A DNA stretch of 39,252 bases from Gemmatimonadota bacterium (lineage in GTDB: Bacteria > Gemmatimonadota > Gemmatimonadetes > Gemmatimonadales > GWC2-71-9): NCBI GenBank assembly GCA_016794825.1, contig JAEUJH010000433.1, positions 1-39,252 of the forward strand. Direction: 5' to 3'. The notes beneath the pieces were generated by a model. That model ran no database searches. It saw only the letters and a list, made by a program, of their open reading frames with translations, and was not told where the DNA came from. The stretch's first letter is position 1; the number at the start of each line of letters is the position of its first letter. A program made the position numbers and the translations under genes. Positions 1 to 39,252 of the stretch are shown one piece after another.

Positions 1-1
1 C

Positions 2-775
2 ATGGGGCACACCGGGCGGGTGTGCGTAATGGCCTCGGAGGAAGACGAAGAGCTGATCCCGATTCCGCCGGGGTGGCCGCAAGGGAAGTACGCCGTGCTG
101 TTCGACCCGCTCGACGGCTCCTCCAACATCGACGTCAACGCGGCGGTCGGCACGATCTTCAGCATCTATCGGCGGACCTCGATGGAGGGGCAGGGCGTCC
201 TGACCGACGTGCTCCAGTCCGGGGCCCGGCAGGTGGCCGCGGGGTACGTGATGTACGGATCCAGCGTCATGCTGGTGTACACCACCGGCCAGGGCGTCCA
301 CGGCTTTACGCTCGATCCGACAGTGGGCGAGTTCCTCCTCTCCCATCCGAACCTGACGATCCCCGAGGTCGGGATCTACTACAGCGTCAACGAGAGCAAT
401 TTCGGCCGGTGGAACAAGGGCATCCAGCGGGCGGTCCGCGGCCTCCACGGCGATTTTCCGGAGCGGATCAAGGGCAAGAACAGCCGCTACATCGGATCGC
501 TGGTCGCGGACTTTCACCGCAACCTGATCGCGGGCGGCATCTTCCTCTACCCGGCCGACACCAAGAACAAGAGCGGCAAGCTGCGGCTCACTTATGAAGC
601 CAACCCGATGGCCATGATCGCGGAACAGGCGGGCGGGGCGGCCACCGATGGGCGGCGGCGGATCCTCGACATCCGGCCCGAAGCGCTCCACCAGCGCACC
701 CCGCTGGTGATCGGGTCGAAGCGGGACGTCGAATTCGTGGCCCAGATCCTGGCGGAGACGGAGGCGGAAGGGTGA
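2..775 (+). CDS. fbp: fructose-1,6-bisphosphatase class I (5' truncated)
   Basis: Hydrolyses fructose 1,6-bisphosphate to fructose 6-phosphate in cytosolic gluconeogenesis. The frame is open at the left edge of the window, so the true start lies outside; the first ATG seen is internal. The 257 visible residues begin just before the acidic ASEEDEE segment and hold the metal-binding signature [10 protein letters not shown] (residues 36-45), which is diagnostic of class I FBPase. Bacterial class I enzymes are about 330 residues, so roughly 75-90 N-terminal residues are missing. The stop overlaps the GTG start of the mutase gene by 4 nt (GTGA), which suggests coupled translation. The family assignment is secure; regulation cannot be judged without the N-terminus. 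Confidence 0.95.
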
Positions 776-2322
776 GCAATCGACATCCCGGCCTCCTGCC
801 GGTTGAACCGGTGGTCGGCCCCGCGGACTGGAACGGCGATCCGGGTCAGCCCGGCCAGTGGCCCTATACCCGCGGCGTCCAGCCGACGATGTACACCGGC
901 CGGCTCTGGACCATGCGCCAGTACGCCGGCTTCGGGACGGCCGAGCAGACCAACGAAAGGTTCCGCCTGCTCCTCGCGGCCGGCCAGACCGGCCTGTCGA
1001 CGGCGTTCGACCTCCCGACCCAGATGGGATACGACTCCGACCATCCGATGGCCGCGGGCGAGGTGGGTCGGGTCGGCGTGGCCATCGACTCGGTCGACGA
1101 CCTGGGGATCCTGTTCCGGCAAATCCCGCTCGACAAGGTCTCCACCTCGATGACGATCAACGCCACCGCGGGCATTCTCCTCGCGATGTATCTCGTCGTG
1201 GCGGAAGAGCAGGGCGTGCCGTGGGCCAAGGTGTCGGGGACGATCCAGAACGATCTCCTCAAGGAGTACATCGCCCGGGGCACCTACATCTATCCGGCGG
1301 AACCGTCGCTCCGGCTGATCACCGACATCTTCCGGTTCGTCGCCGACCAGGGCCTCAATTTCAATCCGATCTCGATCAGCGGGTACCACATCCGGGAGGC
1401 CGGCGCCACCGCGGTGCAGGAGGTGGCGTTTACCCTGGCCAATGCCCTCGAGTACTGTCGCCGGGCCGTGGCGGCCGGCTTGCCGATCGAGCGGTTCGGG
1501 CCGCGGCTCTCGTTCTTCTTTGCCGCCCACAACGACCTCTTCGAGGAAGCCGCCAAGTTCCGGGCCGCCCGCCGACTCTGGGCCCGCCTGGTCCGGGAGC
1601 GGTTCGGCGCGGACGACCAGACCGCCCGGCTCCGGTTCCACACCCAGACCGGCGGGGTCACCCTCCAGGCCCAGCAGCCGCTCAACAACGTGGTCCGGGT
1701 GACGGTCCAGGCCCTGGCGGCAACGTTAGGCGGAACCCAGTCGCTCCACACCAACGGCTACGACGAGGCCCTGGCCCTGCCGACGCCGGAGGCCGCCACC
1801 CTGGCGCTCCGGACCCAGCAGATCCTCGGCCACGAGAGCGGGCTCGACCGGACCGTCGACCCGCTCGGCGGGAGCTACTACGTCGAGAGCCTGACCGACC
1901 GGATCGAGGCCGAGGCCCGGGCGCTGATCGAGAAGATCGACGAACTCGGTGGCGCGGTCCGCGCCGTCGAATCGGGGTTCTACCAGGAGGCCATCGGCCA
2001 CTCGGCGTACGAACTCCAGAAGGCCCAGGAGGACGGCCGGGTGGTGGTCGTCGGCGTCAACCGGTTCACCAGCGACGAGCCCCGACCGGTCATGGCGGTG
2101 CCGAACTTCGCCGAACTCGAGGGGCGGCAGCGGGAGCGGGTCGCGGCCGGCCGAGCCAACCGGGACGCCGGCGCGGTCGGAACGGCCCTCCAGGCGGTGG
2201 CGACGGCCGCGGCCGGAACGGACCCGCTGATGCCGGCGTTGCTCCAGGCCGTTCGCGTCCGGGCCACGCTCGGCGAGATCAGCGACGCCCTCCGCCAGGT
2301 GTGGGGGGTCTACCGCCCATGA
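772..2322 (+). CDS. methylmalonyl-CoA mutase catalytic (large) subunit without B12-binding domain
   Basis: Adenosylcobalamin-dependent mutase that interconverts methylmalonyl-CoA and succinyl-CoA. The 516 residues cover only the TIM-barrel catalytic region. The C-terminal B12-binding domain (DxHxxG) of fused enzymes is absent, so a separate small subunit must be encoded elsewhere. Residues that separate this family from isobutyryl-CoA mutase are visible: Tyr41 in PTMYTGR and Arg181 in PSLRLI correspond to Tyr89 and Arg207 of the P. shermanii enzyme, where isobutyryl-CoA mutases have Phe and Gln. Active-site His206 lies in [10 protein letters not shown]. The GTG start is set by its 4-nt overlap with fbp. 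Its cofactor may come through the B12 importer encoded at 21993-24621. The family is certain; substrate is inferred from those residues. It contains one CGTTAGGC octamer. Confidence 0.9.
1724..1731 (+). repeat. CGTTAGGC octamer (first of ten exact copies)
   Basis: Exact + copies start at 1724, 9576, 16079, 17819, 22165, 23043, 25353, 27310 and 32500; the reverse form GCCTAACG is at 35243. Near-matches are TGTTAGGC at 5545 and CGTTAGGA at 13050. On the + strand every copy is read in the same frame, NCG-TTA-GGN, so TTA-Gly is used where CTG or CTC-Gly would be the norm. Confidence 0.7.
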
Positions 2323-2329
2323 GGACCCG

Positions 2330-2974
2330 ATGAGCTATCCGGCCCACCGACTGCAGGTCACCCGCAGCGCCCGCTACTACCTCCTCGGCGAACGGGCCGG
2401 GGCGGAGGAGATCTGGTTTGCCCTCCACGGGTACAGCCAGCTCGCGAGCAACTTCCTCAAGTGGTTCGAACCGGCGGCCAAGCCGGGCCGGCTGATCGTG
2501 GCGCCGGAGGCACTGTCGCGCTCGTACTTCGAGGAGAACCAGGCCCGCCGGGTCGGCGCCTCGTGGATGACGCGGGAAGACCGCGAGGCCGAGATCGAGG
2601 ACTACATCAGGTATCTCGATCAGCTGGCGGACGAAGTGATCGGCTCGCTCCCGCCGCGGGTGCGGCTGGAAGTCCACGGATTTTCGCAGGGCGCGGCCAC
2701 GGCCTGCCGGTGGGCCGCGTTTGGCCGGCATCCGGTCAATCGGCTGGTGCTCTGGGGCGGCACCGTGCCGCCGGACCTCGACCTGGAGCGTCTGCGGAGC
2801 AGCCTCCGCGACGGCAGTCTGGTCGTGGCCGTGGGCGACAAGGACCAGTTCGTGTCCAGCGAGGCCGTGCGCAACGAACAGGCGCGGCTGCTCGGCGTCG
2901 GCCTGCCGGTCGTGCTCCGGGGCTTTGCCGGCGGGCACTACGTCGACCGGGGAACCGTCGCCGCCATCGGCTGA
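2330..2974 (+). CDS. alpha/beta hydrolase, phospholipase/carboxylesterase-like
   Basis: A 214-residue serine hydrolase of the abhydrolase_2 (carboxylesterase/lysophospholipase) type, probably cytosolic since no signal peptide is seen. The oxyanion region is FALHGYSQ (residues 30-37). The nucleophile is Ser119 in HGFSQG. The acid is probably Asp170 or Asp172 in VGDKDQ, and the catalytic His is His203 in AGGHYVD. The length is typical of single-domain members. It begins 7 nt after the mutase stop and shares its direction, so it may be co-transcribed, but no functional link to the mutase is evident. The substrate cannot be named; a thioesterase is one alternative. Confidence 0.8.
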   Translation: MSYPAHRLQVTRSARYYLLGERAGAEEIWFALHGYSQLASNFLKWFEPAAKPGRLIVAPEALSRSYFEENQARRVGASWMTREDREAEIEDYIRYLDQLADEVIGSLPPRVRLEVHGFSQGAATACRWAAFGRHPVNRLVLWGGTVPPDLDLERLRSSLRDGSLVVAVGDKDQFVSSEAVRNEQARLLGVGLPVVLRGFAGGHYVDRGTVAAIG

Positions 2975-2986
2975 GAGGAGACCATC

Positions 2987-3505
2987 ATGGAACTGCGCTG
3001 GATCGAGCGGATCATGGTTCGCGACCTGGAAACGGTCAAACGGGAACTGGCCGCGTTTCCCGACGAGGCGTCGATCTGGGTCGCGCCCCCCGGTGTGACC
3101 AATGCAGCGGGCACACTGGCACTGCACCTGGCGGGGAACATCCGCCATTTCATCGGGGCTCGGTTGGGCGGGTCCGGCTATGTCCGCAACCGGGACCGGG
3201 AGTTCGCGGCCCGCGGGGTGCCTCGGGCCGAGATCATGGCCGACCTCGACGAGGCCATCGCCGCGGTCAACCGGACGCTCGACGGGTCGCGGCCGATCGA
3301 CTGCACGGCGGAGTTCCCCGAAACCGTCGGGGGCAAGTTTCGCGTCACCACCGGCGACTGGCTCGTCCACCTCGCCACCCACCTCACGTTCCACCTGGGC
3401 CAGATCGACTACCTCCGCCGGCTCGCCACCGGCGATCCGAAAACGGTCGGCACCGTGGGCATCGCCGATCTGGCCTCGGCGGTGCGTCAGGCCGATCCGG
3501 CCTGA
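2987..3505 (+). CDS. DinB-like (DUF1572/DUF664-type) four-helix protein
   Basis: A 172-residue protein resembling the DinB/YfiT superfamily of metal-binding four-helix bundles, whose members include thiol-dependent S-transferases and damage-inducible proteins of unknown role. The expected His triad is visible: His47 in LALHLAGN, and His132 and His136 in THLTFHLG near the third helix. A clear ribosome binding site, GAGGAG, lies a few bases upstream of the ATG. It starts 12 nt after the hydrolase gene and is probably the last gene of that transcription unit. The thiol cofactor and substrate cannot be inferred from sequence. Family membership rests on the His pattern and helical composition. Confidence 0.75.
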   Translation: MELRWIERIMVRDLETVKRELAAFPDEASIWVAPPGVTNAAGTLALHLAGNIRHFIGARLGGSGYVRNRDREFAARGVPRAEIMADLDEAIAAVNRTLDGSRPIDCTAEFPETVGGKFRVTTGDWLVHLATHLTFHLGQIDYLRRLATGDPKTVGTVGIADLASAVRQADPA

Positions 3506-3573
3506 CCGGGAGTCCGCGAGCGCCGAAGGCCACCGGGCCTGATCGGGCCCCCGGCGGCGCGGGCCGGGTCGCC

Positions 3574-3603
3574 TTGTTCCGCCCCCCCGGACGCTGCTAA
3601 CTT
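3574..3603 (+). promoter_or_regulatory. predicted promoter of fmdB-argS
   Basis: TTGTTC (3574-3579), an 18-nt spacer, then TAACTT (3598-3603), in the only AT-richer patch between the DinB-like gene and fmdB. The same -10 form (TAACTT) precedes the cobalamin riboswitch at 21792, and a variant (TAGTTT) precedes metK. The start point would fall near 3610, giving a leader of about 33 nt. The call is by motif and spacing only. Confidence 0.5.
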
Positions 3604-3642
3604 GGTGCGCCGTATTTGCTTAAGTCGCATCACCAAGGAACT

Positions 3643-3963
3643 ATGCCGACCTACGAGTATCAGTGCGCCAAGGGGCATTCGTTCGAGGCCTTTCAACGGA
3701 TCTCGGACAAGCCCAAGGCCAAGTGCCCCACCTGCGGCGCCAAGGCGACCCGAGTCATTTCGGGTGGTGCCGGCCTGATCTTCAAGGGCTCCGGGTTCTA
3801 CATCACGGATTACGGGAAAGACGGGAAGGGACCTCGGAAGGACACGACCTCCGAATCGAGCCCCTCGAAGAGTTCGACCGCCGAGAGCACCCCCAAGGCG
3901 GACACCCCGGCACCAGCGCCCGCCAAGGCGAGCGGCAAGAAGTCCGCGAAGGCCGCGGAGTGA
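3643..3963 (+). CDS. FmdB-family zinc ribbon protein
   Basis: A small 106-residue protein with the FmdB/CxxC regulatory zinc ribbon at its N-terminus. MPTYEYQC starts the motif; Cys8, and the pair in KCPTCGAK near residues 26-29, would form a zinc site. The C-terminal half (from about residue 62) is low-complexity, rich in Ser, Thr, Pro, Ala and Lys, and probably disordered. The ATG at 3643 was chosen over an earlier in-frame TTG because it follows AAGGA and begins the conserved motif. The family is widespread and poorly characterised; named after a putative regulator of formamidase/amide genes. The stop overlaps the argS GTG by 4 nt. Confidence 0.85.
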   Translation: MPTYEYQCAKGHSFEAFQRISDKPKAKCPTCGAKATRVISGGAGLIFKGSGFYITDYGKDGKGPRKDTTSESSPSKSSTAESTPKADTPAPAPAKASGKKSAKAAE

Positions 3964-5597
3964 GCGACCTCCTCCGCGCCGAACTCGCCCGGATCGCCGC
4001 CGCGCTGGGCGCCCCTGACGTGCCGTTCGTCGTCGAGCGGCCCCGCGACACGGGGCACGGCGACCTCGCGACCAACCTGGCCCTCCTGGTGGGCAAGACC
4101 CGCAAGGCCAACCCCCGGAAGGTGGCCGAGGAAGTGATCGCGGCGTTGGCGCTGCCGGCGGGCCTGGTGTCGCGCACCGAGATCGCGGGCCCCGGGTTCA
4201 TCAACTTCTGGCTGGCGCAGGACGCCCTCGCGTCGCAACTCCAGGCCATCGTCCGGGCCGGCAAGGGTTACGGCCGTTCGGCGGCCGCGGTCCGCCAGCG
4301 GGTCAACGTGGAGTTCGTCTCGGCCAATCCCACCGGCCCGCTGCACGTCGGTCACGGCCGGGGAGCGGCGCTCGGCGACGCGATCGCCTCGCTCCTGACC
4401 TGGGCCGGCCACGAGGTCACCCGCGAGTTCTACATCAACGACGCCGGGGCCCAGATCGACAAGCTGGCCCAGAGCCTCTGGGCCCGGGTACAGCAGTCCG
4501 TCGGCCGGCAGGCGGAGCCGCCCGAAGGCGGCTACTTCGGCGAGTACCTGCTCGAGACGGCCGCGGCACTCCTGGCGCGGGAAGGCGCCGCGTTCGCCGA
4601 TCGGCCGGCCGTCGAAGCGCTCCCGATCTGTCGGCGGTTCGCGCTCGAAAGCCAGCGGATCGAGCAGGACGATCTGCTCCGCGACTTCGGCGTGGTGTTC
4701 GACGTCCACACCTCGGAGCAGTCGATCTACGACTCGGGCAAGCTGGCGGTGGCCCTCGACCTGCTCCGCGACCGGGACCTCCTCTTCGAGCAGGAGGGCG
4801 CCCTCTGGATGCGGACGACGTCCTTCGGCGACGACAAGGACCGGGTGCTCCGGAAGAGCGACGGGACGTACACCTACCTGGTGCCCGACATCGCCTACCA
4901 CGTCGACAAGTTCCGGCGCGGGTTCGACCACCTGATCGACGTCTGGGGCGCCGATCATCACGGCTACATCCCGCGGATGCGCGCGGTGCTGGTGGCGCTC
5001 GGTCACCCGGCCGACAGCTTCGAAGTGGCGCTGGTGCAGCTGGTCAAGGTGGTGAAGGGCGGCGAGGAGGTGAAGATGTCCAAGCGGGCGGGCAACTTCG
5101 TCACCCTGCGCGACCTGCTGGACGACGTCGGCACCGACGCCGCCCGGTACTTCTTCCTGATGCGACGGAGCGACACGCCGTTCTCCTTCGACGTCGACCT
5201 GGCCCGGAAGCAGACCGACGAGAATCCGGTCTTCTACGTCCAGATGGCGCACGCCCGGATGTCGGGCATCTTCCGGGTGGCCGACCGGTCGCCGGACGAC
5301 GTCGGCGACGAGATCGACCCGGCGGGCCTGCCGGCGCCGCAGGATGCCGAACTGCTCAAGACGTTGACGACGTTTCCCACGGTGGTGGCCCGGGCGGCGC
5401 TGGAGCGGGAGCCGCATCGCGTCACCGCCTACCTCGAGGACCTGGCCCGCCTGACCCACGGCTGGTACCACCATTGCCGGGTGCTCGGAGAACCCCCCGC
5501 GGTGGAAGCGGCCCGCCTGGTGCTGGCCCGGGCCACCCGGATCGTGTTAGGCAACGGACTTGCCCTGTTGGGGCTCTCGGCCCCGGATCGGATGTAA
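3960..5597 (+). CDS. argS: arginyl-tRNA synthetase
   Basis: Class I aminoacyl-tRNA synthetase that charges tRNA-Arg in the cytosol. The product is 545 residues, close to the bacterial norm of 550-580. The HIGH motif is HVGH (129-132) inside SANPTGPLHVGHGRG, and the KMSKS loop is KMSKR (372-376). An N-terminal Arg-tRNA-synthetase additional domain precedes the catalytic core, and a DALR anticodon-binding helical domain follows it (from YVQMAHARMS). The frame stays open far upstream inside fmdB, but the GTG at 3960 gives the usual N-terminus (MSDLLRAEL) and a GTGA overlap with the fmdB stop. A near-match to the CGTTAGGC octamer (TGTTAGGC) lies at 5545-5552 near the 3' end. Confidence 0.96.
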   Translation: MSDLLRAELARIAAALGAPDVPFVVERPRDTGHGDLATNLALLVGKTRKANPRKVAEEVIAALALPAGLVSRTEIAGPGFINFWLAQDALASQLQAIVRAGKGYGRSAAAVRQRVNVEFVSANPTGPLHVGHGRGAALGDAIASLLTWAGHEVTREFYINDAGAQIDKLAQSLWARVQQSVGRQAEPPEGGYFGEYLLETAAALLAREGAAFADRPAVEALPICRRFALESQRIEQDDLLRDFGVVFDVHTSEQSIYDSGKLAVALDLLRDRDLLFEQEGALWMRTTSFGDDKDRVLRKSDGTYTYLVPDIAYHVDKFRRGFDHLIDVWGADHHGYIPRMRAVLVALGHPADSFEVALVQLVKVVKGGEEVKMSKRAGNFVTLRDLLDDVGTDAARYFFLMRRSDTPFSFDVDLARKQTDENPVFYVQMAHARMSGIFRVADRSPDDVGDEIDPAGLPAPQDAELLKTLTTFPTVVARAALEREPHRVTAYLEDLARLTHGWYHHCRVLGEPPAVEAARLVLARATRIVLGNGLALLGLSAPDRM

Positions 5598-5601
5598 TCC
5601 C

Positions 5602-6522
5602 ATGCCGTTGATGGTCGTCGGGAGCGTCGCCCTCGACTCGGTCTACACGCCCTTCGGCGAAACCGCCGATGCCCTGGGCGGCTCCGCCGTCTACTTCAGC
5701 GTCGCCGCTTCGCTCCTCTCCAAGGTCAAGGTGGTCGGCGTCATCGGCGGCGACTATCCGACCGGGCAACTCGACCGCCTCGCCTCCCGCGGGATCGACT
5801 GGTCGGGCGTCGAGCGGGCCGAGGGCGAGAGCTTCCGCTGGAAGGGGAAGTACAGCTACGACCTCCAGAGCCGCGAAACGCTGGAGACCCGGCTCGGCGT
5901 GTTCGCCACCTTCCGGCCCAAGCTCCCGACCGACTGGCGCGACACCAAGTACCTGTTCCTCGGCAACATCGACCCGGAACTCCAGCTCAACGTGCTCGAG
6001 CAGGTCCAGAGTCCGCGTCTGGTCGTCTGCGACACGATGAACTACTGGATCCAGGGCAAGCGCCCCGAACTGCTCAAGCTGCTCGAGCGGGTCGACATCC
6101 TCCTCGTCAACGACGGCGAGGCGCGCGAACTCTCGGGCAACTGGAACATCCACAAGGCCGGCCGCTGGATCCTCGACCACGGCCCCAAGCGGGTGGTGAT
6201 CAAGCAGGGCGAGTACGGCGCGCTGCTGGTGGAGCCGAACCGGACGTTCTACGCGCCGGCGTTTCCGCTCGAGGAGGTGTTCGACCCGACCGGCGCCGGC
6301 GATGCCTTTGCGGGCGGCTTCATGGGCTACCTGGCCCGGGTCGATTCGGTGGCGCCCGAGCAACTCCGCCGGGCCATGATCTACGGCGCCGCGATGGGTT
6401 CGTTCGCGGTCCAGGGCTTCGGCATCAAGGGGTTCGAGGGGGTCGACTACGACAGCATCCAGCGGCGGGTCCAGGCCTTCGTCGACCTGACCCACGTCCC
6501 GACCGCGGAGCCCCTCCCGTGA
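5602..6522 (+). CDS. PfkB/ribokinase-family sugar kinase
   Basis: ATP-dependent carbohydrate or nucleoside kinase, 306 residues, cytosolic. The PfkB signature 2 with the catalytic Asp is clear: DPTGAGDAFAGG near residues 229-240. A Gly-rich N-terminal substrate region (MVVGSVALDS, then LGGSAVYFSVAAS) matches the family. The ATG at 5602, 4 nt after the argS stop, was preferred over an in-frame upstream start inside argS. The gene sits between argS and purM, with a GTGA overlap to purM. That could hint at nucleoside or ribose metabolism, but the substrate cannot be told from the sequence; an adenosine kinase-like or inosine kinase role is only one possibility. Confidence 0.85.
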   Translation: MPLMVVGSVALDSVYTPFGETADALGGSAVYFSVAASLLSKVKVVGVIGGDYPTGQLDRLASRGIDWSGVERAEGESFRWKGKYSYDLQSRETLETRLGVFATFRPKLPTDWRDTKYLFLGNIDPELQLNVLEQVQSPRLVVCDTMNYWIQGKRPELLKLLERVDILLVNDGEARELSGNWNIHKAGRWILDHGPKRVVIKQGEYGALLVEPNRTFYAPAFPLEEVFDPTGAGDAFAGGFMGYLARVDSVAPEQLRRAMIYGAAMGSFAVQGFGIKGFEGVDYDSIQRRVQAFVDLTHVPTAEPLP

Positions 6523-7541
6523 CCGAGCGGCAGTACGCGGCGGCCGGCGTCGACCTGGTCGCCCTCGATTCGGCCAAGCGCCGGATCGCCACGGCGGTGG
6601 CGAGCGCCCGCACGACGCTCTCGGTGGGGCGGGTGGGCGCCTTCGGCGGCATGGTGCGGATCCCCGACGGGATGACCCGCCCGGTGCTGGTGATGAGCAC
6701 CGACAGCGTCGGCACCAAGGTCATCGTGGCCCGGATGGCCGGCGTCTTCGACACCGTGGGCGAAGACATCGTCAACCACAGCGTCAACGACATCCTGGTG
6801 CACGGGGCGCGGGGCATCGCCTTCCAGGACTACATCGGCTCGAACGGACTTACCGAAACCCAGCTGGCCGGCATCGTCGAAGGGGTGGCCCGGGGCTGCC
6901 GGGCCCACGACATGGCGCTGTCGGGCGGCGAAACGGCCTCGCTTCCGGACCTCTACGACCCGGGTGACTACGATCTGGCCGGCACGATTGTCGGGGTGGT
7001 GGAGGAATCTGCCGCCCTCCACGGCGACCAGATCGCCCCGGGCGACGTGGTGATCGGCTACCAGTCCTCGGGCCTTCACACCAACGGCTACACCCTGGCC
7101 CGGACCATCTGCTTCGACCGCCTCAAACTCGATGTTTCGTCGCCACTTAGCGACGTCGGCGCGACCGTCGGCGAGGCCCTCCTGGCGGTCCACCGGAGCT
7201 ACTTCCACGCCCTCGCGCCGGTGCTCGATTCGGTCCACGGCATTGCCCACATCACCGGGGGCGGCATCGCCGGGAATCTGGTCCGGGTATTGCCCACCAC
7301 GGTCGAGGCGGTCATCGATTCCCGGTCCTGGGAGTGGCCGCCGTTGTTCACGTTCCTGATGAAGGCCGGTGCCGTCTCGATGACCGAGATGCGCGAGGTC
7401 TTCAACCTCGGGGCCGGCCTGCTGGCGGTGGTACCGCCGGATCGGGTCGAGCGGGTCCGCGCGGCGGCTCGCGCGGTGAACATCGACACCTGGATCGCCG
7501 GGGACATCCGCGCCGGCCAACGCGGAGTGCGATTCACCTAA
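6519..7541 (+). CDS. purM: phosphoribosylformylglycinamidine cyclo-ligase (AIR synthetase)
   Basis: Fifth step of de novo purine synthesis: ATP-dependent closure of FGAM to 5-aminoimidazole ribonucleotide in the cytosol. The 340 residues match the family length. Diagnostic stretches are MSTDSVGTKV (near residue 59), DIVNHSVNDI (near 84), GGETASLPDLY, and the C-terminal HITGGGIAGNLVRVLP. The GTG start overlaps the stop of the PfkB kinase gene by 4 nt, which suggests that the two are co-expressed. No other pur genes are nearby. No PurR-like operator was recognised. Confidence 0.95.
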   Translation: MTERQYAAAGVDLVALDSAKRRIATAVASARTTLSVGRVGAFGGMVRIPDGMTRPVLVMSTDSVGTKVIVARMAGVFDTVGEDIVNHSVNDILVHGARGIAFQDYIGSNGLTETQLAGIVEGVARGCRAHDMALSGGETASLPDLYDPGDYDLAGTIVGVVEESAALHGDQIAPGDVVIGYQSSGLHTNGYTLARTICFDRLKLDVSSPLSDVGATVGEALLAVHRSYFHALAPVLDSVHGIAHITGGGIAGNLVRVLPTTVEAVIDSRSWEWPPLFTFLMKAGAVSMTEMREVFNLGAGLLAVVPPDRVERVRAAARAVNIDTWIAGDIRAGQRGVRFT

Positions 7542-7559
7542 CGTTCTTCTTCGGGGGTC

Positions 7560-8543
7560 ATGGTGCGAAGGCGGCTCTGGAGTTCGTTCGGATTCGCTGG
7601 ATTCGCCTTCGCCACCCCGATGCTCGCCCAGACCGGCGCCGAGCCGGCGCCTCATCCCTGCGACAGTCAGACGGGAGCGACCAAGGCGGTCTGCCGCGCG
7701 GGCTACGATGCCGTCACCACCATCGTGCCGGTCGGAGCCCTGGTGGCCAGCGGCGGGAACCCCCATCTCGGAACCGCCGGCGGAGGCCGGGGCTTCGGCG
7801 ACCTGGGCTTTACCTTCCGCGGCACGGTCGTCCGGACCATCCTCCCCAGCACCGCCTACAACGGCACCACCGACACCGTGCCCGCGGCCCGACGCCTGCC
7901 GGTCGTCGCGCCAAGTCTCGACATCCGGATGGGTCTCCTCAACAAGGCCCTGCCGGTGGGGACCGCCTCGGTCGATTTCCTCGCCACCATTCTGGGCGTT
8001 CCGGAGCGGGCCACCGACTACGTCCGGTTCAGCGCCGATGCCCGCCGGCTCGCCGGCCTGGCCCTCGGGTTCGGGTACGGACTTCGGATCGGGATGCAGC
8101 CGAAGGGCCCGCTGCCGGTCGCCAGCCTGAACGTCGGCCGGCACGACTTCCCGAAGTTCACCGTCGGCGACCTGAACGCCGGCAGCCAGTACGCGTACAC
8201 GGTCGCGATCTCGGCCATCAACGTCCGCCTGATGGTGGGGAAGCGGTTCGGCGGATTCGAGTTCACGGCGGGTGGCGGCGCCGACCTGATGAAGGGGAAC
8301 TACTCGATCGTCTTCCGCGACCAGGACAGCCTGACCGTGGCACCCCGGGCCGATTCCACCGTGTCGACCATGCGGATCGTCACCGTCACCAACGCCTCGT
8401 TCCTGCTTGGCCGGGTGGCCCGGCTCACCTTCGAAGGCGGCTTCCAGATCGGCAAGGACGAGAAGCTCCCCACCGTGTTCGCGGCCACCAATACCAAGTC
8501 GGGGCGGTTCTTCGGGAGCATGGGCCTCGGGTTTAAACTGTAG
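7560..8543 (+). CDS. secreted or outer-membrane beta-rich protein of unknown function
   Basis: I do not recognise this 327-residue protein. It has a Sec-type signal peptide (MVRRR start, hydrophobic FGFAGFAFA, likely cleavage after PMLA at residue 23). The mature part is rich in Gly and in alternating hydrophobic/polar stretches, and ends in SMGLGFKL, which resembles a terminal strand of an outer-membrane beta-barrel though the last residue is Leu rather than Phe. Two Cys near the mature N-terminus (CDSQTGATKAVC) could form a disulfide. It begins 18 nt after purM and ends 2 nt before ribD, so it is probably transcribed with them. A periplasmic beta-sandwich is an alternative. Confidence 0.65.
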   Translation: MVRRRLWSSFGFAGFAFATPMLAQTGAEPAPHPCDSQTGATKAVCRAGYDAVTTIVPVGALVASGGNPHLGTAGGGRGFGDLGFTFRGTVVRTILPSTAYNGTTDTVPAARRLPVVAPSLDIRMGLLNKALPVGTASVDFLATILGVPERATDYVRFSADARRLAGLALGFGYGLRIGMQPKGPLPVASLNVGRHDFPKFTVGDLNAGSQYAYTVAISAINVRLMVGKRFGGFEFTAGGGADLMKGNYSIVFRDQDSLTVAPRADSTVSTMRIVTVTNASFLLGRVARLTFEGGFQIGKDEKLPTVFAATNTKSGRFFGSMGLGFKL

Positions 8544-8545
8544 GC

Positions 8546-9616
8546 GTGACCGAAGCTCAAGCCATGCGCCGCGCCCTCGATCTGGCCGTTCGGGGGTGGG
8601 GTCGCGTCGATCCGAATCCGCTGGTTGGCGCCGTGATCCTGGCCCAGGGTGAGCCCGTGGGCGAGGGCTATCACGCCGAGTTCGGCGGGCCCCACGCCGA
8701 GGCCGTGGCCTTGGCCGCCGCCGGCGAGCGGGCCCGCGGGGCCACCCTGGTGACCACCGTCGAGCCCTGTGCCGCCGTCGGGAAACAGCCGGCCTGCGCG
8801 GCGGCCATCATTGCCGCCGGAATCCGGCGGGTCGTGGTGGCAATGCCCGACCCGAACCCGGCCATGGCCGGCGGCGGCGACCGCCTGCGGGCAGCCGGGA
8901 TTGAGGTCGAGATCGGCCTGGCCCGCGAGGAGGCCGAGCGACAGAACGCGGGGTTCCTCCACCGCCACGCCAGGCCGGGACGGCCCTGGGTCGTGGTCAA
9001 GCTGGCCACTTCCCTCGACCACCGGATCGCCGATGGGGCCGGCCACTCCCGGTGGATTTCCGGCGAAGAGGCCCGCGACTGGGTCCACTGGTTCCGGGCC
9101 GGCTTCGATGCCATCGGCGTCGGGGGCCGGACGGCCCAGATCGACGACCCGAGTTTGACGGTCCGCGGGGTCACCGAACCGCGCCGCACCCCGACCCGGG
9201 TGGTCTTCCTCGGCCACCGACGGCTCGGGCCCGAAGCGGCGTTGATCCGGACGGCCCGGGACGTCCCGACCATCCTGATCGCCCCGGAGTTCACGGCCTC
9301 GGAGGCCGCCGCGCTCACCGAGCGGGGCGTCGAGGCGGTCTCGGCGGCTACCCTGGCCGACGCCCTGGCCCTGCTCGACGCGCGCGGCATCGGCTCGATC
9401 GTCATCGAGGGCGGGGGGCGCCTGACCGGGGCGCTGCTGGCCGCCGGCCTCGTCGACCGACTGGCCTGGATCGTGAGCCCGGTCTGGCTCGGCGACCACG
9501 GGATCCCGGCGGTCCGCGGGTTCGAGGTCGGCTCGCTGCTCCAGGCGGAGCGGTGGGTCGTGGCCGAGCGGCGACCGTTAGGCCAGGACACCGCGCTCCT
9601 GTTCGACCGCCGCTGA
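8546..9616 (+). CDS. ribD: bifunctional riboflavin-specific deaminase/reductase
   Basis: Two successive steps of riboflavin synthesis: deamination of the pyrimidine derived from GTP, then NADPH-dependent reduction of its ribosyl side chain. The 356 residues show an N-terminal cytidine-deaminase-like zinc domain (about 1-145) with His50-Ala-Glu52, Cys75 and Cys84, the same positions as the zinc ligands of E. coli RibD. A C-terminal reductase domain (about 148-356) includes VIEGGGRLTGALL. The usual SHxGxTPPC segment reads AAVGKQPAC, a mild divergence with the second zinc Cys retained. The GTG start follows the previous stop by 2 nt. No FMN riboswitch was seen upstream. One CGTTAGGC octamer lies near the 3' end. 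Confidence 0.95.
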   Translation: MTEAQAMRRALDLAVRGWGRVDPNPLVGAVILAQGEPVGEGYHAEFGGPHAEAVALAAAGERARGATLVTTVEPCAAVGKQPACAAAIIAAGIRRVVVAMPDPNPAMAGGGDRLRAAGIEVEIGLAREEAERQNAGFLHRHARPGRPWVVVKLATSLDHRIADGAGHSRWISGEEARDWVHWFRAGFDAIGVGGRTAQIDDPSLTVRGVTEPRRTPTRVVFLGHRRLGPEAALIRTARDVPTILIAPEFTASEAAALTERGVEAVSAATLADALALLDARGIGSIVIEGGGRLTGALLAAGLVDRLAWIVSPVWLGDHGIPAVRGFEVGSLLQAERWVVAERRPLGQDTALLFDRR

Positions 9617-10212
9617 TGTTCACCGGACTGGTCAGCGCGATCGGGCGGGTGACGGCCATCCGCGCCGACGACGGCGGGGGCCGCGACGTCGATCTGGCGG
9701 CCCCGTATCGCGGGCTCGCGGTCGGCGAGAGCATCGCGGTCGACGGGGCCTGCCTGACGGTGGCCCGGAAGCTCCGGGGCGGGTTCCGGGTCCACGTCAT
9801 CCGGACCACCATGGACCGGACCCTGTTCGGGACCTTCCGGGTCGGCACCCGGGTCAACCTCGAGCGGGCCGCCCGGGTGGGCGACCGGCTGGGCGGGCAT
9901 CTGGTCCAGGGGCACGTCGACGGGATCGCCCGGGTGGTCAGGACGGCCCGCCGGGGCGACGCCTGGCTGGTGGACCTGGCGGTCCCGGCCGCGGTCGACC
10001 GGGTCTCGATTCCGCTCGGCTCGATCACCGTGGCCGGGGTGAGCCTCACGGTGAATGCGAGGCCCCGGTCCGGTATTATTCAGGTCTCCCTGATTCCGCA
10101 CACGCTGGCGGTGACCACGCTGGGCGGTCTCGAGGTCGGGAGCCGAGTCCACGTCGAGGGCGACGTGATCGGGAAGTACGTCCGGGAGTTCGTGCGCGCC
10201 GCGAGGCGCTAG
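9616..10212 (+). CDS. ribE: riboflavin synthase alpha chain
   Basis: Dismutation of two 6,7-dimethyl-8-ribityllumazine molecules to riboflavin, the last step of the pathway. The 198 residues hold two tandem lumazine-binding domains: the first opens with MFTGLVSAIG and contains GESIAVDGACLTV, the second begins near GHLVQGHVDGIA and contains LGSITVAGVSLTV. Length and repeat layout are those of a normal alpha-type enzyme. The ATG shares one base with the ribD stop (TGATG), so the two are translationally linked. A GC-rich hairpin covers the end of the gene and the gap to ribBA. Confidence 0.94.
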   Translation: MFTGLVSAIGRVTAIRADDGGGRDVDLAAPYRGLAVGESIAVDGACLTVARKLRGGFRVHVIRTTMDRTLFGTFRVGTRVNLERAARVGDRLGGHLVQGHVDGIARVVRTARRGDAWLVDLAVPAAVDRVSIPLGSITVAGVSLTVNARPRSGIIQVSLIPHTLAVTTLGGLEVGSRVHVEGDVIGKYVREFVRAARR

Positions 10213-10232
10213 GGCGGGCTCGAGGCCCGCCC
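10212..10232 (+). other. perfect GC hairpin between ribE and ribBA
   Basis: Arms GGGCGGGC (10212-10219) and GCCCGCCC (10225-10232) with loop TCGAG. It starts on the last base of the ribE stop and ends 11 nt before the ribBA start. No T-run follows, so it is not a standard intrinsic terminator; it may adjust expression between the genes or mask the ribBA ribosome binding site. Confidence 0.5.
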
Positions 10233-10243
10233 GGATCGAGGTC

Positions 10244-11449
10244 ATGGTTTTCGGAACGATCGAACAGGCAATCGAGGATCTCAGGAACGGCCGCTGCGTC
10301 ATCGTGGCGGACGACGAGGATCGCGAGAACGAGGGCGACCTGGTGTGCGCGGCCGAGCTGGCCACGCCCGACCTGATCAACTTCATGACCATCCACGGGC
10401 GCGGGCTCATCTGCCTGACGCTGACGCCCGAACGGTGCGACCAGCTGGGATTGCCCCAGATGGCCCGCGACAACACCGAAGAGATGGGCACCGCCTTTAC
10501 CGTCAGCATCGACGCGGAACGCCGCTTCGGCGTCACCACCGGGATTTCGGCGGCCGACCGGGCCTCCACCATCCAGGTGGCCATTCGCTCCGACACCGAG
10601 CCCTCCGACCTCCGCCGTCCCGGCCACGTGTTCCCGCTCCGGGCCCGCCCGGGAGGCGTGCTCCAGCGGGTCGGCCAGACGGAGGCGAGCGTCGATTTGG
10701 CGCGCCTGGCCGGCCTGACTCCGGCGGGCGTCATCTGCGAGATCCTCAACCCCGACGGCACCATGGCCCGGCGGGAGGAACTGGCCGCGTTCGCGACCCG
10801 TCACCAGCTCACCTTCGTGACGGTGGCCCAACTGGTGGCGTACCGGCTGCGGACCGAGCGGCTGGTCCATCGGATCGCCGACGCGCGGCTGCCGACGGCC
10901 CACGGGACGTTCCGGATCATCGGATACCGGAACGACGTCGATCGGGCCGAGCACGTCGCCCTCGTGCATGGCGAGGTCGACGGCGCCACCGACGTCCTGG
11001 TCCGGATGCACTCCAAGTGCCTGACGGGCGACGTCTTCCATTCCCTTCGCTGCGACTGCGGGGCCCAGCTCGACGCGGCCATGCGGCTGATCGTGGACGC
11101 CGGCCGGGGCGTGATCGTCTACCTCGATCAGGAGGGGCGGGGTATCGGACTCCTGAACAAGCTCCGCGCCTACGAGCTGCAGGACTACGGCGCCGACACG
11201 GTCCAGGCCAATCAGCGGCTCGGCTTCGGCCCCGATCTCCGGAACTACGGCATCGGCGCCCAGATCCTCCGCGACCTCGGCCTCTCGACCATCCGGCTGA
11301 TGACCAACAACCCGCGGAAGGTGGTCGGGGTGGACGCGTACGGCCTCTCGATCGTCGAGCGGGTGCCCCTCGAATCGCCGGCCACCGACGACAACCGCGC
11401 CTATCTTGCCACCAAGCGCGACAAGCTCGGCCACCTGATCGGCCACTGA
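10244..11449 (+). CDS. ribBA: bifunctional DHBP synthase / GTP cyclohydrolase II
   Basis: Supplies both precursors of riboflavin: the N-terminal half (about 1-200) would make 3,4-dihydroxy-2-butanone 4-phosphate from ribulose 5-phosphate, and the C-terminal half (about 205-401) opens GTP. The cyclohydrolase half is intact: zinc ligands Cys259, Cys270 and Cys272, and the DQEGRGIGL motif near 295-303. The synthase half keeps DDEDRENEGDL (23-33) and RPGHVFPLRARPGG, but the nearly invariant GHTEA segment, whose His binds the catalytic Mg, reads GQTEA with Gln145 (codon CAG). Synthase activity is therefore in doubt, and a separate RibB may exist elsewhere. The ATG start lies 31 nt after ribE; ribH follows within 2 nt. 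Confidence 0.93.
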   Translation: MVFGTIEQAIEDLRNGRCVIVADDEDRENEGDLVCAAELATPDLINFMTIHGRGLICLTLTPERCDQLGLPQMARDNTEEMGTAFTVSIDAERRFGVTTGISAADRASTIQVAIRSDTEPSDLRRPGHVFPLRARPGGVLQRVGQTEASVDLARLAGLTPAGVICEILNPDGTMARREELAAFATRHQLTFVTVAQLVAYRLRTERLVHRIADARLPTAHGTFRIIGYRNDVDRAEHVALVHGEVDGATDVLVRMHSKCLTGDVFHSLRCDCGAQLDAAMRLIVDAGRGVIVYLDQEGRGIGLLNKLRAYELQDYGADTVQANQRLGFGPDLRNYGIGAQILRDLGLSTIRLMTNNPRKVVGVDAYGLSIVERVPLESPATDDNRAYLATKRDKLGHLIGH

Positions 11450-11451
11450 CC

Positions 11452-11919
11452 ATGCCCGAGTATCGCGGACAGCTCCGCCCCATCGGCCGCGTCGGCATTG
11501 CCGTCAGCGGCTATCACGAACGCATCACGACTCGACTCCTCGACGGGGCCCTCCAGTGCTGCCGCGAGGCGGGCATCGACGCCGACCAGGTCGACGTCGT
11601 CTGGGTCAGTGGTGCGTTCGAACTCGGCGTCGCGGCGGCCGGATTGGCGCGGACCGGCCGATACGCCGCCCTCGTCGCGCTCGGGGTCGTCGTCCGGGGC
11701 GACACGCCGCACTTCGACTACGTCGCGGGCGAGACGAGCCGGATGCTCGGCCAGGTCGCGGTCGACGCGGCGCTGCCCGTCGGGTTCGGGCTCCTGACCG
11801 TCGACACGATGGCCCAGGCGGTCGAACGAGCCGGTGGCGCCGCCGGCAACAAGGGGCATGAAGCGGCCGAAGCGGCCATCCGGGCCGCCGACGTCATCTC
11901 CCAGGTCGGACAACGCTGA
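11452..11919 (+). CDS. ribH: 6,7-dimethyl-8-ribityllumazine synthase
   Basis: Condenses the butanone phosphate and the pyrimidine to lumazine, the penultimate step of riboflavin synthesis. The 155 residues have the family core: WVSGAFELGVAA binds the pyrimidine side, and RGDTPHFDYV carries the catalytic His. The later VDTMAQAVERAGG-type segment (usually LTvdt..QA..RaG) and NKGHEAAEAA helix are normal. The start ATG lies 2 nt after the ribBA stop, and the stop shares one base with the nusB ATG. The full riboflavin set except a phosphatase is therefore in one row. Confidence 0.95.
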   Translation: MPEYRGQLRPIGRVGIAVSGYHERITTRLLDGALQCCREAGIDADQVDVVWVSGAFELGVAAAGLARTGRYAALVALGVVVRGDTPHFDYVAGETSRMLGQVAVDAALPVGFGLLTVDTMAQAVERAGGAAGNKGHEAAEAAIRAADVISQVGQR

Positions 11920-12329
11920 TGCTGAGGCAGGAAACGAAGGGGCGGGCGCGAGCCCTCCAGTTGCTCTACGCCGCCGAAACCCAGGCCCGAACGGTCGCGT
12001 CGGTCGTGCCCGGTCTGGCGCGGCTGACCGGACCGGAGCCCACCGTCCTCGATTTTGCGGAACAGCTCGCGGGCGCCGTCACCGGACGGATGCCCGAACT
12101 CGATCGCCTGCTCGAGGCGGCCACCGACCACTGGCGGTTGGAACGCCTGGCGGTCATCGACCGCAACATCCTCCGGATCGGGGCCCACGAAATCGTGGCC
12201 GAAACCGTCCCGCCCAAGGTGGCCATCGACGAAGCCATCTGGCTCGCGCATCGGTTCGGTACGCCCGAGTCGCCCGGGTTCGTCAACGGCGTCCTCGATC
12301 GAGTGGCCCGCAACCTCGGACGGTTGTGA
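11919..12329 (+). CDS. nusB: transcription antitermination factor NusB
   Basis: Helical RNA-binding protein that joins NusE (S10) at boxA in rRNA antitermination complexes. The 136 residues show the classic ends: KGRARALQLLYA at the N-terminus, and VAIDEAIWLAHRFGTPESPGFVNGVLDRVAR at the C-terminus (split here by position 99 onward). Its place directly after ribH is a very common bacterial arrangement. The start overlaps the ribH stop by one base (TGATG) and its stop overlaps the glycosyltransferase GTG by 4 nt. No anomalies were seen. Confidence 0.95.
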   Translation: MLRQETKGRARALQLLYAAETQARTVASVVPGLARLTGPEPTVLDFAEQLAGAVTGRMPELDRLLEAATDHWRLERLAVIDRNILRIGAHEIVAETVPPKVAIDEAIWLAHRFGTPESPGFVNGVLDRVARNLGRL

Positions 12330-13435
12330 ACATCCTGCTCGTCAACTGGCAGGATCTCGAGAACCCCCAGGCCGGAGGCGCCGAGATCCACCTGTTCGAG
12401 TTGTTCGGCCGACTGACCCGTCGAGGCCACCGGGTGCATCTGGTCTGTTCCGGTTGGCGCGGGTGTCCGCCGACGGCCACCATCGATGGCGTGTCGGTCG
12501 AGCGCCACGGCGACCGCCACACCTTTGCGCTCCGCGGGCGGGGCGCCGTCAGGGCCGCGCTGCGCCGGCAGGCCTGGGACGTGCTGGTCGAGGACGTCAA
12601 CAAGCTGCCGCTCTACACCGCCACGATGACCCGGATCCCGTCGTGCGTCATCGTCCCTCACCTGTTCGGGACGACGGCGTACCACGAGGCGGGGTGGGTC
12701 ATGGCCTCCACGGTCGTCCTGGCGGAGCGGCTGATGCCGCTGGCCTACCGACGTTCCGCGTTCCACACCATCAGCGAAAGCACCCGCGACGACCTGATCG
12801 CCCGGGGCATTCCGGCCGAACGGATCGAGGTGATTCACCCCGGGGTCGACTATCGCCGGTTCCACCCCGATCCGGCCCTTGACCGGTCGAAGCCACCGTC
12901 CTTCTTATACGTGGGGCGGCTCAAGCGGTACAAGGGTGTCGACCTCGCGATCCGCGCCTTGAGCCTGGTCCACCGGACCCGGCCCGACGTCCGCCTGGAC
13001 ATCGCCGGATCGGGCGACGACCGCCCCCGCCTCGAAGGGGTCGTGGCGGCGTTAGGATTGACGAGTCAGGTCACCTTCCACGGGTTCGTGACCGAGGAGG
13101 CCAAGCTCGCGCTGCTCCGGACCACCTGGGCCAACCTCTTCCCGTCGCCGAAGGAAGGGTGGGGCATTACCGTCATGGAAGCGGCGGCCTGCGGCACCCC
13201 CTCGATTGCCTCGAACAGCCCGGGGCTTCGAGATTCCGTCCGGGATGGCCACACGGGGCATCTGGTGCCCCACGGCGACGTGGAGCAGTTGGCCCGCCGT
13301 ATGCTGGAGTTGGTCGAGCATCCCGATCGGGTCGCGGCCCTCGGCCGAGCCGCCCGGGCCCACGCGGAGGCGTGGAGCTGGGATGACGCGGCGGCGGCCA
13401 CGGAACGACATCTGTCATCGCTGGCCGGGCACTGA
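12326..13435 (+). CDS. GT4-family glycosyltransferase
   Basis: GT-B fold retaining glycosyltransferase of family GT4, 369 residues, probably acting at the inner face of the cytoplasmic membrane in polysaccharide or glycolipid assembly. The N-terminal domain contains AGGAEIHLFEL (a Gly-rich acceptor loop). The C-terminal domain contains YVGRLKRYKG and the EX7E motif in KEGWGITVMEAAACG. The GTG at 12326, overlapping the nusB stop by 4 nt, yields the expected MNILLVNW N-terminus. Donor and acceptor sugars cannot be told. It sits alone among unrelated genes, with no other envelope-sugar genes around it. It holds a near-match octamer CGTTAGGA (13050) and the one TTA codon outside that context (TTC TTA TAC, near 12904). 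Confidence 0.85.
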   Translation: MNILLVNWQDLENPQAGGAEIHLFELFGRLTRRGHRVHLVCSGWRGCPPTATIDGVSVERHGDRHTFALRGRGAVRAALRRQAWDVLVEDVNKLPLYTATMTRIPSCVIVPHLFGTTAYHEAGWVMASTVVLAERLMPLAYRRSAFHTISESTRDDLIARGIPAERIEVIHPGVDYRRFHPDPALDRSKPPSFLYVGRLKRYKGVDLAIRALSLVHRTRPDVRLDIAGSGDDRPRLEGVVAALGLTSQVTFHGFVTEEAKLALLRTTWANLFPSPKEGWGITVMEAAACGTPSIASNSPGLRDSVRDGHTGHLVPHGDVEQLARRMLELVEHPDRVAALGRAARAHAEAWSWDDAAAATERHLSSLAGH

Positions 13436-13453
13436 CCCGGCGGGAGTCACCAC

Positions 13454-13762
13454 ATGCAAACCACGATCACGGCCCGTCATTGCGAAGTCGGCGAGGAACT
13501 CCGCGCCCGGGCGGCCGCCGTCATGGAACGGATGGAGCGGTACTCGCCCCACGCGCTCGAAGCCCAGGTCGTCTTCGACGTCGGGGCCGACGGCCAGACC
13601 GCCGAACTCCGGCTCCACGTTCGCGGCGGCCAGATCCTGGTCGGTCTGGCCGCGGCCGACGATCATCGGACGGCGCTCGACCGCGCCGAGGACAAGGTCA
13701 AGCGCCAGCTCGAAAAGGCCACCGCCGCCCGGCGACCCCGCCGATCGGCCGCCGACTCGTGA
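13454..13762 (+). CDS. hpf: ribosome hibernation promoting factor, short form (HPF/RaiA)
   Basis: Binds the 30S decoding region and silences or dimerises ribosomes in slow growth. The 102 residues fit the beta-alpha-beta-beta-beta-alpha domain: MQTTITARHCEV strand, helix ELRARAAAVMERM, strands through VGLAAADDHRTALDRA, and a basic C-terminal helix KVKRQLEKATAARRPRR. The C-terminal dimerisation domain of long HPF (about 180-190 residues in total) is missing. The gene has an AG-rich ribosome binding site (GGGAG) and lies directly upstream of hprK, as is common next to PTS regulatory genes. The stop overlaps the hprK GTG by 4 nt. Confidence 0.88.
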   Translation: MQTTITARHCEVGEELRARAAAVMERMERYSPHALEAQVVFDVGADGQTAELRLHVRGGQILVGLAAADDHRTALDRAEDKVKRQLEKATAARRPRRSAADS

Positions 13763-14718
13763 CCATCAAGCTGCGGGACCTGCTCGGCCGACGGGGCAAC
13801 CCGCTCGAGCTCGAATCACTGACCGGCGAGATCGGCCTCGACCGCCCGATCGCCGCGTCCGACATCGCGAGCCCGGGCCTCGTCCTCGCCGGCTACACCG
13901 AACGGTTCGTGCCGGATCGGCTCCAGGTCCTCGGCGAAACCGAGGTCAGCTATCTGGTGTCGCTGAGCGACGACGCCCGCCGCAACTCGCTCGTCGCCTA
14001 CCTCGGGTTCGACGTGCCCGCGGTCTTCATCACCAAGGGACAGAGCCCGCCCGAGCCGCTGCTGTCGGTGGCCCGCGAGCGCGGCACCCCGGTCCTCCGC
14101 ACCCAGCTCAAGACGGCGGAGTTCTACCGCCGGGTCAAGCCGATCCTCGAAGCCGCCTTCGCTCCGCGGACCACGCTGCACGGGTCGCTGTCGGACGTCT
14201 ACGGCGTCGGCCTCCTGTTCACGGGCCGGAGCGGAATCGGGAAGAGCGAATGCGTGCTCGACCTGGTCGAGCGGGGTCACCGCCTGGTGGCCGACGACGT
14301 CGTCATCGTCACCCGCCGGGGCAACGACGTCCTGATCGGGCAGGGGCACGAACTCGCGGCCCACCACATGGAAATCCGCGGCGTCGGGTTGATCGACATT
14401 CCGGCGCTGTTCGGGATCCGGGCGGTTCGGCAGCAGAAGCGGATCGAAGTGGTGGTCCACCTCGAGGACTGGAACAACGACGCGGAGCGAACGGGGCTGA
14501 CCCGAACCGAAATCTCGATCCTCGACGTCAAGGTCCCGAAGGTGAGCGTGCCCCTCAACCCCGGCAAGAACCTGACGGTCATTTCCGAGGTCGTGGCCAT
14601 GAACCACCTGCTCCGGATGTCCGGGGTCGATTCCGCCACCGCCTTCAACGACCGTCTGATCCGGAAGATGAAGGAGCAGCGGGGCCTCCGCGAATATCTG
14701 CAGGAAGACTTCGAATGA
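13759..14718 (+). CDS. hprK: HPr kinase/phosphorylase
   Basis: Bifunctional enzyme that phosphorylates HPr on Ser46 with ATP or PPi and reverses the reaction with phosphate, linking metabolic state to PTS flux. The 319 residues comprise an N-terminal MurF-like domain (about 1-130) and a catalytic domain with a P-loop GRSGIGKS (156-163), which is followed by the HPrK family signature MEIRGVGLIDIPALFG (near 211-226). Both are typical. The target residue, Ser46, is present in the HPr encoded at 16949. The GTG start is fixed by the overlap with hpf and the stop overlaps the IIA start (ATGA). No CcpA-like regulator is nearby, so its output is probably direct control of HPr. Confidence 0.96.
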   Translation: MTIKLRDLLGRRGNPLELESLTGEIGLDRPIAASDIASPGLVLAGYTERFVPDRLQVLGETEVSYLVSLSDDARRNSLVAYLGFDVPAVFITKGQSPPEPLLSVARERGTPVLRTQLKTAEFYRRVKPILEAAFAPRTTLHGSLSDVYGVGLLFTGRSGIGKSECVLDLVERGHRLVADDVVIVTRRGNDVLIGQGHELAAHHMEIRGVGLIDIPALFGIRAVRQQKRIEVVVHLEDWNNDAERTGLTRTEISILDVKVPKVSVPLNPGKNLTVISEVVAMNHLLRMSGVDSATAFNDRLIRKMKEQRGLREYLQEDFE

Positions 14719-15089
14719 CCGCGCCGCTCCGCGGGGTGGTCGTCTGTCACGGCGAACTGGCCACGGCGCTGGTCCGTTCGGTCGAGGAGATCACCGGCAT
14801 CCGCGACGCGCTGGTGCCGGTGTCGAATTCGGGGTGTGACCGCGGCCAGCTCGAGGAGCGGATCGTCGCCGCGGTGGGGAACACCCCGGCGGTCGTGTTC
14901 GTCGACATGCCGTCGGGGTCCTGCCTCCTGGCGGCGGTCCGGCGCCTGGCCGGCGCGCCCGGCGCGCGGGTGGTCACCGGCGTCAATCTCGCCATGCTGC
15001 TCGAGTTCGTCTTCGATCGAACCCTCACGCCGGACCAGGCCGCCGAACGCGCCGTGGCCACCGGCGGCAAGGCCATCTCGAGCCGCTGA
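14715..15089 (+). CDS. PTS mannose-family EIIA component
   Basis: Cytosolic phosphotransfer domain of a mannose/fructose/sorbose-class PTS. The 124 residues match the IIA(Man) fold; His12 in GVVVCHGELA is the likely site phosphorylated by HPr. FVDMPSGSCLLAAVRRL corresponds to the D-x-x-GGSP-like loop of the family, with MPSGSC in place of the usual LFGGSP. The gene overlaps hprK by 4 nt and shares one base with the IIB start. It lacks a fused IIB, so IIA and IIB are separate proteins here. Sugar specificity cannot be assigned. Confidence 0.88.
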   Translation: MTAPLRGVVVCHGELATALVRSVEEITGIRDALVPVSNSGCDRGQLEERIVAAVGNTPAVVFVDMPSGSCLLAAVRRLAGAPGARVVTGVNLAMLLEFVFDRTLTPDQAAERAVATGGKAISSR

Positions 15090-15565
15090 TGAGCATCGTC
15101 GTCGCCCGGGTCGACGATCGCCTGGTTCACGGCCAGGTCGTGATCGGTTGGGGCCGCCCCCTCGAGCTGAACCGGATCGTCCTGGTCGACGCCGAGGTCG
15201 CGGCCAGCGACTTCGAGCGCGACCTGTACCGGATGGCCGTTCCGGCCGGCATCGAGGTCGAGTTCCTTCGCCCGGCCGAGGCGCCGGCCCGGTTGGCCGT
15301 CCTCGGTGGCGGCCCGGACCGGGTGCTGGTGCTGACCGGCACGGTGGCGGGCATGACCTGGCTGGCCCGCGCCTCAGACCAGATCCGAGCCGTCAACCTG
15401 GGCGGGATCCACGCCGGCCCCGGTCGCCGGGAGTACCTCCGCTACGTGTACCTCACCCCGGACGAGCTGGCCGATCTCCGATCGCTGGAGGCCGGCGGCG
15501 TCCGGGTCACCGCGCAGGACCTGCCCACCTCGGCGCCGGTGTCGCTGGAGTCGCTCGCCTCATGA
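15089..15565 (+). CDS. PTS mannose/sorbose-family EIIB component
   Basis: Accepts phosphate from IIA and passes it to the incoming sugar. The 158 residues begin MSIVVARVDDRLVHGQV, where His14 in RLVHGQV is the phosphorylated residue of the family. The middle region (VNLGGIHAGPGRREYLRYVYLTPDE, split by position) is also characteristic: the family usually has a NvGgi..... Y/R.... fl..ee pattern. The length is normal. One-base overlap with IIA and 4-nt overlap (ATGA) with IIC indicate tight coupling. Confidence 0.92.
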   Translation: MSIVVARVDDRLVHGQVVIGWGRPLELNRIVLVDAEVAASDFERDLYRMAVPAGIEVEFLRPAEAPARLAVLGGGPDRVLVLTGTVAGMTWLARASDQIRAVNLGGIHAGPGRREYLRYVYLTPDELADLRSLEAGGVRVTAQDLPTSAPVSLESLAS

Positions 15566-16227
15566 CCACGGTGGCACTCTGGCTCTGGGCGACGTGGGCC
15601 GGCCTCGACCTCGTGAGCCTGCTCCAGGCGCTCTTTTCCCGGCCGCTCGTCGTCGGCGTCGGCACCGGCCTCCTGCTCGGCGATCCCGAGGTCGGCCTCC
15701 GGGTCGGCGCCGTGCTCGAGCTGTTCGCGTTGGACGTCGTGCCGGTCGGCAGTTCGCGCTATCCGGATTTCGGAGCGGCCACGGCGGCCGCGACGGTGGC
15801 GGTGGCCGGCGCCTCGTGGGACGGCGCACTGGGCGTCGCCACGGGCCTCGGTCTGGCGCTCGCGTGGCTGGCCGGAGCGACCCTCCCGCCGACCAGACGC
15901 CTCAACGCCCGGATCGTCGGAGCCCGCGCCGACCGCCTCTCGGCCGGCGACCCCGCGGCCATCGTCGGAGTCCATCTGACCTGCCTCGCGGTCGACACGA
16001 TCCGCAGCGGCGGCGTCGCCGCCGCGGCCCTCGGCGCCGGCGCGGTGATCCGAATGAGCGGCTGGTCGCCGGACCCGGCGTTAGGCCGGGCGCTCACCGT
16101 CGTCGCGCTCGGCGGCGCGGGCTGGGCGGTGATGCACGGCGCCCTCGCGAGTGGCCGCTCCGGCCCCCGGTGGCGATGGCTGTCGGCCGGCGTCGCCGGC
16201 GGAGTCCTGGCGGCCGCATGGCTGTGA
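15562..16227 (+). CDS. PTS mannose-family EIIC membrane component (short)
   Basis: Integral membrane permease subunit. The 221 residues are mostly hydrophobic Ala/Gly/Val/Leu-rich helices, with recognisable family segments LLQALFSRPLVVGVGTGLLLGD (two parts, residues 20-41) and LRVGAVLELFALDVVPVG. These match the IIC pattern of Q...-R-P-...-G-...-GD and E-L.. . Members are usually 250-270 residues, so this one is on the short side, mainly at the C-terminus. The start is the ATGA overlap with IIB; the stop lies 10 nt inside the IID gene. One CGTTAGGC octamer is at 16079-16086. Identification leans on context plus these motifs. Confidence 0.85.
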   Translation: MTTVALWLWATWAGLDLVSLLQALFSRPLVVGVGTGLLLGDPEVGLRVGAVLELFALDVVPVGSSRYPDFGAATAAATVAVAGASWDGALGVATGLGLALAWLAGATLPPTRRLNARIVGARADRLSAGDPAAIVGVHLTCLAVDTIRSGGVAAAALGAGAVIRMSGWSPDPALGRALTVVALGGAGWAVMHGALASGRSGPRWRWLSAGVAGGVLAAAWL

Positions 16228-16952
16228 GCCGGGTGACCCGGTCGGTGCTGCGGCTGCTCCTGCTCCAGAGTTCGTGGACCTACGAGCGGATGCAGGGCGT
16301 CGGAATCGCCTTCGCCTCGTTGCCGCTGCTCGAACCGCTGCGCGGCGACCCGGCCCGCCATCGCGAGGCGGTGGGCCGCTCGACCGAATTCTTCAACGCC
16401 CATCCGTACCTGGCCGGGATTGCCGCCGGGGCCGCGGCGCGGGCGGAGGTGGATGGGGTTGCCGGCGCGACGATCCAGCGGCTCAAGACCGCGCTGGCCG
16501 GGCCACTCGGCTCCCTCGGCGACCAGTTGTTCTGGATCGGGGTGGTGCCGGGCGTCATGGCGGCAATGCTGCTGGCCGTCGGGCTGGGCGCCGGGTGGCC
16601 GGCCGCGGCCGTCGGGCTTGGCCTCTACCTGGCGGTCCGGATCGCCGTCACCGCCTGGGGCGCGGCCCTCGGATATCGGTCCGGGCTTGGGGTGGCCGCC
16701 GCCCTCAAGGCGTCGCGGCTCGACGACCAGGTCCGCCGGGTCGGCCTGGGCGCCGGACTCCTGGTCGGGCTGGCCGTGCCGATCGTCGGCCGGTGGCTCG
16801 CGGGCGGGCACCCAGCGGAGTTGGCGGCCCTCGCGCTCGGCGGCGCTGGTGGTGTCTGGGCGGCCCTGGTCCGATCCCGGATTCCGGGAGCCCGGTTGCT
16901 GACTCTCGTTGCGATGGCGATCATCATCCTCTGGCACTGGAGCACCTCGTGA
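16218..16952 (+). CDS. PTS mannose-family EIID membrane component (short)
   Basis: Second membrane subunit of the mannose-type permease. The 244 residues include an N-terminal amphipathic region with SSWTYERMQGVGIAFA, FFNAHPYLAGIAAG (the family has FFNTHPy), and LGSLGDQLFW, all standard IID marks, followed by hydrophobic helices. IID proteins are usually 270-300 residues, so this one is compact, as is the IIC. The ATG overlaps the IIC gene by 10 nt, and its stop overlaps the HPr GTG by 4 nt. Together with IIA, IIB and IIC it makes a complete enzyme II. Confidence 0.9.
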   Translation: MAVSRVTRSVLRLLLLQSSWTYERMQGVGIAFASLPLLEPLRGDPARHREAVGRSTEFFNAHPYLAGIAAGAAARAEVDGVAGATIQRLKTALAGPLGSLGDQLFWIGVVPGVMAAMLLAVGLGAGWPAAAVGLGLYLAVRIAVTAWGAALGYRSGLGVAAALKASRLDDQVRRVGLGAGLLVGLAVPIVGRWLAGGHPAELAALALGGAGGVWAALVRSRIPGARLLTLVAMAIIILWHWSTS

Positions 16953-17215
16953 CCGAGCGCACCGCCACCATCGTCAATCCGCTGGGCCTCCACGCCCGGC
17001 CGGCCGCCAAGTTCGTCAAGCTGGCCGCCGGGTTCTCCGCGCACGTCGAAGTCATCAAGGACGGCCAGCAGGTGAACGGGAAGAGCATCATGGGCGTCAT
17101 GATGCTCGCGGCGGAGCAGGGCAGTTCGCTCGTGATCCGGACCGACGGCAGCGACGAGGTCGCCGCGGCCGACGCGCTCGCGGAGTTGGTGGCCAGCGGG
17201 TTCGGTGAAGGATGA
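16949..17215 (+). CDS. ptsH: phosphocarrier protein HPr
   Basis: Small cytosolic phosphocarrier of the PTS, 88 residues. His15 in NPLGLHARPAA receives phosphate from enzyme I. Ser46 in NGKSIMGVMML is the regulatory site for HPr kinase, which is encoded upstream in the same array at 13759. This supports a complete His/Ser dual control. The GTG start overlaps the IID stop and the stop overlaps the enzyme I ATG, each by 4 nt, so the stoichiometry is probably set by coupled translation. Confidence 0.96.
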   Translation: MTERTATIVNPLGLHARPAAKFVKLAAGFSAHVEVIKDGQQVNGKSIMGVMMLAAEQGSSLVIRTDGSDEVAAADALAELVASGFGEG

Positions 17216-18975
17216 CCGACGACCGGCTGATCCGCGGCGTCGGGGTGTCGCCCGGGCTGGCGCTGGCGCCGGCCGTGGTGCTCGAATGGCGGTTCCCCGA
17301 CGTGCCCGACCGTTCGGTTCGGCCCGACGAGGTCGACCGCGAAATCGCCCGGCTCCACGAGGCCGTCCGGGCCGTCGCCGATCACCTGAACATGCTCCGG
17401 GAACGGGTCCTCCGATCGGCAGGCCTGGAGGAGTCCCGGATCTTCGAGGCCCAGATCCTCATGGTCGAGGATCAGGACTTCCTGGCCGCCGTCGAGGGCC
17501 TGATCCGCCAGAACAACCTCAGCGCCGAGACGGCGTTCGAGTTCAAGGCGCTCGAACTCCGGGTGGCGTTTTCCGGCGCCGCCAACCTCCGGATGCGGGA
17601 GCGGCTCGCCGACCTGTCGGCCACCCAGATCCGGGTCCTCCGCCATCTGATGGGTCGGCCCGACGATGAGCTGGCCGCGCTCCGGGAGCACCGCCACGTC
17701 ATCGTGGTCGCCCACGAGCTCTCGCCCGGCCTGACCGTCCAGCTCGACCGCGACCAGCTCCTCGGCCTGGTGAGCGAGGAGGGAACCCGGACCTCGCACG
17801 CGGCGATCCTCGCGCATTCGTTAGGCATCCCGGCGGTGATGGGCGCGGCCGGGGCGCTGGCCCGGATCAAGGCCGGGACGACGCTCCTGATCGACGGCCA
17901 GTCGGGAACGATCCTCCTCGAGCCGACGCCCGAGGAACTCGAGGTCGCCCGGACCCAGGCCAACCGCCGTCACAAGCTCGAACTCGAACTCGAGGGCGCG
18001 GCGGGGCAGCCGGCCATCACGCCCGACGGCCACGCCGTCACGCTGATGGGCAACGTCGACCTCCCCGACGAGATCGACGTCGCCGTCCGGAACGGCGCGC
18101 AGGGGGTGGGCCTCCTTCGGACCGAGTTCCTGGTCACCGGCCGGGCCAACGTCCCGACCGAGTCGGAGCAGCTCGAGTATTTCCGCCGGGTCACGGCCGC
18201 CTTCCCGAACCATCCGGTGGTGATCCGGACCTACGACCTCGGCGGCGACAAGTTCCCCGCGGCGTTCGAAGCGTTCCCGGAAGCCAACCCGTTCCTGGGC
18301 TGGCGATCGATCCGCGTCTGCCTCGACCGGCCCGAGATCTTCCGGCCCCAGATCCGGGCTCTCCTCCGGGTCGCCGCGGAGCGACGGATCCGGGTCATGC
18401 TGCCCCTGGTCACCCGGGTCGAGGAGGTCCTCGAGTCGCGGGCCGTCGTGGACGAAGAGGCGTCTCACCTCGCGGCCGCCGGGATCCGGGCGGCGCGGAC
18501 CCTCGAACTCGGCGTCATGGTCGAGACCCCGGCCGCGGTGGTCATCGCCGATCGGTTGGCGCGGGTCTCGGCCTTCTTCAGCGTCGGCACCAACGATCTG
18601 ACCCAGTACACCCTGGCCGTCGACCGTGGGAGTGCCCATCTCGCCTCCCGATTCAACCCGCTCGATCCAGCCGTCCTGCTGCAGCTCCGGCGGGTGGTCG
18701 AGGTGGGGCAGCGGGCCGGGATCCCGGTCAGCGTCTGCGGCGAAATGGCCTCCGAGCCCCTGGCGTCGCTCCTGCTGATCGGAATGGGCTACGACACCCT
18801 GAGCGTGTCCCCGCCCAGCCTGCCGCTGATCAAGTGGTTGGTCCGAAAAGTGCCTATGACCGTGTGCCGCGAAGCGGCCACCAAGGCGCTCGAGGCGGAC
18901 ACGGCGGCTCAGGTCATCGAGATCCTCCGGTCAGCGATGCAAAACTATGTGGATAAACGACTTCTGGGTGCTTGA
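17212..18975 (+). CDS. ptsI: PTS enzyme I (phosphoenolpyruvate-protein phosphotransferase)
   Basis: Starts the PTS phosphorelay by taking phosphate from phosphoenolpyruvate and passing it to HPr. The 587 residues are full length. The N-terminal HPr-binding helical domain is followed by the swivelling His domain, with His196 in GTRTSHAAILAHSLGIPAV. The C-terminal PEP-binding barrel includes VGLLRTEFL, FFSVGTNDLTQYTLAVDR and SVCGEMAS with the catalytic Cys. The start overlaps HPr (ATGA). The gene ends the PTS array; an inverted repeat spans its stop and the metK promoter. It contains one CGTTAGGC octamer at 17819, just after the His motif. Confidence 0.96.
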   Translation: MTDDRLIRGVGVSPGLALAPAVVLEWRFPDVPDRSVRPDEVDREIARLHEAVRAVADHLNMLRERVLRSAGLEESRIFEAQILMVEDQDFLAAVEGLIRQNNLSAETAFEFKALELRVAFSGAANLRMRERLADLSATQIRVLRHLMGRPDDELAALREHRHVIVVAHELSPGLTVQLDRDQLLGLVSEEGTRTSHAAILAHSLGIPAVMGAAGALARIKAGTTLLIDGQSGTILLEPTPEELEVARTQANRRHKLELELEGAAGQPAITPDGHAVTLMGNVDLPDEIDVAVRNGAQGVGLLRTEFLVTGRANVPTESEQLEYFRRVTAAFPNHPVVIRTYDLGGDKFPAAFEAFPEANPFLGWRSIRVCLDRPEIFRPQIRALLRVAAERRIRVMLPLVTRVEEVLESRAVVDEEASHLAAAGIRAARTLELGVMVETPAAVVIADRLARVSAFFSVGTNDLTQYTLAVDRGSAHLASRFNPLDPAVLLQLRRVVEVGQRAGIPVSVCGEMASEPLASLLLIGMGYDTLSVSPPSLPLIKWLVRKVPMTVCREAATKALEADTAAQVIEILRSAMQNYVDKRLLGA

Positions 18976-18994
18976 CCCGGTTGCCGCCGGGTCA
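18973..18994. other. inverted repeat at the ptsI stop, around the metK -35
   Basis: Arms TGACCCGG (18973-18980) and CCGGGTCA (18987-18994) with a 6-nt centre, TTGCCG, that is itself the predicted metK -35 element. As RNA it would form an 8-bp hairpin at the end of ptsI. As DNA it is a palindromic operator candidate. No T-run follows, so a standard intrinsic terminator is not supported. Confidence 0.5.
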
Positions 18995-19009
18995 TGGCGC
19001 CCTTAGTTT
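18981..19009 (+). promoter_or_regulatory. predicted metK promoter
   Basis: TTGCCG (18981-18986), a 17-nt spacer, and TAGTTT (19004-19009). The start point would be near 19016, giving a leader of about 36 nt, too short for a SAM riboswitch. Spacing and form match the promoter upstream of the cobalamin riboswitch. Confidence 0.55.
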
Positions 19010-19051
19010 GCAGCCCAATCGACTCCTGAACCCGTTACCGGAACAACAGCT

Positions 19052-20278
19052 ATGGCGCGCGCCAAACGGCACGTTTTCACCTCGGAATCCGTCACTGAAG
19101 GCCACCCGGACAAGGTCGCCGACCAGATTTCCGATGCGGTCCTCGACGCGATCCTCTCCCGGGACCCGGCGGCCCGAGTGGCCTGCGAGACGCTGGTCAC
19201 CACCGGCATGGCCGTGGTGGCGGGTGAGATCACCACCAAGACCTACGTCCACATCCCCGACATCGTCCGCGACACGATCGCCTCGATCGGGTACACCGAC
19301 GCCTCGTTCGGCTTCGACAGCCGGACCTGCGCCGTCCTGACCTCGATCGATCGGCAGTCGCCCGACATCGCCATGGGGGTCGATTCCTCCCGCAGCAAGG
19401 AGCAGGGCGCGGGCGACCAGGGCATGATGTTCGGCTACGCCACCCGGGAAACCCGGGAGCGCATGCCGCTCCCGATCATCCTGGCGCACCGGATCGCCGA
19501 GCGCCTGGCCGCGGTCCGCAAGGGTCTCGGCGGCCTCGACCAGATCGAGTGGCTCCGGCCCGACGGCAAGAGCCAGGTCTCGGTCGAGTACGAGGGCGAC
19601 CGGCCGGTGGCCGTGCGGACCGTGGTGCTCTCCACCCAGCACGCCGAGAAGGTCGGCAACCGGACCCTGTCGGCCGGCGCCATTCGCGACGCCATGGTCA
19701 ACGAAGTCATCCGGCCCGTGCTCCAGAAGAGCGGTTTCGACAGCCGGGGCATCAAGTTCCTGATCAACCCGACCGGCCGCTTCGTGGTCGGTGGCCCCCA
19801 CGGCGACGCCGGCCTCACCGGCCGGAAGATCATCGTCGACACCTACGGCGGTATGGCGCGGCACGGCGGCGGCGCGTTCAGCGGCAAGGACCCGTCCAAG
19901 GTCGATCGCTCGGCGGCGTACGCGGTGCGGTGGGTGGCCAAGAACATCGTCGAGGCCAAGCTCGCCAGCCGCTGCGAGGTCCAGGTGGCCTACGCGATCG
20001 GCGTCGCCCAGCCCGTGTCGATCATGGTCGACACCTTCGGCACCGGCATCATGCCCGACGCCAAGCTCGAGAAGATCGTGGGCGAGGTGTTCGACCTCAC
20101 CCCGGCCGGCATCATCTCCTCGCTCAAGCTTCGCCGGCCGATTTATCGGCCCACGGCGGCCTACGGGCATTTCGGCCGGAAGCCGGCCACCGCGCGGGTC
20201 GACGGTCGGAAGGTCGACCTGTTCCCGTGGGAAGAAACCAACAAGGTCCGGGATCTCTTGACCGCCGCCAAAGCATAG
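19052..20278 (+). CDS. metK: S-adenosylmethionine synthetase
   Basis: Makes S-adenosylmethionine from methionine and ATP in the cytosol. The 408 residues show the three-domain family pattern: [20 protein letters not shown] near the N-terminus binds ATP and Mg, [12 protein letters not shown] is the second signature, and [19 protein letters not shown] the third. The length is slightly above the 384-400 norm, through small extensions. It is preceded by its own predicted promoter and, unlike its neighbours, is separated from the upstream gene (76 nt). The ATG gives the expected N-terminus. No unusual residues were noticed. Confidence 0.97.
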
Positions 20279-20292
20279 GCCACCCTTCCGGC

Positions 20293-20787
20293 ATGGTTCG
20301 GGTGACGGTGGCCCATCTCGGGCTCGATCGAATGACGAACACGCCGGTCGTGGTGCTGAAGGAAGACGGGGGCGATCGTACCCTCCAGATCTGGATCGGC
20401 GCGCCGGAGGCCAACGCCATCGCCCTCGAACTTCGGGGCGAAAAACCGGCGCGACCGATGACGCACGACCTCCTCAAATCGATGGTCCAGGGACTCGGCG
20501 GCACCCTCCGCCGAGTCACCATCACCGGACTCAAGGACAACACCTACTTCGCCGAGCTGTTGGTCTTCCGCGGCGAACACCCGTTCGAGATCGATGCCCG
20601 GCCCTCGGACAGCATCGCGCTGGCCCTCCGATTCGACGCCCCGATCTTCGTCGCCGAAGACCTGTTCCGGACCGATGACGACGGCCCGAGCGGATCGGCG
20701 GCCGGGCCGGACCAGGCCGATCCGGACGCCCTGAAACGATTCCTCTCGAAGCTCGACCCCGAGGATCTGGGACGCTTCCAGCCGTGA
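20293..20787 (+). CDS. BFN-domain (DUF151, bifunctional nuclease family) protein
   Basis: A 164-residue protein with a BFN/DUF151 domain over residues 1-125. Family marks are PVVVLKEDGGDRTLQIWIGAPEANAIAL (20-47), RPMTHDLLKSMV, DNTYFAELLV and DARPSDSIALALRFDAPIFV. A short acidic/helical tail follows. Plant homologues were reported as nucleases, but the bacterial role is unclear. It starts 14 nt after metK and its stop overlaps the next gene by 4 nt, so the three are probably one operon. Gene starts with ATG; the N-terminus fits the family. Confidence 0.88.
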   Translation: MVRVTVAHLGLDRMTNTPVVVLKEDGGDRTLQIWIGAPEANAIALELRGEKPARPMTHDLLKSMVQGLGGTLRRVTITGLKDNTYFAELLVFRGEHPFEIDARPSDSIALALRFDAPIFVAEDLFRTDDDGPSGSAAGPDQADPDALKRFLSKLDPEDLGRFQP

Positions 20788-21794
20788 AGCGAACCTTGCT
20801 CGTCCTCGGAATCCTGCTCACGCCGACGGCGGTGACGGGGCAGGGCCAGCCTTCTCGGCTGGCCACGACCATCGCCGCCGGGTCGGTGTTTCGGCCCGGG
20901 GCCAGCGGGCCGATCCCGATTCCCGATCTGCGGGTGGTGCTCCATCGCGTCGGTCGCGCCACTCAGGGACCGATCGACACCACCCGGACCGACGGGGCCG
21001 GACGGTTCCGATTCCGGTTCGCCGCCGACACCACCGCCAATTTCCTCCTCAGCGCCAACTACGCCGGCATCGAGTACTTCTCGCAGCCGCTCGCCACCAA
21101 TCCGGCTCGGCCTGACACGGCGGTCGAACTCCTGGTGTACGACACCACCTCCGTCGATCCCGTCGGCACCCGGAGCCGGACCCTCGTGATCGGGGCCCCC
21201 GACGCGATCGGCGCCCGGACGGTGGTCGACTGGCTGGTGCTCGCCAACGACGGGGAGCGCACCCGGGTCGGCGCTGATTCGACCGACCCGACCTGGGGCC
21301 TCCCGCTTCCGGCCGGCGTCCGGAATCCGGTCCTGGGCGACGCCCGCCTGTCGCAGATCTCGCCCGACGCGGTGCTGTTCCGGAACGACAGCGTCTTCGT
21401 CCTGGCGCCCCTGTCGCCGGGCGACAAGGAACTGCTCCTCCAGTACGAAATCGCGCCCCGGGCCCGGCGCCTGGCCGTCGATCTCCGCGGGATCGACTCC
21501 ACCGATGCCTTCATCGAGGAATCGGGTGCCCGGATCGAGGGCGACGGCTGGCGGGTCCGCGACTCCCAGCTGTTCGAGGGCCGGCCGTTCCGCCGGCTGG
21601 GCCGGACCGATTCCACGGTCACCAGCCTCACGATCCGGTTCCCGAGCACCGGGGCCGGGCCCGCCACGTTGCCGATTCTCGTCGGCCTCACGGCGGTGGC
21701 GCTGATGATCGGGACCTGGCTCCGGATGCGCCGACCCCCGGCGGCCCCGGCCGGCCAGGGGTCCGGTCTTGCCCCTCGGTCCCCGCCGTCCTAA
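20784..21794 (+). CDS. exported protein with C-terminal membrane anchor, unknown function
   Basis: Not recognised as a named family. The 336 residues begin with a signal peptide (MKRTLLVLGILLTPTAVTG, likely cut after residue 19). The mature part looks beta-rich: residues 45-110 resemble a carboxypeptidase regulatory-like (Ig-type) domain with DTTRTDGAGRFRFRF. A later beta region is followed by one transmembrane segment near the C-terminus (ATLPILVGLTAVALMIGTWL, then RMRR). This predicts a protein anchored in the cytoplasmic membrane with its bulk outside. The GTG start overlaps the BFN gene stop. Its 3' end overlaps the predicted promoter of the cobalamin riboswitch. Confidence 0.7.
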   Translation: MKRTLLVLGILLTPTAVTGQGQPSRLATTIAAGSVFRPGASGPIPIPDLRVVLHRVGRATQGPIDTTRTDGAGRFRFRFAADTTANFLLSANYAGIEYFSQPLATNPARPDTAVELLVYDTTSVDPVGTRSRTLVIGAPDAIGARTVVDWLVLANDGERTRVGADSTDPTWGLPLPAGVRNPVLGDARLSQISPDAVLFRNDSVFVLAPLSPGDKELLLQYEIAPRARRLAVDLRGIDSTDAFIEESGARIEGDGWRVRDSQLFEGRPFRRLGRTDSTVTSLTIRFPSTGAGPATLPILVGLTAVALMIGTWLRMRRPPAAPAGQGSGLAPRSPPS

Positions 21795-21797
21795 CTT
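21769..21797 (+). promoter_or_regulatory. predicted promoter of the B12 riboswitch operon
   Basis: TTGCCC (21769-21774), a 17-nt spacer, TAACTT (21792-21797). The -35 lies inside the 3' end of the preceding gene. Transcription would start near 21804, just ahead of the riboswitch fold. Confidence 0.55.
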
Positions 21798-21811
21798 CGC
21801 CCCGTCCCCGC

Positions 21812-21960
21812 GATTTCCACGGGAACGGAGCTCTCGGAAGCCGGTGAAAATCCGGCGCGGCCCCGCCACTGTAACGGGCAGTTCACGGATCCACTCATGA
21901 CGCCACTGGCTCTCGAGCCGGGAAGGCGGGTGGATCGCCCGAAGCCAGGAGACCTCTCCG
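21812..21960 (+). ncRNA. cobalamin (B12) riboswitch
   Basis: Senses adenosylcobalamin or a related corrinoid in the leader of the importer genes. The conserved core is visible: GGAAGCCGGTGAAAATCCGG (21836-21855), then GCGCGGCCCCGCCACTGTAA (21855-21874) and the B12 box GAAGCCAGGAGACC (21941-21954). These occur in the correct order and spacing. The boundaries are approximate. A hairpin at 21977-21990 that contains the ribosome binding site of the next gene is the likely expression platform. Confidence 0.93.
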
Positions 21961-21976
21961 GTCCTTCACGACCAAA

Positions 21977-21990
21977 CCCTCGGGGGAGGG
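21977..21990 (+). promoter_or_regulatory. riboswitch expression platform: hairpin holding the Shine-Dalgarno
   Basis: CCCTC (21977-21981), loop GGGG, GAGGG (21986-21990). The purine run GGGGGAGGG just before the TTG start at 21993 is the only plausible ribosome binding site. It can pair with the adjacent CCCTC, or alternatively with CCTCTCC (21953-21959) at the end of the B12 box. No T-run is present, so control is probably at translation. Confidence 0.5.
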
Positions 21991-21992
21991 CC

Positions 21993-22862
21993 TTGGTACC
22001 ACGCCTCCTGTTCGCGGCCGCCCTGGTGGCGGCCTGCGGCCGATCGTCGGTTCGATCGCCCGCCGCCATCACCCTCGTCGACGACGCGGGGGTCACGACC
22101 GTGCTGGCCGCTCCGGCCCGCCGGATCGTTTCGCTGATCCCCGCCGGCACCGAAATCCTCTTTGCGTTAGGCGCCGACTCGGCCGTGGTGGGACGGACCC
22201 GCTGGTGCGATTGGCCCGCCGCGGCGGCGCAGGTGCCCTCCGTCGGCGACGGGATGGCGCCGAGCGTCGAAGCCGTGGCCGCCCGGACGCCGGATCTGGT
22301 GGTGGCGTACCGGTCGCCGGGCAACAGCGGCGCCATCGGCCGGCTCCGCGACCTCGGCATCCCGGTCGTCGAGGTCACCCTCGATCGGCAGCGGGACTTC
22401 GACCGCGTCACCCGGCTCCTCGCCACCGCGCTCGGCCGGGTCGACGCGGGAGAGCGGCTGGTGGCGAGCGTGACGGAGGATCTCCGTCGCGCCGCCGTGA
22501 CCGGCGACCGGCCCCCCTCGGTGTTCGTCCTCTCCTGGAGCGACCCGCCCATCGCGATCGGCGGCGGGAGCTTTCTCTCCGAGATCGTCGCCTGGGCCGG
22601 CGGCCGGAACGTCTTCGGCGACGTCGACCAGCCCTCGTTCACGGTCTCGATCGAGGCGGTGGTGGCACGCGACCCCGACTACGTGCTGGTGGTCGGCGCC
22701 GACGACCCGGCGTTCGCGAACCGGCCGGAGTGGGCGGTGGTGCCGGCGGTCCGGGAGCGGCGCTTCCTCCGCGTCGACGGCTCCGAGTTCAACCGGCCGA
22801 GTCCCCGGATCGGCGCCGCCGTCCGCACCCTGGCGGCCACCATCGCCGCCGGAGGCCGATGA
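21993..22862 (+). CDS. btuF: B12-binding periplasmic lipoprotein, BtuF-like
   Basis: Substrate-binding protein of an ABC importer (PeriPlasmic binding fold of the FecB/BtuF group), 289 residues from a TTG start. The N-terminus MVPRLLFAAALVAACGRSS is a lipoprotein signal with lipobox VAAC, so Cys15 would be lipidated. Family segments are RRIVSLIPAGTEILFALGA, VGRTRWCDWP, and the second-domain ISP-like region IGGGSFLSEIVAWAGGRNVF. The open frame reaches back into the riboswitch, but those codons overlap the folded RNA, and the TTG follows a purine-rich ribosome binding site. The B12 assignment rests on the riboswitch. Its stop overlaps the permease start (ATGA). It contains one CGTTAGGC octamer at 22165. 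Confidence 0.88.
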   Translation: MVPRLLFAAALVAACGRSSVRSPAAITLVDDAGVTTVLAAPARRIVSLIPAGTEILFALGADSAVVGRTRWCDWPAAAAQVPSVGDGMAPSVEAVAARTPDLVVAYRSPGNSGAIGRLRDLGIPVVEVTLDRQRDFDRVTRLLATALGRVDAGERLVASVTEDLRRAAVTGDRPPSVFVLSWSDPPIAIGGGSFLSEIVAWAGGRNVFGDVDQPSFTVSIEAVVARDPDYVLVVGADDPAFANRPEWAVVPAVRERRFLRVDGSEFNRPSPRIGAAVRTLAATIAAGGR

Positions 22863-23824
22863 AGTTCGCGGCCCTCGCGGCCGGGGCGGTGGCCGCGATG
22901 ATCCTCGGCCTGGCCGTCGGCGCCACGGCCCTGACGCCGGCCGACCTCCTGGCCGGTCTCCTCGACCCGGGCGGCCGGGCCGGCATCATCGTCTGGGACC
23001 TGCGACTTCCCCGGGTGCTCCTCGCGTTCCTCGTGGGCGGATCGTTAGGCGTCTCCGGCGCCGCCCTCCAGGCGCTGGTCCGCAACCCGCTGGCCGAGCC
23101 GTACCTCCTCGGGATCTCGGGCGGGGCGGGCCTCGGGGCGGTGGCCGCCATCGCGCTCGGACTGACCGGGCTCGCGGCCATCCCGCTGGCCGCCTTTGCC
23201 GGGGCCGTCGCGTCCGCGGCGGTCGTCTACGGGGTCGCCGCGGTCCAGGGGAGCCGGCTCGAGCCCCGGGTGCTGGTGCTGGTGGGGGTGGTGGTGGCCG
23301 CCTTCTGCGGCGCCATCACCACCGCGCTCCTCACCATGTCGGAGGCCGCCCAGCTCCGGAACGCCTTCCTCTGGCTCATGGGTGGCTTCGGCGCCGCCAG
23401 CTGGCCCGCCGTCGCCGTGTTCAGCGGGTACGCGGTCCTTCCGCTCGGCGCGCTCCTCGGTGGCGCCCGGGCCCTCGACCTCCTGTCCCTGGGCGACGAA
23501 CCCGCCCACGCCCTGGGGCTCGAAACCGAGTCCGCCAAGCGGCTCGTCTTCGTCGCGACGGCCCTCCTGACCGCCGCCAGCGTCGCAGTGAGCGGCATGA
23601 TCGGGTTCGTCGGGCTGGTGGCGCCACACGCCATCCGGGGCTGGCTCGGCCCGCTCCATCGCCGCCTCCTCCCGGCGGTGTTCGTCGCCAGCGGGTCGCT
23701 CCTGATGCTGGCCGACGCGCTGGCCCGGACGGTCATGCGCCCGGCCGAACTCCCGATCGGCGCCATCACCGCCCTGATCGGGGTCCCGCTCTTTGCCTTC
23801 CTCGTCCGGCGGTCGCTGGCATGA
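22859..23824 (+). CDS. btuC: B12 ABC transporter permease, BtuC-like (FecCD family)
   Basis: Inner-membrane permease subunit, 321 residues, with about ten hydrophobic helices. The family signatures are LRLPRVLLAFLVGGSLGVSG, LVRNPLAEPYLLGISGGAGLG, and GFVGLVAPHAIRGWLG near residues 249-264, the loop that docks the ATPase. Length agrees with BtuC (326). Siderophore and heme permeases belong to the same family; vitamin B12 is chosen because the genes follow a cobalamin riboswitch. It overlaps both neighbours by 4 nt (ATGA). One CGTTAGGC octamer is at 23043. Confidence 0.9.
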   Translation: MKFAALAAGAVAAMILGLAVGATALTPADLLAGLLDPGGRAGIIVWDLRLPRVLLAFLVGGSLGVSGAALQALVRNPLAEPYLLGISGGAGLGAVAAIALGLTGLAAIPLAAFAGAVASAAVVYGVAAVQGSRLEPRVLVLVGVVVAAFCGAITTALLTMSEAAQLRNAFLWLMGGFGAASWPAVAVFSGYAVLPLGALLGGARALDLLSLGDEPAHALGLETESAKRLVFVATALLTAASVAVSGMIGFVGLVAPHAIRGWLGPLHRRLLPAVFVASGSLLMLADALARTVMRPAELPIGAITALIGVPLFAFLVRRSLA

Positions 23825-24621
23825 CCGCCCTCGTGGCGCGCGACGTCTCGGTCCGGTACCCCGGCGCCGGCGCCCTGGCCGTCGAGGGCGTGTCGCTTGC
23901 CGTCGTGCCCGGCCGACTGGTGGCGGTGGTCGGGCCCAACGGCGGCGGCAAGACCAGTCTCCTCCGAGCCCTCCTCGGCGCAATCGAGCCGGAACGGGGT
24001 CAGGTGCTGCTGGAAGACCGCCCGATCCGAACCTGGCCCGCGCGCGACCGGGCCCGCGAGATCGGATTCGTGGCCCAGCGGGAGGAGTACCCGTTCGCGT
24101 GGCGGGTCGCCGAGGTCGTCGGATTCGGCCGGTATGCCCGGTTGCCGGCCCTGGCGGCGCTGGGCGCGGCGGACCACGCGGCCATCGACCGCGCCCTCGA
24201 GCGGGCGGACGTGCGGGCGTTCCGGGATCGGCGGATCGACACCCTTTCCGGCGGCGAATGGCAGCGGGTCCGGATTGCCCGGGCACTGGCCCAGGAGCCC
24301 AAGGTCCTCCTCCTCGACGAACCGACCGCGGCGCTCGACATCGGGCACGAGATGGAGATCTTCGAGTTGATCCGGCAACTCACCGACGATGGCCTGGCCT
24401 CGGTGGTCGTGACCCACGACCTCAACCTGGCGGCCCGGTTTGCCGACACGATGGTCCTGATGGCCAGGGGGCGGACCGTCGCCGAAGGCCCCCCGGCCAC
24501 CGTCCTCGAACCCCGCCGCCTCAGCGGGGTATTCGGCTGGCCCCTCGAACTCGCCCCGATCGACGGGTCGCCCCAGGTGGTGGCCCTCCGGCAGCCCCGG
24601 GCCGCGCCCGGAGGCAGCTAG
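23821..24621 (+). CDS. btuD: B12 ABC transporter ATP-binding protein, BtuD-like
   Basis: ATPase of the importer, 266 residues. Walker A is GPNGGGKTS (38-46; Gly replaces the common Ser in GSGKT, as in other FecE/BtuD proteins). The signature is LSGGEWQR (142-149), Walker B is VLLLDEPTAALD and the H-loop is VVVTHDLN. The C-terminal part is short. It overlaps btuC by 4 nt, completing a BtuF-C-D set. No cobalamin outer-membrane receptor (BtuB) follows directly; a beta-propeller lipoprotein does. Confidence 0.92.
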   Translation: MTALVARDVSVRYPGAGALAVEGVSLAVVPGRLVAVVGPNGGGKTSLLRALLGAIEPERGQVLLEDRPIRTWPARDRAREIGFVAQREEYPFAWRVAEVVGFGRYARLPALAALGAADHAAIDRALERADVRAFRDRRIDTLSGGEWQRVRIARALAQEPKVLLLDEPTAALDIGHEMEIFELIRQLTDDGLASVVVTHDLNLAARFADTMVLMARGRTVAEGPPATVLEPRRLSGVFGWPLELAPIDGSPQVVALRQPRAAPGGS

Positions 24622-24639
24622 CCCGCCCCCGGGGCTCCG

Positions 24640-24667
24640 CGCCGTCCTGGAGGCCCCCAGGACGGCG
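24640..24667 (+). other. strong hairpin after btuD
   Basis: Arms CGCCGTCCTGG (24640-24650) and CCAGGACGGCG (24657-24667) form a perfect 11-bp stem with loop AGGCCC. It lies in the 106-nt gap between btuD and the propeller lipoprotein gene. No T-run follows. It may be a partial terminator or an RNA-stability element that sets lower or separate expression of the downstream gene. Confidence 0.5.
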
Positions 24668-24727
24668 GTGATGCCCCCGGGACCGCGTCGTTGCCCCCAT
24701 CGGGCCACCCGGAGTATCGTTCCGACG

Positions 24728-25798
24728 ATGGTGCTGGCCTCTCGAATCCTGCCCGTGGCGCTGGCGGCCACGTTGATCGGCTGCGCCGCCACGACCGCGC
24801 CGGCCCCGCCTCCCGAAGAACGACTCCTCGTCGTCAACTCCGGCGAAGGCACCTTGTCGCTGATTCCCGTCGACCCGGCCAACCCCACCCGCAAGGTCCA
24901 GCTTGGCCCCCGGGGAGCCGGGGCCACCGACGTCTCGGCGCGCGGCCAGATCGCGGTGGCGGTCGTGCCCGACTCCGACCTGGTGGTGGTGGTCGATCTG
25001 GTGGCCGACAACATCCGCCGGACGATCACGCTCCCGACTGGCAGCCGGCCCACCGCCGTCACGATCATCAGCGACGTCGTCGCCTACGTCGCCAACGCCG
25101 GGACCGACGTCGTCACCCGGATCGACCTGACCAGCGGCGACACGGCCAGCGTGGCCGTCGGGGTCCACCCCCGCGACCTGGTGGTCACCCGTGGCCGGCT
25201 CTTCGTCGTCAACGCCAACCTCGGCCCCTGCCCGGAAGGGCTCTGCCGGCTGGGCGAGAGCTGGCTCACCGTGGTCGACCCCCAGAGCAACACCCGGGCT
25301 GCCGGGCGCGACTCGATTCCGCTCCCCAGTCCCGGCACCGCCCGCTCCGCGACGTTAGGCGGCGACGGGCTGATCTACGTCGTCAATATCGGCGACGAGG
25401 CCGCCGACGTGCCGGGCCGACTCAGCATCGTCGACCCGATCGCCCGGGCCGAGGTGGGCAGCTTCGGCGGGTTCGGGCCGGTGCCGTCCACGGTGGCGTC
25501 GGACGGGGTCGAACGACTCTTCGTCACCTCGATCCGCGACGGCCTGATGGAGTTCAACACCCGGAGCCGACGGGTCGTCCGGGGCGAAGGGGAGGGCGTC
25601 TTCGTGAGCGGCAACGTGGCGGTGGCCGTCGACACCCAGGGCCGGATCTACGCGATCGAGGTCGGGGGCTGCGCCGCCGGTCAGCCCGGGCGGCTGCGGG
25701 TCTTCCGGCCCGACCTGACCGAGGCCCGCAACCTCCTCCTCGGCGTCTGCCCGGTCGCGGCCGCGTTCGTCCAGATCCCGAACCCCGTGCCTCAGTAG
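24728..25798 (+). CDS. beta-propeller lipoprotein (YncE/BtuG-like)
   Basis: A 356-residue lipoprotein. The ATG at 24728 gives MVLASRILPVALAATLIGC with lipobox LIGC (Cys19); an upstream in-frame ATG would add an N-terminus without signal-peptide character. The mature part is a chain of propeller-like repeats, each with a V-x-N/V-V-(D)-type strand pattern: LLVVNSGEGTLSLIPVD, VAVVPDSDLVVVVDL, VAYVANAGTDVVTRIDL, LFVVNANL and LIYVVNIGDEA, which indicates a seven-bladed YncE-type fold. Two Cys pairs (GPCPEGLC, and GGC with GVC) may be disulfides. Placed behind the B12 importer, it may be a BtuG-like corrinoid binder at the cell surface. This is inference; YncE-like proteins have many roles. It contains one CGTTAGGC octamer. 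Confidence 0.75.
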   Translation: MVLASRILPVALAATLIGCAATTAPAPPPEERLLVVNSGEGTLSLIPVDPANPTRKVQLGPRGAGATDVSARGQIAVAVVPDSDLVVVVDLVADNIRRTITLPTGSRPTAVTIISDVVAYVANAGTDVVTRIDLTSGDTASVAVGVHPRDLVVTRGRLFVVNANLGPCPEGLCRLGESWLTVVDPQSNTRAAGRDSIPLPSPGTARSATLGGDGLIYVVNIGDEAADVPGRLSIVDPIARAEVGSFGGFGPVPSTVASDGVERLFVTSIRDGLMEFNTRSRRVVRGEGEGVFVSGNVAVAVDTQGRIYAIEVGGCAAGQPGRLRVFRPDLTEARNLLLGVCPVAAAFVQIPNPVPQ

Positions 25799-25830
25799 GT
25801 CGAAGGCCCCGCGCCGGGCCATTCGCGCCG

Positions 25831-26595
25831 ATGCCCCCCGTCGAGACCGTCGCCACCATCCTGTCGACCATTCCCTACGGCGAGACCTCGAAGGTCGCCC
25901 GGTTGGCGACCCGGGAACTCGGCGTGGTGAGCGTTATCGCCAAGGGCGCCCGCCGCCCGGGCAGCCGGTTCGGGGCGGCGCTCCAGGTGCTCTCGGACGG
26001 CGCGGCCACCATCCTGCCGGCCCGTCACTCCGACCTCCATACGCTCACGGCGTTCGAGATCGGTCGCCTGCACGCCGACCTCGCGACCAACATCGACCGC
26101 TTCGCGGTCGCGTCGGTCCTCGGCGAGCTGATGCTTCGCTTCGCGCCCCACGATCGCCAGGTCGAGACCTACGACTTCTTCCGCCACTCGCTCGACGTAA
26201 TCGAGGGTGTCCCCGAGGAGGTCGTGGCGGTGGTCGGCCTCCGCTCCATCTGGGGCCTCATCAAGCATCTCGGCTTCGCGCCCACGCTCGGTGCCTGCGC
26301 CCGCGACGGAATCACGGTGTCGTGGGATGCCGGGCCGGTGGCGTTTTCGCCGGCCCATGGCGGGGTCCTCTGTCCCGCCTGCGCCCGCACCGTCGACGTG
26401 AGCCGGCTCGAAGCCCGCGACCTGCGCGACCTCGAGGTCCTGATCCACGGTCACGACGACCTGCCCGCGCTCGACCGCCGCTACCTGGCCGCCCATCGGC
26501 GGCTGCTCGACCGCTATCTCCGCTACCACCTCGCGGACGGCGCCGCGCTGCCGGCCCTCGCGTTCTGGGCCGATGCGGCCTGGAGCGGCTCGTGA
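25831..26595 (+). CDS. recO: DNA repair protein RecO
   Basis: Recombination mediator of the RecFOR pathway that helps load RecA on SSB-coated gaps. The 254 residues have the N-terminal OB fold (VETVATILSTIPYGETSKVARLATRELGVVSVIAKGARRP, residues 3-42, in two segments) and a helical domain with a zinc-finger pattern, CARDG then VLCPACARTV, as in zinc-type RecO. The ATG at 25831 matches the usual N-terminus. It lies 32 nt after the lipoprotein gene and overlaps selB by 4 nt (GTGA). That overlap with selB is not a functional link known to me. Confidence 0.93.
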   Translation: MPPVETVATILSTIPYGETSKVARLATRELGVVSVIAKGARRPGSRFGAALQVLSDGAATILPARHSDLHTLTAFEIGRLHADLATNIDRFAVASVLGELMLRFAPHDRQVETYDFFRHSLDVIEGVPEEVVAVVGLRSIWGLIKHLGFAPTLGACARDGITVSWDAGPVAFSPAHGGVLCPACARTVDVSRLEARDLRDLEVLIHGHDDLPALDRRYLAAHRRLLDRYLRYHLADGAALPALAFWADAAWSGS

Positions 26596-28430
26596 TCATC
26601 GGAACCGCCGGGCACATCGACCACGGCAAGTCGGCCCTGGTCACGGCCCTGACCGGTCGGGCCGTCGATCGCCTCGAGGAGGAGCGGCGGCGAGGCATCA
26701 CCATCGATCTCAACTTCGCGCCGCTCGAGTTCCCCGGGCTCGATCCCGTCGGCATCATCGACGTCCCCGGCCACGAGGACCTGGTGCGCACCATGGTGGC
26801 GGGGGCCTCGGGCATCGACCTGGTGCTCCTCGTCATCGACCTGACCGAAGGGCCCCGGCCCCAGACCGAGGAACACCTCGCGATCCTGGAACAGCTCCGC
26901 ATCCCGGCCGGCATTCCGGTGTTCACCAAGGCCGATCTGGTGGAGTCGGACTGGGCCGACCTGGTCGTGGCCGACGCGACCGCCCGGCTCGCGCGGTCGT
27001 CGATCCGGTTCGAACCGCCGGCCACCGTCGCGGCGCCGACAGGGCGGGGGATCGACGCGCTTCGAACCCGCCTCGAAGCCTGGGCCCGGGCCCAGGCCAC
27101 CCGGCCCGCCGCCGGCCCGTTCCGGATGCCGGTCGACCGGGTCTTCAGCAAGGCCGGAGTCGGCACCGTGGTGACCGGAACGACCTGGAGCGGCTCGGTG
27201 TCGGTCGGCGACCAGGTCACCATCCTGCCGGGCGGCGAACGGGCCCGGATCCGCTCGGTGGAAGCCTACGGCCGGTCGGTGGCGTCGGCCCGGCCGGCCG
27301 TGCGTACCGCGTTAGGCATGACGGGGGTGGAGCGCGCCGATCTCGGCCGCGGACACGTGGTGGTGACGGGTGACTGGACGGCCTCGGCCGCGCTCGATGC
27401 CGATTTGGAACTGCTGCCCGACGCGGCCCCCCTCCGCCGCAACGCCCGGGTCCGAGTGCACCTCGGCACGGCCGAAGCCCTCGCCCGGGTCTCCGTGTCC
27501 GATGGCGTCGCCATCGGTCCCGGTCAGCGCCGGGTCGTTCGCCTGGTCCTCGAGGCCCCGCTGGTGGCGCGGGGTGGTGACCGCCTGGTGATCCGCAATT
27601 TCAGCCCGGTGACGACCATCGGCGGCGGTTGGGTGGTCGATCCGCTCCCGCCGCCCCGATCCCGGCCAACCCCCGATCTGGCGGCGACCGACGCCGCCAG
27701 CCGGATCGTCGCGCTCGCGGCGCGCCGTCGGTTCGGCATTGCGCTCGCGGAGCTGCCCCAGGTCCTCGGCGACCCGGAGCCGGAGAAGCTCCTCAAGCGG
27801 GCGGGCCCGACCCTCGTCCGGGTCTCGGAACATCTGGTTCCCGCGGCCTTGCTGAGCGCCCTGGCCGACCGCGCCGTAGCCTTCGTAACGGCACATCATC
27901 AGGCCGAGCCGGGAACCCCCGGCCTCTCCGCCGAGACGCTCCGGAGCCGCCTCGGCGCGCCGGAGGCGCTCGCCAACCGCGTGCTGGCGGACCTCCAGCG
28001 GACCGGCGCCCTTCGGGTCGCCGGCGGATTCGTGGCGCGGGCCGGTTTCGTTCCGGCCCTGGCCGGCGGCGAGCAGGCCGTCGAGGACGTGGTCCGCTTC
28101 GTGGCCGCGGCCGGTCTGGCCGCGCCAACCCTGGACGAGATCGGAGCCGGCGTCGGGATCGACCCGATCGTGCCGGCGGTCCGCCGGGCGGTCGAGTCCG
28201 GAGCGATCCAGGCGGTCGACCGCGATCGGTTCGCCTCGCGCGAGGCCCTCGACCGGTTTCGGGCGACCCTGGCCGAGATCGGTCAGGCGGGGGAAATCAC
28301 GCCGGCGGCCGTCCGCGATCGGCTGGCCCTGACCCGGAAGCACCTCATCCCGCTCCTCGAATGGGCGGACCGCCAGGGAGTCACTCGGCGGGTCGGAGAG
28401 GCACGAATGCTGGTCCAAAACGGCAGGTGA
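26592..28430 (+). CDS. selB: selenocysteine-specific translation elongation factor SelB
   Basis: GTPase that brings Sec-tRNA to UGA codons marked by a SECIS element. The 612 residues begin MIIGTAGHIDHGKSALVTAL, with the G1 loop at 4-14 (GHIDHGKS). RRRGITIDLNFA is switch I, DVPGHEDLVRTMV is G3 and FTKADLV is G4. This is the SelB subgroup rather than EF-Tu, as shown by the long C-terminal winged-helix region (about 380-612). The GTG start overlaps recO by 4 nt. selA, selC and selD are not in this window, and no selenoprotein frame (internal TGA) was recognised. One CGTTAGGC octamer is at 27310. Confidence 0.94.
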   Translation: MIIGTAGHIDHGKSALVTALTGRAVDRLEEERRRGITIDLNFAPLEFPGLDPVGIIDVPGHEDLVRTMVAGASGIDLVLLVIDLTEGPRPQTEEHLAILEQLRIPAGIPVFTKADLVESDWADLVVADATARLARSSIRFEPPATVAAPTGRGIDALRTRLEAWARAQATRPAAGPFRMPVDRVFSKAGVGTVVTGTTWSGSVSVGDQVTILPGGERARIRSVEAYGRSVASARPAVRTALGMTGVERADLGRGHVVVTGDWTASAALDADLELLPDAAPLRRNARVRVHLGTAEALARVSVSDGVAIGPGQRRVVRLVLEAPLVARGGDRLVIRNFSPVTTIGGGWVVDPLPPPRSRPTPDLAATDAASRIVALAARRRFGIALAELPQVLGDPEPEKLLKRAGPTLVRVSEHLVPAALLSALADRAVAFVTAHHQAEPGTPGLSAETLRSRLGAPEALANRVLADLQRTGALRVAGGFVARAGFVPALAGGEQAVEDVVRFVAAAGLAAPTLDEIGAGVGIDPIVPAVRRAVESGAIQAVDRDRFASREALDRFRATLAEIGQAGEITPAAVRDRLALTRKHLIPLLEWADRQGVTRRVGEARMLVQNGR

Positions 28431-28450
28431 GTGTGTCACGGCGACAGGCT

Positions 28451-28479
28451 TTGACGGTACACCGGTTGCCCGATACGAG
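28451..28479 (+). promoter_or_regulatory. weak candidate promoter upstream of clpB
   Basis: TTGACG (28451-28456), 17-nt spacer, TACGAG (28474-28479), in the 132-nt gap between selB and clpB. A second candidate, TTCATG-N17-GAACTT (28522-28550), would leave almost no leader. No CIRCE-type repeat and no clear heat-shock sigma site was recognised. Confidence 0.25.
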
Positions 28480-28562
28480 TCTGGACAGCGAAACGCGCCG
28501 GGCATGCGGGGTAACGGACCCTTCATGATGACCGGCGTGCGCTCGAACTTTGCCGAGGCCCC

Positions 28563-31647
<3,085 letters not shown>

Positions 31648-31707
31648 GGATGATCGATCCTTCAGCGGCGGTTCATACGTGGTTCAGTCGATGAAGAAAA
31701 TCTTTCG

Positions 31708-32058
31708 TTGGTGCGTAATGGCCTCCTGAAGTTTCGGCGAACCCTGTCGGCGATCGGCGTCCTCGTCGTCGCCGCCTTGCCGCTCGACCGGATTCCGGTG
31801 GCCGTCCACGCCCCGTCGTGCCACCAGGAACCTGGCGGACCGCAGGATCACGACGGCTCGCAGAAGGCGCACGCCGACTGTGGCGCGGCGTGTTGCCTCG
31901 CCCTCGGGCACAACCAGCCGCTCGTCCCCCCGACAATCCTCGTTCCAGGGTACGGTGTTACCGGCCACCAGCCGCCAGCGTTCCCCACCGCCGACCCGGT
32001 TCGCCTTCCCCCTTCCTACCGGCTCCCCTTCGCCAACGCACCGCCCGCGCGTCGCTGA
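31708..32058 (+). CDS. small exported Cys/His-rich protein, possible metal binder
   Basis: A 116-residue protein (TTG 31708 or GTG 31711 as start; neither is certain). An N-terminal signal-like segment (KFRR, then TLSAIGVLVVAALPLDRIPVAV) is followed by a compact Cys/His cluster at residues 38-68: Cys38, His39, His48, His55, Cys58, Cys62, Cys63 and His68. The remainder is Pro-rich and probably unstructured. It resembles small exported metal-site proteins of the DUF2946 kind in layout, but I cannot confirm membership. It lies 80 nt upstream of, and in line with, a TonB receptor that carries a copper-type site, so a copper-related role is inferred. Codon use seems somewhat less GC-biased at the 5' end. 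Confidence 0.6.
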   Translation: MVRNGLLKFRRTLSAIGVLVVAALPLDRIPVAVHAPSCHQEPGGPQDHDGSQKAHADCGAACCLALGHNQPLVPPTILVPGYGVTGHQPPAFPTADPVRLPPSYRLPFANAPPARR

Positions 32059-32138
32059 ACAACCGCCGTTCGCTTCGGGCCGTCGCCCCCCGCTTGGGTG
32101 GGCGGCGTTGAGCGCAGTTCCGTGAAAGGGGATCCGTC

Positions 32139-34355
32139 ATGATGAGGCTACGTCCGGCGAGCCTGCTCGCCCTTGTTCTTCTCCTGTTTCTGCCCGCGGT
32201 CGCCGCGGGGCAGTTGACCATCTCCGGGCGGGTTCGTGACTCGCTCAGCGGCACCGGTCTGCCTGGCGTCCGCCTGACGACCGGAAGGCGCCTGGCCACG
32301 ACCGACGCGACCGGCCAGTTTACCCTGACGGTCGCGACGTCCGCCGACACGGTCGAGTTCCACCGGGCAGGGTACGCCACCCGCCGCCTCCCGGCCGGCG
32401 ACGTCGGCGTCGAGGTCTGGCTTTCCCGGGCCCCGGAACTGATGACCGAGCTCACCGTCTCCGCCGCCCCACCTCCGGTCCACGTCGGCGGGGAAACTGC
32501 GTTAGGCCTCGGCACGGCCGATCGGATCATCCTGGGCGGCCGTGGCGATCGGTCCCTGGCCGACGCGCTGGCCACTGTCGAGGGCGTCTCGGCACAACAT
32601 CCCGGTGCCTGGGGCGCCAAGGCGTTCGTTCGAGGGTTGGGCGGGGAACGGGTTACCGTGCTCATTGACGGCGATCGGGTCAATCGTGCCTGCAACAACG
32701 GAATGGATGCCGGCCTCGCCACGATCGACGCCGCCATGGTCGAACGGGTCGAGGTCATTGCCGGGCCCGGATCGGTCCTCTACGGCTCCGGCAACATTGG
32801 CGGGGTCATCAACGTCGTGACCCGCCGCCCCTCCAGCCGACCCTATTCCGGTGAAGTGCGGCTGGGGGCCTCCTCCGCGGTACCGGGAGCGACCCTCGGC
32901 GGGACCTTCGGCGTGGTCCGGCCCCGTTTCGACCTGACCGTCGCCGCCGACTGGTCGGCGTACGACGACTACCGGACGCCGACGGGCACGCTGACCGGGT
33001 CTTCGTATCGCCACGGGACTGGGTCGCTCCGCCTCGGCCTCAAGCCGGCACAAGGACACCGGGTCGACCTGAAAGTCGAGCGGTACCTCGGCCGTGACAT
33101 TGGCTATCCCGCGATGGCCGGCGCCCAGATTCCCCAAGAGGATCGTCTGCTCACGGCGGTCGACTACGGATGGCAGATCAGCCACGGTGTGCTCGATGGC
33201 TTGTCGGCCAAGGTCTACCGGCAGGCACTCGATCACGACATGGAAGTCGCGATGTCGATGACCATGCCCAACGGCATGAAGATGACCTCGGTGACCGAGG
33301 CGATCACCACGTCCGCCACCTACGGCGGCCGAGTCCAAACCCGCCTCCGACCGGCCCCCGGCGCGCGACTCGACGCCGGCGTCGAGCTCAGTGAGTGGCG
33401 GGCGGACGGGACCCGCTGGGTGACGAGTGGCGCCGGATCGCCGATGGCTTCGACCCTGACCCTGCGTTCGTGGCCTGACGTCGTCATTCGCGACGTCGGG
33501 GCCTTCAGCCAGGGCGAGTGGCTCCTCGGAACGGTCATCGCGGTGAGCGCCGGGGGGCGGGTAGACCAGGTGCGGAATCAGGCCGATGGACAACCCGCCG
33601 AGGGGCAGTGGGTCGCCAGCGGCAACGTCGGCCTCAAGATCTATCCCGCCCCCGGTTGGGTCGCCCGAGCCACGGTCGGCCGCGGATACCGGATCGCCGA
33701 CCCCACCGAATTGCACGGCCTCCTGGTGCGACCCGACGGTTTCATCTACGAAGGCAATCCCGAACTTGCCACAGAAACGGGACGCAACCTCGAAGCGGCG
33801 GTCTCCTATGCCGGGGCCACCGCCGACGTCGGCGTCACCGTGTTCCGGAATGACCTCCACAATCTCATCTCGTCGGTTCTTCTGCCGGACTCCACCATCT
33901 CCGGCTATCGGGTTCGCCAGTTCGCCAATCTGGCCAAAGCCAGGGTTCAGGGCATCACCGCCCGGACTTCGATCCGGTTCCACCGGTCGGCCACGCTTCG
34001 CGGCACGGCCAGCTACACTCACGGCGAAAACCTGGATACCCGGACCGCGCTGCCCCTGATTCCTCCTCTCGAAGGCCAGCTTGCCCTGCGAGTCACTCCC
34101 GGCGCCCGGTTGCGCTGGCTCGAACTGGAAACCCGGTGGGCAGGCCGTCAGGATCGTGCGGCAACCGCTCAGGGCGAAGCCGTGACGAACGGCTTCGCGG
34201 TCGCCAACCTCCGCGCCGGGTTCTCGGCGTTGGGAGCCGAGTTCGTTCCAGGAATCGACAACATCTTCGACAAGGCGTATCGAAATCACCTCGACCCCGC
34301 CCGGATCATCCTCCCGGGACGCAACTTCTTCCTGCGAGTCACCCGGGCGTTCTGA
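32139..34355 (+). CDS. TonB-dependent receptor with OprC-type copper site
   Basis: Outer-membrane TonB-dependent receptor, 738 residues. The layout is a signal peptide (1-24), a carboxypeptidase-regulatory-like domain (26-95: LTISGRVRDSLSGTGLPGVR), a plug (about 120-235, with LIDGDR and ERVEVIAGPGSVLYGSGNIGG), and a barrel ending in RNFFLRVTRAF with a terminal Phe. The plug has Cys185-x3-Met189 (ACNNGMD) and the barrel has His366-x-Met368 (DHDME), the CxxxM-HxM set known for the copper receptor OprC, with almost the same spacing (181 versus about 180 residues). A Met-rich run (Met368, 372, 374, 376, 380, 382) follows. It may import copper. A B12 or siderophore role cannot be fully excluded. 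One CGTTAGGC octamer is at 32500. Confidence 0.87.
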   Translation: MMRLRPASLLALVLLLFLPAVAAGQLTISGRVRDSLSGTGLPGVRLTTGRRLATTDATGQFTLTVATSADTVEFHRAGYATRRLPAGDVGVEVWLSRAPELMTELTVSAAPPPVHVGGETALGLGTADRIILGGRGDRSLADALATVEGVSAQHPGAWGAKAFVRGLGGERVTVLIDGDRVNRACNNGMDAGLATIDAAMVERVEVIAGPGSVLYGSGNIGGVINVVTRRPSSRPYSGEVRLGASSAVPGATLGGTFGVVRPRFDLTVAADWSAYDDYRTPTGTLTGSSYRHGTGSLRLGLKPAQGHRVDLKVERYLGRDIGYPAMAGAQIPQEDRLLTAVDYGWQISHGVLDGLSAKVYRQALDHDMEVAMSMTMPNGMKMTSVTEAITTSATYGGRVQTRLRPAPGARLDAGVELSEWRADGTRWVTSGAGSPMASTLTLRSWPDVVIRDVGAFSQGEWLLGTVIAVSAGGRVDQVRNQADGQPAEGQWVASGNVGLKIYPAPGWVARATVGRGYRIADPTELHGLLVRPDGFIYEGNPELATETGRNLEAAVSYAGATADVGVTVFRNDLHNLISSVLLPDSTISGYRVRQFANLAKARVQGITARTSIRFHRSATLRGTASYTHGENLDTRTALPLIPPLEGQLALRVTPGARLRWLELETRWAGRQDRAATAQGEAVTNGFAVANLRAGFSALGAEFVPGIDNIFDKAYRNHLDPARIILPGRNFFLRVTRAF

Positions 34356-34365
34356 CCACCCGATC

Positions 34366-34398
34366 CCACCCGGATCGAATCACCATCGATCCGGGTGG
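34366..34398 (+). terminator. 13-bp perfect inverted repeat after the TonB receptor
   Basis: Arms CCACCCGGATCGA (34366-34378) and TCGATCCGGGTGG (34386-34398) with loop ATCACCA, starting 11 nt after the receptor stop. It would make a very stable hairpin. No T-run follows, so a U-independent or stability-type 3' end is the best reading; a dyad operator for the next gene is an alternative. Confidence 0.55.
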
Positions 34399-34451
34399 CT
34401 TCCGGGAACCCATCGTTACAAATTCCGCCTCGACGACTCACTCGAGGCCTC

Positions 34452-35882
34452 ATGCGACACCTCCTGCCGTCCCTGATCCTGGCCGCCCTGCCGACGGCCA
34501 TGCTCGCCCAGTCGGTCCGCCCGGGCACCGAGGCGATGCTCACCGGCCTCGACGCCAAGCGGGCGTCCTACGGCGCCGTGGCCAGGAAGATCTGGGAGTA
34601 TGCCGAAGTGGGCTACCAGGAAACTCGCAGCAGCCTCCTGCTTCAGGAGCAACTCCGCGCCGCCGGCTTTGCCGTCGAAGCGGGCGTTGCGGAGATCCCC
34701 ACGGCGTTCGTGGCTACCTGGGGCAGCGGCAAGCCCGTCATTGCCATTCTCGGCGAATACGACGCGCTCCCAGGCCTGTCGCAGGACGCCGTGCCGACCC
34801 GGAAGATTCTCCTCGACGGCGGCCCCGGTCATGGCTGCGGCCACCATCTGTTCGGGACGGCCTCGGCGGCCGCGGCCATTGCCGTGAAGGAGTGGCTCCG
34901 CTCGCAGGGGAAGGGCGGCACCATCCGTTTCTACGGCACGCCCGCGGAGGAAGGCGGCGGTGGCAAGGTCTACATGGTCCGCGCCGGACTGTTCCAGGAC
35001 GTGGACGCCGTGGTGGCGTGGCACCCTGGCGACGGGAACCAGGTCAGCCGCTCCACCAGCCTGGCCAACGTCTCCGCCAAGTTCCGCTTTCACGGCCTGA
35101 GCGCCCACGCGGCCGCCGCGCCGGAGCAGGGGCGCTCCGCGCTCGACGGGGTCGAGGCCATGAGCACCATGGTCAACCTGCTTCGCGAGCACGTGCCCCA
35201 GGAAACCCGGATCCACTACATCATCACCAACGGCGGCAAGGCGCCTAACGTAGTTCCCGACTTCGCCGAGGTGTACTACTACGCCCGTCACAGCGACATG
35301 CGGATTCTCGACGGGATCTGGAACCGGATCGTCGACGCCAGCAAGGGCGCGGCGCTCGGCACCGGCACCCGGGTCGAGCTGGAGCTGGTCAACTCGGTCT
35401 ACAACATCCTGCCCAACGACTATCTGGCCGACCTGGCGCAGCAGGCGCTCGACCGGGTCGGCGGGGTTCGGTACACCGCGGAGGAGCGGCAGTTCGCCGA
35501 GGCCATCCGCGGCACCCTGACCGGCGCGGTCCCGCCCCTCGGCGCCGAAGAGAAGATCCTGCCCGCCGAGGTGGGGGTCTCCAGCGGCTCCACCGACGTG
35601 GGCGACGTCAGCTGGGTCGTGCCCACGGTTCAGGTCAGCGCCGCCACCTGGGTGCCGGGGACGCCGGCCCACAGCTGGCAGGCCGTGGCCGCTGGCGGCA
35701 CCTCGATCGGCGAAAAGGGCATGATGGTGGCGGCCAAGGCCATGGCGCTGACCACGGTCGAGTTGTTCAGCAACCCGAGCCACCTGACCGCGGCCCGCGC
35801 CGAGTTTGCCAAGCGCCTGGACGGGTTCGTATACCGGAACCGAATCGGCGATCGGAAGCCCCCGCTCGACTACCGGAAGTAG
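34452..35882 (+). CDS. exported M20-family amidohydrolase (AbgB-like)
   Basis: Metal-dependent peptidase/amidohydrolase of the M20D group, 476 residues, exported by a signal peptide (MRHLLPSLILAALPTAMLA, cut before Gln20). Metal-site elements are GEYDALPG (101-108), GHGCGHH (126-132, Cys129 and His131 as typical ligands), and TPAEEGGGG (163-171, catalytic/base Glu pair). GLSAHAAAAPEQGRSALD belongs to the lid/dimerisation domain. Relatives include the B subunit of p-aminobenzoyl-glutamate hydrolase and other aminoacyl or acyl-amino-acid hydrolases, usually cytosolic; export is unusual for AbgB itself. The ATG at 34452 was preferred because it begins the signal peptide and follows GAGG. The gene contains the only reverse-oriented octamer (GCCTAACG, 35243-35250). 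Confidence 0.88.
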   Translation: MRHLLPSLILAALPTAMLAQSVRPGTEAMLTGLDAKRASYGAVARKIWEYAEVGYQETRSSLLLQEQLRAAGFAVEAGVAEIPTAFVATWGSGKPVIAILGEYDALPGLSQDAVPTRKILLDGGPGHGCGHHLFGTASAAAAIAVKEWLRSQGKGGTIRFYGTPAEEGGGGKVYMVRAGLFQDVDAVVAWHPGDGNQVSRSTSLANVSAKFRFHGLSAHAAAAPEQGRSALDGVEAMSTMVNLLREHVPQETRIHYIITNGGKAPNVVPDFAEVYYYARHSDMRILDGIWNRIVDASKGAALGTGTRVELELVNSVYNILPNDYLADLAQQALDRVGGVRYTAEERQFAEAIRGTLTGAVPPLGAEEKILPAEVGVSSGSTDVGDVSWVVPTVQVSAATWVPGTPAHSWQAVAAGGTSIGEKGMMVAAKAMALTTVELFSNPSHLTAARAEFAKRLDGFVYRNRIGDRKPPLDYRK

Positions 35883-35935
35883 GGCCCGGGACTACCGCTA
35901 ACCCCTATCCCTGTCTTATCTTATCGCGCGCTTGA

Positions 35936-36022
35936 GGACAGGTGTCCGAGTGGCTGAAGGAGCCGGTCTCGAAAACCGGTATACCGGCAACGGTATCGAG
36001 GGTTCGAATCCCTCCCTGTCCG
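35936..36022 (+). tRNA. tRNA-Ser (anticodon CGA)
   Basis: Acceptor stem GGACAGG (35936-35942) pairs with CCTGTCC (36015-36021), discriminator G at 36022. The anticodon stem CCGGT/ACCGG encloses loop CTCGAAA, giving anticodon CGA for UCG codons. A long variable arm (ATACCGGCAACGGTAT region) marks a class II tRNA, and GGTTCGAATCC forms the T arm. CCA is not encoded (GTGTCC follows). The AT-richer stretch CTTATCTTATC at 35914-35924 just upstream may hold its promoter, although no -35 was identified. Confidence 0.95.
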
Positions 36023-36035
36023 TGTCCCGATCGAG

Positions 36036-36254
36036 GTGGCGGTGCTGATCCAGATCCCGGGCTCGACCGAATGCTCGCTCATCGGTTTCTGCGGCAACGC
36101 GGCCCAGGTGGGGCCGCCCGCTGGGCTGATGTACCTGGCCTTGGGCCTGGTGGCGGCGGGCGTGTGGGGACTGTGGAACGAACGGAAGCGGCCGGCGGCG
36201 GTCGGTCGTCGCCCGGAGCCTGCCGACGACCGAGACTCCCAACCGACGGGGTAG
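36036..36254 (+). CDS. small single-pass membrane protein, hypothetical
   Basis: A possible 72-residue protein from a GTG at 36036. It contains one hydrophobic segment near residues 29-47 (GLMYLALGLVAAGVWGLW), followed by a positively charged tail (NERKRP), consistent with a single transmembrane helix with the C-terminus inside. Two Cys (13 and 19, ECSLIGFC) precede the helix. It begins 13 nt after the tRNA and ends 79 nt before a terminator. The ribosome binding site is weak (GATCGAGG). No family is recognised, and coding status is uncertain. Confidence 0.45.
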   Translation: MAVLIQIPGSTECSLIGFCGNAAQVGPPAGLMYLALGLVAAGVWGLWNERKRPAAVGRRPEPADDRDSQPTG

Positions 36255-36333
36255 CTGCGGAATGACCGGCTCGGGGTTTGAGTCCGAGCCCTCGATCGAC
36301 CGGTAGTCTCGAGCGACGGGAAAAGAAACGGCA

Positions 36334-36365
36334 GCGGGCGGTCCTTCAACGGACCGCCCGCTTTT
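36334..36365. terminator. bidirectional intrinsic terminator
   Basis: Perfect 11-bp stem GCGGGCGGTCC (36334-36344) and GGACCGCCCGC (36351-36361), loop TTCAAC, then TTTT on the + strand. On the minus strand the same hairpin is followed by TGCCGTTTCTTTT. It sits between convergent units: the small membrane gene at 36036-36254 (+), and the SPFH gene ending at 36375 (-). Confidence 0.88.
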
Positions 36366-36374
36366 CGTTGCGGG

Positions 36375-37298
36375 CTATTGCTGTTGCCGGACGTTGCGCC
36401 GCAGCGCGTTCAGATCGAGCAGGGGAGCACCGCCCTCCGTCGGCACCAGCACGATCAGATTGTTCGACGACTTCATGTCGTGGAGGACCTCGAGGTACTG
36501 CTTCATCAGGGCCTCGGGCGTCAGCGTCTGGTTCAGGAGCCGCTGCTGCTCCGACTGCAGCCGGGCGACCTCGACCCGGTGCTTTTCGGTCTGAATCTGC
36601 TGCTCCTGGGCGATCTTGGCGTTGATCGCGTTGACCACCTGCTCCGGCGGCTGGAGGTTGCGGAGGAAGAACGCGGTGATCGTGGCGATCCGGAACGGCT
36701 CGCCACCCGCCCGGGGCGTCGTCACCAGGGCGCTGTCCACCTCGGCCTTCATGACCGCCGCGATCTGGCTCCGGTCGGCGATCTCGTTGATCGAGAATCG
36801 CGACATCCCGTCGCGCACCCCGTTCCGGATCGCGTTGAGCACCACGGCGCGGATCTGTTCCTCCGACCCGATCTCCACGAAGATCCGGGGCGCCGCCATC
36901 GGATCGATCTGCCACCGCACCGCGGCGTCCACCGTCATCCCCATCTGCTCGCTCGACAGCGCGGCCATCTGCTCCACCTGCTCGCTGGCGGGTGGGAACT
37001 GTTCCTCCCGGGTGGAGTACCGCTCCACGTCCGACCAGGGCGGCACGAACCGAACGCCCGGCAGCAACGGGTTCGGCGACACCGACCCGAACGCGTGCTG
37101 CACGCCGACCGACCCCGCGTCGATGACCTTGACGCTCGAACTGAGGAGGGTAAATCCGCCCAGCAGAATCAGGCCGAAGCTGACCAACGTCACGACGGTG
37201 CCCGCCACGCGGCTGCCGCCCGAGCCGAGACTCTTGCCGGACGCGCGTACCACCAACCCGACCGCCAGGAGAATGAACCCGAAAATCAGGGTGCCCAC
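36375..37298 (-). CDS. SPFH/band-7 (prohibitin-like) membrane protein
   Basis: A 307-residue protein of the SPFH superfamily (stomatin, prohibitin, flotillin, HflK/C). Two hydrophobic segments lie at the N-terminus (about 3-18 and 33-52), then the band-7 domain (about 56-235, with SVKVIDAGSVGVQHAFG and LLPGVRFVPPWSDVERY). A coiled-coil follows (about 235-270: EQQIQTEKHRVEVARLQSEQQ), then a C-terminal LIVLVPTEGGAPLLDL. Such proteins form oligomers in membrane microdomains and often modulate proteases. The GTG start lies 51 nt downstream of the site-2 protease gene on the same strand, so the two may be co-transcribed. The extra N-terminal helix is less common. Its stop lies 10 nt from the terminator. 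Confidence 0.88.
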   Translation of the reverse strand: MGTLIFGFILLAVGLVVRASGKSLGSGGSRVAGTVVTLVSFGLILLGGFTLLSSSVKVIDAGSVGVQHAFGSVSPNPLLPGVRFVPPWSDVERYSTREEQFPPASEQVEQMAALSSEQMGMTVDAAVRWQIDPMAAPRIFVEIGSEEQIRAVVLNAIRNGVRDGMSRFSINEIADRSQIAAVMKAEVDSALVTTPRAGGEPFRIATITAFFLRNLQPPEQVVNAINAKIAQEQQIQTEKHRVEVARLQSEQQRLLNQTLTPEALMKQYLEVLHDMKSSNNLIVLVPTEGGAPLLDLNALRRNVRQQQ

Positions 37299-37349
37299 CG
37301 GATACCCCGCGCTGAAAAGGAGACCAAATCTACACCGGATCGACCGGCA

Positions 37350-38051
37350 TCAACTGTAACGCACGCCGGGGAAGAGGAGATTCACGGCGGTCAGGAAAAC
37401 CGGCTGGAAGACGACGTCGAAGAGCCGCCACGCCGCCAGCATGCCGATGATGGCCAGGATCGGCTGCCCCCAGAGGAACTGCTGGTACCGACTGCTCTGC
37501 GACTCGCTCAGGAACAGCGGGATCGCGGCACTCCCGTCGAGCGGCGGCAGCGGAATCAGGTTGAGGGTCGCGAGAGCCAGGTTCATCGAGAAGAACGCGC
37601 CCAGCATGAAGGCGGCGCCCCGCACCCACCCGTCGCCCGCCACCGACACCACGTGCCCGAACCGAATCGACTCCGGGGCCCCGAACACGCCCGAGTGCGC
37701 CCCGATCCGGATGATGGCGAACGCGATCAGGACCAGCAGGATGTTCGACGCCGGTCCCGCCAGCGCCATCCAGGCCGCCCGTTTGGGATAGCGCATGGCC
37801 CACCGGGGATCGTACGGGGCACTCGCGAACCCGAACGGCCACCCCGACATCGCGACCGACAGGAGCGGGAGGATTACCATCCCGAACGGTTCCCGCATGA
37901 TGTGCGGCCTGGGGTCGAGCGACACCTGACCGCCGAGATAGGCCGTCAGGTCGCCGCCCCGCTTGGCCGCCCACGCATGGGCCGCCTCGTGGACCGTGGT
38001 CGAGAACAGGAAGACGATATAGTAGATGACGCCGGAGGCGAGATCGGGCAT
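37350..38051 (-). CDS. site-2 protease family (M50) membrane metalloprotease
   Basis: Intramembrane zinc protease-like protein, 233 residues from the ATG at 38051. The zinc motif HEAAH (His21, Glu22, His25) is in the first hydrophobic segment, and the distal ligand is in the NLIPLPPLDG motif. Several helices follow, and no PDZ domain is present, which places it in the small rhomboid-like YwhC/Rip3-type group rather than RseP. The frame extends upstream to an ATG at 38147, but those 32 residues are Pro/Gly/Arg-rich and are translated from a region with a -10-like TATCAT (minus strand, 38103-38108), so the shorter form is preferred. It is followed by the SPFH gene. Its substrate is unknown. Confidence 0.85.
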   Translation of the reverse strand: MPDLASGVIYYIVFLFSTTVHEAAHAWAAKRGGDLTAYLGGQVSLDPRPHIMREPFGMVILPLLSVAMSGWPFGFASAPYDPRWAMRYPKRAAWMALAGPASNILLVLIAFAIIRIGAHSGVFGAPESIRFGHVVSVAGDGWVRGAAFMLGAFFSMNLALATLNLIPLPPLDGSAAIPLFLSESQSSRYQQFLWGQPILAIIGMLAAWRLFDVVFQPVFLTAVNLLFPGVRYS

Positions 38052-38281
38052 GTCGTTGGTCGGGGTCCAAGTCGGGCCGGGCGGCGGTTCCGCCGGCCCC
38101 AAATGATAACGCCGGGGCCCGATGGCCCTGGCGGCAAGCCCCCGCATTCCGCTCCGGGACCGGCCAACCCGCGGGGCGCCGGCCGACTCGCGCCCCCCAG
38201 CTAGCCGGAACGGGCACTCGCGGCCGCCCCCGCCAGCGACGGGGACTGCCGCAGTCGGGATTCTGACTCGTCGAAGTCACT

Positions 38282-38306
38282 CAACTGCTTCAACGCCAAG
38301 CAGTTG
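38282..38306. promoter_or_regulatory. palindrome upstream of the topA promoter
   Basis: Arms CAACTGCTT (38282-38290) and AAGCAGTTG (38298-38306) with a 7-nt centre, CAACGCC. It ends 37 nt before the topA -35. The form suggests a dimeric regulator site; no T-run follows, so a terminator is less likely. It does not match the CIRCE or LexA consensus known to me. Confidence 0.5.
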
Positions 38307-38342
38307 TCGCGCGTTCGCACGATCCCGACGTTTCCCTGGCAA

Positions 38343-38371
38343 TTGACAGACTGCGGGCGAAGCTCCATTCT
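38343..38371 (+). promoter_or_regulatory. predicted topA promoter
   Basis: A perfect -35 TTGACA (38343-38348), a 17-nt spacer, and CATTCT (38366-38371) as the -10. This is the best -35 in the window. Topoisomerase I promoters are often supercoiling-sensitive, which cannot be tested here. Confidence 0.6.
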
Positions 38372-38463
38372 GTTCCCCCACTTTGCCGGTCGCGAGGCAC
38401 CGCGATTGCACTGGCGGCTCTGCGCGGAATCGGAACGTCACTCTCAGAAATCGTCAGGACGGA

Positions 38464-39252
38464 ATGGCCAGTCTCGTCATCGTCGAATCGCCCACGAAGG
38501 CCCGCACGATCCGCGAGTTCCTGCCTCGCGGCTATCACGTCGTGGCCTCGATGGGACACGTGCGCGACCTGCCGGACCGAGCCTCCGACATCCCCGCCAA
38601 GTTCAAGGCCGAGGAGTGGAGCCGCCTTGGCGTCAACGTCGATCAGGACTTCGAGCCGCTCTACATCGTTCCCTCCGACAAGAAGCACGTCGTCAAGGAA
38701 CTCAAGGAACTGCTCGACGACGCCGACCAGCTGATCCTGGCGACGGACGAGGACCGCGAGGGTGAGAGCATCAGCTGGCACCTGGCCCAGCTGCTCAAGC
38801 CCAAAGTCCCGGTCAAGCGGATGGTCTTCCACGAGATCACCCGCGAGGCCATCCGGGAGGCCCTCGACCACACCCGGCAGATCGACGACAAGCTGGTGCG
38901 AGCACAGGAAACCCGCCGGATCCTCGACCGGCTGTACGGATACACCCTCTCGCCGCTGCTCTGGAAGAAGATTGCCTACGGGCTCTCGGCGGGGCGGGTC
39001 CAGTCCGCCGCCGTCCGACTCCTCGTCATCCGGGAGCGCGAACGGCGGGCCTTCGTGCCGGCGGTCTACTGGGACCTCAAGGCTGCCCTCGAGCACGACG
39101 GGCAGTCCTTCGACGCCCAGATGGTCGCCCTCGGCGACAAGCGGCTCGCGACCGGCAAGGACTTCGACGAGACGACCGGAAAGCTCCTGGCGGGCAAGGA
39201 AAAGGACGTCATCCTCCTGGCCGGCGACGCCGCCGGTGCCCTGGTCGAACGC
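38464..39252 (+). CDS. topA: DNA topoisomerase I (3' truncated by the window)
   Basis: Type IA topoisomerase that relaxes negative supercoils. The ATG at 38464 follows AGGACGGA. The 263 visible residues cover the TOPRIM domain ([12 protein letters not shown] at 4-15, [17 protein letters not shown] near 98-114) and the start of the cap/strand region ([32 protein letters not shown]). The catalytic Tyr lies beyond the window, and the reading frame is still open at 39252. The gene has its own promoter and a long leader. Identity is certain. Confidence 0.95.

Follow-up and report, generated by a model that had tools for sequence, protein, structure and literature searches.

A TonB-dependent receptor with OprC-like copper ligands and a candidate copper-responsive leader in Gemmatimonadota

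OprC of Pseudomonas aeruginosa binds copper through Cys143, Met147, His323, and Met325, and a methionine track has been described in the same protein (PMC8610252). The C143A mutant of OprC loses Cu(II) and still binds Ag(I), which has been interpreted as Cu(I) binding. OprC itself has been reported to carry a cruR homolog upstream (PMC9426467). In Bordetella pertussis, the copper-responsive upstream ORF CruR contains a CXXC motif followed after 45 residues by RAPP, a spacing that tolerates changes of one or two residues. The operon stays on as long as ribosomes stall at RAPP; once copper occupies the CXXC, the stall is relieved and Rho-dependent termination can follow. The R139A and A140S substitutions together abolish expression. 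CruR homologs also head genes for OprC-type receptors, MbnP/MbnH, CopC, and PCu(A)C (PMC9426467).

Two further descriptions bear on such leaders. The CutF-like proteins, together with CopL, also have an export signal, a Cys motif, and a C-terminal proline motif and lie upstream of copper genes, but in CutF copper enhances stalling, the opposite sense to CruR; the published CutF-like set is 55% Pseudomonadota and 40% Bacteroidota after normalization by proteome (PMC9973294). Arrest peptides with a C-terminal core ending in PP are likewise encoded by small exported ORFs, often before TonB- or copper-related genes. The survey that described them counted RAPP and RGPP and took AAPP and AGPP as background, and replacement of RAPP by AAPP in CruR abolishes arrest in vitro (PMC12992588). 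Here, we describe a locus from Gemmatimonadota, a poorly studied phylum, that appears to meld the OprC ligand set with a leader of this general kind.

Receptor gene and predicted copper ligands

The window, by which we mean the whole stretch of DNA analyzed here, comprises 39,252 nt of contig JAEUJH010000433.1 from Gemmatimonadota bacterium GCA_016794825.1, and all coordinates given for this locus are window positions on the forward strand. An ORF at 32139–34355 encodes a TonB-dependent receptor of 738 residues that we assign as OprC-like on the basis of Pfam, phmmer, Foldseek, and VIA-align. Pfam identifies a CarboxypepD_reg domain (residues 27–85, 32217–32393), a plug domain (residues 134–223, 32538–32807), and a β-barrel domain (residues 276–695, 32964–34223). 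The alignment with OprC begins only at residue 141, and the CarboxypepD_reg domain, N-terminal to the plug, is an addition relative to OprC.

An earlier note on this DNA had proposed that the receptor reproduces the copper ligands of OprC, and the translated ORF bears this out. A CxxxM motif (32691–32705) in the plug provides Cys185 (codon 32691–32693) and Met189 (32703–32705), and an HxM motif (33234–33242) in the barrel wall provides His366 (33234–33236) and Met368 (33240–33242). The intervals are 4, 181, and 183 residues, those given in the note for OprC (4, 180, and 182) agree with the published ligands (PMC8610252), and the difference between 181 and 180 carries no weight because the alignment crosses short gaps in the barrel. 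Cys185 is the sole cysteine of the protein. In the phmmer alignment with OprC (6fok), which is gap-free from residue 141 up to the CxxxM motif, C185 pairs with C143, M189 with M147, H366 with H323, and M368 with M325. Homology, beyond agreement in spacing, therefore underlies the match. The note had also judged such agreement unlikely to arise by chance; a CxxxM motif with an HxM 179–181 residues after its cysteine appeared in 2 of 200,000 residue shuffles of the receptor, a chance of ≈1e-5. Directly after the HxM motif, residues 372–382 (33252–33284) form a Met-rich stretch, and because OprC is Met-rich at the same place, we regard it as a candidate counterpart of the OprC methionine track.

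According to the note, homologs that had lost the four residues would refute the proposal, and no such loss was seen. Close relatives of the receptor (E ≤1e-60) occur in 5 of 395 Gemmatimonadota genomes, with the window's genome among them; a search of five relatives from the same genus gave none. A scan of 84,980 species genomes contributed two further MAGs, one from Gemmatimonadetes and one from Candidatus Eisenbacteria; the remaining close matches sit on contigs equal in length to those of three known loci and were counted once. The Cys, Met, His, and Met residues (CMHM) are retained in all seven distinct loci, the window's included, six of them from Gemmatimonadota and one from Candidatus Eisenbacteria. 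More distant loci (L014–L071) encode other TonB receptors that lack the ligands, and these were used as controls. The known range of the rare OprC copper site thereby reaches past Pseudomonadota, and the ligand set is open to direct testing.

Leader ORF upstream of the receptor

The earlier note, although correct about the receptor residues, missed an ORF upstream of the gene (31708–32058) that begins at TTG31708 or GTG31711 and encodes 115–116 residues. This candidate copper-responsive leader lies outside the span on which the note had relied (32691–33285), and it is stronger evidence than that span itself. Its protein has a hydrophobic, export-signal-like N terminus, a cluster of cysteines, CGAACC (residues 57–62, 31879–31896), that we predict to be the copper sensor, and the C-terminal sequence LPFANAPPARR. 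The NAPP codons (32035–32046), followed by ARR and the stop codon, would form the ribosome-arrest core and lie 46 residues beyond the last cysteine. The GC content at the three codon positions (0.77/0.55/0.81) is near that of the receptor gene. A C-rich, G-poor stretch (C 0.47–0.50, G 0.20–0.23) spans 31891–32058 and is a possible Rho loading region. In the 80-nt gap between leader and receptor (32059–32138), the RNA is less stable than the average shuffle (z = 1.18), and a strong hairpin that sequesters the start site is thus unsupported. A 12-codon ATG ORF (MKKIFRWCVMAS, 31691–31729) overlaps the leader start in another frame; it may be a chance occurrence or may influence the choice of leader start.

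The leader shares with CruR its status as a small exported ORF, its position at the head of the operon, a Cys motif, a distance of ≈45 residues, and a C-terminal xAPP, as well as a C-rich transcript. It differs in that CxxxCC replaces CXXC, NAPP replaces RAPP, and the gap to the downstream gene is 80 nt rather than 162. Formal membership in DUF2946 (Pfam PF11162) is ruled out by the curated score, as the window leader reaches 12.7 bits against a gathering score of 23.7, and no DUF2946 match was found across the window's whole genome.

The same layout recurs wherever the receptor does. At every one of the seven receptor loci, a same-strand leader ORF encodes a Cys cluster and, toward its C terminus, xAPP or xGPP. 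In plasmid-borne proteobacterial relatives, a leader with RAPP or RGPP at its end also accompanies the CMHM receptors of Raoultella, Burkholderia, and Thioclava, and that of Raoultella is annotated as DUF2946. For the receptors of Methylocystis, Methylosinus, and Cereibacter, which lack the ligands, no leader passes the same scan, and a leader with both motif and Cys pair was found at none of 55 unrelated TonB receptors used as controls from other phyla.

A leader family across Gemmatimonadota

Compared with the receptor, the leader family is both more widespread and less well known. A profile built from five leaders has matches in 36 of 395 Gemmatimonadota genomes, most of which end in xPP and precede TonB receptors, MbnP with a MauG-type peroxidase, CopC/CopD, or a receptor followed by PepSY_TM. 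A profile built from 30 leaders has matches in 183 of the 395 genomes. Leader relatives in nearly half of the surveyed genomes offer a handle for finding copper-uptake operons in this phylum. We found no published description of the Gemmatimonadota leaders, although supplementary tables may list such leaders. Neither Pfam nor NCBIfam provides a clear family for them: the window leader has no match, and the others give scattered weak matches to DUF2946 and CopL_fam, the latter in 5 of the 30 leaders.

We sampled 70 further profile matches, none of which had been used in building the profile. Each of them ends in x[AGP]PP, and in 69 the last cysteine lies 42–48 residues from the motif (median 45), although motif and spacing in these matches are partly conditioned by a profile built from xPP-ending leaders, whereas the downstream genes are not. 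Those genes, readable in 68 cases, comprise 45 TonB receptors, five PCu(A)C, three CopC, and two MbnP genes; the other 13, assigned by eye, belong to one His/Met-rich outer-membrane family with the signature HAPIGVMGDH. As with CruR, a TonB receptor and other copper genes thus lie downstream. The Cys motif of the family is mostly C-x-C-x3-C, with C-x-C-x(2-5)-C or similar at the position of the window's cluster, and the N-terminal part is His-rich in most members. The last 150 nt of the leaders have a mean C–G skew of 0.18, compared with 0.01 in the downstream genes, and the skew exceeds 0.1 in 56 of the 70 leaders and in one downstream gene, as expected for a Rho loading region.

The position of the RAPP arginine is occupied in the 70 sampled leaders by N, T, Q, H, I, or L, mostly by the first four, and the N, T, Q, and H forms lay outside the RAPP/RGPP survey (PMC12992588). 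If leaders with a non-arginine xAPP do arrest ribosomes, the arginine requirement of RAPP-type arrest will need to be widened. Overall, the leaders look like a phylum-wide variant of the copper-responsive leader peptide. We lean toward the broader view that nascent peptides sensing copper are widespread in Gemmatimonadota, that each carrier genome has one to four of them, and that their arrest core is LPFxN(A/G)PP or T(A/G)PP, which lacks the arginine needed in CruR and lies at an unchanged 45 residues from the metal site. Such peptides would control several kinds of copper uptake receptor, among them OprC-like receptors with the full CMHM set and others in which glycine naturally replaces the cysteine; these match the C143A mutant of OprC and would be expected to favor Cu(I).

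The HAPIGVMGDH proteins merit separate mention. Members at L118, L128, L132, L177, L182, L201, and other loci are outer-membrane-like and rich in Met and His, and their genes often lie directly 3′ of a leader. They have no clear Pfam family and are possibly copper proteins.

For the window itself, the best explanation, and one that we consider probable, is an OprC-type copper importer headed by a CruR-like leader. Copper, as Cu(I) or Cu(II), would be captured by Cys185 and Met189 of the plug together with His366 and Met368 of the barrel, possibly fed to the site by the Met-rich stretch, and TonB energy would move it into the periplasm. When copper is scarce, the ribosome would pause at the NAPP of the leader and transcription would run on into the receptor gene. 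Copper bound to the Cys cluster of the nascent leader, ≈46 residues back, would relieve the pause, and the freed C-rich transcript would be open to Rho, so that the receptor gene is shut down. Given the leader, copper control of the receptor is likely, with arrest and the sign of control as its predicted components. Against this explanation stand the absence of the RAPP arginine, the use of CxxxCC in place of CXXC, the low confidence of the CxxxM loop in the structure model, scores below the curated cut-offs of NCBIfam TonB-copper and Pfam DUF2946, and a TonB-hemin score slightly higher than that for TonB-copper.

The sign of control allows a different reading, in which the leader works in the sense of CutF, with copper prolonging the stall and turning on the downstream gene, or serves as a periplasmic copper chaperone with no regulatory role in cis. 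CutF has the same layout with copper-enhanced stalling (PMC9973294), and the CxxxC of the window leader matches that of CutF. Most genes downstream of the leaders, however, encode uptake receptors or copper chaperones and would be expected to be active at low copper, as with CruR and oprC, whereas the neighbors of CutF-type genes are often efflux or oxidase genes (PMC9973294); furthermore, one would not expect a chaperone to maintain a strict Cys-to-PP spacing. We therefore regard either form of this reading as unlikely and retain control in the CruR sense.

Receptor relatives, substrate, and genomic context

On the receptor tree, the seven loci form one clade (support 100/100) that is separate from the compared proteobacterial OprC-like receptors. 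The adjacent group includes those receptors and two Gemmatimonadota receptors in which the motifs read GxxxM-HxM. The ten CMHM rows require two changes on this tree, and the GxxxM-HxM receptors separate two CMHM clades, an arrangement that would also be produced if CxxxM-HxM had arisen independently in the window clade and in proteobacterial OprC. Yet the GxxxM-HxM receptors retain the Met, His, and Met in place, so a single origin with loss or gain of the cysteine suffices, and the 12 rows cluster together (85/88) with identical aligned positions. With the GxxxM-HxM receptors as a bridge between the two clades, simple convergence on the four residues is the less likely account, and we consider an independent origin improbable relative to common descent of the site.

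Four leader-headed Gemmatimonadota receptors (L120, L131, L206, and L227) carry GxxxM-HxM. By analogy, they resemble a natural C143A form of OprC and are predicted to favor Cu(I). Several other leader-headed receptors lack the OprC ligands altogether. Because CrtA-type receptors under CruR import chelated copper, these raise the prospect that the window receptor, too, takes up copper chelated by a small molecule rather than ionic copper. The orthologs of CrtA lack a conserved Cys or Met, however, and the window clade has the full OprC set, which makes this prospect quite improbable.

Sequence and fold comparisons agree with an OprC-like assignment, in which we have high confidence. OprC is the best sequence match in the PDB (phmmer E 5e-19). 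An AlphaFold2 model from 13 sequences has a pLDDT of 76 and a pTM of 0.71, with the CxxxM loop (residues 184–191) below a pLDDT of 50; a second model, from six close homologs, was worse (pLDDT 61), with an ill-defined plug. With the predicted model, Foldseek ranks OprC first, in 28 of the top 29 rows, at ≈20% identity over the fold, and PhuR second; the receptor and OprC share the TonB fold, with the four ligands at aligned positions and a Met-rich stretch after the HxM. In VIA-align, OprC (Z 32.5) and BtuB-type chains (33.9) lie within about 1.5 Z of each other, so the substrate cannot be read from the fold alone. The receptor scores 155.9 bits against the NCBIfam TonB-copper model (TIGR01778), below its curated cut-off of 472.45, which rules out formal membership in that family, and we accordingly name it OprC-like.

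That the protein is instead a heme, siderophore, or other receptor with four incidental residues is very improbable: TonB-hemin is its top NCBIfam model (169 bits, slightly above TonB-copper), and the PhuR and BtuB-type matches point the same way, but both NCBIfam scores fall under their cut-offs, the OprC ligands are invariant in the relatives and missing from the B12, catecholate, and other receptors used for comparison, and a copper-type leader stands at every locus, so that we reject heme as its identity on the ligands and leader. Copper uptake, which the note had predicted, is the best-supported function that we can assign from sequence, and it is well supported by OprC as best PDB sequence match and top fold match, by the retained ligands, and by the leader at every locus.

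The genome from which the window derives encodes a CuA oxidase and NosZ and therefore needs copper; with NosZ, the organism may reduce nitrous oxide, a copper-requiring step. A TonB receptor match is located no more than about 5 kb from NosZ (G000:C591:13184–17949). This genome has three leader matches, namely the window leader and two others that precede PCu(A)C genes and a different TonB receptor, respectively. The second (L241; G000:C249, 3572–3973, reverse strand) contains GCRCGGECHG and LRPFANGPP and precedes two PCu(A)C genes that flank a cytochrome c-like ORF; a gene for a MauG-type di-heme peroxidase lies on its other side. The third (L242; G000:C865, 1248–1628, forward strand) contains DCHSDCAAGC and LPFPTAPP and precedes a TonB receptor that lacks the OprC ligands, together with a BNR-repeat protein. 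BNR-repeat proteins, some of them lipoprotein-like, are encoded directly after the TonB receptor in the leader-headed operons at L122, L123, L129, L133, and L139 as well as at L242.
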